A program made the position numbers and the translations under genes. Below the pieces are notes generated by a model that saw only the letters and a list, made by a program, of their open reading frames with translations, did not search any database and was not told the DNA's origin. A DNA stretch of 64,000 bases from Steroidobacteraceae bacterium (lineage in GTDB: Bacteria > Pseudomonadota > Gammaproteobacteria > Steroidobacterales > Steroidobacteraceae), in the NCBI GenBank assembly GCA_027531255.1, contig JAPZRU010000007.1:1-64000 (forward strand), read 5' to 3'. Position 1 is the first letter of the stretch. Each line of letters opens with the position of its first letter. Positions 1 through 64,000 of this stretch are shown in pieces.

Positions 1-18
1 CGCCCCCCCACCGCTGGG

Positions 19-654
19 TCACCGGAAATACCCGTGCAGCACCTCGAGCACGATACCCGTCGCGATCGAGGCGAGGATCAGGTCCGAATCGACGCGCATC
101 CAGTGGGCGCCGCGCGGCGGCGGCCGCAACCGGTAGTAGCCGTAGTCGCGGATCACGTAGCGGCCTGCGAGATATGGCGGCGGTAGCCGCGCGCCGCGCT
201 TCCACCGGTGCACGCGCCGGTCGTAGTGGCGGGGGTCGTAGCCGTGCCACCAGTGGCGCGGATCGTAATGGCGCCCGCGGTAGTAGGGGTCGCGCCAGCG
301 CCGGTCGTCGTTCCACCGGCGGTCGTGATGCCACCGACGGTCGTGGTCCCACCGACGGTCGTGCTCCCACCGACGGTCGTGCTCCCAGCGACGATCGTCG
401 TCCCGACGGCGGTGTTCGTCGCGGTCGTCGTCGCGCCCGCGCCCGTACCGGCGGTCGTCGTCTCGACGCTCGTCGCGCCACTCCCGGCCGTCGTCGCGGC
501 CACGATCGCGGTGTCCGTCGTCCGCAGAACGGCGTTCGCCCGGTTCGACCTCGCGCCACTGCTCCGCGCGGTCGTCGGCGCGGGCCGGCGGGGCCGACGC
601 CAGCAGCGCCGCCAGTGCGGCGGCGACCAGGAAGGCGTGCTTCGCGAGCTGCAT
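19..654 (-). CDS. RcnB-family periplasmic protein with Arg/Asp/His/Trp repeats
   Basis: A 211-residue secreted protein. Residues 1-25 form a signal peptide ending in a PARA-type cleavage site. The middle is extremely rich in Arg, Asp and His and contains a run of six-residue units of the form RRWxHD. The C-terminal third (PPPRGAHWMRV followed by a hydrophobic ILASIATGIVLEVL stretch) is the conserved end of the RcnB family. E. coli RcnB is periplasmic and supports nickel/cobalt efflux, so metal homeostasis is the family-based guess; there is no RcnA or RcnR gene beside it, and the metal is not shown here. The start is set by a GAGGAG ribosome binding site 7 bases upstream. The repetitive middle may vary in length between strains. 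Confidence 0.75.
   Translation of the reverse strand: MQLAKHAFLVAAALAALLASAPPARADDRAEQWREVEPGERRSADDGHRDRGRDDGREWRDERRDDDRRYGRGRDDDRDEHRRRDDDRRWEHDRRWEHDRRWDHDRRWHHDRRWNDDRRWRDPYYRGRHYDPRHWWHGYDPRHYDRRVHRWKRGARLPPPYLAGRYVIRDYGYYRLRPPPRGAHWMRVDSDLILASIATGIVLEVLHGYFR
295..402. repeat. 18-bp tandem repeat inside the RcnB-like gene
   Basis: Six imperfect units of 18 bp (starting near 295, 313, 331, 349, 367 and 385) with core CCACCGACGGTCGTG. They encode the RRW-x-H/D-D hexapeptide of the RcnB-like protein, so copy-number change would keep the frame. Confidence 0.75.
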
Positions 655-749
655 CGTGATCTCCTCGGGGGACGCAGCCGGCGTCCCGGGACCGACGATG
701 CGCGCAGGCGGCTGAACGCGGCGTGAACGCCCCGGCGCCGGGTGCGGAG

Positions 750-1652
750 CTACCGCGCCCGCTGGCTGATCGCGACGCTGCCGAGGATCAGCGCACCGGC
801 GATCGCCATCGGCAGCGTCAGCGGTTCGCCGAGCGCGAGCCACGCCCAGAACACTGCGAATACCGGGATCAGGTAGGTCACCGTCACCGTGCGCGGCGCC
901 CCGATGCGCTGGATCAGCCGGAAGAAGACCGCGTACGCGGCGCCGGTGCAGACCACGCCGAGGATGATCGCGGCGAACCACGCGCCGCCGGAGGGCGGCG
1001 TCGCCGGCCAGGTCGCGACCGTGACCGGCAGCAGGACCAGCGAGGCGGCGATCAGCGTCGCGCAGGCCAGCGCGATCGGTGGCAGCCCGCGCAGGTGCCG
1101 CGTGATCAGGTTGGCCGCCACGCCGTAGAGGAACGCCGCCGCGGTACCGGCCGCGACGGCGCCTGCGACGTCGGCGCCCGGCACGTCCTTGATGGCGAGC
1201 ACGGCCACGCCCGCGAAGCCCGTGCAGAGCGCGAGCAGGCGCACGCGGCCGATCCGTTCGCGCCAGAACAGGAACGCCACCAGCGCCGTGAAGAGCACCG
1301 CCATGCTGTTCGTGATCGCGCCGATGCCGGCCGGGGCCCGCTGCGCCGCCCACGCGAACAGCGTGAACGGCACCGCGGTGTTGATCACGCCGATCAGCGC
1401 GATCTTCGGCCACGGCGCCCCGACGAACGCGCTGCGCTCCAGCCACAGGAACGGCAGCAGCACGAGCGCGCCGGTGAGTACGCGCACCTCGATCAGCGGC
1501 ACGGCGCCGAACTCGGGCGCCGCGATCCGCATGAAGATGAACGAGGCGCCCCAGACCGCGCCGAGGAAGCCGAGTTCGAGCGCGGTGCGCCAGTGCCCGG
1601 CGGCCAGGACGCGCGTCCCGGTGGCGGTGCTTCGAGCGACGGGTCCGGACAC
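750..1652 (-). CDS. EamA/DMT-family permease
   Basis: A 300-residue polytopic inner-membrane protein with about ten hydrophobic segments arranged as two EamA repeats. The first begins near residue 22 (LGAVWGASFIFMRIAAPEFG) and the second in the second half. It ends in a short Arg-rich tail typical of the drug/metabolite transporter superfamily. Substrate cannot be read from sequence. I chose a GTG start because GGAG sits 6 bases upstream of it; a CTG ten codons further up is the alternative. It lies 95 bp upstream of the RcnB-like gene on the same strand and diverges from the YbiT-type gene. Confidence 0.8.
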   Translation of the reverse strand: MSGPVARSTATGTRVLAAGHWRTALELGFLGAVWGASFIFMRIAAPEFGAVPLIEVRVLTGALVLLPFLWLERSAFVGAPWPKIALIGVINTAVPFTLFAWAAQRAPAGIGAITNSMAVLFTALVAFLFWRERIGRVRLLALCTGFAGVAVLAIKDVPGADVAGAVAAGTAAAFLYGVAANLITRHLRGLPPIALACATLIAASLVLLPVTVATWPATPPSGGAWFAAIILGVVCTGAAYAVFFRLIQRIGAPRTVTVTYLIPVFAVFWAWLALGEPLTLPMAIAGALILGSVAISQRAR

Positions 1653-1892
1653 GGCCGTCTCCGGTACGGGGAGGGCGCGCAGTATGCCCGCGGGGTGCCG
1701 GCAGCGCCGCCCGGATCCTCCAGCGGCGAGGCGACGCCGGCCCGGTCTCGACGCCCGCTCCCGGCGGACGCGGCGGCGGGCCGCGCGAACGTGCCCCGCC
1801 GGGCATCGGCCCGCTACAATCGCGCCCGCCGTGCCCCCGTGGCCGGCCCCCTCGTGCCGCGCCTTCGCGGTCGTCACCGCGGATCCGCACCC

Positions 1893-3497
1893 ATGCTCTC
1901 CACCACGAACCTCGCCATCCAGTTCGGCGCCAAGCCGCTGTTCGAGCAGGTCACGCTCAAGTTCACCGACGGCAACCGCTACGGCCTGATCGGGGCCAAC
2001 GGCTGCGGCAAGTCGACGCTGATGAAGATCCTCGGCCGCGAACTGGAGCCGACCGCCGGCGACGTGGTGCTCCAGGCGGGGCTGCGCATGGGCAAGCTCC
2101 GGCAGAACCAGTTCGGCTACGAGGACCAGCGCGTCATCGACGTCGTCATGCAGGGCCACGAGGAAATGTGGGCCGCGATGACCGAGCGCGACGCGATCTA
2201 CGCGAACCCGGACGCCACCGACGCCGACTACATGCGCGCGGCGGAACTCGAGGCGAGATTCGCGGAGTACGACGGCTACACCGCGGAGTCGCGCGCCGGT
2301 GCGATCCTGGTCGACGCGGGCATCGACGAGCCGAAGCACTTCGGCCCGATGCGCGAGATCCCGCCGGCGCTGAAGCTGCGCGTGCTGCTCGCGCAGGCGC
2401 TGTTCTCGCGCCCGGACGTGCTGCTGCTCGACGAGCCGACCAACAACCTCGACATCCACTCGATCGGCTGGCTCGAGCGCACGCTGAACGCGTACGACGC
2501 GACGATGATCATCATCAGCCACGACCGCCACTTCCTGAACCAGGTCTGCACGCACATCGCCGACCTCGACTTCCAGACCGTGAAGATCTGGCCGGGCAAC
2601 TACGACGACTTCATGCTGGCCTCGGTGCAGGCGCGGGCGCGCGTGGAGGCGTCGAACGCCAAGGCCAAGGAGCGCATCGAGGAACTGCAGGAGTTCGTGC
2701 GGCGCTTCAGCGCCAACGCCTCGAAGGCGCGGCAGGCGACCTCGCGCAAGCGGCAGATCGAGAAGATCAAGATCGAGGAGCTGAGGCCGTCCACGCGGCA
2801 GAACCCGTACATCCGCTTCGAGCAGGGCAAGAAGCTGTACCGCTCCGCGGTGACGGTGGACGCGCTCTCGTTCCGCTACCCGGGCACGGACGTCGACGTG
2901 CTGCGCAACCTGAAGTTCACGGTCGAGGCCGGCGACCGCATCGCGATCATCGGCCCGAACGGCATCGGCAAGACCACGCTGATGCGGCTGCTCGCCGGCG
3001 AGCTGAACCCGACGAAGGGCACCATCACCTGGGTCGAGAACGCGCAACCGGGCTACATGCCGCAGGACCCGCAGGCCGAGTTCGCCGTGAAGCAGGACCT
3101 GATGAGCTGGATGTCCACCTGGTCCGGCAAGGCCGACGACGACCTGATCGTGCGCGCGACGCTGGGGCGCCTGCTGTTCTCGGGCGACGAGGTGAAGAAG
3201 AGCGTGCAGGTGCTGTCGGGTGGCGAGAAGGGCCGGATGATCTACGGCAAGCTGATGCTGACGAAGCCGAACGTGATGCTGCTCGACGAGCCGACCAACC
3301 ACATGGACATGGAGACGATCGAGTCGCTCCAGATAGGCCTCGAGAAGTACGCGGGCACGCTGGTGTTCGTCTCGCACGACCGCGAGTTCGTCGGCGCGCT
3401 GGCGAACCGGATCATCGAGCTGAAGCCCGACGGCGAGTACGTGGACTACCGCGGCAACTACGACGAGTACCTGCAGGCGTACGGCCTGCAGGACTGA
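1893..3497 (+). CDS. ybiT: ABC-F family ATPase, YbiT type
   Basis: A 534-residue soluble protein with two ABC ATPase domains and no membrane segments, the hallmark of ABC-F translation factors that act on the ribosome. The first Walker A is GANGCGKS (residues 34-41), with Walker B LLLLDEPTNN. The linker (about residues 245-300) is rich in Lys, Glu and Arg and holds the conserved FSANASKARQATSRKRQ stretch. The second domain has GPNGIGKT, signature LSGGEKGRM and Walker B MLLDEPTNHMDME. Length and near-continuous similarity match E. coli YbiT rather than EttA or Uup. A TACAAT box near 1815 may be its -10 element. The real start is the ATG opening MLSTTNLAIQFG. Confidence 0.93.
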   Translation: MLSTTNLAIQFGAKPLFEQVTLKFTDGNRYGLIGANGCGKSTLMKILGRELEPTAGDVVLQAGLRMGKLRQNQFGYEDQRVIDVVMQGHEEMWAAMTERDAIYANPDATDADYMRAAELEARFAEYDGYTAESRAGAILVDAGIDEPKHFGPMREIPPALKLRVLLAQALFSRPDVLLLDEPTNNLDIHSIGWLERTLNAYDATMIIISHDRHFLNQVCTHIADLDFQTVKIWPGNYDDFMLASVQARARVEASNAKAKERIEELQEFVRRFSANASKARQATSRKRQIEKIKIEELRPSTRQNPYIRFEQGKKLYRSAVTVDALSFRYPGTDVDVLRNLKFTVEAGDRIAIIGPNGIGKTTLMRLLAGELNPTKGTITWVENAQPGYMPQDPQAEFAVKQDLMSWMSTWSGKADDDLIVRATLGRLLFSGDEVKKSVQVLSGGEKGRMIYGKLMLTKPNVMLLDEPTNHMDMETIESLQIGLEKYAGTLVFVSHDREFVGALANRIIELKPDGEYVDYRGNYDEYLQAYGLQD

Positions 3498-3554
3498 GAA
3501 GCTTCACGCGCCGCCGCTATACTCGCGCCCGCCGCGGCGGCCAGGAGAATGCAG

Positions 3555-4355
3555 ATGGCGATGGACGTGATCGACTACCAGATCTTCGGCGACGACATCC
3601 AGTACGTCGAGATCGAACTCGACCCGGGGGAGGCCGCGATCGGCGAAGCCGGAACGATGATGATGATGCAGGACGGCGTCGAGATGGACACCGTCTTCGG
3701 CGACGCCTCGGGCGCCCAGCAGGGCGGCCTGTTCGGCAAGCTCGTCGGCGCGGGCAAGCGGCTGCTGACCGGGGAGTCGCTGTTCACGACCATCTTCCAC
3801 AACGAGAGCACGACCAAGCGCCGGGTCGCGTTCGCGGCGCCGTACCCGGGGCACATCGTGCCGATCCGCCTCGGCGAGATCGGTGGCACGTTCATCTGCC
3901 AGAAGGACAGCTTCCTGTGCGCCGCGCGCGGCGTGTCGCTCGGGATCGCGTTCAACCGCAAGCTCGGCACGGGCCTGTTCGGCGGCGAGGGCTTCATCAT
4001 GCAGAAGCTCGAGGGCGACGGGATGGTGTTCGTGCATGCCGGTGGCACGCTCGCGCAGCGCGACCTCGCGCCCGGGGAGACGCTCCGCGTCGACACGGGT
4101 TGCGTGGTCGGCTTCCAGCCGAGCGTGGACTTCGACATCCAGTACGTCGGCAAGCTGAAGAGCGCGCTCTTCAGCGGCGAGGGCCTGTTCTTCGCGACGC
4201 TGCGTGGGCCGGGCCGCGTGTGGATCCAGTCGCTGCCGCTGTCGCGGCTCGCGAACCGCATCGTGCAGGCCGCGCCGGTCGCAGGCGGGCGGCAGACCGG
4301 CGAGGGCTCGATCCTCGGCGGGCTCGGCGGGCTGCTGGACGGCGACAACCGGTAA
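3555..4355 (+). CDS. TIGR00266/AIM24-family protein
   Basis: A 266-residue protein of the AIM24-like family: a beta-rich fold of unknown biochemical function, often found near membrane or stress genes. Conserved features include the N-terminal [21 protein letters not shown] segment, a Gly-rich [17 protein letters not shown] repeat in the centre and a Gly-rich C-terminus ([12 protein letters not shown]). Two starts are close together; I prefer the second ATG because AGGAG lies 7 bases upstream of it, against only 1 base from the first at 3549. A TATACT box at 3528-3533 could serve as its -10 element. Confidence 0.85.
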
Positions 4356-4408
4356 CGGCCGGCCACGGCCCGCAGCGGCAGTCCCGGCGCGTCGGCTCAC
4401 AGCCTCCC

Positions 4409-5491
4409 GTGCAGTTCGACGCTCTGGTGTTCGGCCCTGGGCTGCCGGCCGGCGGCGCCCGCGGGTCGCTGGCCGTGGACGGCGTACACGTCCACGTCCG
4501 CGCCGACGGCGCGGCCGGCTCCGCGCCGCTGTCGGCCGTGGAGCTCCGCGAAGTCGGGTTCGGCCGTCCGGGCATCGAGTGCGCGTGGGCCGCGGGCACC
4601 GAGCGCTGGGCCGTTCACGTGCTGGATCCGCAGGCCGCGGCACGGCTGCTGACCGTTCCCGCGGTTGCCGCCTCGCCGCAGGCGACCGTGCTCCAGTCGC
4701 GGCGCCGGCGACGGAACGTCGGCCGCACCCTGGGCTGGTCGGTCGTCGCCCTGCTCGTCCTGCTGCCGGTCATCCTGCTGCTGCTGATCGTGCTGCAGGC
4801 CGATCGCCTCGCCGGCTGGGCCACGCGGCACGTCCCGGTGGAGGCGGAAGTGCGCCTCGGCCGCGCCGCGTTCGACACGCTGCGCGCCGATCTCGACCTG
4901 CAGGTCTCCGGGCCCGCGTACGAGGCGGTGCAGGCGCTCGGCGGCCGACTCGCCGCGGGCTCGCGGTACCGCTACGAGTTCCACGTCGCGCGCGACGCGA
5001 CGGTGAACGCGTTCGCGCTGCCCGGCGGCATCATCGTCGTGCACACCGGGCTGATCGAGGCGACGCGCCGTGCGGAGGAACTCGCGGGCGTGCTCGCGCA
5101 CGAGATCGAGCACGTCGAACAGCGCCACGCGCTGGAAGGCGTCGTGAAGAACCTGGGCCTGCGCGCCGCCTGGGCGCTCGCGACGGGCGACCTCGGCGGC
5201 ACGCTGGCCGGCGAAGCGGCGCTGCGGCTCACGGGCCTGCAGTTCTCCCGCGACGCGGAAGCGGAGGCGGATGCCGGCGCGTTCGCGCGCCTCGTCGAAC
5301 GCGGCATCGACCCCTCGGGGCTGCGCACGTTCTTCGTGACGCTGGGCGAGAGGGTTGGTCCCGAGCCGCCCGCGCTGCTGTCCACGCATCCGGCGAGCGC
5401 GGAGCGGGCGCGCGTGCTGGCGGGGAAGCTCGCGCCGCTCGGCGGGCGCCGGTTCGAGCCGCTGCCGTACCCGAACTGGCCACCGCAGTGA
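4409..5491 (+). CDS. M48-family membrane zinc metalloprotease
   Basis: A 360-residue protein. The first 110 residues form a small soluble domain, followed by one strongly hydrophobic segment (LGWSVVALLVLLPVILLLL, about residues 112-132), then an M48 peptidase domain. The zinc-binding HEIEH motif is visible in LAHEIEHVEQRH. The third zinc ligand is probably the Glu in RDAEAEADAGA, and NAFALPGG is the usual upstream strand. The family degrades misfolded membrane or periplasmic proteins (HtpX, BepA and Oma1 relatives). The single membrane anchor suggests the catalytic domain is exported or membrane-associated. The GTG start is the first plausible codon after the preceding gene; no strong ribosome binding site decides it. 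Confidence 0.82.
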   Translation: MQFDALVFGPGLPAGGARGSLAVDGVHVHVRADGAAGSAPLSAVELREVGFGRPGIECAWAAGTERWAVHVLDPQAAARLLTVPAVAASPQATVLQSRRRRRNVGRTLGWSVVALLVLLPVILLLLIVLQADRLAGWATRHVPVEAEVRLGRAAFDTLRADLDLQVSGPAYEAVQALGGRLAAGSRYRYEFHVARDATVNAFALPGGIIVVHTGLIEATRRAEELAGVLAHEIEHVEQRHALEGVVKNLGLRAAWALATGDLGGTLAGEAALRLTGLQFSRDAEAEADAGAFARLVERGIDPSGLRTFFVTLGERVGPEPPALLSTHPASAERARVLAGKLAPLGGRRFEPLPYPNWPPQ

Positions 5492-5542
5492 GGCTGCGGC
5501 ACGCACGCCGACTCGCACTCGCGGGCCGGAACGCTGCGACCG

Positions 5543-6169
5543 TCAGGGCTTGCGGACGAGTTCCGCGCGACTTTCGTGGGGCATGCCCGCCGCGGCGAGT
5601 TCCGCTTCGATGCGGCGGCGGTCGTCGTCGGAGCGGTTCTGGCTGGACTTGAACTTGCCTTCGAGCCGCGTCACGACGATCTCGATCCCGACGATGCCCG
5701 ACAGCATCCTGTCCACGTAGCGCCCGGGCGCATCCGAGACCTGCCAGGGTGCGGCACGCCGGCTCTCGTGCTGATCCGTGAGTCCCTCCACGAGCGCCCG
5801 CAGTCGCACCGGATCGTGCTCGAAACGCACGGTTCCATGCGCGTGCACGACCGCGTAGTTCCACGTCGGCACCACCTCGCCGGTCGTCGACTTGGCCGCG
5901 TACCACGCCGGAGTCACGTAGGCGTCGGCGCCCGTGAAGACCGCGAGCACGGCGGACTCCGCCGGCAGCAACCTCCAGAGTTCGTTCGCCCGCGCCACGT
6001 GGCCCCGAAGGACGCGCTCGCCGGCATCGCCGTGCACGAGCTGCAATGGCAGGTGGTTCGCGGTGAGGACGCCTTCCACCTGCGCCACCACGCAGGCCAG
6101 CGGGTGGCGGGCAACGAACTGCTCCAGGCGGACCGGATCGTCCTCGCGGAAATGCGGCGGGCGGTACAT
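5543..6169 (-). CDS. PaiB-like FMN-binding regulator
   Basis: A 208-residue protein of the PaiB family, which has a split-barrel flavin-binding fold. Family markers are MYRPPHF at the N-terminus, TANHLPL, the segment AYVTPAWYAAK followed by VPTWNYAVVHAHG, and the C-terminal GIEIVVTRLEGKFKSSQNR. Bacillus PaiB was described as a negative regulator of sporulation and protease genes, but many members act through an unknown mechanism, so the regulatory role is inherited from the name. It lies 11 bp after the phosphoesterase gene on the same strand and is probably co-transcribed. Confidence 0.85.
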   Translation of the reverse strand: MYRPPHFREDDPVRLEQFVARHPLACVVAQVEGVLTANHLPLQLVHGDAGERVLRGHVARANELWRLLPAESAVLAVFTGADAYVTPAWYAAKSTTGEVVPTWNYAVVHAHGTVRFEHDPVRLRALVEGLTDQHESRRAAPWQVSDAPGRYVDRMLSGIVGIEIVVTRLEGKFKSSQNRSDDDRRRIEAELAAAGMPHESRAELVRKP

Positions 6170-6180
6170 CGCGGCGACCC

Positions 6181-7155
6181 TCAGTAAGGACCGTTATCCG
6201 GCACCACCAGCGGCCGGAAGCCGAACACCGCGGGGTCCCGCGGGTACACGTCCACGCGCACCGCGTGCACGTCCTCGGAACCCATCACCTGCAGGAAGTT
6301 GAGGAACGGCACGTCGCGCTCGTCGCGGTCGACCACCTCGCGCCAGCGCCGCAGCAGCAGCGTGTGCCGGTCGGCGTGCACCACCAGCACGGGGCGTGCG
6401 AACGCGGCGGCCCGGTCGCGCAGCCGCTGCAGCAACGCGGCGAAGCCGGAGGGCGCGTCCTTCACTTCCTCCTTGAACGGGTCGGCCTGCCAGGCGAGCA
6501 CCAGCGCGGGCGCCTCGATCCGCACCGCGTGGTCGAACGCGGCATCGAGCCACGCGAGGTTCGCCGCGTCGCGCGCCTCGAACTCCGCGACACGCGCCGG
6601 CTCCGCCGGCACCCGGTTGTTGTTGCTGCCGACCACGTGCAGCGTCGCGAACACGAGGCCACCGTGTTCGAAGCGCACGTTCTCGGGGAACCCGCCGCCG
6701 GTCGCGCTCGACTGGGGCGTCACGCGCAACCCGCGGCGGCCGAAGCTGCGGCCGGGTTCCGCGTAGAACGTGCGGCGCAGGAACGCCAGTCGCTCGTGCG
6801 GGTCGCGGCCGACCCGGTTGCAGTCGGTCCAATCGTTGTCGCCCGGCGTGTAGACGAGCGGGAACGGCGCACGCGCGAAGCGGTCCCGGATCGTCTCGTA
6901 GACCCCGTCGTCGCACGGGTCGCGGCTGGCCTTCATGTCGCCGAGGTGGAACGCGAAGGCCGGCCGCTCGCGGGCGGTCGCGGCGAACAGCCGGTCGAGC
7001 TTCGCGAGGTCGCCCTCGCCGTAGGGCATGCAGCCCATCGCGACGAAGGTGAACGGGCGGCCTCGACGCGGGCGCGCCGCCGCGAGCGACGGTGCCGCGA
7101 GCGGCAGCACGACGGCGGCGAGCCCGGCGCCCAGGAAACGCCTGCGATCGATCAT
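6181..7155 (-). CDS. Tat-exported calcineurin-like phosphoesterase
   Basis: A 324-residue protein that starts with a twin-arginine signal (MIDRRRFLGAGLAAVVLPLA), so it should be exported folded. The mature part resembles metallophosphoesterases: FHLGDMKAS supplies a GD motif and YTPGDNDWTDCNR the GDND/E motif. The first D-x-H box of the superfamily is not obvious; the matching stretch reads FVAMGCMPYGEG. Substrate unknown. GGAGCAGCCG before the ATG gives a good ribosome binding site and excludes a longer Arg-rich reading upstream. It follows the RND gene by 52 bp and precedes the PaiB-like gene by 11 bp. Confidence 0.75.
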   Translation of the reverse strand: MIDRRRFLGAGLAAVVLPLAAPSLAAARPRRGRPFTFVAMGCMPYGEGDLAKLDRLFAATARERPAFAFHLGDMKASRDPCDDGVYETIRDRFARAPFPLVYTPGDNDWTDCNRVGRDPHERLAFLRRTFYAEPGRSFGRRGLRVTPQSSATGGGFPENVRFEHGGLVFATLHVVGSNNNRVPAEPARVAEFEARDAANLAWLDAAFDHAVRIEAPALVLAWQADPFKEEVKDAPSGFAALLQRLRDRAAAFARPVLVVHADRHTLLLRRWREVVDRDERDVPFLNFLQVMGSEDVHAVRVDVYPRDPAVFGFRPLVVPDNGPY

Positions 7156-7207
7156 CGGCTGCTCCGTACCCGATCTGCCTCGATTCGACGCGGCGCGCCG
7201 CAGCCCG

Positions 7208-10200
7208 TCAAGCCGCCGCGGCCGGGTTCGCGCTCGCGCGCGAGCGGAAGCGCGCACCGACCCAGCGTTCGAAGCGCGCGACGTAGACGTAGACCACCGG
7301 CACGACCAGCAGGCTGAGCGCCGTCGAGGTGATCAGCCCGCCTATCACGGCCACCGCCATCGGGCGCGCGAAGCTCGCGTCGCCGCCGCTGATGCCGAGC
7401 GCCAGCGGCAGCATGCCCGCGATCATCGCGATCGTCGTCATCAGGATCGGCCGCGCGCGCTTGTGGCACGCGTCCACCAGCGCATCGTGCTCGGAGAGCC
7501 CGTGATCGCGCATCGCGATCAGCGCGTAGTCCACCAGCAGGATCGAGTTCTTCGTGACGATGCCGAGCAGCATCACGAGGCCGATCAGCACCGGCAGCCC
7601 GAACTCGCTGCCTGCGAGCAGCACGGCCACGAACGCGCCACCGATCGACAGCGGCGCGGCGGAGAGGATCGTGATCGGCTGGAACCAGTCCTTGAACAGC
7701 AGCACGAGCACGCAGTAGACGCAGAGCACGGCGACCAGCAGCGCCGTACCGAACGACGAGAAGATCTCGACGAGCAGCTCCGCGTCGCCGGACTCAACCC
7801 ACTCGACGTCCGAGGGCAGCGCCTGCACCGACGGCAGCGCCTGCACCGCCGCGAGCGCCTCGCCTAGCGGCGTTCCGCCGAGGTCGGCGGTGATCGAGAC
7901 GTTGCGCAGCCGGTTCCAGCGGTCGATCTGCGACGGGCCGCTGCCGATCTCGATCGTGGCGACCGCGTTCAGCGGCACGAGGCCGTCGCGGCCGCGGACG
8001 CGCAGCTGCGAGAGGGTCTCGAGGTCGGCGCGCGCGGCCTCGGGCATGCGCACGCGGATGTCGACCTGGCGGTCGTCCACCGAGAGCTTCGCGAGCGCCG
8101 GATCGAAGTCGCCGCGGGTGGCGACGCGGACGACCTCGGCGATCGCCTGCGTCGTCACGCCGAGCTCGGCGGCGCGCACCGGGTCCGGACGGATCACGAC
8201 GTCCGGCCGCTCGAGCGAAGCGCTCGACGCGACGCCGCCGAGGAACGGCAGCGTGCGCAGGTCCGTGACGATCGCGTCGGCCGCGGCCTCGAGCGCCTGC
8301 GGATTGCGGCTCTGCAGGATGATCGCCAGCTGTTCGCCGGGACCGCCGCTGGTGATCGAGAACTTGGCGCCGGGCAGGTTCGCCAGCCGCGCGCGGATCG
8401 CCGCCTCGATCTCGCCCTGCGACGGCCGCTCGCCACGCTCGGCGAGCGTGACGTTCAGCGTCGCGCGGCGCACCTCGCCGGCCGTGCCGCCGCCGCGGGC
8501 GCCGGCCTGCTGCGGCTGGCCGACCGCGGTGAACACGCGCGTGACGCCCTCGACCGGCTCCGGCCCCTCGACGATCGCTCGCCGCGCCTCCTCGGCGACC
8601 TGCAGCGTGTCCGGCAGGCTCGTGCCCGGCGGCAGCTCCAGGTTCAGCATCGTGTAGCTGCGGTCGCCCGCGGGGATGAACCCGGTCTTCAGGAACGGGA
8701 TCAGCGCGAGCGAGCCGACGAAGAACGCGGTCGCGAGCGCCATCGTCATGCGCCGGTGCGCGAGGCACCACTGCACGCCGCGCATGTACGCGGTCATCGC
8801 GCGGCCGTCCGGCGGCTCGGCGTGCGGAACGGGCTTCAGCAGCCGGACCGCGAGCATCGGCGTGCACAGGCGCGCGACCAGCAGCGAGAACAGCACGGCC
8901 GCGACGGCGGTCCAGCCGAACTGCCTGAACACGAGCCCCGGCACGCCGCTCATGAACGCGGTCGGCAGGAACACGACCACCAGCGCCATCGTGGTCGCGA
9001 CGACCGCGAGGCCGATCTCGTTGACCGCGATCTCGGTCGCCTCGCGGATGCTGCGGCCGCCCTGGCGGTGGCGGTTGATGTTCTCGATCTCGACGATCGC
9101 GTCGTCGACCAGGATGCCGACCACCACCGACAGCGCGAGCAGCGTGATCGTGTTCAGCGTGAAGCCGGCCAGCTGCATGAACGCGAAGGTCGGCAGGATC
9201 GACAGCGGCAGCGCCAGCGCGCCGACGATCGTCGCCCTCCAGTCGCGCAGGAACACCCAGATCACGAGCATCGCGAGGATCGCGCCCTCGTAGAGCATCG
9301 CCATCGAGCCCTCGTACTGGCCGAGCGTCTCCTCGACGGACGTGCTCGCCAGCGCGAAATCGAGTCCGGGGTAGCGTGCCTCGAGGGCCGCGAGTCGCTC
9401 CTGCACCTCGTCGAAGATCGCGATCTCGTCGTAGCCCTTGCTCTGGCTGATCTGGATGCCGACGGCCGCGCGGCCGTCGAGCAGCGCGGCGCTCGTCCGC
9501 TCGGCGAGGCCGTCGGTGACGGTGGCGACCTCGTCGAGGCGCACGAAGTGCCCGCCCGGCACGGGAATCGGCAGCGTCGCGAGCTCCTGCGCCGTGCGCA
9601 CCGTCGCGATCGTGCGCACGCCCTGCTCGGCGCCGCCGACCTGCCCGCGGCCGCCCGACGCCTCCTGCTGCACCTGGCGCAGCGCGCGCGACACGTCCGC
9701 GGCCGTGAGGCCGAGCGCCGCGAGGCGCACGGGGTCCACCTCGACGCGGACCTCGCGGTCGCCGCCGCCGACCCGGGCGATCCGGCCGACACCCCGGATC
9801 GCGACGATCTCGCGCGACACCACGTCGTCGACGAACCAGCTGAGTTCCAGCTCGTCCATCGTCGTGCTGGTGACGGCGAAGGTCGCGATCGGCCCGCCCG
9901 GCGTCACGGTCAGCTTCGAGACCACCGGCTCCTCGAGGTCGGCGGGCAGGTCCGAGCGCACCTTGTCGACCGCGTCCTTCACGTCGACGAGCGCGTCCGA
10001 CAGGTTGCGCTCCAGCACGAACTCGAGCGTGATCGTGACCGCACCCTCGTTGATGCGGGTCGAGACGTTCTCGATGCCCTGGATCGTCGCGATCGAGTCC
10101 TCGACGGGCCGCGCGACTTCCGTCTCGAGCTGCGCTGGCGAGGCGCCGGGCAGCGCCAGCTGCACCTCGACGGTCGGGAAGTCGAGGTCCGGGAAGTTCT

Positions 10201-10303
10201 TGATCGACAGCGCGTGGAAGCCCCAGAAGCCGGCGAGCGTCAGCAGGACGAACAGCAGCGTCGAGGGAATCGGGTTGCGGATCGACCAGGTCGCGAGATT
10301 CAC
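7208..10303 (-). CDS. RND efflux pump inner-membrane transporter
   Basis: A 1031-residue AcrB/MexB-type transporter of full family length. It begins with a short cytoplasmic stretch and TM1 (NPIPSTLLFVLLTLAGFWGF). Two large periplasmic loops and twelve predicted membrane helices follow. The paired aspartates needed for proton relay are present in TM4 (GILVDDAIVEIENI). It should export hydrophobic or amphiphilic compounds together with the upstream membrane-fusion protein; there is no outer-membrane factor gene in the operon, so a TolC encoded elsewhere is expected. It starts 7 bp after the adaptor gene ends, and the operon opens with a TetR regulator. Confidence 0.92.
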   Translation of the reverse strand: MNLATWSIRNPIPSTLLFVLLTLAGFWGFHALSIKNFPDLDFPTVEVQLALPGASPAQLETEVARPVEDSIATIQGIENVSTRINEGAVTITLEFVLERNLSDALVDVKDAVDKVRSDLPADLEEPVVSKLTVTPGGPIATFAVTSTTMDELELSWFVDDVVSREIVAIRGVGRIARVGGGDREVRVEVDPVRLAALGLTAADVSRALRQVQQEASGGRGQVGGAEQGVRTIATVRTAQELATLPIPVPGGHFVRLDEVATVTDGLAERTSAALLDGRAAVGIQISQSKGYDEIAIFDEVQERLAALEARYPGLDFALASTSVEETLGQYEGSMAMLYEGAILAMLVIWVFLRDWRATIVGALALPLSILPTFAFMQLAGFTLNTITLLALSVVVGILVDDAIVEIENINRHRQGGRSIREATEIAVNEIGLAVVATTMALVVVFLPTAFMSGVPGLVFRQFGWTAVAAVLFSLLVARLCTPMLAVRLLKPVPHAEPPDGRAMTAYMRGVQWCLAHRRMTMALATAFFVGSLALIPFLKTGFIPAGDRSYTMLNLELPPGTSLPDTLQVAEEARRAIVEGPEPVEGVTRVFTAVGQPQQAGARGGGTAGEVRRATLNVTLAERGERPSQGEIEAAIRARLANLPGAKFSITSGGPGEQLAIILQSRNPQALEAAADAIVTDLRTLPFLGGVASSASLERPDVVIRPDPVRAAELGVTTQAIAEVVRVATRGDFDPALAKLSVDDRQVDIRVRMPEAARADLETLSQLRVRGRDGLVPLNAVATIEIGSGPSQIDRWNRLRNVSITADLGGTPLGEALAAVQALPSVQALPSDVEWVESGDAELLVEIFSSFGTALLVAVLCVYCVLVLLFKDWFQPITILSAAPLSIGGAFVAVLLAGSEFGLPVLIGLVMLLGIVTKNSILLVDYALIAMRDHGLSEHDALVDACHKRARPILMTTIAMIAGMLPLALGISGGDASFARPMAVAVIGGLITSTALSLLVVPVVYVYVARFERWVGARFRSRASANPAAAA

Positions 10304-10310
10304 GGTCGCC

Positions 10311-11450
10311 TCAGTCGGCCGCCGCGACGCGCACGATGTCGCGATCGTTCAGGAAGCCCGCGCCGCGGACCACCACCGGCGTGCCGGCGGCTATGCCCTC
10401 GACGATCTCGGTGCGCTCGCCGTCGCGGCGGCCCGGCCGCACCGGCACCAGCCGCGCGCGGTCGCCGTCGAGCGTCGCGACGAACGAACGGCCGTCGCGC
10501 ACGACGACGCTCGCGGACGGCACCGTGACCACCTGCCGTGCCGCGAGGCGGATCTCGCCCTTCACGTACATCGAGGCGCGCGCGGCGGCGGTGTCCGCGA
10601 GATCGACGTAGGCGAGGCCGAGTCGCGTGGTCGGGTCGAGCGACGGCGCAACGAGCCGCACGCGCCCCTTCACCGTGCCGCCGTCCGGCAGCTTCACGAC
10701 CGCGTCCTGGCCGGGCTTCACCTGTGCGAGCTGCGTGCCGGTGAGTTCCGCGCGCCATTCGAGGCGGCCCTGCCGGATCATCCGGAACAGCTCCGTGCCC
10801 GGCTGCGCGACCGCGCCCAGCGAGGCCGTGCGCGCCGTGATCACGCCGGCGTCCGGCGCGACGACGCGCGTGTGCTCGAGATCGAGGCGCGCCTTCGCGA
10901 GCTGCGCCCTCGCCTGCGCGACCGCCGCGTCGTTCGCGACGAACTGCGTCTCGTACGACAGGATCTCCTGCTGGGACAGCGCGCCCGTGCCGCGCAGCCG
11001 GACCGCGCGGTCGCGGTTCAGCCGCGCCTGCTCGGCCTGCGCCTGCGCCTGCGTGAGGGCAGCTTCCGCGCGCGCGACCTCGGTGCGCACCGTCGAGTCG
11101 TCGTAGCGCGCGAGCACCTGGCCCCGGCGGACGCGATCGCCGACCTCCGCGAGCACCGCGACCAGCGGCAGGCCGGTCGCGCGGGCGCTCACGCTCGCCT
11201 CCTGCCACGGCGCGATCGTGCCGGAGCCCTCGATCACCGCGGGCCACGTCGCGGTCTCGGCGCGCGCGGTGGTGACCACCATCGCGGCGCGCGGCGCGGT
11301 GCCCGCGGCCGGTGCGGCAGGCGCTTCCGCGGCGCCCTCGGCACCGGGCAGCAACCAGGCGGTGCCGGCCACGCCGGCTACCGCGAGCAGCAGGCCGAGG
11401 CCGAGGGCGACGAGCGGCCGGGAACGGAGCGTGTCCATGCGGATGTCCAT
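10311..11450 (-). CDS. RND efflux membrane-fusion (periplasmic adaptor) protein
   Basis: A 379-residue HlyD/AcrA-type adaptor. It has an N-terminal membrane anchor (LVALGLGLLLAVAGVAGTAWL), a lipoyl-like half domain around VSARATGLPLVAVLAEVGD, an alpha-helical hairpin rich in Ala, Gln and Arg (about residues 125-190), the second lipoyl half and a beta-barrel domain. It bridges the inner-membrane pump to an outer-membrane channel. No Cys lipobox is visible, so the hydrophobic N-terminus is probably the anchor. Two ATGs four codons apart could start it, and neither has a clear ribosome binding site. It lies 25 bp downstream of the TetR gene and 7 bp upstream of the RND gene. Confidence 0.88.
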   Translation of the reverse strand: MDIRMDTLRSRPLVALGLGLLLAVAGVAGTAWLLPGAEGAAEAPAAPAAGTAPRAAMVVTTARAETATWPAVIEGSGTIAPWQEASVSARATGLPLVAVLAEVGDRVRRGQVLARYDDSTVRTEVARAEAALTQAQAQAEQARLNRDRAVRLRGTGALSQQEILSYETQFVANDAAVAQARAQLAKARLDLEHTRVVAPDAGVITARTASLGAVAQPGTELFRMIRQGRLEWRAELTGTQLAQVKPGQDAVVKLPDGGTVKGRVRLVAPSLDPTTRLGLAYVDLADTAAARASMYVKGEIRLAARQVVTVPSASVVVRDGRSFVATLDGDRARLVPVRPGRRDGERTEIVEGIAAGTPVVVRGAGFLNDRDIVRVAAAD

Positions 11451-11475
11451 GGGAGCCGGGTGTGGCGGCGAGCGA

Positions 11476-12096
11476 TCAGGCGTGGAGCGCGGCGCCGACG
11501 AGCCGGTCGACGGCGATCGCGACGAGCCGGCGGGCACGCCGCGCGGATTCCTCGGTGCCCTCGCTCGAGTGCAGCACCGCGATGCCGACCAGCGTGGCGT
11601 GGAACAGCGCGAGTTCCTGCGCCGCCACCGCGTGGCCCATCAGCTCCAGGCCCCGCGCCAGCGTCGCGCGCACGCGGTCGTCGAACTCGACCATCCAGCG
11701 CTTGAGCGAAGGGTCCTCGTCCGAGGCGGTCGTCAGCGCGAGCATCACGCGCGCCATCCGCGCGTCCGTCACGCGCTCCGCGAGGTGCTCCTTGAAGGCC
11801 GCGAGGTCGAGCGGCACGAGCACGCGGTCGCCCTGGAGCACGACCGGGGCGCCGTCGGCGGCGTGTTCCGCGATCGCCTTCAGCAGGTGCGCCCGCGTCG
11901 GGAAGTGGTAGGTCAGGTGGCTCTGGCGCAGCGCGGCGCGCTCCGCCACGCGGGTCTGCGTGAGCGCGTGGATGCCTTCGCTCTCGAGGACCTGCAGTGC
12001 AGCCGCGAGCAGGCGCTCGCGGGTGCCGCGCGTGCGATCCGTCGGGTCGGCCGGGAGCAGCGCGGGGAGGGGCAGCGTGCTGGCGGGGATGTCCAT
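11476..12096 (-). CDS. TetR-family repressor of the RND operon
   Basis: A 206-residue TetR-family regulator: an N-terminal helix-turn-helix (RERLLAAALQVLESEG, then TQTRVAERAALRQSHLTYHFPTR, about residues 24-70) and a helical ligand-binding C-terminal domain. It is the first gene of a minus-strand operon with the adaptor and RND pump. Two tandem inverted repeats begin 3 bp upstream of its ATG, which strongly suggests it represses its own operon and is released by a pump substrate. The very short leader implies a leaderless or nearly leaderless transcript if the promoter is within the repeats. Confidence 0.88.
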   Translation of the reverse strand: MDIPASTLPLPALLPADPTDRTRGTRERLLAAALQVLESEGIHALTQTRVAERAALRQSHLTYHFPTRAHLLKAIAEHAADGAPVVLQGDRVLVPLDLAAFKEHLAERVTDARMARVMLALTTASDEDPSLKRWMVEFDDRVRATLARGLELMGHAVAAQELALFHATLVGIAVLHSSEGTEESARRARRLVAIAVDRLVGAALHA

Positions 12097-12098
12097 GA

Positions 12099-12136
12099 CT
12101 TGGTAAAGATACCAAGGCCTTGGTAGGAATACCAGA
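12099..12136. promoter_or_regulatory. Two tandem TetR-type operators upstream of the efflux operon
   Basis: Site 1 (12099-12116) is CTTGGTA-AAGA-TACCAAG, a perfect 7-bp inverted repeat with a 4-base spacer. Site 2 (12119-12136) is CTTGGTA-GGAA-TACCAGA, with the same spacing and a degenerate right end. The sites start exactly 20 bp apart, about two helical turns, so the inner half-sites also form a 16-bp palindrome TACCAAGGCCTTGGTA (12110-12125). They lie between the divergent TetR and MazG-like genes. Confidence 0.8.
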
Positions 12137-12190
12137 AGCCGTGCGCACCCGGTGCGGAGAGCGATCCGACGCGTGCTAGTTTCCGCCCCC

Positions 12191-12553
12191 ATGACCACCT
12201 CGATCCCCGGCGATCTCGTCGAACTGCGCGACGCGATGCGCGACTTCGCCACCGCCCGCGACTGGGACCGGTTCCACTCGCCGAAGAACCTCGCCGCGGC
12301 GCTGTCCGTCGAAGCCGCCGAGCTCCTCGAGCACTTCCAGTGGCTCACCGAGCAGGAATCGCGCGAACTGGACGCGGCGAAACGCGCGGCCGTCGCCCAC
12401 GAGCTCGCCGACGTGCTGCTCTACCTCGTCCGCCTCGCCGACCGGCTCGACGTGGACCTGCTCGACGCGGCCCGTCGCAAGCTCGTGCTGAACGCCGAGA
12501 AGTACCCCGTCGAGAAGGCGCGGGGCTCGGCCCGGAAGTACACCGAGCTCTGA
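12191..12553 (+). CDS. MazG-like nucleotide pyrophosphohydrolase
   Basis: A 120-residue all-alpha NTP pyrophosphohydrolase of the MazG/RS21-C6 (dCTPase-like) type. The metal-binding helix motif is visible as ALSVEAAELLEHFQW (E-x-x-E) and the second as HELADVLLYLVRLAD (E-x-x-D). FHSPKNLA at the N-terminus and LNAEKYPVEKARGSARKY at the C-terminus are characteristic. Likely role: hydrolysis of non-canonical or excess dNTPs in the cytoplasm. The ATG at MTTSIPGD is chosen over an upstream in-frame start because the family begins there. It diverges from the TetR gene. Confidence 0.88.
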   Translation: MTTSIPGDLVELRDAMRDFATARDWDRFHSPKNLAAALSVEAAELLEHFQWLTEQESRELDAAKRAAVAHELADVLLYLVRLADRLDVDLLDAARRKLVLNAEKYPVEKARGSARKYTEL

Positions 12554-12694
12554 CGCCGCGTGCGCGCGACCTGCGCGTGCCGTGGACCGCGTCACGAGGC
12601 GCTTGCGGCTTCCACAGAAGCCCCGTCGCGCGCCGCTGCCTAGGCTGGGCTGCCGCCCTCGTCGAGGCGGCGCAACCGCGCCCCGGAGCCACCG

Positions 12695-13795
12695 ATGGAC
12701 GACCGTCACGCCCCCGCCGCCGAACCGCCCGTCGTCGTGAACTCGCTCGCCGCACGGCGCGCCGTCAGGGAATCGATCGCGAGCGCGCAGCAGGCGAAGG
12801 CGGTCGCCGTGAAGGACATCCTCGGGCGCGCCGCGAAGGGCGGCTCGACCACGCTCGCGGACAGCTTCGAGGCGATCCTCGCGGGCGCGTCGCCGGACGA
12901 CGTGATCGCGCTCAGGCGCCTGCTCGAGAGGTACGAGCGGGCCGCGAAGGGCACGCGGCGCGAGCGCGCCGACGTCGAGCTCGCGGCGGACTGGCGCAAG
13001 GGCGGCTATCCGTACCGCAACCTGCTGTCGCGCGCGACCTACGAGAAGGAGAAGTTCGCGCTGCAGGTCGAACTCCTCAAGCTGCAGGCGTGGGTCAAGC
13101 AGACCGGCCAGCGCGTGGTGATCCTGTTCGAGGGGCGCGATGCCGCCGGCAAGGGCGGCACGATCAAGCGCTTCATGGAGCACCTGAACCCGCGCGGCGC
13201 GCGGGTCGTCGCGCTCGACAAGCCCTCCGAGGCCGAGCGCGGCCAGTGGTACTTCCAGCGCTACGTGCAGCACCTGCCGACGCGCGGCGAGATCGTGCTG
13301 TTCGACCGCTCCTGGTACAACCGCGCGGGCGTCGAGCGCGTGATGGGCTTCTGCACCGACGACGAGTACCTCGAGTTCATGCGGCAGGCGCCGGAGTTCG
13401 AGCGCAACCTCGTCCGCAGCGGCCTGCACCTCGTCAAGTTCTGGTTCTCGGTGTCGCGCAAGGAGCAGCGGCGCCGCTTCGAGGAGCGCCAGCAGCATCC
13501 GCTGAAGCACTGGAAGCTCTCGCCGATCGACATGGCGTCGCTCGACGAGTGGGACGGGTACACGCGCGCCAAGGAGGCGATGTTCTTCTACACGGACACC
13601 GCCGACGCGCCGTGGACCGTGGTCAAGAGCGACTGCAAGAAGCGCGCGCGCCTGAACGCGATGCGCTACGTGCTCCACAAGCTGCCGTACGCGAACAAGG
13701 ACCTCGAGCAGGTCGGGCCGATCGACCCGCTGCTGCTGGGTCGCGCGCACGTGGTGTACGAACGCGGCGAACAGGAGCCCTCGCCGCTGCTGTAG
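12695..13795 (+). CDS. ppk2: Polyphosphate kinase 2
   Basis: A 366-residue PPK2-family enzyme that transfers phosphate between polyphosphate and nucleoside diphosphates. Walker A is FEGRDAAGKGG (about residues 149-159) and the Walker B/lid region is LFDRSWYNRAGVERVMGF. The C-terminal KSDCKKRARLNAMRYVLHKLPY block is conserved in single-domain (class I) PPK2. The extra 80 N-terminal residues are low in conservation. The start follows CCGGAG. It stands between the MazG-like gene and a sensor kinase without clear operon links; both neighbours that touch nucleotide pools could be coincidental. Confidence 0.93.
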   Translation: MDDRHAPAAEPPVVVNSLAARRAVRESIASAQQAKAVAVKDILGRAAKGGSTTLADSFEAILAGASPDDVIALRRLLERYERAAKGTRRERADVELAADWRKGGYPYRNLLSRATYEKEKFALQVELLKLQAWVKQTGQRVVILFEGRDAAGKGGTIKRFMEHLNPRGARVVALDKPSEAERGQWYFQRYVQHLPTRGEIVLFDRSWYNRAGVERVMGFCTDDEYLEFMRQAPEFERNLVRSGLHLVKFWFSVSRKEQRRRFEERQQHPLKHWKLSPIDMASLDEWDGYTRAKEAMFFYTDTADAPWTVVKSDCKKRARLNAMRYVLHKLPYANKDLEQVGPIDPLLLGRAHVVYERGEQEPSPLL

Positions 13796-13855
13796 GGCCG
13801 CGCGGGCGGACGTGGAGGCGAGCCCCGGCGGCCGGATGCTTTACCATCCGGGCGC

Positions 13856-15811
13856 ATGGCTCCCGCCGATCGCATCGCCGGTTTCCCGTGGCGGCTCGCC
13901 GGCTGGGTGGTCGCCTACGTCGCCGCGTACGTCGCCCTGGAGGTCCTCAGCGTCTTCCAGCCGGTGCTCGAGCTCGGCATCACGCCGTGGAACCCGCAGG
14001 CCGGCCTGACCCTCGCGTTCCTGCTCTGGTTCGGCTGGCGCTTCGCGCCGTGGACCGCGGTGGCGGCGCTGCTCGCCGAGCTCGTAGTCCGCGAGTCGGG
14101 TGCCTCCGTGGTCGCGCTGAGCGCCGCAAGTGCAAGCGTGGCGCTCGGCTACGGAACGCTCGCGTGGCTGCTGCGCCGAGGTGGGTTCGAGGCGCCGCTG
14201 GCCAGCAGCCGAGATGCCGGCCGGCTGGCGCTAGGCGCCGCGATCACCCCGCTGCTGGTCGCCTGCGCCTACGTCACGCCGTTCGTGCTGGCGGGCGTGC
14301 TGCCGCTCAACGAGTCCGGACCGACCGTGATCCGCTACTGGGTCGGCGATCTCAACGGCATCGTCACGGTCGCGCCCCTGCTGCTCGGCCTGCGCACGCT
14401 GCCCGCCACCGCGCGCGCGGTGCTCGCACGCCGGGGCCTTGCGGTCGCGCAGCTCGCGATGCTCGGGGGCACGCTCTGGCTCGTGTTCGGCGTCGAGGTC
14501 ACCGAGGGGCCGCGCTTCGTCTACGTGCTGTTCGCGCCGGCGGTGTGGATCACGCTGACCTGGGGCGTGCCGGGCGCGACGCTGTCGACGCTCGCGATCC
14601 AGCTCGGCCTGATGACGGCCGCCAGCTACGGGCTGCCCGCCGCCGCGCTGGTCGACGTGCAGTTCCTGCTGGTGACGCTCGGCCTCACCGCGCTGCTGCT
14701 CGGCGCGGTGATCGCCGAGCGCACCGCGGCGCTCGAGCGCGTCGCGGCACGCGAGACCGAGCAGCGCGCGCTGCTCGCGGCCGCGCCGGACGCGGTGCTC
14801 GCGACCGACGCACGCGGCCGCATCGCGTCAGCGAATCCCGCGGCCTGCCGGCTGTTCGGGGCGGACGCGGCGCGGCTGCTCGGCACCGCGCCCGCCGAGT
14901 GGCTGCCGCAGCTCGCGCTCGACGCGGCGCCGGTGCGGGCGCGCCTGCAGGCCCGGCGCGCGGACGGCAGCGCGGTGCCGGTCGAGATCGCCTCGGTGCC
15001 GCTCGAGCCGCCCGCGACGCCGGGCCACCTGCTGCTCGTACGCGACGTCACCGAGCGCGAGCAGGCGCAGGCGCAGCTGCGCGACCGCGACACCGCGCTG
15101 GCGCGCGCGATGCGCTTCGCGGTCGCCGGCGAACTCGCGACCGCGCTGACGCACGAGCTGAACCAGCCGATCACCGCGCTGGTCTCGTACCTGCGTGCGG
15201 CCGAGATCCTCGCGGCACCGCTGCAGGAGCGTGATCCCCGGCTGGTCGAGACGCTGCAGAAGACCACGCGCGAGGCGCTGCGCGCGGCCGACGTCCTGAA
15301 GCGTCTGCGCGACTTCTACCGCACCGGTACCGCGCGCGTCGAAGCCGTGGATCTCGCGGCGCTCGTGGCAGAAGTCGTGCACGGCTTCGCGGAGCGCGCG
15401 GCACGCGCGGGCGTGGCGCTGCAGGTGGACGTCGCGCGCGGCGAACCCGTCAGCGCCGACCGCATCCACCTGCAGATGGTCCTGCACAACCTGGTCGCGA
15501 ACGCGCTGGACGCGACTGCCGACGGCCGCGCGGGTCACCGCCTCACGATCGCGGGCGCGCCGTTGCCGGACCGGGATGCGCTCGCGCTCGCGGTCGAGGA
15601 CACGGGCTCCGGCATCGCGCCGGAGATCGCCGCCCAGCTGTTCGAGCCGTTCGTGACGAGCAAGCCGGACGGGATGGGGCTCGGCCTGTCGATCTCGCGC
15701 TCGCTGATGCGCGGGCAGGGCGGCGAGCTGCGTCTCGAGCGTTCGGGGCCGGACGGCTCGCGGTTCGTGATCGAGCTGCCGCGCGAGCCGCGCCGGCGCG
15801 CGGTGGCCTGA
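13856..15811 (+). CDS. MASE1-PAS sensor histidine kinase
   Basis: A 651-residue membrane sensor kinase. Residues 1-290 contain about eight hydrophobic segments with the MASE1 signature (LGITPWNPQAGLTLAFLLWF). A PAS domain follows near residues 300-400 (LLAAAPDAVLATDARGRI). The HisKA box is ALTHELNQPITALVSYLRAA with phospho-His near residue 432, as in FixL/DctB-type kinases. The ATPase domain carries NLVANALDA, DTGSGIAPE and GMGLGLSIS. The input signal is unknown; MASE1 domains are integral-membrane sensors. The response-regulator gene starts 19 bp downstream, so the two form a two-component pair. Confidence 0.9.
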   Translation: MAPADRIAGFPWRLAGWVVAYVAAYVALEVLSVFQPVLELGITPWNPQAGLTLAFLLWFGWRFAPWTAVAALLAELVVRESGASVVALSAASASVALGYGTLAWLLRRGGFEAPLASSRDAGRLALGAAITPLLVACAYVTPFVLAGVLPLNESGPTVIRYWVGDLNGIVTVAPLLLGLRTLPATARAVLARRGLAVAQLAMLGGTLWLVFGVEVTEGPRFVYVLFAPAVWITLTWGVPGATLSTLAIQLGLMTAASYGLPAAALVDVQFLLVTLGLTALLLGAVIAERTAALERVAARETEQRALLAAAPDAVLATDARGRIASANPAACRLFGADAARLLGTAPAEWLPQLALDAAPVRARLQARRADGSAVPVEIASVPLEPPATPGHLLLVRDVTEREQAQAQLRDRDTALARAMRFAVAGELATALTHELNQPITALVSYLRAAEILAAPLQERDPRLVETLQKTTREALRAADVLKRLRDFYRTGTARVEAVDLAALVAEVVHGFAERAARAGVALQVDVARGEPVSADRIHLQMVLHNLVANALDATADGRAGHRLTIAGAPLPDRDALALAVEDTGSGIAPEIAAQLFEPFVTSKPDGMGLGLSISRSLMRGQGGELRLERSGPDGSRFVIELPREPRRRAVA

Positions 15812-15830
15812 CCGGTTCGAAGGGGACGAG

Positions 15831-16475
15831 ATGAGCGAAACACGCGCGCCGCTGCCCGACGCGACGATCTTCCTGGTGGACGACGACGCCTCGATCCGCG
15901 ACTCGCTCGCGCTGCTGCTGTCGCTGCGCGGCCTGCGCACGCAGCTGTTCGCCAACGCGGAGGCCTTCCTCGCGACCTACCGCCCCGAATGGCGCGGCGT
16001 GCTGCTGACGGACCTGCGCATGCCGGGCCTGTCGGGGCTGGAACTGTATGCGCAGCTGCGCGCGAAGGGCTGCGACCTGCCGGTCGTCGTCCTGACGGCG
16101 CACGGCGACGTCGCGACGACACGCGCGGCGATGAAGGCGGGCGCATTCGATTTCCTCGAGAAGCCGGTCGACGAGGACGTGCTGATCGACGTGCTGACGA
16201 ACGCGATCCGGGAGGACGCGAGCCGGCACGCCGTCGCGAACGCCGCGACCGCGGCGCGCGACCGCCTGCAGCGCCTGACCCCGCGCGAGGCCGAGGTGCT
16301 GCGGCTGCTGGCCGACGGCCTGCAGCACCGCGAAGTGGCGGAGCGCCTGTCGATCAGCCCGCGCACGGTCGAGGTGTACAAGGCGCGGATGATGGAGAAG
16401 CTGCAGTGCCGCAGCCTCGCCGAGGTCGTCCGGCTCGCGATCGAGTCCGCGCCGGGGCGCAACGACGAGGCGTAA
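15831..16475 (+). CDS. FixJ/NarL-type response regulator
   Basis: A 214-residue response regulator. The receiver domain has acidic DDD at residues 17-19, a phospho-Asp in LLTDLRMPG near residue 60, and TAHGD and EKPVDE switch residues. A LuxR-type helix-turn-helix follows (LTPREAEVLRLLADGL to ISPRTVEVYKARMMEKL, about residues 145-205). This receiver plus LuxR arrangement is that of FixJ, TtrR and related partners of membrane-bound PAS kinases. It lies 19 bp after the MASE1 kinase and is followed by a strong terminator, so the pair is probably a bicistronic unit. Targets are not evident. Confidence 0.92.
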   Translation: MSETRAPLPDATIFLVDDDASIRDSLALLLSLRGLRTQLFANAEAFLATYRPEWRGVLLTDLRMPGLSGLELYAQLRAKGCDLPVVVLTAHGDVATTRAAMKAGAFDFLEKPVDEDVLIDVLTNAIREDASRHAVANAATAARDRLQRLTPREAEVLRLLADGLQHREVAERLSISPRTVEVYKARMMEKLQCRSLAEVVRLAIESAPGRNDEA

Positions 16476-16635
16476 CGGTCCGCGTGACACCCGGTTTGCC
16501 GCAGTGCGGCAGTGCTGCGGCCGGCGAGAAAGCGTGCGCTGCGTCGCACTCCCGGCGCAGCCCGTACGGGGTCGCCCGAATTTCGCGGTGGGCGGCCAGC
16601 GCCTATCCTGACTCCGTCGATACACCCCGAAATGA

Positions 16636-16665
16636 CCCGCCGGATTCGTCCGGCGGGTTTTTTTT
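16636..16665 (+). terminator. Rho-independent terminator of the two-component operon
   Basis: CCCGCCGGA and TCCGGCGGG form a perfect 9-bp stem closed by a TTCG tetraloop (16645-16648) and are followed by eight T residues. It lies 160 bp after the response-regulator stop. The 253-bp gap around it (16476-16728) holds no other gene that I can support. Confidence 0.93.
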
Positions 16666-16728
16666 GGTGCTCGCGCCCGGGCGCGGCGCGCGGTGAGTCG
16701 GCCGCGCGGTGCGCGAGGTTCGCGCGGC

Positions 16729-17058
16729 TCAGCGCGTGGCGATGCGCGTCGTGTCGAGTTCGAGTTCGTTCGTCACGCTCTCCACGCCGGCGATGCGCTG
16801 CGCGATCTCGACGGCGCGTGCCTTCTGCTCGGCCGACCGCACCCAGCCCGAGAGCTGCACGGCGCCGCGATAGGTCTCGACGTAGATGCGGTAGCCCTCG
16901 AACCCGGGATCCGCGGCGAGCGCGCGCTGCACGGCACCCGAGATCACCGTGTCGTCGACGACGGCCATCTGGCGACCGGAGCGCTCGCTGGCGAGGGAGG
17001 GTGTGCTCCCGGCCGCCGTGCCGATGGCGAGGACGATCAGTAGCGGCAGGTGCTTCAT
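16729..17058 (-). CDS. BON-domain periplasmic protein
   Basis: A 109-residue secreted protein: signal peptide MKHLPLLIVLAIGTAAGSTPSLA, then a single BON domain (ISGAVQRALAADPGFEG through VQLSGWVRSAEQKARAVEIA and VTNELEL). BON domains occur in OsmY-type envelope-stress proteins and bind phospholipid or peptidoglycan surfaces. The ATG at 17058 has GGAG 8 bases upstream; a second in-frame ATG six codons earlier lacks a signal-peptide-like start. It stands alone between a terminator and a decayed gene. Confidence 0.88.
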   Translation of the reverse strand: MKHLPLLIVLAIGTAAGSTPSLASERSGRQMAVVDDTVISGAVQRALAADPGFEGYRIYVETYRGAVQLSGWVRSAEQKARAVEIAQRIAGVESVTNELELDTTRIATR

Positions 17059-17222
17059 TGCGGCTGCTCCAGCCATGTTCCCTGGCAGTGCCGAACCGGC
17101 CCGGAAAGATGCCGGAAAACCCGGCGCGTGGAGCGTCGCCGGATGGCGACCGACGCGGTATACGTTGCCTAAACGTGTGCGCGGCAGGCGTCCGGGCCTA
17201 GGGACCGCTCCGCTGCGCGGGT

Positions 17223-17237
17223 TGACGGGGCCCGTCA
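17223..17237. repeat. 15-bp palindrome at the edge of the phosphoribosyltransferase remnant
   Basis: TGACGGG and CCCGTCA are perfect 7-bp arms around a single G. Function unknown; it could be an operator or a scar of the event that removed the 5' half of the gene. Confidence 0.5.
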
Positions 17238-17579
17238 GCTCGCGGACAGTCGCCGCCCCATGGCGACCCTCGACACGCGATCGGCTACCTGGTCTCGCGG
17301 CTGAACGCGGACGACCGCCTGCTGCTGATCGACGACGTGTTCGACTCGGGCCGCAGCCTCGAGGCGGTGATCGACGAACTCGCGCGCCGCTGCCGGCGCA
17401 ACCTGCCGGAGCGGGTTCGCATCGCGACCGTCTACTACAAGCCGTCGCGGAATCGCAGCCGGCTGAAGCCCGACTACTACGTGCACGCGACGGAGCGGTG
17501 GCTCGTGTTCCCGCACGAGCTGCAGGGGCTCACGCCGGAGGAGCTGCGGCAGCACACGCCGCTGCCGCCGGGGTTCTGA
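17226..17579 (+). pseudogene. C-terminal remnant of hypoxanthine phosphoribosyltransferase
   Basis: The open frame begins after a TGA at 17223 and ends at 17579. From about 17280 it reads as the C-terminal half of a gammaproteobacterial hypoxanthine phosphoribosyltransferase: GYLVSRLNADDRLLLIDDVF, the PRPP loop DDVFDSGRSLEAV, then VYYKPSRNRSRLKPDYYVHA and RWLVFPHEL. The N-terminal half (about 80-90 residues, including the first substrate loop) is missing and no ATG precedes the conserved part. A GTG at 17337 would start inside the PRPP loop and cannot give a working enzyme. A 15-bp palindrome at 17223-17237 lies at the point where homology is lost. Confidence 0.75.
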
Positions 17580-17586
17580 AGGAAGC

Positions 17587-17602
17587 AGGGGACTGACCCC
17601 TT
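17587..17602. repeat. GGGGACTGACCCC palindrome (dispersed repeat copy)
   Basis: AGGGGACTGACCCCTT lies directly after the phosphoribosyltransferase remnant. The GGGGA...CCCC core resembles the palindromes near 54550, 60917 and 61040 and probably belongs to the same dispersed repeat class, in shortened form. Confidence 0.5.
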
Positions 17603-17782
17603 GTTCCGGCGCAGCCGCCGACCGCTGCGCCCGTCGTAGTGGCCGCCGCTCGAGACTTCCGGGTGGCCGCAGTTCGCGCCGCGCTCTTCGGTGACGAGCA
17701 GGCGCCCGTCCGGCAGGAACGTCAGCGCCCCAGCGCGGCACGTAAGTCCGGCAGAGAATCCCCCGAAGATCCAATTGACGTA

Positions 17783-17800
17783 TATGCTTGGCTAAGCGTA
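17783..17800. promoter_or_regulatory. Probable HipB operator with upstream -35 box
   Basis: TATGCTT-GGCT-AAGCGTA is an inverted repeat (6 of 7 positions paired, 4-base spacer) 17 bp upstream of the hipB-like ATG. A TTGACG hexamer at 17775-17780 could be the -35 element, so a bound HipB dimer would cover the promoter spacer. This fits autoregulation as in E. coli hipBA. Confidence 0.6.
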
Positions 17801-17816
17801 CCGGACGGATCCAGGC

Positions 17817-18059
17817 ATGGACCTCACCGAACTCGGGCGGCAGGTGGCGCGCTCGCGCAAGGCCCAGAAGCTCTCCCAGACCGAACTGGCGGTCGCGACC
17901 GGCCTGTCGCGCCAGACCGTCTCCGCGCTGGAGCGCGGCGACATCAGCGACCTCGGCGTCCGCAAGGTGCTGCGGCTGCTCGAGGCGCTGGATCTGACGC
18001 TGGTCGTCCGACCGATCGGCCACCCGGTCACGCTCGACGACCTGAGACCGAAGCCGTGA
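17817..18059 (+). CDS. HipB-like XRE-family antitoxin/regulator
   Basis: An 80-residue XRE helix-turn-helix protein: LGRQVARSRKAQKLSQTEL, then ATGLSRQTVSALERGDISD (recognition helix about residues 29-45), and a short C-terminal strand (DLTLVVRP). Size and fold match HipB-type antitoxins, which bind DNA as dimers and neutralise HipA kinases. Its TGA overlaps the GTG start of the HipA-like gene (GTGA), implying translational coupling. An inverted repeat upstream is a likely self-operator. Confidence 0.88.
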   Translation: MDLTELGRQVARSRKAQKLSQTELAVATGLSRQTVSALERGDISDLGVRKVLRLLEALDLTLVVRPIGHPVTLDDLRPKP

Positions 18060-19153
18060 GCGGGCGGCTGGTCGTGCAGGTCGGCGGGCAGCGCGCGGGC
18101 GTGCTGGCGGCGGACGCGACCGGTCGGCACGTCTACGCGTACGACGCGGACTGCCCGCCGGAGCGCTTCGTGTCGCTGACGATGCCGGTGCGCCTCGAGA
18201 GCTACGCCTGGCACGAGCTGCATCCGGTGTTCCAGGTGAATCTCGCGGACGAGCCGCGCGGGACCACGTCCGCGGCCCGGGCGGGTGCGATGCGGCCGAT
18301 CGACGGGTTGCCGCTGCTCGGCGAGCGCGCGCTCGGGCGCGTGCGCGCCGCAGTGGCTGGCGCCGCGCCTGCGCTCTCGGTCGCCACGGGAGACTCCGGC
18401 ACGAACTCCGCGGGCCCCGTGCCCGCGCGACCCGGCGCCGACGACACGCCGCCGGCGCTGATCAGGACCGACTCCGCCGAACTGCCCGACCTCGCGGTCA
18501 ACGGCTGGTGCGGCCTGCGCGTCGCGCGACGGGCGGGCTTCGACGTGCCCCCGTTCGCGCTGGTCGACGACGGTCGCCGGCTGGTGGTCGAGCGCTTCGA
18601 CGGACCCCCGAACGCGCGGCTCGGCTACGAGGATTTCTGTTCGCTGACCGGGCTCGGCGCGCGGCAGAAGTACGAAGGCGCGGCGGAACAGTTGGTGAGC
18701 GCCGCCGCCGCGTTCGTCGCGCCCGTGCGGCGAACCGGCGTGCGCCGCGAGCTGTTCCGGCGCATCGCGTTCGCGCAGCTGCTCGGCAACGGCGATGCGC
18801 ACCTGAAGAGCTACGGCGTGCTCTACACGGACACCGCGGACGTGCGTCTCGCGCCCCTGCACGACGCGGTCACGACGCGCGTGTATCCCGTGCTCGCCGA
18901 CGAGACCCCGGCGCTGGCGATCGCGGGCCGCCGCGCCTGGCGCGCGAAGCCCGGCACGTGGCGGCGTTTCGGCGCGCACTGCGCGCTTTCCGACCGCGAG
19001 TGCGCATCCATCTTCCAGTGGCTGGCCCAGGCGGTGCGCACCGAGCTCGACGAGCTCGCCCGCGAGATCACCGCGCCGGAGCGCGCCGCGTTCCTCGGGC
19101 AGCTGCGCGCGCGGTGGCTCGCCGGCATCGACGACCTGCAGGCCGGCTGGTGA
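18056..19153 (+). CDS. HipA-like protein with altered kinase motifs
   Basis: A 365-residue HipA-family protein. The N-terminal Couple_hipA-like domain (residues 1-100) reads LVVQVGGQRAGVL and HPVFQVNLADEPRG. The C-terminal kinase-like half has LAVNGWCGLRVARRAGFDVP, LVVERFDGPP, YEDFCSLTGLGARQKYEG, LLGNGDAHLKSYGVLY and RLAPLHDAVTTRVY, so the catalytic Asp (NGDAH) and metal Asp (PLHD) are present. By eye three usual features are missing: the SGVQPK-type Gly-rich loop cannot be found between residues 95 and 150, the ATP-binding Lys before LAVN is Arg, and the Asn of HLKN is Ser. It is also shorter than typical HipA (about 430-440). It may be a weak kinase or a pseudokinase. Its TGA overlaps the next gene's GTG. 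Confidence 0.8.
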   Translation: MSGRLVVQVGGQRAGVLAADATGRHVYAYDADCPPERFVSLTMPVRLESYAWHELHPVFQVNLADEPRGTTSAARAGAMRPIDGLPLLGERALGRVRAAVAGAAPALSVATGDSGTNSAGPVPARPGADDTPPALIRTDSAELPDLAVNGWCGLRVARRAGFDVPPFALVDDGRRLVVERFDGPPNARLGYEDFCSLTGLGARQKYEGAAEQLVSAAAAFVAPVRRTGVRRELFRRIAFAQLLGNGDAHLKSYGVLYTDTADVRLAPLHDAVTTRVYPVLADETPALAIAGRRAWRAKPGTWRRFGAHCALSDRECASIFQWLAQAVRTELDELAREITAPERAAFLGQLRARWLAGIDDLQAGW

Positions 19154-19593
19154 GCGCGCCCGTCGACGCGCACGCGCTGGTCGGCACGTGGCAAGCGGTC
19201 GAATGGACGATCGCGTACCCCGACGGTCGCACGACGCGTCCGTTCGGCGCCGACCTCGACGGGCGGCTGCTGTATGCCGCGGACGGCGGCATGTCGGCGC
19301 TGATCGCCGCCGGCGGTCGCGCGCCGCTGCCGCCCGGGAATCCACGCGACGCCGCGCCCGAGGCGCGCGCCGCGCTGTTCGACTCGTGCCTCGCCTATGC
19401 GGGGCGCTGGCGGCTCGAAGCCGGCCGCGTGCGGCACGAAGTCGCCGTGTCGCTGAACCCGGTGCTGATCGACACCGTGCAGTGGCGCGAGCCCGAGCTG
19501 CACGGCGACCGGCTCGATCTCGTCGCCCGCGAGACGCTGCCGGACGGTGGCACGCGCGTGCACCGCCTGGGCTGGCGGCGCGTGCCGGCCTGA
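19150..19593 (+). CDS. Lipocalin-like domain protein coupled to hipBA
   Basis: A 147-residue protein of the lipocalin-like fold: LVGTWQAVEWTIAYPDGRTT at the N-terminus, LDGRLLYAADGGMSALI, and YAGRWRLEAGRVRHEVAVSL. No signal peptide, so it is probably cytoplasmic. The GTG start overlaps the HipA-like stop (GTGA), making a three-gene translationally coupled unit. Lipocalin-like proteins of this kind are usually found beside catabolic genes, where a role in binding small hydrophobic ligands is assumed; pairing with a hip module is unusual. It may instead belong with the OYE-family gene 670 bp downstream. Confidence 0.72.
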   Translation: MSAPVDAHALVGTWQAVEWTIAYPDGRTTRPFGADLDGRLLYAADGGMSALIAAGGRAPLPPGNPRDAAPEARAALFDSCLAYAGRWRLEAGRVRHEVAVSLNPVLIDTVQWREPELHGDRLDLVARETLPDGGTRVHRLGWRRVPA

Positions 19594-19605
19594 GCGCCCG
19601 TCGGC

Positions 19606-20232
19606 TCAGCCCGCCCTGCGCCGTCGGGTGCGGCGCTCGGCCGCGCCGCTCACCTCGCCGAGGCGTGCGAGCACCGCGCGGATCGCGGCCGACTGCCGCG
19701 CCGGCGGCCACGCCGCCGGATCGAACACCGCCTGCGTGGCGATGCCGTTCACCGCGATCAGGATCTCCTCGGCGCGCGCTGCCGCGGCACGCTGCGCGCG
19801 CGCGCCGCCCGCACCGTCGGTCAGCAGGCCGGTGACCAGCTCGACCGTCGCTTTCAGCCGCTGCCGCTGCTCGCGCTCGAGCGCCGGCTCCGCGACCGCC
19901 ATGCCCCACAGCGCGAACCAGACCCGCCAGTCGCGCAGGCGCTCCGCGTCCATCGGCAGCATCGCCTCGATGCAGGCCTGCAGGCGACGGGGGCCGGTCT
20001 TCGCGGCCGCCTCGTCCACTCGCCGGCGCGCACGCACCACCGCGACGCGGTAGGCCATGCGCATCAGCTCGCTCTTGTCCTCGAAGTAGTGGCTGACCAC
20101 CGTGGTGCTGTAGCCCGCGGCCGCGGAGACCTCGCGGACGGTGACGCCCTCGATACCCAGTTTCGCGATCAGGTCCGCGGCCACTTCCGCGACCTGCCAG
20201 CGACGCTCGCGATGGTCGACGACGATCGGCAT
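19606..20232 (-). CDS. TetR-family regulator (BetI-like N-terminus)
   Basis: A 208-residue TetR-family repressor: helix-turn-helix in AADLIAKLGIEGVTVREVSA to AGYSTTVVSHYFEDKSELM (about residues 17-60), ligand domain, and an Arg-rich tail (RRTRRRRAG). It diverges from the OYE-family oxidoreductase across only 34 bp that contain an inverted repeat, so it very likely controls that gene and itself. The inducer is unknown. Confidence 0.88.
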   Translation of the reverse strand: MPIVVDHRERRWQVAEVAADLIAKLGIEGVTVREVSAAAGYSTTVVSHYFEDKSELMRMAYRVAVVRARRRVDEAAAKTGPRRLQACIEAMLPMDAERLRDWRVWFALWGMAVAEPALEREQRQRLKATVELVTGLLTDGAGGARAQRAAAARAEEILIAVNGIATQAVFDPAAWPPARQSAAIRAVLARLGEVSGAAERRTRRRRAG

Positions 20233-20258
20233 TGACTCTCCCTGGCGCCTGCCTTAAT

Positions 20259-20274
20259 TGTAACGAATGTTATA
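20259..20274. promoter_or_regulatory. TetR operator overlapping the OYE-family start codon
   Basis: TGTAAC-GAAT-GTTATA is an inverted repeat (5 of 6 paired) in the 34-bp gap between divergent tetR and the OYE-family gene. The ATG of the latter (20267-20269) lies inside it, and an in-frame TAA at 20261 excludes an earlier start. The unusually AT-rich stretch 20253-20280 may also contain the promoters. Confidence 0.6.
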
Positions 20275-22240
20275 CGAAAACGACGCGGCCCCGGCCCGCT
20301 ACCGCCGGCTCTTCCAGCCGCTCACCGTCGGCACGCTGCAGCTGCGCAACCGGGTGATGCTGCCACCGCACGCGTCCGCCGTCGGCACGCTATGGGGCAC
20401 ACAGGCCGACGCCGACCGCCACGTCGCGTACTGGGTCGCGCGCGTGAAGGCGGGCGCCGCGTGGATCGACGGCACGACGGGCTACATCGAGAACCTCGTG
20501 ATCCCCGGCTTCGAGCCCACCGGCGTCGGTGCGCGCCGCCGCGGCGTGTTCCGCCTGCCCATCTACCTCGACCGCGCAGGACAGTATGCCGAGGCGATCC
20601 ACGCCGCGGGTGCCTGCGCGACCACGCAGATCGTGATCCAGGGCGGCATGCCGCACGGACCCTCGCCGACGCTCTCCGGGCCGGTCATCAACTCGGTGCC
20701 CCACGCCCTCGACCGCGACGAGATCCGTTGGTTCATCGCCGAGTATCGCTACTGCGCCGAGCAGGCGCGCCGCGCGGGGCTCGACGGCGTCGAGCTGCAC
20801 GCCAACCACGACGACCTGCTCGAGTGGTTCCTGTCGCCCCTGACCAACCGGCGGACGGACGAGTACGGCGGCTCGCCGGAAAACCGGCTGCGCTTCCTCG
20901 GGGAAATCCTCAGCGAGATCCGCGAGGGTGTCGGCCGGGACTTCACGGTCGGCATCCGGATGAACCTGCTCGAGGAAACGCCGGGCGGCTACGACGCGGC
21001 CGGCGGGGTCGAACTCGCGCAGCGGCTCGAGGCCACCGGGCTCGTGGACTACCTGCACGTGGTCATGGGCAGCCCGTGGGGGAATCCGAGCTACATCCAG
21101 CCGCACTACTACGAGGCGGCGGAGTGGTCGGCGCTCGCGGGCCGGCTGAAGGCCGCGGTGCGTCTGCCGATCGTCCACACCGGCCGGATCAACTCGCCCG
21201 AGGTCGCGGAGCGCGTGCTCGCGGCCGGCCACGCGGACGTGGTCGGCATGGCGCGCGCCCACATCGCCGACGCGGAGCTGCTCGCGAAGGCGCGCGCCGG
21301 GCGTGAAGACGAGATCCGGCCGTGCATAGGCTGCAACGAGTGCATCAGCCGCAGCTACGTCGAGGGCCTGCCGTTCGCGTGCACGGTGAACCCGCGCGTC
21401 GGGCTGGAAGGCGAGGGGCCGCTGCCCCGCGTGACGCGACCCCGCCGGATGCTCGTCGTCGGCGGCGGCCCCGCCGGTCTCGAGACCGCCGGCCTCGCGG
21501 TCGAGCGGGGCTACGAGGTCGAGCTGTGGGAACGCGAGGCCGTGCTCGGCGGACAGGCTCGCGTGACCACCCACGCGCCGCGCTACGGCGATCTCGCGCG
21601 CTGGCTAGACTGGCAGGAGCGTCGACTCGCGCGGGCCGGCGTGGCGGTCCGCAGGGAACGCGAGGCCGGTGCCGACGCCGTGGTCGACGCCGGCGCGGAC
21701 GTCGTGGTGATCGCCACCGGTGCGCGGCCGCGACGCCCGCCGCTGCCGGGCGCTGACGCGCCTTTCGTGCACGACATCCGCGACCTGCTGACGGGCCGCG
21801 CGCAGGCCGGCCGGCGCGTCGCGATCGTCGCGCAGGACGACCACATGGCGCCGCTGACGCTCGCCGACTTCCTGAGCGAGCGCGGGCACGAAGTCACCGT
21901 GGTGTACCCGACGAACGGCCCCGCGCCGCTGGTCGGTCGCTATATCCTCGGCGCGATCCTCGGCCGGCTCGGTGCGCGCGACGTGCGGTTCCGCTGCATG
22001 GAGGCGGCGGTCGCGATCGAGCCGGGCGCGCTCCGCGTGCGCCACGTATACGCGGGCGTCGAGAAGGTGGTCGAAGGCTTCGACTCGATCGCGCTGGCCT
22101 GCGGCGGCGTGCCCGACGCGACGCTGTACGCCGCGCTGAAGGGGCGGGTGCCGGCGCTGCACGTGCTGGGCGACGCCTATGCGCCGCGCCGCATCGTGTT
22201 CGCGACGCGGCAGGCGCACTCGCTGGTGGCCTCGCTGTGA
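20267..22240 (+). CDS. OYE-family FMN/Fe-S/FAD oxidoreductase
   Basis: A 657-residue multidomain flavoprotein of the 2,4-dienoyl-CoA reductase / trimethylamine dehydrogenase group. The N-terminal TIM barrel binds FMN (FQPLTVGTLQLRNRVMLPPH; ELHANHDDLLEWFLSP with the following TNRRTDEYGG). A Cys cluster near residue 352 (CIGCNECISR, then FACTVNP) should hold a 4Fe-4S cluster. The C-terminal half has an FAD/NAD fold starting MLVVGGGPAGLETAGLAVERG (about residue 394; a typical GxGxxG). The HANHDDLLEWFLSP variant sets it apart from the HGAHGYL form of classical dienoyl-CoA reductases. The substrate may be a cyclic enone, dienoyl-CoA or an N-methyl compound; sequence alone does not decide. Confidence 0.88.
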   Translation: MLYENDAAPARYRRLFQPLTVGTLQLRNRVMLPPHASAVGTLWGTQADADRHVAYWVARVKAGAAWIDGTTGYIENLVIPGFEPTGVGARRRGVFRLPIYLDRAGQYAEAIHAAGACATTQIVIQGGMPHGPSPTLSGPVINSVPHALDRDEIRWFIAEYRYCAEQARRAGLDGVELHANHDDLLEWFLSPLTNRRTDEYGGSPENRLRFLGEILSEIREGVGRDFTVGIRMNLLEETPGGYDAAGGVELAQRLEATGLVDYLHVVMGSPWGNPSYIQPHYYEAAEWSALAGRLKAAVRLPIVHTGRINSPEVAERVLAAGHADVVGMARAHIADAELLAKARAGREDEIRPCIGCNECISRSYVEGLPFACTVNPRVGLEGEGPLPRVTRPRRMLVVGGGPAGLETAGLAVERGYEVELWEREAVLGGQARVTTHAPRYGDLARWLDWQERRLARAGVAVRREREAGADAVVDAGADVVVIATGARPRRPPLPGADAPFVHDIRDLLTGRAQAGRRVAIVAQDDHMAPLTLADFLSERGHEVTVVYPTNGPAPLVGRYILGAILGRLGARDVRFRCMEAAVAIEPGALRVRHVYAGVEKVVEGFDSIALACGGVPDATLYAALKGRVPALHVLGDAYAPRRIVFATRQAHSLVASL

Positions 22241-22259
22241 ACAGGGAGCCGAACCCCCC

Positions 22260-23324
22260 TCACCAGCGCTGGCGCGCGGCCCACTCCCGCAGCGTGGTCA
22301 GCCGCACCGGCAGTTCCGCGAGCACCGGCGTCATGTCGACCGCGAACGGGCGCTCCGGCGCCTCGTTGTACCAGCGGTAGATCCGCCCCAGCTCGTCGAC
22401 CAGCCGGGCGGCGTCGAGCGTCGCGTCGCGCGCGAACACCGCACGCATCCGCGCGCAGAAGTCCTCGATCGGCTGGCTCGTGAACTCGATCGGGCGCCCC
22501 AGCACCTCGGACAGCACGCGCGCGACGTCCGCGCCGCGCAGCCGCTCCGGCCCGCCGACGTTGAGCGTACGGCCCGCCAGGGCGGGGCGCGCGGCCGCGG
22601 CGACCATCAGCTTCGCGAGGTCCTCCTGGCAGATCCAGGCGACCTCGGTGTCGGGGTAGTGCGGGTACTCGAACGCGCTGCGCTCCACGATCGCGGGGTA
22701 CGCCCAGCCGCGCAGCAGGTTGCCCATGTAGACCACGGGCGCGAGCGTGATCACCGGCACACCGTGTGCGCCGAGCGCTTCGCGCTGCGCGAAGCGCACG
22801 TCCTGCGCGGCGTACCCGAGCGGCGTCGCCGGCATCGGCAGGCTGGTATTGAAGACGACGCGCTGCACGCCGGCGCGCGCGGCGGCGGCGCCCGCGGCGG
22901 CCGCGCCGTCGATCAGCGAGCGCGCGTCGTGGAAGGAAGAGGACGGGTAGTTCGCGAGCAGCACGTCGGCGCCCGCGAGCGCGCGCTCGAGCGAAGCCGC
23001 ATCGGCATGATTCACGGCGACCGCTTCGACGCGCCCCTCGCGTGCCGCGGCAGCGAGTGCGGGATCCTCGGCGATGCGGGCCGAGAGCCTGGCGGTGGTG
23101 CGGGCCGCCGCGCGCACGCGCCAGCCGTGCGCGACCAGCTCGCCGACCTGTGGCCAACCCTGGTCGCCGGTCGCGCCGAGCACCAGCGCGAGACGGCCGC
23201 GGCGCGCATCGCCGGTGCCCTTGTCGCGGCTCGTGCCCGCGTCGTCGCGGCCGGTCGTCGCGCCGGTGCTGTGCGTGGAACTGCCGCCTTCGGCGGGGTC
23301 CGACGCGGGCGCGCGTTCAGCCAC
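22260..23324 (-). CDS. NmrA/SDR-type NAD(P)-binding protein
   Basis: A 354-residue protein with an atypical extended-SDR fold: Rossmann motif LALVLGATGDQGWPQVGEL (G-x-x-G-x-x-G, after about 45 low-complexity residues), FNTSLPMPATPLGYAAQDVR in place of a strict YxxxK site, and the NVGGPERLRGADVARVLSEVLG block of NmrA/AzoB-like proteins. The GTG start overlaps the preceding NTF2-like gene by 8 bases (GTGGCTGA), so the two are coupled. The low-complexity N-terminus makes the start uncertain. Likely a dehydrogenase or isomerase, or an NAD(P)-sensing protein. Confidence 0.78.
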   Translation of the reverse strand: MAERAPASDPAEGGSSTHSTGATTGRDDAGTSRDKGTGDARRGRLALVLGATGDQGWPQVGELVAHGWRVRAAARTTARLSARIAEDPALAAAAREGRVEAVAVNHADAASLERALAGADVLLANYPSSSFHDARSLIDGAAAAGAAAARAGVQRVVFNTSLPMPATPLGYAAQDVRFAQREALGAHGVPVITLAPVVYMGNLLRGWAYPAIVERSAFEYPHYPDTEVAWICQEDLAKLMVAAAARPALAGRTLNVGGPERLRGADVARVLSEVLGRPIEFTSQPIEDFCARMRAVFARDATLDAARLVDELGRIYRWYNEAPERPFAVDMTPVLAELPVRLTTLREWAARQRW

Positions 23325-23871
23325 CGTGGAACCGGCGCCAGGTGTCGAGCCCTTCCGGCCAGTCCGCCGCGCGCGGCTCGTCGTAGGCGCGCATCCGCTT
23401 CGCGAGCCCGGGGCCGAGCGCGTCGACGTACTCCGCGGCGGCGACGTAGTACATGAAGGACAGTTCTCGCTCCGCGAAGCGCCACGCACCCTCGTGCCGC
23501 TGGTACACGTCGGCGTAGCGAATCGCGGCGATCATGCCCCGGCCGTTGCGGTTCATCTCGGCGTGGGACACGACGAGCCCGCGTGCGAGGTCCGGATCGT
23601 TCGCGTCGAACGTGACGATGCGGTCGTGCGTGAAGTGGTTGCTCGGGCCCAGCACGGTGAACCGCCCGCGGTAGAGCAGCACGATCGCTTCGCGCCCCCG
23701 TGCGTTCATCACGCCGTCCCTGGAGCGCAGCACGGCGTCGGGCGTGAAGATCGCCTCGATCTCGTCGAGGTCGCGGCCGTCCATCGCGAGGCCGTAGCGG
23801 GCGATCAGCTCCCCGATCTCGACCCGGTCCTCGAGTCGGCGGATGCGGCGTTCCAGGCTCGTGTCGGTCAT
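23317..23871 (-). CDS. NTF2-like (SnoaL) domain protein
   Basis: A 184-residue protein with an NTF2/SnoaL-like cone fold: IRRLEDRVEIGELIARYGLA, then MDGRDLDEIEAIFTPDAVLR and SNHFTHDRIVTFDAND. Members with this N-terminus are often ring-hydroxylating dioxygenase small subunits, dehydratases or delta-5-ketosteroid-isomerase-like enzymes; the conserved Tyr and Asp (ARYGLAMDGRD) are present. It is the first gene of a two-gene minus-strand operon with the NmrA-like gene and diverges from a TetR gene across an intergenic region with two palindromes. Confidence 0.83.
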   Translation of the reverse strand: MTDTSLERRIRRLEDRVEIGELIARYGLAMDGRDLDEIEAIFTPDAVLRSRDGVMNARGREAIVLLYRGRFTVLGPSNHFTHDRIVTFDANDPDLARGLVVSHAEMNRNGRGMIAAIRYADVYQRHEGAWRFAERELSFMYYVAAAEYVDALGPGLAKRMRAYDEPRAADWPEGLDTWRRFHGG

Positions 23872-23947
23872 CTTGCGGTCCCCCTCGCGGAATACGCTCC
23901 GGCACCCGAAAAGCCGCCGGAGGAGAGCAGCGCAGGGTAGCAGCAGC

Positions 23948-23963
23948 TTGAACGAGCGTTCAA
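23948..23963. promoter_or_regulatory. TetR operator copy 1 (perfect palindrome)
   Basis: TTGAACG-AG-CGTTCAA: 7-bp perfect arms, 77 bp upstream of the NTF2-like gene and 117 bp upstream of the divergent TetR gene. Related copies lie at 24043 and 24882. Confidence 0.75.
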
Positions 23964-24042
23964 ACCGATGGGCACGAGGCGGGTGATACCCGCCCTGCGA
24001 CCGTGCTCTACCCCGCTCAACTGGCGTATCGTGCGCTCGCCC

Positions 24043-24058
24043 CTGAACGCTCGTTCCA
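24043..24058. promoter_or_regulatory. TetR operator copy 2
   Basis: CTGAACG-CT-CGTTCCA matches the perfect copy at 23948 in 12 of 14 arm positions and ends 21 bp before the TetR start, well placed for autoregulation. Confidence 0.7.
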
Positions 24059-24079
24059 GTCGCACGGACGACCCTGCCG

Positions 24080-24853
24080 ATGACCCGCGCCGACCCGCCC
24101 GACCCGCGTTCGACCAAGACCCGCATCCTCGACGCGGCCGAGGAACTGTTTGCGATCCGCGGCTACGACGGCGTCTCGCTGCGCGAGATCACCCAGGCGG
24201 CCGGCGTCGAGGTCGCGCTCGCGAACTACCACTTCGGGCCCAAGGAGGAGCTGTTCCGCCAGGTGATCCACCGCCGCGTCGCCGAGCACTGCGACGGCGT
24301 GCTGGCCGCGCTCGACGCGGCGCAGGTGGCCGCCGCGGCGGGCGGGCGGATTGCCTCCGTGGAGGACGTCGTCGGCGCGTTCTGCCGCTACACGTTCACG
24401 AAGACCGTGACCGGCGGGCTCGGCTGGAAGCGCTATTTCCAGCTGCTTTCGCGCACCGCGCTGTCGCCGGTCTACGCGCCGGTGCTGGCGCCCCTGAACA
24501 AGCCCTACGGCGTGATCGTGCGGCGCTACGTGGCGGCCTTCCAGGCGGCGCTGCCGACGCTGCCGCCCGGCCACCTCTACACCGCGTTCTACTTCCTCCA
24601 GGCGATGGTCTCGCGCCTGCTGGCCGAGACGCAGGTGCTCGACCGACAGTCGCAGGGCCGCTGCCACGCCGCCGACTTCGAGGCGCACCTCGCGCGGCTG
24701 GTGCCGTTCGCGGCTGCCGGGTTCTACGCGCTGGCGGGCCGGCCGGACGTGTCGCCGAGCCCGGGCTTCGAGGTCGGCGTGCCGTCGGAGGGGCCGGGCC
24801 GTGCTGCCACGCGGGACCCGGCGGCTGCGACGGGGCCTGCCACGTCGCTTTGA
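24080..24853 (+). CDS. TetR-family regulator (CecR/PsrA-like)
   Basis: A 257-residue TetR-family protein with helix-turn-helix KTRILDAAEELFAIRGYDGV, then LREITQAAGVEVALANYHFG (about residues 12-55), a large C-terminal ligand domain, and a 35-residue Gly/Ala/Pro-rich tail that may be disordered. It diverges from the NTF2-like/NmrA-like operon and is followed by a TonB-dependent receptor. Palindromes of one type precede all three transcription units, so it probably coordinates uptake and breakdown of one compound. Confidence 0.88.
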   Translation: MTRADPPDPRSTKTRILDAAEELFAIRGYDGVSLREITQAAGVEVALANYHFGPKEELFRQVIHRRVAEHCDGVLAALDAAQVAAAAGGRIASVEDVVGAFCRYTFTKTVTGGLGWKRYFQLLSRTALSPVYAPVLAPLNKPYGVIVRRYVAAFQAALPTLPPGHLYTAFYFLQAMVSRLLAETQVLDRQSQGRCHAADFEAHLARLVPFAAAGFYALAGRPDVSPSPGFEVGVPSEGPGRAATRDPAAATGPATSL

Positions 24854-24877
24854 CAGTGGCTGAAACCCTCTGCTAAT
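24850..24877 (+). promoter_or_regulatory. Sigma-70 promoter of the TonB-receptor operon
   Basis: TTGACA at 24850-24855, a 16-base spacer, then TG-C-TAAT around 24871-24877 (GCTAAT as -10 with an extended TG). It is the clearest sigma-70 promoter in the window and lies 64 bp upstream of the receptor start, with a repressor-like palindrome just downstream. Confidence 0.65.
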
Positions 24878-24881
24878 TTCA

Positions 24882-24897
24882 TTGAACGACTGATCAA
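24882..24897. promoter_or_regulatory. TetR operator copy 3, downstream of the receptor promoter
   Basis: TTGAACGACTGATCAA shares the left half (TTGAACGA) and the terminal TCAA with the perfect copy at 23948; the right half is degenerate. It lies 5 bp past the predicted -10 box, a classical repression position. Confidence 0.6.
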
Positions 24898-24940
24898 GGC
24901 AGGTCCGGTACAGGACCGCCGTCCCGAGGGGGTTTTCCTG

Positions 24941-27184
<2,244 letters not shown>

Positions 27185-27187
27185 GGG

Positions 27188-28075
27188 GTGACCTCCGCCG
27201 CTACGCCGTCCACGACCGCGCCGACGACGGCGACGCTCGCCGGCGCGCACGGCAACCGGCTGTGCTGCACCGTGCATCCCGCCGCCGGCGCGGTCGGCGT
27301 CGTGTTCCTGCACGGCGGCGGCCAGAGCCGCCACTCGTGGCGTCGTGCGGCGCAGGCGCTGCAGGCACGCGGCTTCCCCGCGTTCACCTTCGACATGCGC
27401 GGCCACAACGACAGCGAGTGGCTGGCGGACGGCCGCTACCGCGTCGAGGATTTCGAGGCGGACCTCACGGCGCTGCTCGGGCAGTGGCGCGTTCCCGCGA
27501 TCCTGGTCGGCGCCTCGCTCGGCGGCCTCGCGGCGCTGATGGTCGCCGGAACGGACTCGCCGTGGGTGCGCGGCCTCGTGGTCGTCGACAACGCGCCGCT
27601 GCTGTCGCACCGCGAGGTCACGCGCTACGTCGACTTCATGAGCCACGGCGCCCAGAACGGCTTCGCCTCGGTGGAGTCCGCGGTCGCGCACCTGAACGCC
27701 TTCTTCCCGGAATCCCCGGTGTCGCCCGAGCAGGTCCGGCGCGGCCTGCGCGAGACGCCGGCAGGGCGGTGGGTGTGGCGGTGGGATGCCCGGATCATCG
27801 TCGGCCCGACCAGCTCGGTCGCGATCGGCTACGAGCCGCTGCTGCAGGCGCGGGCGCGCAACGTGCGGGTGCCGTTCCTGATGGTGAAGGCGGGCGCGAG
27901 CGACTTCGTGACCCCCGAGGCGATCGAGGATCTCCAGCGCTGCGCACCGCATGTCGAGATCGCCGTGCTCCAGGGCGCGCGCCACATGATCACCGGCGAC
28001 GACAACCTGCCGTTCGTCGAGGTCGCGATGCCGTTCCTCGAGCGCGTCGCACGCGAGGCCGCGGTCGGCGCCTGA
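27188..28075 (+). CDS. Alpha/beta hydrolase
   Basis: A 295-residue alpha/beta hydrolase. The oxyanion-hole motif is HGGGQSRHSWRRAA, the nucleophile elbow GASLGG (Ser near residue 107), an acidic residue probably in KAGASDFVT, and the catalytic His in LQGARHMITGDD. No signal peptide. The GTG start lies 4 bp after the TonB-receptor stop, so it is almost certainly co-transcribed; likely it hydrolyses an ester or C-C bond in the imported compound or a metabolite. An alternative start within the first 15 residues is possible. Confidence 0.87.
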   Translation: MTSAATPSTTAPTTATLAGAHGNRLCCTVHPAAGAVGVVFLHGGGQSRHSWRRAAQALQARGFPAFTFDMRGHNDSEWLADGRYRVEDFEADLTALLGQWRVPAILVGASLGGLAALMVAGTDSPWVRGLVVVDNAPLLSHREVTRYVDFMSHGAQNGFASVESAVAHLNAFFPESPVSPEQVRRGLRETPAGRWVWRWDARIIVGPTSSVAIGYEPLLQARARNVRVPFLMVKAGASDFVTPEAIEDLQRCAPHVEIAVLQGARHMITGDDNLPFVEVAMPFLERVAREAAVGA

Positions 28076-28235
28076 GGCGCGCGTCGCGCCGTCGCCTCGC
28101 AACCGCACTGTCGGTCGCGCCTGACGCGACGTCGGCCATCGACCGTCCGACCGTGCGCCGGTCGCCTATCCCGTCCGCTCGGCTCCCCGCGTCGAATACG
28201 GGGCCCGGTGCATGCCACCCGCGAGGAGCCGAACG

Positions 28236-28667
28236 ATGTCGCCCCGCAATCCCCACGACCTTGGCCAGCAGATCGGCGACGCCGCCGCGCAGAACCCCGG
28301 CACGACCGCGCTGATCGGGCTGCTGAGCTCGCCCCTCGCGCTCCGGGCCGGCGGCGTGGTGCTGCGCTGGGTGCGACGTCATCCGTTTCTCGCGGTCGCG
28401 GCGGCCGCCGGAGCCTACGCGTGGTACCGGCGCGCGAACTCGACCGGCACGTACGGCTACGACGCGGCGTCGGCGGCGCAGGAAGGCGGCACGCCGGGCC
28501 TCGGCGCCGCGCCGGGCCCGAGCCCGACCGGCATCGGCGGCCGCGCGAGCGGCGTGTCCGGCGACGCGAACGGCTGGTCCGGCGGGCGCGCCGGCGGGAC
28601 GATCAGCCACGGCCCGGGCATCGCCGGCTCGGGCGCGAGCGCGCCGTCGGTGCTCCGCGGCAAGTGA
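28236..28667 (+). CDS. Small membrane protein of unknown function
   Basis: A 143-residue protein I do not recognise. Residues 12-40 are moderately hydrophobic (GTTALIGLLSSPLALRAGGVVL), a second hydrophobic stretch follows (HPFLAVAAAAGAYAWYRRA, about 48-66), and the last 70 residues are Gly/Ser/Pro-rich and probably disordered. It resembles short YqjD-like or DUF883-like membrane proteins only in general shape. GAGGAG 7 bases upstream of ATG 28236 fixes the start. It is convergent with PlsC; the stop codons are directly adjacent. Confidence 0.6.
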   Translation: MSPRNPHDLGQQIGDAAAQNPGTTALIGLLSSPLALRAGGVVLRWVRRHPFLAVAAAAGAYAWYRRANSTGTYGYDAASAAQEGGTPGLGAAPGPSPTGIGGRASGVSGDANGWSGGRAGGTISHGPGIAGSGASAPSVLRGK

Positions 28668-29375
28668 CTAGGCGCCGAGTTCGGCGACCTTCGCGTCGAT
28701 CCAGCGCTTGGCCTCGTCGCTGACCTCGCGCGGGTCGCGGCCCGCCGTCTCGATCGGCGGGCCGATCACCACGCGCACGGTACCGCGCTTCTTCAGGAGC
28801 CCGCGTCGCGCCCAGTAGCGGCCGGCGTCGTGCGCGACCGGCACGAGCTTGCGCCCGGTCTCCGTCGCGAGCAGCGCGGCGCTGATGCCGAAGCGCCGCT
28901 GCTGGCCGACGGGCACGCGCGTACCCTCGGGAAAGATCAGCACCCACATGCCGGACGCGAGCCGTTCGCGCCCCTGCTCGACCACCTGGTTGACCGCCTT
29001 GCCGCGCGCGCCGCGGTCGATCGCGATCGGCCGCATCAGCCAGGTGCCCCAGCCGACCAGCGGGATCCACAGGATCTCGCGCTTCAGGACCCAAGCCTGC
29101 GGCGGGAAGATCACCATCTGGGCGATGGTTTCCCAGGCGGACGAGTGCTTCCAGACCGAGATGTGGCTGCCGGTGGGAACGTTCTCGCGACCCTCCACCA
29201 CGTAGTCGAGTCCGCAGATCGCGCGCGCAGCCGCGAGCTGCGTGCGCGCCCAGTGCCGTGCGATCGCGTAGCGCCGCCGGTACGGCAGCCCGAACGACGC
29301 CATCACGGCCACCGCGTACACCGCGGTGGACAGGAACAGGAACGTCGTGAAGGCCAGCGAGCGCAGCCATTGCAT
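28668..29375 (-). CDS. plsC: 1-acyl-sn-glycerol-3-phosphate acyltransferase
   Basis: A 235-residue membrane-associated acyltransferase making phosphatidic acid from lysophosphatidic acid. An N-terminal hydrophobic segment is followed by block I WKHSSAWETIAQ (H-x4-E, the form found in the KHQSxWET subgroup instead of H-x4-D), block II RPIAIDRG, block III IFPEGTRVPVGQ and block IV VPVAHDAG. Length is normal for PlsC. In many relatives plsC follows glyQ/glyS; here those genes lie 19 kb away. Confidence 0.9.
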   Translation of the reverse strand: MQWLRSLAFTTFLFLSTAVYAVAVMASFGLPYRRRYAIARHWARTQLAAARAICGLDYVVEGRENVPTGSHISVWKHSSAWETIAQMVIFPPQAWVLKREILWIPLVGWGTWLMRPIAIDRGARGKAVNQVVEQGRERLASGMWVLIFPEGTRVPVGQQRRFGISAALLATETGRKLVPVAHDAGRYWARRGLLKKRGTVRVVIGPPIETAGRDPREVSDEAKRWIDAKVAELGA

Positions 29376-29393
29376 GGCGCGCAAGTCTAGCTG

Positions 29394-29416
29394 CAGCCTG
29401 CGGCGACTGCAGGCTG
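29394..29416. promoter_or_regulatory. Inverted repeat between plsC and cysD
   Basis: CAGCCTGC-GGCGACT-GCAGGCTG: perfect 8-bp arms with a 7-base spacer in the divergent plsC/cysD region. It could be an operator or a hairpin; it does not look like a known CysB site. Confidence 0.4.
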
Positions 29417-29509
29417 AACCCGCGGCTCCAGGTCCCGGTATTGGCAACCGGAGTCGCGTAGGCCACCCTCTGCGGTATCGCCGTCCGCCGAACGAGGAGA
29501 GCCTGCCGA

Positions 29510-30433
29510 ATGTCCGGTCCCGCGGGGCGCCGCCCGCTCTCGCCGCACCTGAAGCGGCTGGAGGCCGAGTCGATCGCGATCTGCCGCGAGGTCGCCGCCG
29601 AGTTCGCGAACCCCGTGTTCCTGTACTCGATCGGCAAGGATTCGGGCGTGATGCTGCACGTCGCGCTGAAGGCCTTCTTTCCCGCGAGGCCGCCTTTCCC
29701 GTTCCTGCACGTCGCCAGCGGCTGGGACTTCGCGGACCTGCTGCGGCACCGTGACGCGACGGTCGCGCGCCACGGCCTGCGGCTGATCGTGCACACGAAC
29801 CCCGAGGGTGCGGCCCGCGGCATCGATCCGCTCGACTCCGGCTCGCAGCTGCATTCGCGCGTGATGCTGACCGAGGCGCTGAAGCAGGCGCTCGACGCCG
29901 GCGGCTACGACGCCGCATTCGGCGGCGGGCGGCGCGACGAGGAGAAGAGCCGCGCGAAGGAGCGCGTCTTCTCGTTCCGCTCGGCGGGCCACGCCTGGGA
30001 CCCGCGCAACCAGCGGCCGGAGCTCTGGAATCTCTGGAACACGCGCGTCCGCAAGGGCGAGACGGTCCGCGTGTTCCCGCTCTCGAACTGGACCGAGCTC
30101 GACGTCTGGGAATACACCCGCGCCGAGCGCATCCCGGTCGTGCCGCTGTACCTCGCGAAGCCGCGCCCGACGGTCGTGCGCGACGGCCTGCTGATCGTGC
30201 GCGACGACGACCGGCTGCCGCTCGCGCCCGGCGAACGCCCGGTCGTGAAGAGCGTCCGCTTCCGCTCGCTCGGCTGCTGGCCGCTGACCGCGGCGGTCGA
30301 GAGCGAGGCCCGCACCCTCGACGCGGTGGTCGCCGAAGTGCGCGCCAGCCGCCGGTCCGAGCGCGCGGGCCGGCTCGTCGACGCGGACGAGACGGCGTCG
30401 ATGGAGCGGAAGAAGCGCGAGGGCTACTTCTGA
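29510..30433 (+). CDS. cysD: Sulfate adenylyltransferase small subunit
   Basis: A 307-residue ATP-sulfurylase catalytic subunit that makes APS from ATP and sulfate. The PP-loop is [19 protein letters not shown] (about residues 42-60). [20 protein letters not shown] and [20 protein letters not shown] are family hallmarks, and the C-terminus ends as usual in [15 protein letters not shown] precedes the ATG. It forms a heterodimer with the GTPase part of CysNC, whose reading frame starts at the last bases of cysD. Confidence 0.95.
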
Positions 30434-32271
30434 AGACGCTGCTGCGCTTCCTGACCTGCGGCTCGGTGGACGACGGCAAGTCCACGCTGATCGGCCGCCT
30501 GCTGCACGACTGCCGCCACGTCCCGGACGACCAGCTGGCCCAGCTTTCGCGCGACAGCCGTCGCCACGGCACTACCGGCGACGACCTCGATCTGGCGCTG
30601 CTCCTGGACGGCCTCGAGGCCGAGCGCGAGCAGGGCATCACGATCGACGTCGCGTACCGCTTCTTCGCGACGCCGCGGCGCGCGTTCATCGTCGCGGATA
30701 CACCGGGACACGAACAGTACACGCGCAACATGGCGACCGGCGCATCCACCGCCGACGCCGCGGTGCTGCTCGTGGACGCGCGGAAAGGCCTGCTGACGCA
30801 GACGCGCCGCCACGCCTACGTCTGCTCGCTGCTCCGCATCCGCCACGTCGTGCTCGTCGTCAACAAGATCGACCTGGTCGAGTGGTCGGCCGCGCGCTTC
30901 GACGCGATCGTCGCGGATTTCCTCGGGTTCGCGGGCAAGCTCGGCTTCGAGTCCGTGCAGGCGGTGCCCGTCTGCGCGCGGCACGGCGACAACGTGGCGG
31001 CGCGCTCCCGGCGCACGCCGTGGTACCGAGGCCCGACGCTCCTGGAGCTGCTCGAGACGCTCGAGGTCGAGCACGCGCTCTCGGCGAGGCCGTTCCGCTT
31101 CCCGGTGCAGTACGTCAACCGCCCCGATGCGAGCTTCCGCGGCTACGCGGGCACCGTCGCCACCGGGCGCATCCGCCGCGGCGACCCCGTGATCGTCGCA
31201 GTCTCGGGCCGGGCCAGCACTGTCGCGCGCATCGTCACCGCGGACGGCGACCTCGACGAGGCTGCCGCCGGGGACGCGATCACGCTCGTGCTCGCGGACG
31301 AACTGGATGTCGCACGCGGTGACCTGCTGGTGAGCCCGCGCCACCGGCCCGAGGTCGCCGACCAGTTCGCCGCACACGTGATCTGGATGGGTGGGGAACC
31401 GCTGCTGCCGGGGCGCTCCTACTGGATGCGCATCGGCACGCGCAGCGTGCCCGCGAGCGTGACGACGCTGAAGTACCAGGTGGACGTGGATACGCTGCAG
31501 TACTCGCCCGCGCGCAGCCTGGCCCTCAACGGCGTCGCCTTCTGCAACCTCGCGACCGGAGCCCCCGTCGCGTTCGACGCCTACGCCGACGACCGCGCCA
31601 CGGGCGCGTTCGTCCTGATCGACCGCTACACGAACGCGACCGTCGGCGCCGGGATGATCGCCTTCGCCCTGCGCCGTGCAACCAACGTGCACCGGCAGGA
31701 GCACGCGGTCACGCGCGTGGCGCGCGCGCGCCTGAACGGCCACGGCTCCGGCATCGTGTGGTTCACCGGCCTGTCGGGTTCCGGCAAGTCCACGATCGCG
31801 AACCTCGTCGAGCAGAAGCTGCACGCGCGCGGCGTGCGCACCTACCTGCTCGATGGCGACAACGTCCGCCACGGCCTGAACCGCGACCTCGGCTTCACGG
31901 ATCCGGACCGCGTCGAGAACGTCCGTCGCGTGGGCGAGGTCGCGAAGCTGTTCGTCGACGCGGGCGTGGTCGTGCTGTGCTCGTTCATCTCGCCGTTTCG
32001 CGCCGAGCGGCGCCTGGTACGCGAACTCGTGCCGGAGGGGGACTTCGTCGAGGTCTTCGTCGACGCGCCGCTGGAGGAGTGCATCCGGCGCGATCCGAAG
32101 GGCCTCTACGCCCGCGCGAAAGCCGGCGCGATCCCGAACTTCACGGGCATCGACTCGCCGTACGAGGTGCCGGAGCGGCCCGAGATCCGGATCGACACGA
32201 CGGCCACCGGGGAGGCGGAGGCCGCGGACGCGGTACTGCGGCTGCTGGAGGCGCGGGGATTCGCGGGCTGA
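30430..32271 (+). CDS. cysNC: Bifunctional sulfate adenylyltransferase GTPase / APS kinase
   Basis: A fused protein of about 613 residues. The N-terminal EF-Tu-like GTPase (CysN) has G1 [10 protein letters not shown]3 [17 protein letters not shown] and G4 NKIDL. The C-terminal APS kinase (CysC, from about residue 437) has Walker [25 protein letters not shown] and the active Ser in [12 protein letters not shown]. The fusion occurs in several gammaproteobacteria. No ATG, GTG or TTG lies upstream of [15 protein letters not shown] in this frame, and the first GTG (30466) falls inside the P-loop. The most likely start is a CTG at 30430 that overlaps the cysD stop (CTGA), using translational coupling. 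Confidence 0.9.
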
Positions 32272-32536
32272 AGCTCGCCTGGTCGAGGTGCGCCCCGCGC
32301 AGCCCGACGAAGCGCACTCGCCCGCCCACGGCCGTACGCACGAGCCGCTCCACGACCCGCACGAACGCCGGCGAGCACGCCGAAGATCGGGGGCGCGCCC
32401 GCCGACGCCCGCCGGCTGCCCGCCACAGTCGTCCGGGACCGTGCGGCAAGTCACGGCCGGCGGGACGCCGCGCCCTTGTCCGGCTCGGAGCCCGTTCGGT
32501 AGCATCCGGGCCGCGCAGTACCGAACAGGGTCCCCC
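32272..32536. other. Intergenic region after cysNC
   Basis: 265 bp with no ORF that resembles a protein family, no clear terminator and no strong promoter match. It separates sulfate activation from the metal-handling cassette. Open frames here on the minus strand are Arg/Ala-rich and look like GC-driven chance frames. Confidence 0.6.
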
Positions 32537-32986
32537 GTGCGTTTCCGGCAGTTCGTCGCCGCCGTCGTGCTGGTAGGCCAGGCCTTCGCCGCCTGGGCCG
32601 GCACGCCTGCGCGCACGCACTGCGACGAGGCGACCGCCGCACCGGCGGCGCCGGCCGTCGAAGCGGGTTCCGCCGCGGTGGATCACCCCTGCGGGATGTC
32701 GGAGCACGCTGCACCGATGTCTCCCGACGTCTCGATGTCAGGTGAAACGGCGGTCGCGACGGACTCGCCGGTCCTGCACGATGCGCCGGTTGCACCCGCC
32801 ACCCCCGACGGTGGACCCGCCACGATCAGCGGTGGCTGCGCGTTCGACTGCTGCTGCATCGCCTTCGCACTCCCGCTGGGCGCCGCCGACGTCGGCAGCC
32901 CGCCTTCCGCCGTGTCCGACGCGCGCGGAGCCCACCGCGTGCCCGCGGCCGTTCTCGCGCGCGACCTCCGACCACCGATCGCCTGA
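32537..32986 (+). CDS. Small secreted Cys/His/Met protein, CopL-like
   Basis: A 149-residue protein with a signal peptide (RQFVAAVVLVGQAFAAWAG). The mature part carries likely metal ligands: CDEATAA, DHPCGMSEHAAPMSPDVSM and a CAFDCCCIA cluster near residue 112. It ends in RPPIA, as many CopL/DUF2946-type proteins do. It is the first gene of four closely spaced plus-strand genes with a metal theme, which supports a periplasmic metal-binding role, but overall similarity to CopL is weak and the assignment tentative. The GTG start directly precedes the signal peptide. Confidence 0.6.
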   Translation: MRFRQFVAAVVLVGQAFAAWAGTPARTHCDEATAAPAAPAVEAGSAAVDHPCGMSEHAAPMSPDVSMSGETAVATDSPVLHDAPVAPATPDGGPATISGGCAFDCCCIAFALPLGAADVGSPPSAVSDARGAHRVPAAVLARDLRPPIA

Positions 32987-33068
32987 CTCTCCGTTCCCCG
33001 CGCGTCCCACGTGGACGCCCCCTCGATCGCGCGCCCGCATTCCGGGTCGCGCCTGCGGAGAGACGCTC

Positions 33069-33722
33069 GTGAGATTCCCGTCGACCTGCGCGTTCGTGCT
33101 GGGCGCCGCCCTGTTCGCCGCGCCCGCGATCGCCCGCCCGATCGCCTATGCCGACTCGACGACGCTGATGACCTCCTGGGTCCCCGACGCCGAGTTCGAG
33201 ACGCTGCTGCTCTACGCGCCGGAGTACTGGCTGTCGTTCGGCCCGACGCACATGCGCGTGCAGAGCCACGATGGTCGGCACGAGCGCCGCTACACGACGT
33301 TCCGCGTGAACGGCCTTGCGAAGCGCTGGAACCTGCCGCGTGCGCAGGCCAACGCGTTCGGGTGGGCCTCGCTCGGCGGCGTTTCCGGCACGGGGCTCCG
33401 CGGCTCGCAGACCGTGTGGAACGCGGGGCTGCAGCTCGACTACGAGACGCGTCGCGTCTACTTCTCCGCGCAGACCGACTGGTACCGCAGCCGCGACACG
33501 CGCCATCGCTTCGACCAGTTCCAGGCGGGCATCGCGCCCTACGAGCACGACGTTGACGTGGTAGCGACCTGGTTCGTCGCGCAGGCGGAGCGCTCGACCG
33601 GCGTCCTCGACGAGGGCACCGACTACTCGCTGCTGCTGCGCCTCTTCAAGGGCACGACCTGGGTCGAGGCCGGCGTGGGCGAGGGCGGCAAGCTCGTCAC
33701 CTACTTCATGTACACGTTCTGA
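33069..33722 (+). CDS. Conserved-looking secreted protein of unknown function
   Basis: A 217-residue protein I cannot name. It has a signal peptide (FVLGAALFAAPAIARP, cut near residue 24) and then alternating aromatic/polar segments suggesting beta-strands (RRYTTFRVNGLAKRWNLPRA, QLDYETRRVYFSAQTDWYRS, TTWVEAGVGEGGKLVTYFMY). It ends in Tyr-Thr-Phe, the terminal aromatic expected of an outer-membrane beta-barrel. It lies 82 bp after the CopL-like gene and 14 bp before an HMA-domain gene, so it is probably a component of the same metal cassette, perhaps a small outer-membrane channel. Confidence 0.65.
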   Translation: MRFPSTCAFVLGAALFAAPAIARPIAYADSTTLMTSWVPDAEFETLLLYAPEYWLSFGPTHMRVQSHDGRHERRYTTFRVNGLAKRWNLPRAQANAFGWASLGGVSGTGLRGSQTVWNAGLQLDYETRRVYFSAQTDWYRSRDTRHRFDQFQAGIAPYEHDVDVVATWFVAQAERSTGVLDEGTDYSLLLRLFKGTTWVEAGVGEGGKLVTYFMYTF

Positions 33723-33736
33723 TCGGGAGCAGTTCC

Positions 33737-34084
33737 ATGCGTACGCTCACCGCCTTGATCCTGTCCGTGGCGCTCGCGTGCGCCGCGCCGTTCGCCACCG
33801 CCAGCACCGCCGCCGGCGCTCGGACCGTCGAGGTCGGCGTCAACGGCCTCGTCTGCAGCTTCTGCGTGCAGGGCATCAACAAGCAGCTGCGCAAGTTCCC
33901 CGCGACGCAGGACGTGCTCGTGAGCCTCGAGCACGGGCTGGTCGCCGTGCAGGTCGCGGCCGGCAAGTCGCTCGGCGACGAGCAGATCCGCAAGGCGCTC
34001 GTCGATGCCGGCTATACGGTGACCTCGATCCAGCGCACGACGACGCCGCTCGCCGAACTGCGCGTGCGGCTGGCGAAGAAGTGA
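33737..34084 (+). CDS. Periplasmic heavy-metal-associated (HMA) domain protein
   Basis: A 115-residue secreted protein: signal peptide residues 1-23 (LTALILSVALACAAPFATAS) then one HMA/MerP-like ferredoxin fold with the metal site GLVCSFCVQGINKQL (C-x-x-C) and the C-terminal ALVDAGYTVTSI strand. MerP/CopZ-like domains pass soft metals (Hg, Cu, Zn) between partners. The CSFC motif differs from the MTCxxC of MerP and copper chaperones. Its stop codon overlaps the start of the next gene, a MerT-like membrane protein (GTGA), mirroring the MerP-MerT partnership. Confidence 0.85.
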   Translation: MRTLTALILSVALACAAPFATASTAAGARTVEVGVNGLVCSFCVQGINKQLRKFPATQDVLVSLEHGLVAVQVAAGKSLGDEQIRKALVDAGYTVTSIQRTTTPLAELRVRLAKK

Positions 34085-34539
34085 GCGCGGACGAACGGGC
34101 GCCTGCGGCGGTGGGTCGAGGCCCGATCGCGGGCATGGCCGGCAACGCCGCCGCCACCAGCGCGCTGCGTGGCAACGTGGCCGCCGCCGCGGCCGCGCTG
34201 CTGACGAGTTCCGGCACGCTGGTGTGCTGCGCGCTGCCGGCGCTGTTCGTCGCGCTCGGTGCCGGCGCCGCGCTCGCGGGGCTGGTCGGGGCGATCCCGC
34301 AGCTCGTGTGGCTGTCGCTGCACAAGGCCTGGGTGTTCGGTGCCGCCGGTGCGCTGCTGGTGCTCGCGGGCGCGCTGCAGTGGCGCGCCCGCTCGCTGCC
34401 TTGCCCGGCGGATGCCGCACTGGCGCGCCAGTGCGCCCGGCTGCGTCGGATCGGCCACGGCGTCTACGCGGCGTCCGTGGTCGTCTATGCGCTGGGTGCG
34501 GCGTTCGCCTTCGCGTTGCCCGCGCTGATGGGCGGCTGA
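34081..34539 (+). CDS. MerT/MerC-like small membrane transporter
   Basis: A 152-residue protein with three or four hydrophobic helices. The first carries a vicinal Cys pair before Pro (SGTLVCCALPALFVALGAG, about residues 41-59), as TM1 of MerT/MerC mercury importers does. A second loop has Cys residues (LPCPADAALARQCARLRR) that could take metal on the other face. The GTG start overlaps the HMA gene stop. By analogy the HMA protein would hand a metal to the CC motif for transport across the inner membrane; the metal is not known, and no MerR or MerA is nearby. Confidence 0.75.
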   Translation: MSADERAPAAVGRGPIAGMAGNAAATSALRGNVAAAAAALLTSSGTLVCCALPALFVALGAGAALAGLVGAIPQLVWLSLHKAWVFGAAGALLVLAGALQWRARSLPCPADAALARQCARLRRIGHGVYAASVVVYALGAAFAFALPALMGG

Positions 34540-34671
34540 CGGACGACGCTCGTCGTGCCCCCGAAGCACCTGATGCTGATCCTGAGCGGCCACGCGCTCG
34601 AGGTCGCGACGCCACTGGCGTGCGCGTACCCGGGTTAGACTCGCCACCTCACGTCACGTCCAGGTGCTCCC

Positions 34672-35364
34672 GTGGCTTCCAGGTCCGTCATCGTCACCGG
34701 CGCCTTCGGCACCCTCGGACGCGCCGTCGTCCGGCGTCTCGCCGCGGCAGGCTGGCGCGTCGCCGCCGTCGACGTCTCGCCCTTGCCGCGTGGCGAACCG
34801 CTGCCGGAGGAGGTGTTCCCGGTCGGCGGTGTCGATCTCGGCAGTCTCGCGGCCGCCGAGGCCGGCGTCGCGCGCGTGGTCGAGCGGTTCGGCCGGCTCG
34901 ACGCGCTCGTGAACGTGGCGGGCGGGTTCACGTGGCAGACGCTGGCGGACGGCGACGTGGACGCGTGGGACCGCATGTACGCGGTGAACCTGCGTACCGC
35001 CGTCGTCGCTACGAAGGCCGCGCTGCCGCACCTGCTCGCCGCCGGCGACGCGCGCGTCGTCAACGTGGGCGCGGGCGCGGCCAGCGCGAAGGCGGCCGCC
35101 GGCATGGGTGCCTACACTGCCTCGAAGACCGGCGTGCAGAAGCTGACCGAGAGCCTGAGCGCGGAGCTGAAGGACCGCGGCGTGAACGTCAACGCGGTGC
35201 TGCCGGGCACGATCGACACGCCGCAGAACCGTGCCGACATGCCGGACGCGGACACCACCCGCTGGGTCGCGCCGGAGGCGCTCGCCGACGTGATCCTGTT
35301 CCTGCTCTCGCCCGCGGCGCGCGCGGTGACGGGCGCGGCGATCCCGGTCTACGGGCGCGGCTGA
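34672..35364 (+). CDS. Short-chain dehydrogenase/reductase
   Basis: A 230-residue classical-type SDR: cofactor motif VTGAFGTLGRAVVRRL, NVAGGF, and YTASKTGVQKL (Tyr and Lys of the active site). The usual catalytic Ser position reads VGAGAASAKA, so a Ser is nearby but shifted. Short for the family (about 250). The C-terminus GAAIPVYGRG matches SDRs without an extended tail. It starts an SDR-VOC-SDR series on the plus strand; a TAGACT box at 34636-34641 could be the -10 element. Confidence 0.87.
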   Translation: MASRSVIVTGAFGTLGRAVVRRLAAAGWRVAAVDVSPLPRGEPLPEEVFPVGGVDLGSLAAAEAGVARVVERFGRLDALVNVAGGFTWQTLADGDVDAWDRMYAVNLRTAVVATKAALPHLLAAGDARVVNVGAGAASAKAAAGMGAYTASKTGVQKLTESLSAELKDRGVNVNAVLPGTIDTPQNRADMPDADTTRWVAPEALADVILFLLSPAARAVTGAAIPVYGRG

Positions 35365-35425
35365 CACGGTCTTGGGAGGCGCCGCCGCGCGGCGGCGCCG
35401 TACGGGTCGCGCAGGGGAGACTGCG

Positions 35426-36400
35426 ATGGGCGTCGGTGCGATCGAGTCGGTGACGATCGGCGTGAGCCGCCTCGACGAGGCGCTCGACCTCTTCCACGGG
35501 TTGATGCAGCTGCAGGTGGACGCGCGGTTCGCGTTGTCCGATTCGGCGCGCGCGGCGTGGCGGCTCGCACCCGAGGTGCGCGGCGAAGTGGTCGAACTGT
35601 CGTGCGGCGGCTACCCCGCGGGCCGTGTGCGGCTCGTGCAGTACGCGCCGGTGCCTGGGCGTCGCGTGCGCGTGCATCAGGGTCCGGGGCCGCTCGACGG
35701 TGCCGCGGACGTCGGTCCGAAGGCCGTGGACTTCTACGTGCCGGCGCCCATGCAGCGGTGGTACGACGCGATCGTCGCGCGCGGCTACTTGCCTCGTTCC
35801 GAGCCCGTCACGCACGAAGTCGGCGCGACGAAGAGCGAGGAGTTCGTGTTCTGGGGCCCGGACGGCGTGCCGCTGCTGCTGATGGTGGGGCACCGCCACT
35901 CGCCCGCCGAGATGCGGGAGCTGCCGCCGGGCACGAGCTTCGGCGAGGTGGCGACTATCTCGGTCGTCGGTGCGGACCTCGCGCGCACGCGCCACTGGTA
36001 CGAGCAGGTGCTCGGGCTGGTGCCGATCGTGAACACGGAAACCGCCGAGGAATTCCGCGAGCTCGCGAACCGGCTGACCGGCGTGCCGCCCGAGACGCGC
36101 ACGCACTGGCTGCTGTACGCCGAGCCCGGCGAACCGAGCGGCAAGATCCTCGTCGTCGTCTTCACGCCCTCGCACGGCAAGCGCCTCGCGGGTCGCATGC
36201 GTCCCGGACACCTGGGCTTCTCGCTGCTGACGCACTTCGCGGACGACCTCGAGGCGCTGCACGCGCGCCTGCAGGCCGCAGGGCACGGCGTGTTCCAGCC
36301 GCCGGTCGAGATCGACTGGAACGGGGCGCGCCGCCGCGTGCTGCTGGCGCACGGCCCGAACGAGGAACTGTTCGAGTTCGTCGAACGGCAGCGCGGATGA
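35426..36400 (+). CDS. Two-domain VOC-family protein
   Basis: A 324-residue protein with two vicinal-oxygen-chelate (glyoxalase/extradiol dioxygenase) modules: first IESVTIGVSRLDEALDLFHG, second VATISVVGADLARTRHWYEQ. Possible metal ligands are in HRHSPAEM and MRPGHLGFS, with a Glu near the C-terminus (NEELFEFVE). Function may be an extradiol-type dioxygenase, a lyase or an isomerase; not resolvable by eye. AGGGGAGA precedes the ATG. Its stop overlaps the next SDR's ATG (ATGA), so they are coupled. Confidence 0.82.
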   Translation: MGVGAIESVTIGVSRLDEALDLFHGLMQLQVDARFALSDSARAAWRLAPEVRGEVVELSCGGYPAGRVRLVQYAPVPGRRVRVHQGPGPLDGAADVGPKAVDFYVPAPMQRWYDAIVARGYLPRSEPVTHEVGATKSEEFVFWGPDGVPLLLMVGHRHSPAEMRELPPGTSFGEVATISVVGADLARTRHWYEQVLGLVPIVNTETAEEFRELANRLTGVPPETRTHWLLYAEPGEPSGKILVVVFTPSHGKRLAGRMRPGHLGFSLLTHFADDLEALHARLQAAGHGVFQPPVEIDWNGARRRVLLAHGPNEELFEFVERQRG

Positions 36401-37152
36401 ACGATGCGAGCCTCGCCGGGCGCGTCGCGCTCGTCACCGGCGCCAGTAGCGGCATCGGCCGTGCGACCGCGCGGCGCCTGGCTCGCGCCGGCGCCGTGGT
36501 CGTGGTGGCCGCGCGCCGCGCGGAACTCTGCGCGCAGGTCGTCGCGGAGATCGAAGCGGCGGGCGGTCGCGCGAGCGCGCATCCCGCCGACGTCACCGAC
36601 TACGCGCAGATGGAAGGTCTCGTCGCGCACGTGCTCGAGCGCTACGGACGGCTGGACTGTGCGTTCAACAACGCCGGGAAGATCGTCGGTGCCGGTGCGC
36701 TCCACGAGGCCGACCCGGCGGGGTTCCGCGCGGCCTTCGACCTGAACGCGGGCGGGGTGTTCAATACGCTGCGCACCCAGCTGCCCGCGATGATCCGCGC
36801 CGGCCGCGGCGCGATCGTCGTGAACGCGGCGCTGTCGGGACTGCGCGGGCGTCCGAACCTCGGTCTCTACAGCGCCGCGAAGGCCGCGGCGCTCGCGCTC
36901 GCCCAGGTGGCGGCGCAGGAGGCCGGCCCGCACGGCGTGCGCGTCAACGCGATCGCGCCGGGCTACGTCCGTTCGGAGGCCTGGAATGCCATTCTCGGGC
37001 CGCACGCCGACGCGCTCGCGCAAGGCGTGCCGCAACGCCGGATCGGATCGCCCGAGGAGGTGGCCGAGACGGTACTCTGGCTGCTCGGCGACGGCGCCTC
37101 CTACGTCAACGGCGCCGTGATCCCGATCGACGGCGGTCTGCGACTGGCCTGA
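36397..37152 (+). CDS. Short-chain dehydrogenase/reductase
   Basis: A 251-residue classical SDR: TGASSGIGRATARRL cofactor motif, NNAG, a catalytic Ser in NAALSGLRGRPN and LYSAAKAAALAL supplying Tyr and Lys, and C-terminal NGAVIPIDGGLRLA. Adapted to NAD(H) or NADP(H); the Arg-Arg after the second strand (VVAARRAEL) favours NADP(H). Coupled by ATGA overlap to the VOC gene upstream. Confidence 0.92.
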   Translation: MNDASLAGRVALVTGASSGIGRATARRLARAGAVVVVAARRAELCAQVVAEIEAAGGRASAHPADVTDYAQMEGLVAHVLERYGRLDCAFNNAGKIVGAGALHEADPAGFRAAFDLNAGGVFNTLRTQLPAMIRAGRGAIVVNAALSGLRGRPNLGLYSAAKAAALALAQVAAQEAGPHGVRVNAIAPGYVRSEAWNAILGPHADALAQGVPQRRIGSPEEVAETVLWLLGDGASYVNGAVIPIDGGLRLA

Positions 37153-37238
37153 CCCGCGCCGGGCAAGCGTTGCGTTGGATGCGAATGGCGCCCGCCTGGC
37201 GTCGAGGTACGATTTCATTGCGACGCGAGAGGAATGCC

Positions 37239-39662
37239 ATGCGGGCAACGGATCGGCCCGGCGACGGCGCTCCGGCCTGGTCGGCGCCTTCTCCTGAAGG
37301 AATCGCCCCGCGGCCCGCGGTGCCGCCGGAGAGCGCGCCCGTCGATGGCCCGGCGGCGTCCCCTGCAGCGGACGCCTTCCACGAGCTGATCCGCAGCGAT
37401 CCCTCCGGGGTGTACGCAGTCGATCCCGAGCTGCGGATCGTGGAAGTCAGCGCCGGCGCGCGGCGCGTGCTCGCGGCGCACGAGCCGCTGGTCGGTCGCG
37501 ACGTCAGCGACCTCCTGCGCGCCGCCTGGCCCGAGCCGCAGGCGTCCGAAGCGGTCGCACGCTTCCAGCGGGTGCTCGTCACCGGCGAACCCTGCGTCGC
37601 GCCGCCGGTCACCGAGGTTCCTCCGGATCTCGACCCCGAGCTGGCGTTCGCTTGGCGGCTCGACCGCATCCTGCTGCCGGACGGGCGGTTCGGCGTCGCC
37701 TGCCGCTTCCACGACCTGGGCGAGCGGCTGCGTCTCGAGCGCGCGCTGCGCGACAGCGAGCAGCGGCTGCGCACGGTGCTGACCGCGCTCGACGAGGGCT
37801 ACTGCGTCTGCGAGCTGGTCTACGACGCCGCCGGACGGCCGGTCGACTACGAGTGGCTCGAGGTGAACCCGCTGTTCGAGACGATGACCGGCCTCGCGAA
37901 CGCGGTCGGCACGCGCGCGTACGAACGCATCCCGAACCTCGAGCCCCACTGGCTCGAGAGCTACACGCGGGTGGCGCTGGGCGGCGAGATGCTGCGCTGC
38001 GAGCAGCACTCCGCGGCGATGGGCCGGTGGTTCGACGTGTTCGCGATGCCGGTGCCGCCGCATGGCCGCTTCGCGGTCGTATTCCGCGACGTCACCGCGC
38101 GCCGCGCCGCGGAACTGGAGCGCAAGCGCAGCCGCGCGGTGCTCGACGCGGTGCTCGAGTCGCTGCCGGTCGGCGTGATCATCGCGGACGAGAACGGTCG
38201 GCTGCTGCGCTGGAATCGCGCCAACCGACACCTGTGGGGTCTCGAGGGTGTCGACCCCCAGTCCACCGACGGCATCGAGAAGTACGCCGAGTGGCAGGGC
38301 TGGTGGTACCCGGACGGCCCGCAGCTGCAGGCGCACGAGTGGGGGATGGCGCGTGCGCTGCTGAACCGCGAGGTCGTCCTCGGCGATCTCGTCGAGATCC
38401 AGCCTTTCGACGGCTCGCCACGCCGCGTGATCGTCAACCTGGGAGCGCCGGTGCTGCTGCCCGACGGCGAACTGGCCGGCGCGGTGGTCGCCCAGACCGA
38501 CGTGACCGAGAGCCTGCGTGCCGAGGAGGCGCTGCGCGAGGCCAATCGCCGCAAGGATGAGTTCCTCGCCACCCTCGCGCACGAACTGCGCAACCCGCTG
38601 GCGCCGATCCGCAACGCGGCGCAGCTGCTCGGCTCGCCCAAGCTGACGTCCGAGGCGCTCGACTGGGCCCGCCACGTCATCCAGCGGCAGGTGCGCCACA
38701 TGGCCTACCTGCTCGACGACCTGCTCGACGTCGCGCGCATCACGCGCGGCAAGCTGGAGCTGCGCCGGCAGCACGTGCTGCTCTCCGCCGTGGTCGACGC
38801 CGCGATCGAAACCGCGCGACCGGCGATCGACGCGAAGCGCCACTCGTTCGCGGTCGCGCTGCCGGCCGGCATGGTCGAGCTCGACGCCGACCCGCAGCGG
38901 CTCGCGCAGGTGATCGCGAACCTGCTGACGAACGCGGCGAAGTACACCGACCCGGGCGGGTCGATCGCGCTGGTCGCCACGCTCGAGCCGGGCGAAGTGC
39001 GCATCGGCGTGCGCGACGACGGCATCGGCCTGTCGCGCGAGGCGCTCGACTCGATCTTCGGGATGTTCTCGCAGGTGGACGACGCGCGGCACCGTTCCGA
39101 AGGCGGCCTCGGCATCGGGCTCGCCCTCGTGAAGGGTCTCGTCGAGCTGCACGGCGGGCGGGTCGAGGCCCACAGCGACGGCGTCGGGCGCGGCAGCGAG
39201 TTCGTGGTGCGCCTGCCGTTGCGGCCGGCAGCGGCCGCGGCGGTCGAGTCCGCGCACGGGGGCGCATCGGCGGCGCCGGGCTGTCGCGTGCTGCTCGCCG
39301 ACGACAACCGCGACGCGGCCGAGAGTCTCGCGATGCTGCTGCAGATGGCGGGGCACGAGGTGCGCATCGCGCACGACGGCGTCGCGGCCGTCGAGCTCGC
39401 CGCGCAGTTCCGCCCGGACGTCGCCCTGCTCGACATCTGCATGCCGGGGCTCGACGGCTACGCGGTCGCGCGGACGATCCGCGCGCAGCCGTGGGGCACC
39501 GCCCCGCATCTCGTCGCGCTGACCGGCTGGGGCCAGGAGGAGGACCGCCGGCGCTCGCGCGAGGCGGGCTTCGACGAGCACCTGACGAAGCCGGTGGACC
39601 CGGCGCGGGTCGAGGAGCTGGTGGCGAGGCACGCGGCCGCGCGCGCCACGGCCGGAGGCTGA
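37239..39662 (+). CDS. Hybrid PAS sensor histidine kinase with receiver domain
   Basis: An 807-residue soluble hybrid kinase. Three PAS-like domains fill residues about 45-420. The HisKA box is EFLATLAHELRNPLAPIRNA (His near 448). The ATPase domain has NLLTNAAKYTDPGG, DDGIGLSREAL and GIGLALVKGLVELHGG. A C-terminal receiver (from about 683) has ADDNRDAAES, phospho-Asp in ALLDICMPGLDG and TKPVDP. No membrane segments, so it senses a cytoplasmic or diffusible signal. It lacks a neighbouring response regulator with an output domain, so its target is elsewhere or it acts by phosphorelay. The ATG follows AGAGGA. Confidence 0.9.
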   Translation: MRATDRPGDGAPAWSAPSPEGIAPRPAVPPESAPVDGPAASPAADAFHELIRSDPSGVYAVDPELRIVEVSAGARRVLAAHEPLVGRDVSDLLRAAWPEPQASEAVARFQRVLVTGEPCVAPPVTEVPPDLDPELAFAWRLDRILLPDGRFGVACRFHDLGERLRLERALRDSEQRLRTVLTALDEGYCVCELVYDAAGRPVDYEWLEVNPLFETMTGLANAVGTRAYERIPNLEPHWLESYTRVALGGEMLRCEQHSAAMGRWFDVFAMPVPPHGRFAVVFRDVTARRAAELERKRSRAVLDAVLESLPVGVIIADENGRLLRWNRANRHLWGLEGVDPQSTDGIEKYAEWQGWWYPDGPQLQAHEWGMARALLNREVVLGDLVEIQPFDGSPRRVIVNLGAPVLLPDGELAGAVVAQTDVTESLRAEEALREANRRKDEFLATLAHELRNPLAPIRNAAQLLGSPKLTSEALDWARHVIQRQVRHMAYLLDDLLDVARITRGKLELRRQHVLLSAVVDAAIETARPAIDAKRHSFAVALPAGMVELDADPQRLAQVIANLLTNAAKYTDPGGSIALVATLEPGEVRIGVRDDGIGLSREALDSIFGMFSQVDDARHRSEGGLGIGLALVKGLVELHGGRVEAHSDGVGRGSEFVVRLPLRPAAAAAVESAHGGASAAPGCRVLLADDNRDAAESLAMLLQMAGHEVRIAHDGVAAVELAAQFRPDVALLDICMPGLDGYAVARTIRAQPWGTAPHLVALTGWGQEEDRRRSREAGFDEHLTKPVDPARVEELVARHAAARATAGG

Positions 39663-39710
39663 TTCGCGCGCGCCGGGGCTCGCGGCTGGTTTGCCGACGT
39701 CGCCCGACGC

Positions 39711-40511
39711 TCAGCCCTTCGGCGCCGACGCTGCCTTCATCGCCGCCGCGATCTCCCACGGGTTCGGGTTGCGCCGCAGCGTCAGCCCGCCGTTCACCTG
39801 CAGCACCTGGCCCGTCACGAAGCTCTCGTCCGTCGCGAGCCACAGCGCGGCGTTCGCGACGTCCTCGCTCGTGCCGATGCGGCCGAGGGGATACTCCTTC
39901 CTGAACAGCTCGACGAGGCCCGGCGTGTTCATGTCGCGCTCGGTCATCGGCGACTCGGTGAGGCCGGGCGCGATCGAGTTCACCTTCACGCCCTTGCCGC
40001 CGAACTCGTTCGCGAAGCAGCGCACGAGCGCGTCGGCGCTCGCCTTGGTCGCGATGTACGCGGCGTGGTGGTAGAGCAGTGCGTAGACCGAGGCCGACGA
40101 GATCGTGATCACGGAGCCGCCGCCCGTCTTCGCCATCCGGCCGACGAAGGCCTGCAGGAAGAAGTAGGGGCCCTTGAACTGCAGCGCGCTCAGGCCGTCG
40201 AGCTGCTCTTCCGTGGTCTCCATCAGCTTCACGAGCAGGCCCCAGCCCGTGCAGTTCACCGCGACGTCGATGCGGCCCGTCTCGGCCTGCGCAAAGTCCG
40301 CGAGCGCCTCGACCTCGGCCTTCTTCGTGATGTCGCAGACGGCGTAACGGCCGCCGATCTCGGCGGCGAACTCCGCGAGCGGGCCTTCGTTGCGGCCGGC
40401 GACGACCACCTTCGCGCCCTCCGCGGCGTAGCGCCGCGCGATCACCTGACCCATGTTGCCTTTGCCGGCGGCGCCGAGCACCACCGCGACCTTGCCGTCG
40501 AGACGACCCAT
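39711..40511 (-). CDS. Short-chain dehydrogenase/reductase
   Basis: A 266-residue SDR with an unusual cofactor motif VVLGAAGKGNMGQVIARRY, NCTG in place of NNAG, SSASVYALLYHHAAYIATKAS giving the Ser-Tyr-Lys triad, and a C-terminal extension after NGGLTLRRNPNPWE. Tyr-x3-Lys (YIATK) is intact. Last gene of a six-gene minus-strand series (45795 down to 39711) that also includes two VOC proteins, a PQQ dehydrogenase, an ABM protein and an acyl-CoA ligase. Confidence 0.9.
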   Translation of the reverse strand: MGRLDGKVAVVLGAAGKGNMGQVIARRYAAEGAKVVVAGRNEGPLAEFAAEIGGRYAVCDITKKAEVEALADFAQAETGRIDVAVNCTGWGLLVKLMETTEEQLDGLSALQFKGPYFFLQAFVGRMAKTGGGSVITISSASVYALLYHHAAYIATKASADALVRCFANEFGGKGVKVNSIAPGLTESPMTERDMNTPGLVELFRKEYPLGRIGTSEDVANAALWLATDESFVTGQVLQVNGGLTLRRNPNPWEIAAAMKAASAPKG

Positions 40512-40531
40512 CGTTGGCTCCTTCGTGCGCG

Positions 40532-41044
40532 TCAGCCGAGCGTGCGAACGGGGTCGCGCCCGTCCCAGCCCTCGCTCCTGCGCTTGATCCAGGCGTAGAA
40601 CTTCGCGAGGTTGTCGCGCGGTTCGTAGAGTTCCAGCATGTGGCCGAGCTCGGCGCTCGTGTCCACCATCGCGAAGCGCGTGCCGTCGGCGGTCTCGGCG
40701 TCGAGCGCGATCGCGCGGCCGCGCGCCTGCCAGTGCGCCAGCGCCGCGGCGAGGTCGGGCACGAAGTGCGCGACGTGGTGCACGCCGGACTCGTGCGGCG
40801 CGTAGAGGTCGCGCAGCGCGGACGGCTCGTCGCCGTGCTGCGTGATCAGTTCGATCATCAGGCTTCCGCCCTGGCCGTACGCGCTCGTGTGGTCGAAGCG
40901 CGTGGGCGTGCCGCGGTACGACGACCGCGCGAGCGGGATGTGCTCCATCACGTAGAACGGCCCCCACCCGAACTCGCGCGCGAACCGCTCGGCGGCCGCG
41001 CGCGGGTCGGGGACGTGGTAGGCGATCTGGACGGGCCCGCTCAC
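40532..41044 (-). CDS. VOC-family protein (paralogue A)
   Basis: A 170-residue single-module VOC protein: IAYHVPDPRAAAERFAREFGWGPFYVMEHI at the start (broken here as IAYHVPDPRAA and FGWGPFYVMEH), SGVHHVAHFVPDLAAAL with possible His ligands, and ELYEPRD carrying a Glu ligand. The C-terminus SEGWDGRDPVRTLG is shared with the VOC protein at 43100, so the two are related copies. Its GTG start overlaps the stop of the PQQ gene (GTGA). Possible roles are isomerase/epimerase or dioxygenase. Confidence 0.82.
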   Translation of the reverse strand: MSGPVQIAYHVPDPRAAAERFAREFGWGPFYVMEHIPLARSSYRGTPTRFDHTSAYGQGGSLMIELITQHGDEPSALRDLYAPHESGVHHVAHFVPDLAAALAHWQARGRAIALDAETADGTRFAMVDTSAELGHMLELYEPRDNLAKFYAWIKRRSEGWDGRDPVRTLG

Positions 41045-43020
41045 TTGCCGTCGACGGAGAACGCGGCCAGCACGTTGCCCGGCATGTGCATGTAGAGGCC
41101 GTAGCCCGAGTTCACGTACACCATGCCGTCGTACACGACCGGGCCGCCGCCGCCGATCGAGCCGCCGATCGCCTTCGCGCCCGACAGCGACGGCATCGGC
41201 TCGGTGGTGTCGAAGTTCCACAGCACTCGGCCGGTGAGGGTGTCGTAAGCGCGCACGCGGCCGTCCATGTGGCCCGCGAACACCGCGCCGGGGATCGCCG
41301 CGATCGAGGCGAGGATGCCCGGATCGCAGAACTGCCGCCCGCGGCAGACGTCGTCCGCGCGGGTCTCCCAGAGCAGCTTGCCGGTCTTCGGATCGAGCGC
41401 GTACATCCCGGGCCGGATCGGGCCCGCGGCGGCATCGCGCTCCTTCGACGACAGGTCGCCGGTGTCCTTCATGTCGGAGATCGGCACGTAGAGCCGTTCG
41501 CCGTCGAACGCCATGCCGAACTGGATGCCGCCCTGGATCGAGCCGCGACCGACGCGGTTCTGCCACAGCCCGCCCTTCGTCGGGTTCTCGGGGTCCATCG
41601 CGAGCGCCACGCCGCTCTTCAGGCCCACCATGATCCGCTCGGTGCCGTCGGCGAGGCGCACCAGCATCGTGCCGGAGCCGATGTCGTAGTCCGGCCCCGG
41701 GTTCTCGGGGCAGGAATCGGAGCCGATCATGCAGCCGACGTTCCACGCGTCGCCCGGCACCACCTGCCATTCCCAGCGCACCTTGCCGGTCGCGAGGTCG
41801 AGCGCGATCACCGCGTTGCTGCGGTGATTGGCCGGGCCCGTGTAGTTGTTGCCGGTGCCGACGTAGAGCAGCCCGCGCTTCGGGTCGAGCGAAGGCGTGT
41901 TCCAGATCGCGGCGCCCGACGGCGACATCACCGCCGCGCCGGACCTGCGGGTGCCGACCTGCTTCGGCTCCTCCTCGATCATGTAGGTCTTCCAGCGCTG
42001 CTCGCCGGTCTTCGCATCGAGCGCGAGCACGCTGCCGCGGAAGGTGCAGCAGGCGTAGTTCGGGTCGATCACCGCCTCCTCGAGCGAGGAGACCGGCACG
42101 TAGAGCGTGCCGCGGAAATACACGGGCGAGCCCGTGATCGTCGCGCTCGGGTGGTCGTCGGCGCGCACGCGCCAGACCGGCTCGCCCGTGAGCGCATTGA
42201 CCGCGTGCACGCGGCCGATCAGGTCGCCGAAGAACGCGAGCGGCGGTCCGCCCTTCGCGTCCGCCGCGGACTGCACCATCACCGGCGTGCGCACCTCGGC
42301 GCTGTTGCGGAAGGTCCAGCGGACGCAGCCGGTCTTCGCGTCGAGCGCGTAGACGGTGCCGTCCTGGCTGCCGGTGTAGAGCGCGCCGTAGGCGAACGTC
42401 GGCCGCGAGCGCACGCGCAGCGCGGAAGGATACGCGAGCGCCCACTTGAGCTTCAGACGCGGCACGTCGGAGGCCGGGAGCTGCGCGACGTCGCCGCGCA
42501 CGAAGTGCACGTTCTCCGGCGTGAAGCCCCAGCCCTGGATCGCGGGCGGCCGCGAGGTGTCGAACTTCGCGGCGTCGCCGGTGCACATCGGCGCGGGCAG
42601 CACGCGCGCCTGGCCGACCGGCTGGCCGGACAGGAACTCCGCGACCTGGTGCTTCTCGGCGTCGGTGAGGCCCGCGGCCATCGCCTGCGGCGCCATGATG
42701 CCGGTCTTCAGCGACGCGTAGATCGACTCGGGCGAGACCATCTCGAGGAAGACGCGCGACGGCGCCTTCGCGACCTGGCCGTCGTGGCACTGCGCGCAGG
42801 CGCGCGCGTAGACCTTCGCGCCGGGCGTCTGCGAGCGGTCTCCGGGCGCCGCGGGCTGCGCCTTGGAGAGCTTCGCCATTTCGTCCTCGTCGCCGTCGTC
42901 GTCGTCGTCGGCCGGCGCGGTCGCGGCGGGTGCACCGCCCGCGGGCGTCGCGGCGAAGGCAGGCAGCGTGACGGCCAGCGCCCAGAGGGCGAGCGTGGAG
43001 AGAAGCCAGGCGTGCTTCAT
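41041..43020 (-). CDS. Periplasmic cytochrome c / PQQ-dependent alcohol dehydrogenase
   Basis: A 659-residue secreted quinohemoprotein. Signal peptide residues 1-23, an acidic linker (DDDDDGDEDE), a cytochrome c domain with heme site CAQCH (residues 75-79) and a likely Met ligand in TGIMAPQAMA, then an eight-bladed PQQ beta-propeller whose blades repeat the VYALDAKTG-x-x-W tryptophan-docking motif. A vicinal Cys pair (YACCTF) matches the disulfide ring above PQQ. An N-terminal cytochrome before the propeller is the order of polyvinyl-alcohol dehydrogenase rather than of QH-ADH (C-terminal heme). Substrate probably a secondary or long-chain alcohol. Confidence 0.88.
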   Translation of the reverse strand: MKHAWLLSTLALWALAVTLPAFAATPAGGAPAATAPADDDDDGDEDEMAKLSKAQPAAPGDRSQTPGAKVYARACAQCHDGQVAKAPSRVFLEMVSPESIYASLKTGIMAPQAMAAGLTDAEKHQVAEFLSGQPVGQARVLPAPMCTGDAAKFDTSRPPAIQGWGFTPENVHFVRGDVAQLPASDVPRLKLKWALAYPSALRVRSRPTFAYGALYTGSQDGTVYALDAKTGCVRWTFRNSAEVRTPVMVQSAADAKGGPPLAFFGDLIGRVHAVNALTGEPVWRVRADDHPSATITGSPVYFRGTLYVPVSSLEEAVIDPNYACCTFRGSVLALDAKTGEQRWKTYMIEEEPKQVGTRRSGAAVMSPSGAAIWNTPSLDPKRGLLYVGTGNNYTGPANHRSNAVIALDLATGKVRWEWQVVPGDAWNVGCMIGSDSCPENPGPDYDIGSGTMLVRLADGTERIMVGLKSGVALAMDPENPTKGGLWQNRVGRGSIQGGIQFGMAFDGERLYVPISDMKDTGDLSSKERDAAAGPIRPGMYALDPKTGKLLWETRADDVCRGRQFCDPGILASIAAIPGAVFAGHMDGRVRAYDTLTGRVLWNFDTTEPMPSLSGAKAIGGSIGGGGPVVYDGMVYVNSGYGLYMHMPGNVLAAFSVDGK

Positions 43021-43099
43021 GCGATGTCCCCCTCGATTCTCGCGGAGCCCGCGCGGTCGCGCCGCGCGGTGCCCACCCGTGCCCGCTGCGGTCGCGGCC

Positions 43100-43636
43100 T
43101 CAGAGCCGCCGCAGCGGATCCCTGCCGTCCCAGCCGTCGGCGGCCTTCTTCACCATCGCGAAGAAGCCGTCGATCGCCGGGCCGTGCTCGATCAGTTCGA
43201 TCATCCCGCCCGGGTGGCCGCCGGGCAACTCGTCGGTCTCGACGTAGGCGAAGCGGATGCCGTTCGCGGTCTCCCCGTGCTGCGTCGGGCGGATGCCGCG
43301 TGCTGCGAGCGTCGCGAGGTCGGCGTCGACGCTCCTCGTCATCACGCCGAGGTGCTGCAGCCCGCTGCCCTTCGCCCGCGCGAAGTCCGTGTAGATGGTC
43401 CGGACCGAGGCGTCGCTCTGCTGGATCAGCTCGACCTGCACCGCGCCCCACTGCGCGAGCGCGGCGCTCATCGTGAACTTCACTGGGCTGCCGCGATACT
43501 CGCAGCGGCCCGCGCCGAAGTCGATGTTCTCGAGCACGAAGAACGGGCCGACGCCGAGGCTCGCCCAGTGCCGGGCGGCGGCCTCGAGGTCGGGCACCAC
43601 GAAGCCGAGCTGCATCACGGGGCCGAAGAGGGTCAT
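43100..43636 (-). CDS. VOC-family protein (paralogue B)
   Basis: A 178-residue VOC protein: QLGFVVPDLEAAARHWASLG, GPFFVLENIDFG, KGSGLQHLGVMTRSVD and a Glu ligand in GMIELIEHG. It shares the C-terminal DGWDGRDPLRRL ending with paralogue A, 2 kb downstream. It lies 34 bp after the ABM gene and before the PQQ gene on the same strand. Confidence 0.85.
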   Translation of the reverse strand: MTLFGPVMQLGFVVPDLEAAARHWASLGVGPFFVLENIDFGAGRCEYRGSPVKFTMSAALAQWGAVQVELIQQSDASVRTIYTDFARAKGSGLQHLGVMTRSVDADLATLAARGIRPTQHGETANGIRFAYVETDELPGGHPGGMIELIEHGPAIDGFFAMVKKAADGWDGRDPLRRL

Positions 43637-43670
43637 CTGCGCTCCTCGAACGGGGGGCCTGTGCCCTCGT

Positions 43671-43970
43671 TCAGCCGACGAACTCGTAGAACTGCAGGTC
43701 CATGCCGGCCGCGCCGCCGTCGAGGCACTCGAGGATCGGCGGCACGAGGCGGTCGTGGAACGGCGTGCCCTGGTGGTACTTGAAGGCCGCCTCGTCCTTG
43801 AAGCGCGCGTACACCGCGTAGACGCCCGGCTTGTCGACCGCGCGGATCACGTCGTAGACGATCGTATCCGGCTCGTGGTCGTGCGTCAGCTTCGAGAGTT
43901 CCTGCTGCAGGCGCTCGAAGTCCGCTTCCTTGCCCGGCTTCACCTTCAGCGTCGCGAAGAAGATCTTCAT
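43671..43970 (-). CDS. Antibiotic-biosynthesis-monooxygenase (ABM) domain protein
   Basis: A 99-residue dimeric ferredoxin-like protein: MKIFFATLKVKPGKEADFER, LTHDHEPDTIVYDVIRA, VYARFKDEAAFKYHQGTPFH. ABM-domain proteins include cofactor-free monooxygenases, heme-degrading enzymes and isomerases. Here it is part of the putative catabolic operon, between the acyl-CoA ligase and VOC paralogue B. Active-site residues cannot be assigned by eye. Confidence 0.87.
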   Translation of the reverse strand: MKIFFATLKVKPGKEADFERLQQELSKLTHDHEPDTIVYDVIRAVDKPGVYAVYARFKDEAAFKYHQGTPFHDRLVPPILECLDGGAAGMDLQFYEFVG

Positions 43971-44049
43971 GCGGTTCCTCGTGTCTCCTCGTGCGTTCCG
44001 CGCGGCCTCGCCGCGGTGCGGCGCGCCGGCGCCGGCACCGCCGGCGGTC

Positions 44050-45795
44050 TCACTCCTCCAGTCCCAGCTCCTTGACGAGCCCGGTCCGGAGCCTGAACTT
44101 CTGGATCTTGCTGGACGACATCGGCCACTCGGTCACGAACCGCACGTGGCGCGGCACCTTGAAGCTCGAGATCTCGCGCTTGCAGTGCGCGATCAGCTCC
44201 TCTTCGGTCGCCGTCGCGCCCGGCTGCAGCTCGACGAACGCGGCCGGCACCTCGACGTACTTGGCGTTGGGGATGCCGACCACCTGCGCGAGCTTCACCG
44301 CGGGGTGCCGCTGCAGGTGCGCCTCGATCTCGGCCGCGGCGACGTTCTCGCCGCCGACCTTCAGCATGTCCTTGAAGCGGCCGTGGAACAGGATCGTGCC
44401 GTCGTCGTCGAGCGAGCCGATGTCGCCCGTGTGGAACCAGCCGTCCTCGTCGAGCGCCTGTTTCGTCTTCGCGGCGTCGCGATAGTAGCCCTCGAACAGG
44501 CTGTAGCCGCGGACCAGCACCTCGCCGCGCAGGCCGTTGTGCAGGTCGTGATTGGTCTCGGGGTCGACGATGCGCACCTCGAGGCCCGGCAGTGGCCGGC
44601 CGAGGCGCGAGATGCGGCGCGTCTCCGCCTCGTCCGGCGAGCCCGTGCAGACGGTGCCCGAGGCTTCCGTCATGCCGAAGCTGCCGACCTGGATCGCCTC
44701 CGGCATCGCCGCCATGATCGGCTCGGCCACGCCCGGCGGCTGCACCGCGAAGTTCGAGTTCATGAGCCTGAGGCTCGTGAGGTCGCGCTTCGGGAAGTCG
44801 GGGTGGTAGATCAGCCCCTGCATGATGGTCACGAACGACGGATAGGCGGCCGTCACCTTGTATTCCTCGAGCATCTTGAGCGCGACGCCCGCGTCGAAGT
44901 AGCCCATCGTCAGGTAAGTGCCGCCGACGTCGAAGATCGCCAGCATCGGCAGCACCGCCGCGATGTGGAACATCGGCAGCGGCGACCACAGCGAGTCGCG
45001 GTGCGTGAGGCGGTAGCGGTGCCGCCCGAGCGCGATCGAGTTGCGCACCTGCGCCTCGTGCGTGATCAGGCAGCCCTTCGGGTTCGCGGTCGTGCCCGAG
45101 GTGTAGAGCATCAGCGCCACGTCGCGCACGCGCACGCGCAGGCGCGTCTCGTGCACCTTCTGCTCCGGCACGTCCTCGCCGGCGGCGACGAACTCCGCCT
45201 CGGAGAGGAACCCGGGCCGGGTGCTCCTGCCGCACAGCACGATGTTGCGCAGCTTCGGCGCGGCCGCCACCGTCAGCTTGTGCGGATTCTTCTGCGCGGC
45301 GAGGTCCGGCAGCGCCTGCTCGAGGCGCTCGACGAAGTTCACCTGCTCCGCGATCGAGTCGGTCGTGATCAGGGTGACGAGGTCGCCGTTCTCGATCACG
45401 TAGCCGATCTCGGCGGATCGGTACCGCGCGTTGATGGGCACGATCACCGCGCCGCACATCGCGATCGCGAAGTAGAGCTCGACGAACTCCGGGCACGTGT
45501 GCATCAGGATGCCGACGTGGTCGCGGGGCTTCACCCCCAGCGCGATCAGGCTGCGCGCCCGGCGGATCGCGCGCTCCGCGAGCTCGGCGTAGGTGTAGCG
45601 CGACTCGGGGAAGACCAGCGCCAGCTTGTCCGGGTCGCGGTCGGCCGCGGTCAGCAGCAGGTCGCCCATCGTCGTGACGGAGATCCGGAGCCGGCCCAAG
45701 TCTTCGCCGGCATAGGCCTCGAACGGCACCGTCGGCGACGTGGAGACGAGCGGCTTCGCGGTGTCGGGCGCGGCGGCCCGCGGCTTGGCAGACAT
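44050..45795 (-). CDS. Acyl-CoA synthetase (AMP-forming)
   Basis: A 581-residue ANL-superfamily ligase: P-loop MLYTSGTTANPKGC, GSFGMTEASGTVCTGS, WFHTGDIGSLDDDG, GRFKDMLKVGGENVAAAEIE, and the C-terminal Lys in SSSKIQKFRL. It activates a carboxylic acid to its CoA ester through an acyl-adenylate. The N-terminal 30 residues are non-conserved. First gene of the minus-strand catabolic operon; a 26-bp inverted repeat starts 68 bp upstream of its ATG. Confidence 0.92.
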   Translation of the reverse strand: MSAKPRAAAPDTAKPLVSTSPTVPFEAYAGEDLGRLRISVTTMGDLLLTAADRDPDKLALVFPESRYTYAELAERAIRRARSLIALGVKPRDHVGILMHTCPEFVELYFAIAMCGAVIVPINARYRSAEIGYVIENGDLVTLITTDSIAEQVNFVERLEQALPDLAAQKNPHKLTVAAAPKLRNIVLCGRSTRPGFLSEAEFVAAGEDVPEQKVHETRLRVRVRDVALMLYTSGTTANPKGCLITHEAQVRNSIALGRHRYRLTHRDSLWSPLPMFHIAAVLPMLAIFDVGGTYLTMGYFDAGVALKMLEEYKVTAAYPSFVTIMQGLIYHPDFPKRDLTSLRLMNSNFAVQPPGVAEPIMAAMPEAIQVGSFGMTEASGTVCTGSPDEAETRRISRLGRPLPGLEVRIVDPETNHDLHNGLRGEVLVRGYSLFEGYYRDAAKTKQALDEDGWFHTGDIGSLDDDGTILFHGRFKDMLKVGGENVAAAEIEAHLQRHPAVKLAQVVGIPNAKYVEVPAAFVELQPGATATEEELIAHCKREISSFKVPRHVRFVTEWPMSSSKIQKFRLRTGLVKELGLEE

Positions 45796-45863
45796 GGAAC
45801 CCCCTCCGTCACGCTCTGGCCCTTGGGCGTGAACACCCGCACACTACCACTCGCGGTTGTCCG

Positions 45864-45889
45864 AAAGAAACAGTCAGTCCTGTTTCTTT
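45864..45889. promoter_or_regulatory. Perfect 10-bp inverted repeat between divergent catabolic units
   Basis: AAAGAAACAG and CTGTTTCTTT are perfect 10-bp arms separated by TCAGTC. It lies midway between the divergent acyl-CoA ligase and SDR genes and is AT-rich against its surroundings. A TATACT box at 45907-45912 is a good -10 element for the SDR; its -35 region (around 45883-45888) falls within the right arm, so a bound repressor would block it. Confidence 0.75.
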
Positions 45890-45939
45890 TGCGCGGCGGC
45901 CCCGCCTATACTGGCGGCCGGTATTACCGAGGACCGTCC

Positions 45940-46842
45940 ATGACAGCGCTGGGCAAGGCGGCACGCCTGCCGCTCGAACCGCCGAAGCAGTGGGGCTATA
46001 CCGACGAGCAGTTGGCGACCCACCCGCTCGCGTTCCGGGACGACCTCTTCAGGGACCAGGTGTTCCTGATCTCCGGCGGCGGCAGCGGCATGGGCCGCGG
46101 CATGGCCTACCTGCTGACCCGCCTCGGTGCGCAGGTGATGATCTGCGGCCGGCGGGCCGAGAAGCTCGAGGAGACCGCCGCCGGGATCCGCCAGCACCTC
46201 GGCAAGGAGATCGGCACGCGGGCGATGACGATCCGCGACCCCGAGCAGGTCAACGCGCTGGTCGCGGAGACCTTCGACCGCTTCGGTCGGCTCGACACCC
46301 TCGTGAACAACGGCGGCGGCCAGTTCCCGCAGGCGGCGCTCGAGTACTCGGTGAAGGGCTGGAACGCCGTCATCGACACGAACCTGAACGGCACGTGGTA
46401 CATGATGCAGGCGGCCGCCCGGCAGTGGCGGGACCGCGGCCAGCCCGGGAACATCGTCAACATCGTCGCCGTGGTCAGCCGCGGCATGCCGCAGGTGGCC
46501 CACACCTGCGCGGCCCGCGCGGGCGTCATCTACCTCAGCAAGACGCTGGCGACCGAGTGGGCGCCGCTCAGCATCCGCGTCAACTGCGTGGCCCCGGGCT
46601 CGATCGCGACCGAGGGCCTGAACGTCTACCCGCGCGCCGCGGCCGAAGCGTTCGCGCAGTCGAACCCGATGCTGAAGATGGGCGACGTGTTCGACATCGC
46701 GAACGCGGTCGCCTACCTGTCGTCGCCCGCGACGGGCTCGTTCATCACCGGCGAACTGCTCGCCGTGGACGGCGGGCGCCAGCAGTGGGGCGAGGACTGG
46801 CCGGGCGGGATCCCCGAGTACTTCCGGGTCAGCTCGCGCTGA
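45940..46842 (+). CDS. SDR of the trans-2-enoyl/2,4-dienoyl-CoA reductase type
   Basis: A 300-residue SDR: ISGGGSGMGRGMAYLLTRLG cofactor motif, NNGGGQFPQAALEYSVKGWN, and ATGSFITGELLAVDGG near the end. The classical YxxxK is replaced by VAHTCAARAGVIYLSKT, which is normal for the peroxisomal enoyl/dienoyl-CoA reductase group that lacks the catalytic Tyr. It diverges from the acyl-CoA ligase operon across the inverted repeat at 45864, suggesting it acts on the CoA ester formed there. Confidence 0.9.
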   Translation: MTALGKAARLPLEPPKQWGYTDEQLATHPLAFRDDLFRDQVFLISGGGSGMGRGMAYLLTRLGAQVMICGRRAEKLEETAAGIRQHLGKEIGTRAMTIRDPEQVNALVAETFDRFGRLDTLVNNGGGQFPQAALEYSVKGWNAVIDTNLNGTWYMMQAAARQWRDRGQPGNIVNIVAVVSRGMPQVAHTCAARAGVIYLSKTLATEWAPLSIRVNCVAPGSIATEGLNVYPRAAAEAFAQSNPMLKMGDVFDIANAVAYLSSPATGSFITGELLAVDGGRQQWGEDWPGGIPEYFRVSSR

Positions 46843-46960
46843 GCAACGCTGCGCGGGGCCGATCGCCCGCGACAGCGCGCCGGCAGGAGCGCCGCAACGC
46901 GCGCCCTCCGGGTCCCACTACCCTCGGGGTCCGTCGCTCCGCGACGCCCTCCCGAGTGCG

Positions 46961-47300
46961 ATGCCGGACCCGCTGCTCGCGATACTCGGCACCGCGGCCG
47001 TGTTCCTGCTCGGTGCGGTGTTCGCCGCGAACCTGTCGACGCCCGAGCGCAGGCTCGTGCAGACGCCGGCGCGGCTCTACGGCACCGACGCGCCGGACTT
47101 CCGCCGCGCGCTCGGCGTGCTGCTGGGCCCGGGCCTCGCGTCCGGCAACCGCGTCGACACGCTGCTGAACGGCGACCGGATCTTCCCCGCGATGCTGGAG
47201 CCGATCCGGGGCGCGCGCGTGCGCGTCCTGCTGGACTGGGTCGGCTCGCGCGACAGCGACGAGGCCGCGATCCGCTGCCTGCGCGACTTTGAGGGCTCAG
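46961..47300 (+). pseudogene. Decayed cardiolipin synthase (phospholipase D family)
   Basis: The frame opens with an N-terminal membrane segment (LLAILGTAAVFLLGAVFAAN) and reads like the start of a ClsB-type cardiolipin synthase: LYGTDAPDFRRALGVLLGPG, GNRVDTLLNGDRIFPAMLEP, IRGAR. It then jumps directly to VRVLLDWVGS; the roughly 30 residues normally between (TITFETYIYW...GRRFAEAL-type segment) are absent without loss of frame. Similarity stops near CLRDFEG, before either HKD catalytic motif. The rest of the frame is unrelated. Both the internal deletion and the 3' truncation indicate a pseudogene. A GCGCGCGTGCGCG tract at the internal junction could have promoted the deletion. Confidence 0.75.
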
Positions 47301-47372
47301 TTCCCGTTCCGCACCGGGCGGTCGTCGCGCACCGTCGTCCGCGGCGTGGAAGAAGTGGGCTGAACCCTTTTC

Positions 47373-48053
47373 TCACCAGTCGAGTTCCACCTCGACCGGC
47401 AGGTGATCGGAGAGCCCGCGCGGCAGGTCGGCGATCCGCGTGCGCGCGACCAGCGACCGCGGCCGGCACAGCACGCGGTCCAGCGCCAGCAGCGGCCGCC
47501 AATCCGGGAAGCTGGCCGGCGTGTCGACGAGGTGCAGGTGGCGGTGCGTCGCGAGCCGCAGCAGCCGCGCGGAGAGCGCGTTGAGGTCGCCGAGGGCGGC
47601 GACCGGTTCGGGCGACGCGGCGGTCAGCGTCGCGATCCGGCGTACCTGCAGCACACGGGCCCACGGCGCGAGGTCGAGGTGCGCCGCGATCAGGCGCAGC
47701 CGGCCGCGCGGCCGCTCGAGGCAGGCCGTCAGCACGCGCCGCAGTTCCAGCCCGCCGTACCGCACGTCGTGGGTGCACTCGTCGTGCAGGGGCAGGCGCG
47801 ACAGCAGCGCGTGGCCGTAGCGGCTCGCCGCACGCGGGATCGTCGTCGCCTCGAGCTGGAAGGGAAACGCCTCACGCAGGCGTTCCAGCGGCTCCTCGCG
47901 ACCGACGCCGCGCGTCTCCACCTCCTGCAGCGCGACGACGTCGGCGTCGCACGCAACGAGCGCCGCGAGGATCGGCTCGACCGTCAGCCGATACGCACCG
48001 GAACGGAATCCGTGCACGTTCCAGGTGAGCAGTCGAAGGGGGCGGCGCTTCAT
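47373..48053 (-). CDS. Endonuclease/exonuclease/phosphatase (EEP) family protein
   Basis: A 226-residue EEP-fold hydrolase: LLTWNVHGF (metal Asn), VVALQEVET (metal Glu), LIAAHLDLAPWAR, AALGDLNAL (Asp/Asn pair) and GLSDHLPVEVEL (catalytic His). It resembles E. coli YbhP, whose gene sits beside clsB; here the decayed cardiolipin synthase lies immediately downstream in opposite orientation, so a lipid-linked ancestral context is plausible. Substrate unknown. Confidence 0.87.
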   Translation of the reverse strand: MKRRPLRLLTWNVHGFRSGAYRLTVEPILAALVACDADVVALQEVETRGVGREEPLERLREAFPFQLEATTIPRAASRYGHALLSRLPLHDECTHDVRYGGLELRRVLTACLERPRGRLRLIAAHLDLAPWARVLQVRRIATLTAASPEPVAALGDLNALSARLLRLATHRHLHLVDTPASFPDWRPLLALDRVLCRPRSLVARTRIADLPRGLSDHLPVEVELDW

Positions 48054-48160
48054 CGCGACACGATGCCCCGCGGTCCGGCCCGCCGGGCGCCGCGCCTTGC
48101 GATTGCAGCCGCCGGGCCTGCGCGATCGGCGCCCCGAGGGTTGCCGATCGCGCGGCCGGG

Positions 48161-50356
48161 CTAGCCGGGCAGTCTCGAGAGGTCGGCGACGCGCAGGAAC
48201 AGCGTGCGCAGGCCCGCCAGCAACGCGAGGCGATTGGCGCGCACGGCCGGGTCGTCGGCCATCACCATCACCTTGTCGAAGAACGCGTCGACGGCGGTGC
48301 GCAGCGTCGCGAGCCGCTGCATCGCGCTCGCGTAGTCGCGGGCGTCGAGCATTCGCTCGGCCGCGGGGCGCACGCGCTCGAGTGCGGCGTGGAGTTCGCG
48401 CTCGGCGCCGTCCTGCAGCAGTTCGCTGCGGAGCGTCGTCGCGTCCACCGCGACGTTCGCCTCCACGGCCTTGCGCAGGATGTTCGCGATGCGCCTGTTG
48501 GCGGCCGCGAGCGCCGCCGCGTCCGGCAGCTGGAGGAACGTCGCGAGCGCGCGCAGGCGCGCGTCGAAGTCGAGCGGCGAGGCGGGACGGCGGTCGAGCA
48601 CCGAGTCGAACATCTCGGTCGTGATGCCGTCCGCGCCTTCGAGGTAATGCGCGCGCAGCCGCTCCATGACGTAGTCGTAGACCTCGGCGGCCACCGGGTC
48701 CGGGTTCAGCCGCGCGACGCCTGCCGGCCGCGGCTTGCCGGCCTTCTCGGCATTCGCGATCGCGACGCGCTCGATGTCGTCGCGCGCCGCCGCGAGCGCC
48801 GCGTCGATCGTCGCGGGCAGGTCGAGGTCGAGCCGCTTCTCGAGCACGAGACGCAGCACGCCGAGCGCGGCGCGGCGCAGCGCGAACGGGTCCTTGGTGC
48901 CCGAGGGCTTCTGCCCGATCGCGAATATGCCGACGATCGTGTCGAGCTTGTCGGCCAGCGCGAGCGCGGTGCCGACGCCCGTCGCGGGCAGGCGGTCGCC
49001 CGCGAAGCGCGGCAGGTACTGTTCGCCCATCGCCGCGGCGACGTCGGCGGGTTCGCCGTCGTGCCGTGCGTAGTACGTGCCCATCGTGCCCTGCAGTTCC
49101 GGGAACTCGCCGACGAGACCGGTCAGCAGGTCGCACTTCGCGAGCTCGGCGGCGCGGGCGGCGAGCGCCGCGTCCGCGCCCGCGAGTGGCGCGAGGCGCT
49201 GCGCGAGGGCGCCGACTCGCGCAGCCTTGTCGGCGTACGAGCCGAGCTGCGCCTGGAAGGTGACGGCGGCGAGTTGCTCGCGGCGCGCAGCCAGCGGCTG
49301 CCTGCGGTCCGTGTCCCAGAAGAACGCGGCGTCCGACAGGCGCGGGCGCACGACGCGCTCGTTGCCGGCGCGAACCTGCGCGGGGTCGCGGCTCTCGAGG
49401 TTCGCGACCGTGATGAACAGGGAGGTGAGGCGGTCGGCAGCGAGTCCCCGCGTCGGGCCTGCGCTGCCTTCGGCAGCGCATTCCCGGGTCGGAAAATAGC
49501 GCTGGTGATCCTGCAGCGTCGCGATCAGCACCTCGGGCGGCAGCTCGAGGAAGCGCTCCTCGAAGCGCCCGGCCAGCGGCACCGGCCACTCGACCAGCGC
49601 CGTCACCTCGTCGAGCAGCGCGTCCGCGACGATCGCCTCGACCCCGTGCTCCGCCGCCAGCGCGTGCACGCCGGTGCGGATGCGCTCGCGGCGCGCGGCG
49701 AAATCGGCGATCACCGAGCCTGCGCTCTCCAGCTTCTTCGCGTACGAGGCCGGGCTCGTCAGCCGGATCTCCTTCGGCGCCATGAAGCGGTGACCGCGCG
49801 TGCGGTCCGAGGCTTCGACTCCGAGGATCGTCGCCGGTACGACCTCGGCGCCGAACAGCATCACGACCCAGTGCACGGGGCGCACGAACTCCGCGGTGCC
49901 GCCGCCCCAGCGCATGCGCTTGGCGATCGGCAGCCTGTCCAGCGAGGCCTGCACGAGGCCGGCGAGCAGCGAGGCGGTCTCCGCGCCCGGCTTCGTGCCG
50001 ACGTAATGGAGGAACTCGCCCTTCGCTTCCTGCACGCGGCCGAGTTCCGCGACCGCGACGCCGCAGGATTCCGCGAACGCGGTCGCGGCGCGAGTCGGCT
50101 TGCCGGTCGCGTCGAACGCGGCCGACACGGGCGGGCCCTTGCGCCTGATCTCCTGGTCGGGCTGGCGTTCCGCGACCTTCTTCACGAGCACCGCGAGGCG
50201 GCGCGGCGCGGCGTAGGGCTGGACCGCACCGTGCTTCACGCCCGCAGCCGCGAGCCCCGCGACGACGCCGTCGGTGAAGGCCTGCGACAGGGCAGGCAGG
50301 GACTTCGGCGGCAGTTCCTCGGTGCCGATCTCGACCAGGAAGTCGCGCGTGCTCAT
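48161..50356 (-). CDS. glyS: Glycine--tRNA ligase beta subunit
   Basis: A 731-residue GlyS, beginning with the signature [18 protein letters not shown] and containing [18 protein letters not shown] and an HD-like domain near [22 protein letters not shown]-terminal anticodon-binding region ([41 protein letters not shown]) closes the protein. Slightly longer than E. coli GlyS (689). It forms the alpha2-beta2 enzyme with GlyQ; its ATG overlaps the glyQ stop (ATGA). Confidence 0.96.
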
Positions 50357-51351
50357 GCCAGCCTCCGCGCGTTCGAGGTGGCGCCCGCGGACGGCATTTC
50401 GCCGAGCGGCAGGGGTGCCGCGACGTCCACGCCCCGCACCGCCTGCTTCGTCATCGGGAAGCCGAGCGCTTCTCGGCTCCTGTAGTACGCCTCGGCCACG
50501 CCGCGCGCCAGCGTGCGCACGCGGAGGATGTAGCGCTGGCGCTCAGTCACCGAGATCGCGCGGCGCGCGTCCAGCAGGTTGAACGTGTGCGAGGTCTTGA
50601 GCATGCGCTCGTACGCGGGCAGCGCGAGCGGGATCTCGAGCAGCCGCCGGCACTCCGCCTCGAACGCGTCGAACTGCCGGAACAGCTCCGCCGTGTCCGC
50701 GTACTCGAAGTTGTACTTCGACTGCTCGACCTCGTTCTGGTGGTAGACGTCGCCGTAGGTCACGCGGCCGAGCGGGCCGTCGGTCCACGTCAGGTCGAAC
50801 ACGCTCTCGACGCCCTGCAGGTACATCGCGAGGCGCTCGAGACCGTAGGTGATCTCGCCCGACACCGGCCGGCAGTCGAGACCACCCACCTGCTGGAAGT
50901 AGGTGAACTGCGTGATCTCCATGCCGTTCAGCCAGATCTCCCAGCCGAGGCCCCATGCGCCGAGCGTGGGCGACTCCCAGTTGTCCTCGACGAGGCGGAT
51001 GTCGTGCGTGGTCGCGTCGATGCCGATCGCGGCCAGCGAGCCGAGGTAGAGGTCGATGATCTCCGCCGGCGACGGCTTGATGATCACCTGGAACTGGTAG
51101 TAGTGCTGCAGCCGGAACGGGTTCTCGCCGTAGCGGCCGTCGGTCGGGCGGCGCGACGGCTGCACGTAGGCCGCGCTCCACGGCTCCGGGCCGATCGCGC
51201 GCAGGAAGGTCGCGGTGTGGAACGTGCCTGCGCCCATCTCCATGTCGTAGGGCTGCAGCAGCACGCAGCCCTGGCGCGCCCAGTAGGTCTGCAGCGCTAG
51301 GATCAGGTCCTGGAAGGTGCGGGGCTTCTCGGCGGGCGCGTTGCGGGGCAT
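50353..51351 (-). CDS. glyQ: Glycine--tRNA ligase alpha subunit
   Basis: A 332-residue class II catalytic subunit: [60 protein letters not shown], and [20 protein letters not shown]. It contains the aminoacylation active site; GlyS supplies tRNA recognition. A TATACT -10 box reading on this strand lies at 51400-51405. The C-terminus runs about 30 residues past E. coli GlyQ. Confidence 0.97.
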
Positions 51352-51514
51352 GGAAAGCCTTGAAAAAGACGGGGATTACGGCGCTCTGGCGGGCCGGCGA
51401 GTATAGCGGAGGGGGCTGCGCGGCGCGTGCCGGCGGGTCGCCGGGGCGAATGCCGACGGGCGCGCGAGGACGGGCAGGCCGCGCGGTCGGCGGCTGGAGG
51501 CCGGGCGGGCGAGC

Positions 51515-53086
51515 GTGGCTGGCCGCGCAGTCACCGTCGTGCAATCCTCGCGCCGATTTCCGTCCCGGGAGGCCCGTCCGATCACCACCACCTTCGCGGC
51601 CGTCCCGGCTTCGCGCCTCCACGATGCGGTGGCCGAGCGCGCCCGCGAACGCACCGGGCTGAGCGGCATCCATCCGCTCGAAGACGCACGCGCGGCCTTC
51701 GCCGCGCGCGTCGCACTCGCCGAGGTGGCCGAGCGCAGCCTCGACGTTCAGTACTACATCTGGAAGGACGACGTCTCGGGCCGGCTGCTGATGGAGGCGC
51801 TGCGTCGCGCGGCCGCGCGCGGCGTGCGCGTGCGCCTGCTGCTCGACGACAACAACACCGCGGGGCTGGACCGCATGCTGGCCGCGCTCGACGCCGACCC
51901 GCACGTCGAGATCCGCCTCTTCAACCCGTTCCGCAACCGCGCGCTCCGCGCGCTCGGCTACCTCACCGAGTTCCCGCGCCTGAACCGGCGCATGCACAAC
52001 AAGTCGTTCACGGCCGATGGCGTCGCGACGATCGTCGGAGGGCGCAACGTCGGCGACGAGTACTTCGCCGCCGGTGGCGCCCTGGAGTTCTACGACCTCG
52101 ACGTGATGGCGGTCGGCGCCGTCGTGGCCGACGTCGCGCGCTCCTTCGACGAGTACTGGAACAGCGAGTCCGCGTATCCCGTCGAGACCCTCCTGCCGCG
52201 CGCGATGGCCGGCGAGGTCGCGCGCTTCGTCGCGCGCGGAGTGGCGGCGATCGAGAGCGAGGAGTCGGCCGGCTACGCGCGATGGGTCGCCGAGTCGCCG
52301 GCGGTACGCGATCTTCTCGGCGGGCGGCTCGAGGTCGAGTGGGCGGAGGCGCATCTCGTGGTGGACGACCCGGCCAAGGCCCTCGCGCGCGCGCGCCCCG
52401 AGCGCTGGCTGCTGAACTCGCTCGACGCGCTCGCCGGCGAAGCGCGGCGGGAACTGCACGTCGTGTCGCCCTACCTCGTGCCGACGCGGCGCGGCGTCCG
52501 GGAGTTCGACGGCCTCGTGCGCCGCGGCGTCCGCATCTCGGTCCTGACGAACGCGTTCGAGTCCACGGACGTCGCCGCCGTGCACGCGGGCTACGCGAAA
52601 CGCCGCCGGACGCTCCTGGACAGCGGCGTGACGCTCTACGAGCTGCGGCGCGATTTCGCGCCACTGCCCGTGGCGCGGGTAGCGGGGCGTGGCCGGGGCG
52701 GTGCCGGAGACGGCGGCGGCTCTGCCGGCGTGGCGCACCGGCTGCGCGCGCCCGGCAGCGCGAGCCTGCACGCGAAGACCTTCGCGATCGACCGCGAGCG
52801 GCTCTTCGTGGGTTCGTTCAACTTCGACCCGCGGTCTGCCGCGCTCAACACCGAGATGGGGCTGCTGATCCGTTCCCCGCGACTCGCCGGTCGTCTCGCC
52901 ACGCTGTTCGACGAGGATGTTCCGGCCGCTTCCTACCGTGTCCGCGTGGGTGCAGGCGGCGGGCTCGAGTGGGTCGCGCGCCGGGACGGCGTCGAGACCG
53001 TACTGCGCGACGAGCCGGGCATGGGCCTGCTCCAGCGCTGCGGCATCGATCTGCTCGCGCGGCTGCCGATCGAGTGGCTGCTGTAG
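51515..53086 (+). CDS. Phospholipase-D-family phosphatidyltransferase (ClsC-like)
   Basis: A protein of about 520 residues with two HKD motifs: MHNKSFTADGVATIVGGRNV (H-x-K-x4-D) and SLHAKTFAIDRERLFVGSFN. Other cardiolipin-synthase-C features are LDVQYYIWKDDVSGRLLMEA, HVVSPYLVPTRRG and the C-terminal LLARLPIEWLL. Likely makes cardiolipin or transfers phosphatidyl groups at the inner membrane. It has no strong N-terminal membrane helix. The exact start is unsure: two GTG codons within the first 25 residues are equally weak. It diverges from glyQ. Confidence 0.87.
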   Translation: MAGRAVTVVQSSRRFPSREARPITTTFAAVPASRLHDAVAERARERTGLSGIHPLEDARAAFAARVALAEVAERSLDVQYYIWKDDVSGRLLMEALRRAAARGVRVRLLLDDNNTAGLDRMLAALDADPHVEIRLFNPFRNRALRALGYLTEFPRLNRRMHNKSFTADGVATIVGGRNVGDEYFAAGGALEFYDLDVMAVGAVVADVARSFDEYWNSESAYPVETLLPRAMAGEVARFVARGVAAIESEESAGYARWVAESPAVRDLLGGRLEVEWAEAHLVVDDPAKALARARPERWLLNSLDALAGEARRELHVVSPYLVPTRRGVREFDGLVRRGVRISVLTNAFESTDVAAVHAGYAKRRRTLLDSGVTLYELRRDFAPLPVARVAGRGRGGAGDGGGSAGVAHRLRAPGSASLHAKTFAIDRERLFVGSFNFDPRSAALNTEMGLLIRSPRLAGRLATLFDEDVPAASYRVRVGAGGGLEWVARRDGVETVLRDEPGMGLLQRCGIDLLARLPIEWLL

Positions 53087-53148
53087 CCGCGCCGGCGCCG
53101 GCGGGCGCGCGTAGACTGCGCGCAGCGAGGATTCCCCGGAGCGACGCG

Positions 53149-54123
53149 ATGAGAGCCGTGGTCTGCAGCGAGTTCGGCCCGCTCGACCGTCTCGAGGTGC
53201 GCGAGCTCCCGGAGCCTCCGCTCCCGCCTGGACACGTCCGCGTGAAGGTGACCTGCGCGTCGGTGAACTACCCGGATGCGCTGATGGTCCTCGGCGCCTA
53301 CCAGGTGAAGCCGGCGCTGCCGTTCGTGCCCGGGGCCGAGCTGGCGGGAACCGTCACCGAGGTGGGCGAGGGCGTGACGCACCTGCGTCCCGGCGATCGC
53401 GTGCTGGCGCTCTGCTGGCTCGGCGCGTTCGCCACCGAGGCGGTCGTCGAGGCGCGGCTGGCGCTGCCGCTCGATGCCGCGATCGACTTCGCGCACGCAG
53501 CCGCGCTGCCGATGACCTACGGTACCGCCTTCCACGCGCTGCTCGACCGCGCCCAGCTGCGTGCCGGTGAAACGCTGCTGGTGCTCGGTGCCGGCGGCGG
53601 CGTCGGGCTCGCGGCGGTGGAACTCGGCAGGCACATGGGCGCCACCGTGATCGCGGCGGCGTCGTCGAGCGCGAAGCTGGAGGCGGCGCGCGCTCGGGGC
53701 GCCGATCACGCGATCGACTACGGCACCCAGGATCTGCGTGCCGAACTCCGGCGCATCACCGGCGGACGCGGACCCGACGTGATCCTCGACCCGGTCGGCG
53801 GGTCGTACGCCGAGCCGGCGCTGCGTTCGATCGCGTGGGGCGGTCGCTATCTCGTGGTGGGTTTCGCCGCCGGCGACATCCCGCGGGTGCCGCTGAACCT
53901 GCCGCTGCTGAAGGGTTGCGCGGTGATCGGCGTGTTCTGGGGCGAGTTCCTGAAGCGCGAGGCGGACCGCGGGGCGGATGAACTGCGGCAGTTGCTCGCG
54001 TGGCTGAAGGACGGGACGCTGCGGCCGCTGGTGTCGGCCCGCGTGCCGCTGGAGCGTGCGGCAGAAGCGATGCGCACCGTTCACGAGCGCGGCGCGGTCG
54101 GCAAGATCGTCGTCGAGCCCTGA
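53149..54123 (+). CDS. NADPH:quinone oxidoreductase-like MDR protein
   Basis: A 324-residue medium-chain dehydrogenase without the catalytic or structural zinc Cys ligands: MRAVVCSEFGPLDRLEVREL, SVNYPDALMVLGAY, PFVPGAELAGTV, cofactor motif VLGAGGGVGLAAVELGRHMG, and ILDPVGGSYAEPALRSIAWG. Typical of the quinone-oxidoreductase/NADPH-dependent enone reductase group. GGAG precedes the ATG by 7 bases; a TAGACT -10 box lies at 53112-53117. It stands alone on its strand. Confidence 0.92.
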   Translation: MRAVVCSEFGPLDRLEVRELPEPPLPPGHVRVKVTCASVNYPDALMVLGAYQVKPALPFVPGAELAGTVTEVGEGVTHLRPGDRVLALCWLGAFATEAVVEARLALPLDAAIDFAHAAALPMTYGTAFHALLDRAQLRAGETLLVLGAGGGVGLAAVELGRHMGATVIAAASSSAKLEAARARGADHAIDYGTQDLRAELRRITGGRGPDVILDPVGGSYAEPALRSIAWGGRYLVVGFAAGDIPRVPLNLPLLKGCAVIGVFWGEFLKREADRGADELRQLLAWLKDGTLRPLVSARVPLERAAEAMRTVHERGAVGKIVVEP

Positions 54124-54177
54124 GCCCATGCCGACTGGCGCTGCGGTGCCGCGCGACGGCGCGGGTCCGTCACGCCG

Positions 54178-54558
54178 TCACGCCGTCGCGTCGCGTGCCA
54201 GGTCCGCCCGCTCGAACCAGAACGCGCGGAAGCGATAGTCCGGGCCCGGGTTCGCGAACCACTCGAGGTGGTCGCGGCGAAACTCCGCCTCGTCCCCGCA
54301 CGCCTCCGCGCGCCAGAGCGCCTCGGGGATCGGGTCGCCCCAGCGCAGTTCGCGGATCGCAGTGACGCGCAGGCGGCACCGCGGCACGCCGTGCGTGTCG
54401 CAGCCGTCGTAGACGCCGCCGACCCGCACGACGCCGTCGCGCGGATCGGTGCCCCAGTTGTCCTCGCCCGGTCGCAGCACGCTCGCGCTCTTGCGACCGT
54501 CGAGCACCTGCTGCAGCAGCCAGTCGTATGGAAACGTCAGCCGCGGTACTGGGGACAT
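54178..54558 (-). CDS. ASCH-domain protein
   Basis: A 126-residue small RNA-binding-like (ASCH/PUA-fold) protein: LTFPYDWLLQQVLDGRKSAS, VGGVYDGCDTHG, CRLRVTAIRELRWGDPIPEA, and WFANPGPDYRFRAFWFERAD. ASCH proteins have been linked to RNA or modified-nucleoside hydrolysis and regulation; function here unknown. The only plausible start is an ATG that forms part of a GGGGA-CAT-TCCCC palindrome belonging to the dispersed repeat, so its translation start may be supplied by a mobile sequence. Confidence 0.82.
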   Translation of the reverse strand: MSPVPRLTFPYDWLLQQVLDGRKSASVLRPGEDNWGTDPRDGVVRVGGVYDGCDTHGVPRCRLRVTAIRELRWGDPIPEALWRAEACGDEAEFRRDHLEWFANPGPDYRFRAFWFERADLARDATA

Positions 54559-54605
54559 TCCCCATTATCGCCGCCTCCGGAAACGGGGTCAGGCGCCTCT
54601 TCCGG
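54550..54605. repeat. Dispersed palindrome copy over the ASCH start
   Basis: TGGGGA-CAT-TCCCCA (54550-54564) is followed by CCGGAA ... TTCCGG arms (54577-54605) around CGGGGTCAGGCGCC. The GGGGA core and CGGAAA elements match the well-formed copies at 60917 and 61039. Confidence 0.6.
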
Positions 54606-54741
54606 TGGCGCCGGGAAACCGGGACGGGCCTCGCTTCGGAAGCGCCGGGCGAAGGTCAGCTGCAGGATCGGCCACAGGGTCTCGCAGACGGTTGCAGGGG
54701 AAGTTGCGCGGTTCGTGCGCCGCGTGACGGGGCTCGCGCGG

Positions 54742-54757
54742 TGGCACGTGCGTTGCA
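54742..54757 (+). promoter_or_regulatory. Sigma-54 promoter of the HPF/RaiA-like gene
   Basis: TGGCACG-TGCG-TTGCA agrees with the sigma-54 consensus TGGCAC-N5-TTGCA at every core position; the GG and GC doublets are 12 bp apart as required. Predicted transcription start near 54768, leaving a 43-base leader before the ATG at 54811. Confidence 0.8.
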
Positions 54758-54810
54758 CCGCCTCGCTGGATCGCGCCGCCGAATCGCGCGCAGCCGTCGA
54801 GGAGTCCCGC

Positions 54811-55185
54811 ATGCAGATCCAGGTGAACCATGACGACCACGTCCGCGGCGCGAAGTTCGTCGACTTCGTCGAGGCCGAGGTGCGCAGTGCGCTCGACCGG
54901 TTCGGCGAGCGCATCACGCGCGTCGAGGTGCACCTGAGCGACGCGAACGCGCAGAAGGGCGGCGGCGCGGACGCGCGCTGCCTGATGGAAGTGCGCATCG
55001 TCGGCCAGAACCCCCTCGCGGTCACCGGGTTCGCGTCGAGCGTCGGGCAGGCGATCGCGGTCGCCGCGGAGAAGCTGGAGCGACTGGTCGAGCACACGAT
55101 CGGTCGGCTCGACGACTCGACCTATCGGAAGGGCCCGGACCTGCCGCCCGATTCCGGGCCGCCGCTGCCCGGCGAGCGGTCCTAG
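54811..55185 (+). CDS. HPF/RaiA-family ribosome-associated protein
   Basis: A 124-residue protein of the hibernation factor / sigma-54 modulation family: MQIQVNHDDHVRGAKFVDFV, ITRVEVHLSDANAQKGGGAD, CLMEVRIVGQNPLAVTGFAS, and AIAVAAEKLERLVEHTIGRL, i.e. the beta-alpha-beta-beta-beta-alpha fold plus a Pro-rich tail of about 20 residues. Family members bind the 30S A/P sites to silence ribosomes under starvation. GAGGAG precedes the ATG, and a near-perfect sigma-54 promoter lies 54 bp upstream, suggesting control by nitrogen or another sigma-54 activator. Confidence 0.87.
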   Translation: MQIQVNHDDHVRGAKFVDFVEAEVRSALDRFGERITRVEVHLSDANAQKGGGADARCLMEVRIVGQNPLAVTGFASSVGQAIAVAAEKLERLVEHTIGRLDDSTYRKGPDLPPDSGPPLPGERS

Positions 55186-55291
55186 CCCGCCGTCGACGCG
55201 TGCCGGCCGACGCGCTACCTTCGCGCCCGCACCCTGCCGTCGCGGCACGGTGCGCGCGGGGTCCGCCCCCGCCATCGCGCAGGAGGGCGCC

Positions 55292-56440
55292 GTGTCGGCC
55301 GAGTACGTTTCCCCGTGGATGGACGACGAGCTGCAGCTGTTCCGCGAGCAGGCGCGCCGCTTCGTCGAGACCGAGATGCTCCCGCACGACGCGCACTGGC
55401 GCGAACGCAAGCACGTCGGTCACGAGGTCTGGCGCAAGGCCGGCGACCTCGGTCTGCTCTGCACGGACGTGCCGGCCCAGATGGGCGGCGTGGGTGGCGA
55501 CTTCCGCCACGAGGCGGTGTTCTACGAGGAGCAGGCGCGGCGCGGCATCAGCGGTTTCGGCCAGAGCGTGCACAGCATCTGCGCGCACTACCTCGTCAAC
55601 CACGGCACGCCCGCGCAGCGCGCGCGCTTCCTGCCGCGGCTCGCGTCGGGCGAACTCGTCGGCGCGATCGGCATGACCGAGCCCGCCGCGGGCTCCGACC
55701 TCAAGGGCATCCGCACGCGCGCGGTGCGCGACGGCGACCACTACGTCGTCGACGGCTCGAAGATCTTCATCACGAACGGCTACCTCGCCGGGCTGATCGC
55801 GCTGGTCGTGAAGACGGACCCGGCGGCCGGCTCGAAGGGCATCTCGATCCTGATGGTCGAGACGAAGGACCTGCCCGGCTACCGGGTCGGCCGCATCCTC
55901 GACAAGCTGGGCATGCACGCGCAGGACACGGCCGAGCTGTTCTTCGAAGGCGTGCGCGTGCCCGCGGCGAACCTGCTCGGCGGCGTCGAGGGCCAGGGCT
56001 TCCACCAGCTGATGCAGGACCTGCCGTACGAGCGGCTGATCATCGCGGTGATCGCGGTCGGCGCGATGGAAGGCGCGCTCGCGGAGACGCTGAAGTACGT
56101 GAAGGAGCGGCAGGCCTTCGGCAAGCCGATCGCGGAGTTCCAGAACACGCGCTTCAAGCTCGCCGAGCTCGCCACCGAGGTGCGCGTCGCGCGCACGTTC
56201 GTGGACGACTGCATCCGCCGGCGGCTGGCGGGCACGCTCGACACCGCCACGGCCTCGATGGCGAAGTACTGGTGCACCGACCTGCAGCAGAAGGTCGCCG
56301 ACGACTGCCTGCAGCTGTTCGGCGGCTACGGCTACATGGACGAGTACCCGATCAGCCGGATGTTCGCCGACGCGCGCGTGCAGCGCATCTACGGCGGCAC
56401 GAACGAGATCATGAAGGAAGTGATCGCGCGGTCGCTCTGA
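55292..56440 (+). CDS. Acyl-CoA dehydrogenase
   Basis: A 382-residue FAD-dependent acyl-CoA dehydrogenase: FREQARRFVETEMLPHDAHW, AIGMTEPAAGSDLKGIRTRA (FAD/substrate loop), VVDGSKIFITNGYLAGLIAL, RQAFGKPIAEFQNTRFKLAE, and the C-terminal RIYGGTNEIMKEVIARSL with the catalytic Glu position in YGGTNE. It resembles long-chain or isovaleryl-type enzymes. AGGAGGG stands before the GTG start, which removes an unrelated 14-residue extension. It may serve the acyl-CoA pathways elsewhere in the window. Confidence 0.94.
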   Translation: MSAEYVSPWMDDELQLFREQARRFVETEMLPHDAHWRERKHVGHEVWRKAGDLGLLCTDVPAQMGGVGGDFRHEAVFYEEQARRGISGFGQSVHSICAHYLVNHGTPAQRARFLPRLASGELVGAIGMTEPAAGSDLKGIRTRAVRDGDHYVVDGSKIFITNGYLAGLIALVVKTDPAAGSKGISILMVETKDLPGYRVGRILDKLGMHAQDTAELFFEGVRVPAANLLGGVEGQGFHQLMQDLPYERLIIAVIAVGAMEGALAETLKYVKERQAFGKPIAEFQNTRFKLAELATEVRVARTFVDDCIRRRLAGTLDTATASMAKYWCTDLQQKVADDCLQLFGGYGYMDEYPISRMFADARVQRIYGGTNEIMKEVIARSL

Positions 56441-56506
56441 AGGCGGCGCCGGCACCGCACGTGCACTCGGAGCGCGTGCGGCGCGCGCCCGCGCCGCGCG
56501 AGGTCC

Positions 56507-57634
56507 TCAGCCGCCTCGATTCTCCGCGAACACCAGCTCGCCGAAGCGCGACACCACGTCCGCGCCGACCTGCTTGATCGCGCGGATCTCGTTCACCAGC
56601 TCGAGTGCGGTCTTCGGGCACGGCGGCAGATCGGCGTCCGTCGTGCCGAGCGGCGTCGTGCGCTCGCCCCAGCGGATCAGGTGCGAGGACAGCGTCAGCC
56701 CGCCGCCGAAGGCGGGCATCAGCACGAGGCCGCCCGGCGGCACGCGCCCTTCCTCGACCGCTTCCACGAGCGCGACCGGCGCGGTGGCGGAGCTCATGTT
56801 CCCGTACTTGTGCACGTTCAGGAACAGCTTCGCGGGGTCCGCGCCGACCTTCTTCGCGACCGCCTCGATGATCCGCAGGTTCGCCTGGTGCGGCACCACC
56901 GCGTCGAGCTGCCCGGCCGTCACGCCGGTGCGCGCCAGCACCTCGAGGCTCGCCTCGCTCATGCCGTGCACGGCCTTGCGGAAGATCTCCTGGCCGTCGA
57001 AGTCCCAGCGCGTCTGGCCGAACGGCACGCCGAGGTTCGCGTACATCGTGCCCATGCCGCGCACGCGCAGGATCTGCCGCGCGTCCGCGTAGCACTGCAG
57101 CTTCTCCGCGAGTACGCCTTCCTCCCGGTCCGTGGCCTGCAGCACGACCGCGGCCGCGCCGTCGCCGAACAGCACGGCGACGTTGCGGTTGTCCCAGTCC
57201 ATGTAATGGGAGATCAGCTCGACGCCGATCACGACCGCGTTGCGGACCACGCCCGTCCTGATCATCGACGTGCCGATCGACAGCCCGTACATGAAGCTGG
57301 TGCACGCGGTGTTGACGTCGAAGGCCGCCGCGCGCGTCGCGCCGATGCGGCTCTGCACGCCCGAGGCGCTGTTCGGGACCGCCTCGTCGTTGCTGCAGCT
57401 GCCGTAGATCACGAGGTCGACGTCGGAGCCCTGCAGGCCCGCGCAGGCGAGCGCGCGCTGCGCCGCGACGATCGCGAGCTCGATGCCTGGCACGTGCGAG
57501 ACCCGCCGCTCCTTCATGCCGGTGCGGCTGGTGATCCACTCGTCGTCCGTCGGCAGGAAGGTCGCGAGGTCGGCGTTGGTCAGTACGGCCGGAGGCAGGC
57601 ACTTGCCCCAGCCTGCGATCGCGGCGTGCGTCAC
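56507..57634 (-). CDS. 3-oxoacyl-ACP synthase III family protein
   Basis: A 375-residue KAS III (FabH-like) condensing enzyme: GKCLPPAVLTNADLATFLPT, DEWITSRTGMKERRV, the catalytic Cys in FDVNTACTSFMYGLSIG, His in VPHQANLRIIEAVAKKVG, and Asn in KYGNMSSATAPVALVEA. It is about 50 residues longer than FabH, with an extra C-terminal region (TTPLGTTDADLPPCPKTALE). Could start fatty acid synthesis or act in a specialised condensation; no other fab gene is adjacent. Confidence 0.9.
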   Translation of the reverse strand: MTHAAIAGWGKCLPPAVLTNADLATFLPTDDEWITSRTGMKERRVSHVPGIELAIVAAQRALACAGLQGSDVDLVIYGSCSNDEAVPNSASGVQSRIGATRAAAFDVNTACTSFMYGLSIGTSMIRTGVVRNAVVIGVELISHYMDWDNRNVAVLFGDGAAAVVLQATDREEGVLAEKLQCYADARQILRVRGMGTMYANLGVPFGQTRWDFDGQEIFRKAVHGMSEASLEVLARTGVTAGQLDAVVPHQANLRIIEAVAKKVGADPAKLFLNVHKYGNMSSATAPVALVEAVEEGRVPPGGLVLMPAFGGGLTLSSHLIRWGERTTPLGTTDADLPPCPKTALELVNEIRAIKQVGADVVSRFGELVFAENRGG

Positions 57635-57755
57635 GGCGTGGTTCCGGGTCGGTGGGGCGCGGATTGTGGCAGAGGCGGCGGCCGGGCGCAGCCGCGGCGG
57701 GAAGGGGTGTCCGGCCGGCGTTCGCCTGCGCCGGCGGAGCGAGACCCGGCGGCCT

Positions 57756-59228
57756 TCAGCGCGCCTGCGCCGCCCGCCGCAGGATCTCCTTCGACAGTCC
57801 GTCGAAGATCAGCCCGTGCGCGGGCGCGAGCGCGTACCAGTACATCAGGCCGCGCACGCCGGCCGGATGCCAGTACGCGGTCGCGCTCACGCGCGTGCGG
57901 TTCGGGTCGAGCCCGTGCACTTCGAGCTCGAGCGCGCCCGCGCCCGGCGCCTTCATGCCGAACTTCAGCGTGAGGCGCCGCTCGGGCTCGACGCCGATCA
58001 CTTCCCAGGTGTCGATGTGGTCGCCGACCTGCACGTCGCGCAGGTCGCGCCGCGAGCGCGTCGCGCCGCGGCCGCCGACCGCGCCGTCGACCAGCTCGCG
58101 GATGCGCCACAGCCAGTCGAGGAAGTAGTAGCCGTTCGGCCCGCCGATCGCCGCGATCTGCCGCCACGCCTGCGCGACCGGCACCTCGCCGACCGCGAAG
58201 CCGCTCGCGCGCTTGGCGTAGTACGCGTGGTCGTGGCGGTGGCCGCGCATCGCGAAATCTCCTTCCTTCCAGTGCGGCAGTGGTTCCGCGCGCCGCTCGC
58301 GCTCGAAGGTCGCGCGCACCGCGGCCTCGAGGCCCGTCAGCGGCTGCGGCACGAGCGTGCGCGCCCGCGCGTCGTCCGCGACGAAATCGTGCCGCAGTCC
58401 CTCGATGAGCGCGCGCGCGACGTTGGTCGGCACGCTGGTGACGAGCCGCAGCCAGTACGACGACAGCCGCGGCGTCAGCACCGGCACCGGCACGATCCAC
58501 GGCTCGCGCCGCCCGGCCTGGCGCGCGAGTACGCGCATCATGTGCTCGTAGGTCACGGTCTCGGGGCCGCCGACGTCGAGCACGGCGCCGGCGGTCTCCG
58601 GCAGTTCCGGCAGCCGCACGAGGTACTCGAGCAGGTCGTCGAGCGCGATCGGCGGCGATTTCGAGCGCACCCAGCGCGGCGTCACCATCACCGGCAGGTT
58701 CAGCACGAGGTCGCGCATCACCTCGAAGGCCGCGGAGCCCGGGCCGACGACGATGCCCGCGCGGATCTCGGTGACGGGCACGCGGCCCGCACGCAGGATC
58801 TCGCCGGTTTCCTGGCGCGCGCGGATGTGCTCGGAGTCCGGGTCGCGGGGTGCCAGCGCGCCGAGGTAGACGAGCCGCTCGCAGCCGGCCTCGGCCGCCG
58901 CGGCGACGACGTTGTCCGCCGCGCGGCGCTCGAGCGTGCGCAGGTCGCGCCCGTAGCCCATCAGGTGCACGAGGTAGTAGACGCGGCCGCAGCCGCGCAT
59001 CGCGCGCAGCAGCGACGCGCGGTCGAGCACGTCCGCCGCGGCCAGTTCCACCTCGCGCCACCGGTGGCGCTCCAGCGGCGCCGTGTCGCGCGCGGCCGCG
59101 CGCACCGGCAGGCCGAGCGCCTGCAGGCGCGGCACCAGGTGCGAGCCGACGTAGCCCGAGGCGCCGAGCACGAGCACGCGGCGTGCGGGCTCGGCGCGGC
59201 GGGTCGGGGGCAGGGCGGCGGCGTTCAC
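57756..59228 (-). CDS. NAD(P)-binding SDR with C-terminal DUF2867 domain
   Basis: A 490-residue fusion: an atypical SDR/NmrA-like Rossmann domain (VLVLGASGYVGSHLVPRLQA, residues about 17-300, with GALAPRDPDSEHIRARQETG) joined to a C-terminal DUF2867/SRPBCC-like region (YYFLDWLWRIRELVDGAVGG; GVRGLMYWYALAPAHGLIFD). The same arrangement occurs in E. coli YbjT relatives. Function unknown; a coenzyme-binding domain plus a lipid- or quinone-binding pocket is inferred. The GTG at 59228 is the first start after the glnA control region; the frame runs further upstream only through non-coding sequence. Confidence 0.83.
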   Translation of the reverse strand: MNAAALPPTRRAEPARRVLVLGASGYVGSHLVPRLQALGLPVRAAARDTAPLERHRWREVELAAADVLDRASLLRAMRGCGRVYYLVHLMGYGRDLRTLERRAADNVVAAAAEAGCERLVYLGALAPRDPDSEHIRARQETGEILRAGRVPVTEIRAGIVVGPGSAAFEVMRDLVLNLPVMVTPRWVRSKSPPIALDDLLEYLVRLPELPETAGAVLDVGGPETVTYEHMMRVLARQAGRREPWIVPVPVLTPRLSSYWLRLVTSVPTNVARALIEGLRHDFVADDARARTLVPQPLTGLEAAVRATFERERRAEPLPHWKEGDFAMRGHRHDHAYYAKRASGFAVGEVPVAQAWRQIAAIGGPNGYYFLDWLWRIRELVDGAVGGRGATRSRRDLRDVQVGDHIDTWEVIGVEPERRLTLKFGMKAPGAGALELEVHGLDPNRTRVSATAYWHPAGVRGLMYWYALAPAHGLIFDGLSKEILRRAAQAR

Positions 59229-59307
59229 GGCGGGCCCGGCGACGGCATGCGGAGGATTCTGCCCGTTCGCCGCGGTCCGGCGGGGCGAAGTCGTGGGACC
59301 GAGTCTC

Positions 59308-59322
59308 GCACTGAAGCGGTGC
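59308..59322. promoter_or_regulatory. NtrC-like enhancer site 1 of glnA
   Basis: GCAC-TGAAGCG-GTGC, the GCAC-N7-GTGC form of NtrC sites, centred about 130 bp before the predicted glnA transcription start. Confidence 0.65.
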
Positions 59323-59338
59323 ACGAAAGCGCAAGTCC

Positions 59339-59353
59339 GCACCAAAAAAGGGC
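59339..59353. promoter_or_regulatory. NtrC-like enhancer site 2 of glnA
   Basis: GCAC-CAAAAAA-GGGC, one mismatch from GCAC-N7-GTGC, starting exactly 31 bp after site 1 (three helical turns), centred about 99 bp before the predicted start. Confidence 0.55.
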
Positions 59354-59418
59354 ATACTGGATCCGATGCCCAGCGGCTCTCGTGGCTAAGCGTCTGATTC
59401 TGAACCTTCCCGGTGCAT

Positions 59419-59434
59419 CGGCACGCTTCCTGCA
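59419..59434 (+). promoter_or_regulatory. Sigma-54 promoter of glnA
   Basis: CGGCACG-CTTC-CTGCA: both invariant doublets (GG at 59420-59421, GC at 59432-59433) are 12 bp apart, with one mismatch to consensus in each box. Predicted start near 59445, 56 bp upstream of the glnA ATG. Confidence 0.7.
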
Positions 59435-59500
59435 CCAAGACGGCCCCGACGAGCTCACGCTCTCGCTAGAACACCCTGCCGCAAGCCTGGAGGCTCCCGC

Positions 59501-60910
<1,410 letters not shown>

Positions 60911-60916
60911 CGGCAC

Positions 60917-60943
60917 CGGAAATGGGGACACTCCCCGTTTCCG
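60917..60943. repeat. Palindromic repeat copy A after glnA
   Basis: CGGAAATGGGGA-CAC-TCCCCGTTTCCG: 12-base arms with one mismatched pair, starting 7 bp after the glnA stop. Confidence 0.8.
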
Positions 60944-60972
60944 ATCCGCACACCCGAGTACGACAGGCCGGC

Positions 60973-60999
60973 GGAAGCGGAGGACGATTCCCCGCTTCC
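60973..60999. repeat. Palindromic repeat copy B (degenerate)
   Basis: GGAAGCGGAGGA-CGAT-TCCCCGCTTCC, a diverged version with a one-base gap in the right arm, between copies A and C. Confidence 0.55.
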
Positions 61000-61007
61000 C
61001 TCGAGGC

Positions 61008-61034
61008 CCGGCCACCGGTGCGTCCGGTGGCCGG
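61008..61034. terminator. Strong GC hairpin downstream of glnA
   Basis: CCGGCCACCGG-TGCGT-CCGGTGGCCGG: an 11-bp perfect stem with a 5-base loop. There is no T run, so it is more likely an RNA-stabilising hairpin or attenuating element than a classical terminator. It lies between repeat copies B and C. Confidence 0.6.
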
Positions 61035-61038
61035 CGCT

Positions 61039-61067
61039 GCGGAAATGGGGAGTGTCCCCGTTTCCGC
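61039..61067. repeat. Palindromic repeat copy C
   Basis: GCGGAAATGGGGA-GTG-TCCCCGTTTCCGC: 13-base arms with one mismatched pair, almost identical to copy A. It ends 56 bp before the DUF4124 gene start. Confidence 0.8.
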
Positions 61068-61123
61068 GCCTGACCGAGAACCCGGTTTTGGTCCGACCCG
61101 GGGCGAAGGGCTATGCTCGATCC

Positions 61124-61780
61124 ATGCGCATCGACGTCCGCTCGCTCGCCCGACGGCTGCTCCCGGCCTGTGCGCTCGGCACGGCACTGGTCCTGCCCGC
61201 GACCGTCGCGGCGCAGGACGAGCAGCAGGAAGAACGGTCGGCCCCTCGCGGCGCCACCCTCTACAAGTGGGTGGACGAGCGCGGCGTCACCCACTATTCG
61301 GACCTTCCGCGCCCCGGTGCCGAGAAACTCGCGGTGCAGCCCGCGCAGGGGTTCCGCCCGCCGCCGGCTCGTGCCGCGGCAGCCGGCCCGCGTGCGGACG
61401 GTTCGGCGGCCGCCGAACCGCGCGGCTTCCGTGTGGCCATCACCCGGCCCGCGCAGGACGAGGTCTTCGTCAATCCCGGCGGCCCCATCGATCTCTCCGC
61501 GTCGATCGACCCGGCACCCGGCGCAGGCCAGCAGACATGGTTCCTGCTGAACGGCCAGCGCCTGGACGACGTGCCGGCCGGCGCGAGGTCGGCGTCGGTG
61601 ACGCTGCCGCGCGGCTCGCACACGCTGACCGTGCAGGTCGTGGACGAAGCCGGGCGCGCGCTCGCGAGCTCCGCGCCCGTGACGTTCCACGTGCGGCAGA
61701 CCAGCATCGCCACTCCGCCCCAGGGCCCGCTGCTGCAGCGGCCCGGCCCCGGCGGTCCGACTCCTCGACCCCGGCCCTGA
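61124..61780 (+). CDS. DUF4124-domain periplasmic protein
   Basis: A 218-residue secreted protein: signal peptide ending TVAAQ near residue 30, the DUF4124 motif ATLYKWVDERGVTHYSDLPR (about residues 42-61), and a C-terminal Ig-like beta domain (VAITRPAQDEVFVNPGGPID; SHTLTVQVVDEAGRALA) with a Pro-rich tail. Its placement between glnA and ntrB is common in gammaproteobacteria, though no nitrogen role is known. An in-frame GTG at 61052 lies within the palindromic repeat; the ATG at 61124 directly precedes the signal peptide and is preferred. Confidence 0.82.
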   Translation: MRIDVRSLARRLLPACALGTALVLPATVAAQDEQQEERSAPRGATLYKWVDERGVTHYSDLPRPGAEKLAVQPAQGFRPPPARAAAAGPRADGSAAAEPRGFRVAITRPAQDEVFVNPGGPIDLSASIDPAPGAGQQTWFLLNGQRLDDVPAGARSASVTLPRGSHTLTVQVVDEAGRALASSAPVTFHVRQTSIATPPQGPLLQRPGPGGPTPRPRP

Positions 61781-61813
61781 GTCGTGGGCAGACGCGTTGC
61801 GCGGAGGTGCGCG

Positions 61814-62926
61814 ATGGCGTCTGAACCGCGTAACGGCCCGCCGAACGGCAACGGCAACGGCAACGGCAACGGGTACGCTGCCGCTATCGATGCCGCCGCG
61901 CTGCTGGATGCGCTCGCGACCGTGCTCGTGATCGTGGACGCGCGCGGCAGCGTCGAGTACCTCAACGCTGCGGCGCAGACGATGCTGGCGACCGGCCTGA
62001 ACCAGGCCCGCGGCCGCCCGCTCGCCGAGCTCGTGCGCGATCCGGTGCCGCTCGAGAGCGCGATCGCCCGGGCGCGCGAGAGCTCCACCGAGGGCGTCGC
62101 GCACCGCGAGCTGCGAATCGTGCCCAGCGCGCGAGGGGACTCGCAGTTCGTGGTGGACTGCACCGCCGCGGCGCTGGACGCGGAGCGGGTGCTGCTCGAG
62201 ATCTCCGACACCACGCGCCAGCAGCGCATCACGCGCGACAACGCGCTGTTGACGCAGCTCGGCGGCAGCCGCCTGATGGTTCGCCAGCTCGCGCACGAGA
62301 TCAAGAATCCGCTCGGCGGCCTGCGCGGCGCCGCGCAGCTGCTCGAGCGCGAGCTGCCCGGCGAGGCGCTCCGCGAGTACACGCGCGTGATCATCCGCGA
62401 GGCCGACCGCCTGCGGATCCTCGTCGACAACCTGCTCGGGCCGGGGGGGCCGCTCCACAAGGAGTCGGTGAACGTGCACGAGCTGCTGCAGCACGTGTAC
62501 CACCTGCTGAAGGCCGAGGCACCGCCGGGCATCGCGGTGCTGCGCGACTACGATCCCTCCCTGCCGCCGATCAGCGTCGACCGCGACCAGCTGGTGCAGG
62601 CGATGCTTAACCTCGGCCGCAACGCGGTGCAGGTGCTCGGCGACTCGGGGCGCGTCACGCTGCGCACGCGCGCGGTCACGAACGTGACGATCGGCGCGCG
62701 ACGGCACCGCGTCGTGCTGTCGATCGCGTTCGAGGACAACGGCCCCGGAGTGCCGCCGGAACTCGCCGACACGATCTTCTATCCGCTGGTCACGAGCCGC
62801 CCCGGCGGCACGGGCCTCGGCCTCGCGGTCGCGCAGGACCTCGTCAGTCGCCACGGCGGCCTGATCGAGTTCGACAGCCGGCCGGGCCACACCGTGTTCA
62901 CGATCCTGCTGCCTTTCCAGGAGTAG
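61814..62926 (+). CDS. ntrB: Nitrogen regulation sensor kinase NtrB
   Basis: A 370-residue soluble kinase: an N-terminal Asn-Gly repeat, a PAS domain (DALATVLVIVDARGSVEYLN, about residues 30-130), the His box RQLAHEIKNPLGGLRGAAQL, and ATPase motifs NLGRNAVQVLGD, DNGPGVPPEL and GTGLGLAVAQDLVSRHGG. It phosphorylates or dephosphorylates NtrC according to PII signalling. GGAGGTG precedes the ATG. It lies 33 bp after the DUF4124 gene and 4 bp before ntrC. Confidence 0.95.
   Translation: MASEPRNGPPNGNGNGNGNGYAAAIDAAALLDALATVLVIVDARGSVEYLNAAAQTMLATGLNQARGRPLAELVRDPVPLESAIARARESSTEGVAHRELRIVPSARGDSQFVVDCTAAALDAERVLLEISDTTRQQRITRDNALLTQLGGSRLMVRQLAHEIKNPLGGLRGAAQLLERELPGEALREYTRVIIREADRLRILVDNLLGPGGPLHKESVNVHELLQHVYHLLKAEAPPGIAVLRDYDPSLPPISVDRDQLVQAMLNLGRNAVQVLGDSGRVTLRTRAVTNVTIGARRHRVVLSIAFEDNGPGVPPELADTIFYPLVTSRPGGTGLGLAVAQDLVSRHGGLIEFDSRPGHTVFTILLPFQE
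61844..61873. repeat. Hexanucleotide repeat in ntrB
   Basis: AACGGC repeated four times plus AACGGG, encoding an Asn-Gly run near the NtrB N-terminus. Copy-number change would keep the frame. Confidence 0.7.
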
Positions 62927-62930
62927 CCCC

Positions 62931-64000
<1,070 letters not shown>

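What the first reader, a model, noticed from the sequence alone, without database searches (positions are those of the whole stretch)
32537..34539. Four-gene envelope metal cassette with a MerP/MerT-like core
A secreted Cys/His/Met-rich protein, a possible small outer-membrane barrel, a periplasmic HMA protein with CSFC and an overlapping CC-motif membrane protein stand in order. This traces a route from the outer membrane to the inner membrane without a MerR, MerA or P-type ATPase. It may be a metal import or trafficking system that has not been described as a unit.
Basis: partly seen in the sequence, partly recalled or inferred. Interest (0 to 1): 0.55.

Follow-up and report, generated by a model that had tools for sequence, protein, structure and literature searches.

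The report
Copper-switched MerT/MerP-like envelope cassette
A small set of bacterial genes that looks like a borrowed mercury-transport pair plus an outer-membrane-type protein travels together in scattered bacteria and is probably switched by copper, in this genome perhaps by a short protein that senses copper while it is still being made.

Summary
The four genes are real. ORF2 (217 aa, no known family), the exported HMA protein and the MerT-like membrane protein stand together in 18 of 18 judgeable loci, in at least two classes of the phylum. ORF1 is probably not a structural part: it fits the CutF/CopL/CruR kind of copper-sensing leader protein (signal-like start, CxxxC, Pro-Pro near the C-terminus 40 residues on, 82 nt before ORF2), though it scores below the curated models. 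A stem-loop over the ORF2 ribosome site, as in cutF-cutO, is only weakly supported. In 8 related loci a CsoR-box palindrome sits at the ORF2 start instead, with a Cu-type CsoR gene beside the cassette in 7. The two switches do not coincide (9 against 8 loci). So the cassette is probably copper-controlled, likely copper-induced. 12 of 16 carrier genomes have no copper P-type ATPase over cut-off (class: 46 of 203), which leans towards copper relief rather than import. Metal, direction of transport and the barrel fold of ORF2 are not shown; two structure predictions failed. Seven literature searches showed no description of the unit.

The parts
32537..32986 (+). ORF1, 149 aa: putative CutF/CopL/CruR-type copper-sensing exported leader protein (uORF); CxxxC at residues 101-105, C-terminal LRPPIA
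   Evidence: motif rules from PMC9973294 and PMC9426467 (passages)
32987..32994 (+). 5' arm of a predicted 8-bp stem directly after the ORF1 stop codon (CTCTCCGT)
   Evidence: for the window alone not better than shuffles (p 0.20; p 0.27)
33055..33062 (+). 3' arm (GCGGAGAG) holding the likely Shine-Dalgarno sequence of ORF2
33069..33722 (+). ORF2, 217 aa: exported protein with outer-membrane-barrel-like C-terminus; no Pfam or NCBIfam match
   Evidence: structure models unusable
33737..34084 (+). ORF3, 115 aa: exported HMA (MerP/CopZ-like) protein, motif GLVCSFC
34081..34539 (+). ORF4, 152 aa: MerT-like membrane protein, CC at 49-50 and Cys 108/118, overlaps ORF3

Best explanation
A copper-responsive envelope cassette of three working proteins (ORF2 probably in the outer membrane, ORF3 a periplasmic Cu(I) chaperone, ORF4 a MerT-like inner-membrane carrier) behind a cis-acting copper switch (ORF1). 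Proposed working: ORF1 is translated and exported; when copper meets its CxxxC motif, the ribosome pauses at the terminal Pro-Pro, which opens RNA structure over the ribosome site of ORF2, and ORF2-ORF3-ORF4 are made. In related genomes a CsoR repressor at the ORF2 start does the same job. The three proteins then pass Cu(I) by thiol exchange between inner membrane, periplasm and outer membrane, most likely to relieve copper excess. Shown by computation: the conserved unit, the motifs and their spacing, the exclusive choice between two kinds of copper switch. Inferred: copper as the metal, the switch mechanism, the direction of transport, the outer-membrane place of ORF2.
For: Unit conserved in 18 of 18 judgeable loci. 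ORF1 kind: PP at 2-7 residues from the end in 10 of 10, CxxxC in 8 of 10, spacing 39-45 in those 8; CopL model matched at E up to 1 by 6 of 10, best 4.4e-8. Duplex between ORF1 stop region and ORF2 ribosome site: joint p 1.4e-4 over 9 uORF loci against 0.62, or 0.44 with two start sites corrected, over 10 loci without adjacent uORF; ribosome-site pairing against shuffles, joint p 0.002. CsoR box TACCC-N5-GGGTA: 8 sites in 249,682 bp of 19 loci, all 8 at the ORF2 start or promoter, 0 in the 9 uORF loci; published boxes in PMC3902906 and PMC5057107 (passages). CsoR gene in 7 of 8 box genomes, beside the cassette; 5 of these aligned, nearest solved relatives are copper CsoRs and Cys-His-Cys aligns, a sixth read. 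Copper neighbours: CusF, multicopper oxidase, OEP in L025, RND and MFP in L010. Cu-ATPase over cut-off in 4 of 16 carriers against 157 of 203 in the class.
Against: The window's ORF1 scores only E 0.11 with the CopL model (13.2 of 40 bits) and matches no Pfam model. Its own stem is not better than shuffles (p 0.20, 0.27), L012 is worse than chance (p 0.95), in L010 the predicted pairing is local, and mean ribosome-site pairing does not differ from the 10 control loci (0.81 against 0.68, p 0.12). I had looked at the folds before choosing the test segments. RPP is not RAPP; L007 has EPP and L027 GPPP; L011 and L027 lack CxxxC. CruR works the other way (copper represses), so induction is inferred. 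MerT is known as an importer (recalled). L027 lies beside genes that look like zinc uptake (by eye). L025 and L026 have neither switch adjacent. G198 has a box but no CsoR gene found. No evidence of metal binding.
Confidence: 0.57

Rival explanations
1. Copper import system: ORF2 lets copper in, ORF3 picks it up, ORF4 carries it to the cytoplasm as MerT does with mercury; ORF1 is a CruR-type leader that shuts the operon down when copper is plentiful.
For: MerT/MerP import mercury (recalled); CruR heads a copper-repressed TonB-transporter operon (PMC9426467; PMC12914433; passages); a CruR-like CxxC/RAPP frame lies before a TonB receptor next to the cassette in L028, and TonB receptors neighbour it in L028 and L035 (Pfam) and L033 (by eye).
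Against: CsoR, found with its box in relatives, is relieved by copper (PMC3902906, PMC5057107), so expression would rise with copper; ORF1 has CxxxC as CutF, not CXXC with RAPP; 12 of 16 carriers have no copper ATPase over cut-off that would use cytoplasmic copper.
Confidence: 0.2
2. Mercury or another soft metal (Ag, Hg, Zn) is the real cargo; the cassette is a cut-down mer module whose metal is decided by the host's other genes.
For: MerT and MerP models match family members weakly; [quoted passage not shown] L027 lies next to genes that look like ZnuABC/Zur (by eye) and L012 next to a MerR.
Against: No MerA over cut-off in the window genome (not searched in the relatives); CsoR box and Cys-His-Cys CsoR point to Cu(I); copper neighbours in L025.
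Confidence: 0.15
3. ORF1 is a true periplasmic or secreted metal-binding protein, and works as a copper sponge rather than a leader.
For: Signal-like N-terminus, 6 Cys, 5 His and 3 Met; weak stem-loop evidence for the window.
Against: Pro-Pro at the end in 10 of 10 and a near-constant Cys-to-Pro spacing in 8 have no obvious use in a sponge; absent where a CsoR box is present in 8 loci; CutF was not detectable in cells (PMC9973294).
Confidence: 0.13

Closest known systems
MerP-MerT of mercury resistance (mer) operons
   Same: Exported HMA protein with CxxC; small membrane protein with CC in helix 1 and a second cysteine pair in a loop; adjacent genes
   Different: No MerA or MerR in the window cassette, an outer-membrane-type protein is added, copper-type switches; loop cysteines 9 residues apart here against about 5 in MerT (recalled); window ORF4 matches no MerT model
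CutF-CutO / CopL-CopA / CruR-CrtA leader-controlled copper operons (PMC9973294, PMC9426467, PMC12914433; passages)
   Same: Small exported first frame with Cys motif and C-terminal Pro-Pro, short gap to the next gene
   Different: Downstream genes are ORF2-HMA-MerT. PMC9973294 section 11 names OEP, RND, CusB, CusF, TonB and PCuAC neighbours; the term MerT is not in the main text of PMC9426467, 'mercur' not in PMC9973294, 'Mer' and 'HMA' not in PMC12914433
CsoR-controlled copZA/cueA copper efflux operons
   Same: In 8 relatives the same box, in 7 of them a Cu-type CsoR gene
   Different: The target is ORF2-HMA-MerT, and those 8 genomes have no copper ATPase over cut-off
Sister HMA-MerT loci with another barrel-like protein
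   Same: 37 further genomes of 369 carry a related MerT; 19 of their loci were read, and 12 of these have a ~270 aa barrel-type protein (Phenol_MetA_deg match in 7 of the 10 scanned) beside it
   Different: ORF2 is not shown to be related to that barrel (hhalign probability 7.8); thioredoxin-like, CcdA-like and MerR genes are often near (by eye)

Membership tests
CutF/CopL/CruR-like (DUF2946-related) copper leader proteins | Under 150 aa, N-terminal export signal, PP within the last 15 residues, next gene on same strand within 1000 nt (filter of PMC9973294) | tested here: met
   149 aa, PP at 146-147, gap 82 nt; signal judged by eye
CutF/CopL/CruR-like (DUF2946-related) copper leader proteins | Cys motif CxxxC (CutF) or CXXC (CruR) about 45 residues before the C-terminal motif | tested here: met
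   CAFDC, 40 residues before PP; 39-45 in 8 of 10, the window included
CutF/CopL/CruR-like (DUF2946-related) copper leader proteins | Match to PF11162 or to the CopL model over the curated cut-off | tested here: not met
   window CopL 13.2 of 40 bits, no DUF2946; of the 10, 6 match CopL at E up to 1 (best 4.4e-8) and 1 DUF2946 (E 0.011)
CutF/CopL/CruR-like (DUF2946-related) copper leader proteins | Stem-loop hiding the ribosome site of the next gene (CutF) | tested here: inconclusive
   joint p 1.4e-4 and 0.002 over 9 loci against shuffles, but window alone 0.20 and 0.27, and pairing not different from control loci (p 0.12)
CutF/CopL/CruR-like (DUF2946-related) copper leader proteins | Copper-dependent control of the next gene in cis | not testable with these tools
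   needs a reporter assay
MerT | CC in helix 1 and second cysteine pair in the cytoplasmic loop (recalled) | tested here: met
   C49, C50 and C118 invariant, C108 in 15 of 16
MerT | Match to PF02411 | tested here: inconclusive
   window no match; 8 of 16 members match at E up to 1, best 1.1e-6
MerP | Exported HMA protein with metal-binding CxxC | tested here: met
   GLVCSFC; HMA E 2.2e-4 but below cut-off; MerP model 24.5 of 92.55 bits
mer operon | MerA mercuric reductase | tested here: not met
   no match over cut-off in own genome, 9 weaker ones
CsoR regulon | CsoR gene and CsoR box at the operon | tested here: not met
   none in the window (box) or its genome (gene); box in 8 relatives, gene in 7
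Outer-membrane beta-barrel (ORF2) | Export signal, alternating C-terminal strand ending in an aromatic residue (recalled) | tested here: met
   F/Y last in 18 of 19 (L in one); hydrophobic at -1, -3, -5 in 19, 18, 19 of 19 and at -2, -4, -6 in 2, 18, 4 of 19, so -4 breaks the alternation
Outer-membrane beta-barrel (ORF2) | Confident barrel model or solved relative | tested here: inconclusive
   pLDDT 36.8 and 37.4, no PDB match; one of 17 members matches PagL, E 3.6e-4

The most novel reading that the evidence does not exclude
ORF2-HMA-MerT is an ATPase-free copper efflux route that spans the envelope, with a MerT-like protein working outward, and it stands in for CopA-type ATPases in scattered proteobacteria. 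It has been placed more than once under either a CsoR repressor or a nascent-chain copper sensor.
Probability: 0.3. Interest if true: 0.8.

Novelty: new variant of a known kind. Interest (0 to 1): 0.6.

Why it matters
How bacteria without a copper ATPase deal with copper is open. A conserved three-protein set under two interchangeable copper switches gives a candidate that can be tested, extends MerT/MerP-like proteins beyond mercury, and would add a new kind of target to the nascent-chain copper sensors.

Tried and rejected
Structure prediction of ORF2 with 3 sequences, full length and mature: pLDDT 36.8 and 37.4, so no fold search was made. PDB profile search of ORF2 and of MerT: nothing useful. 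Plasmid search with ORF2: nothing. Viral-contig scans with ORF2 alignments: error for A7, no relative for A9, A10, A1; with MerT one locus, L042. L009 dropped as a hit inside a 1266-residue SMC-like protein (name by eye). A stricter CsoR-box pattern with longer arms gave 0; the reported one (spacer 4-5 allowed) was set after seeing loose matches. Homology of ORF2 with the sister barrel: not shown. Rfam: nothing. Sigma-70 and terminator scans: nothing. The class-wide MerT search cannot show that MerT tracks ORF2, because the profile A5 was built from those very sequences; I make no such claim.

Papers: passages only of PMC9973294 (plus its section 11 in full), PMC9426467, PMC12992588, PMC12914433, PMC3902906, PMC5057107; all others only as search listings. 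Searches that looked for the unit; for the switches. The library holds open-licence papers only.

Full report
The observation. ORF2, ORF3 and ORF4 have strong third-position G+C (0.94, 0.95, 0.90), ORF1 less (0.83). Upstream stand genes that I read by eye as cysD (29510-30433) and cysNC (30466-32271), downstream an SDR-type gene at 34672.

The unit is conserved. ORF2 relatives were found in 3 of 196 genomes of the order and 12 of 369 of the class, own genome included both times, in 4 of 398 of the phylum, 2 of them new and from outside the class, and in 2 named contigs (Lysobacteraceae and Pseudoxanthomonas MAGs). With the window and a second copy in G041 these are 19 loci. In 18 of them HMA and MerT-like genes follow ORF2 on the same strand; the nineteenth, L035, is cut by the contig end. 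In L033 a further frame stands between HMA and MerT. So the set is patchy but tightly linked.

What the proteins are. ORF3 is an exported HMA protein; CxxC is invariant in the 16 aligned, and solved relatives include copper ATPase domains, CopZ and MerP. ORF4 keeps CC and a second Cys pair, and 8 of 16 members match Pfam MerT. ORF2 has no family; one of 17 members matches PagL at 3.6e-4. Its last residue is F or Y in 18 of 19; positions -1, -3, -5 are hydrophobic in 19, 18 and 19 of 19, -2 and -6 in 2 and 4, but -4 in 18. This is the mark of an outer-membrane barrel (recalled rule), yet both models failed.

ORF1 looks like a switch. Ten ORF1-type proteins were picked by eye: nine directly before ORF2 and one in L025 at the head of a longer gene row with outer-membrane efflux, multicopper oxidase and CusF genes. 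They are poorly alike (9-37% identity to the window). PP lies 2-7 residues from the end in 10 of 10, R precedes it in 8 of 10, CxxxC is in 8 of 10, and the gap between the two is 40, 40, 40, 39, 39, 39, 45 and 43 residues. In shuffles of each sequence both motifs occur together in 0.2 to 8.7%, so a single case proves little; the shared spacing is the stronger point, although L010-L012 are close relatives. CutF of Rhodobacter has CxxxC, a C-terminal Pro-rich motif 45 residues on, and a stem-loop over the next ribosome site (PMC9973294); CruR has CXXC and RAPP, 45 residues apart (PMC9426467). C-terminal RAPP-like motifs are a known arrest signal (PMC12992588); RPP as here is not tested there in the passages I saw.

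The stem-loop is the weakest link. The ORF1-ORF2 gaps are 54-82 nt, and the ORF2 ribosome site is predicted mostly paired (mean probability 0.67-1.00) in the nine. A duplex test between the ORF1 stop region and the ribosome site gives p 0.20 (window), 0.11 (L007), 0.006 (L008), 0.26 (L010), 0.008 (L011), 0.95 (L012), 0.25 (L027), 0.13 (L029) and 0.004 (L040), jointly 1.4e-4; 10 loci without adjacent uORF give 0.62, or 0.44 after two start sites were corrected. Pairing against shuffled upstream sequence gives jointly 0.002, window 0.27. But the ten control loci are nearly as paired (0.68 against 0.81, p 0.12), partly perhaps because a palindrome lies there. So a CutF-like stem-loop is possible, not shown.

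The other switch. In eight loci without ORF1 (L028, L030-L035, L041) the palindrome TACCC-N5-GGGTA lies across the ORF2 start codon (seven) or 61 nt before it (L041). It occurs nowhere else in the 249,682 bases of the 19 loci; about 0.3 would be expected by shuffling, where 18 kb of the window was shuffled. It fits published CsoR boxes (TAC-X9-GTA, PMC3902906; TATACCC-N5-GGGTATA, PMC5057107). CsoR genes are found in 7 of these 8 genomes, beside the cassette; G198 has none. Five were aligned: the nearest solved proteins are copper CsoRs and Cys-His-Cys is kept; NCBIfam's nearest models are RicR, FrmR and RcnR, all far below cut-off for the member shown. Of the other eight genomes searched, G041 and G099 have a CsoR gene, on other contigs; the genomes of L007 and L008 were not searched. 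On a tree of ORF2 the three labels need 4 changes at least; in none of 200 bootstrap trees does either switch label change only once, but well-supported branches alone force only 2 changes for the uORF and 1 for CsoR, and L041 and L025 are long branches. So the switches were probably exchanged more than once.

Metal and direction. CusF, multicopper oxidase and OEP neighbours in L025 and RND and MFP pumps in L010 point to copper. CsoR is relieved by copper and copper-loaded CutF promotes its target, so induction is expected; CruR is the contrary example. Copper ATPases (TIGR01511 over cut-off) are in 4 of 16 carriers, and a fifth, G041, is split at contig ends with 389 of 397 bits. The class figure is 157 of 203. 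With the 8 carriers of that draw taken out, 4 of 16 against 155 of 195 gives p 1.4e-5; but carriers are often small genomes, two are from outside the class, and I could not match by size. None of the 8 box genomes (84-100% complete) has a copper ATPase or a CusA-type pump over cut-off, though all 16 carriers have lower-scoring or better RND relatives. The window genome has two copper ATPases and one CusA-type pump over cut-off. This makes copper relief the better guess, with MerT working outward or as a hand-over point, but nothing here measures direction.

A parallel. In the class, 37 further genomes carry a related MerT. Of 19 such loci read (L054-L072), 12 have a ~270 aa barrel-type protein beside the pair, 3 (L054, L065, L069) another long exported protein, L072 a third kind, and L057, L062 and L067 showed none in the stretch held (by eye; my gene caller missed HMA or MerT in several). 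MerT-like proteins with an outer-membrane-type partner may thus have arisen more than once.

Limits. No metal binding, expression or localisation was tested. Signal peptides and many neighbour names were judged by eye. MerT biology is recalled.

Noticed in passing
L054-L072: 37 of 369 class genomes carry a sister MerT; in 12 of 19 loci read it stands near a ~270 aa Phenol_MetA_deg-type barrel, often with thioredoxin-like, CcdA/DsbD-like and MerR genes (by eye).
   Followed up: partly
L042:5013-5387: A MerT-like gene of this family on a 129 kb IMG/VR viral contig; no HMA gene was called near it.
   Followed up: no
L028:3745-3975 (-): CruR-like frame (CxxC, C-terminal RAPP) directly before a TonB receptor gene and next to the cassette: perhaps a copper-repressed import gene beside a copper-induced cassette.
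   Followed up: no
L026:4956-5030, L032:4860-4935, L025:4100-4176: tRNA genes lie within 100 nt of the cassette in 3 of 7 loci scanned (of 19), perhaps insertion sites.
   Followed up: partly
L011, last codons of ORF1: The Pro-Pro codons read CCT CCT and are predicted to pair with the ORF2 ribosome site, so a ribosome stalled there would free it. L029 has the same codons but another predicted pairing.
   Followed up: partly
L028, L030-L035: ORF2 start: The CsoR box overlaps the ATG, which may explain the shared MG start (MGI in six, MGM in L031) of these ORF2 proteins and hints at leaderless or nearly leaderless mRNA.
   Followed up: no
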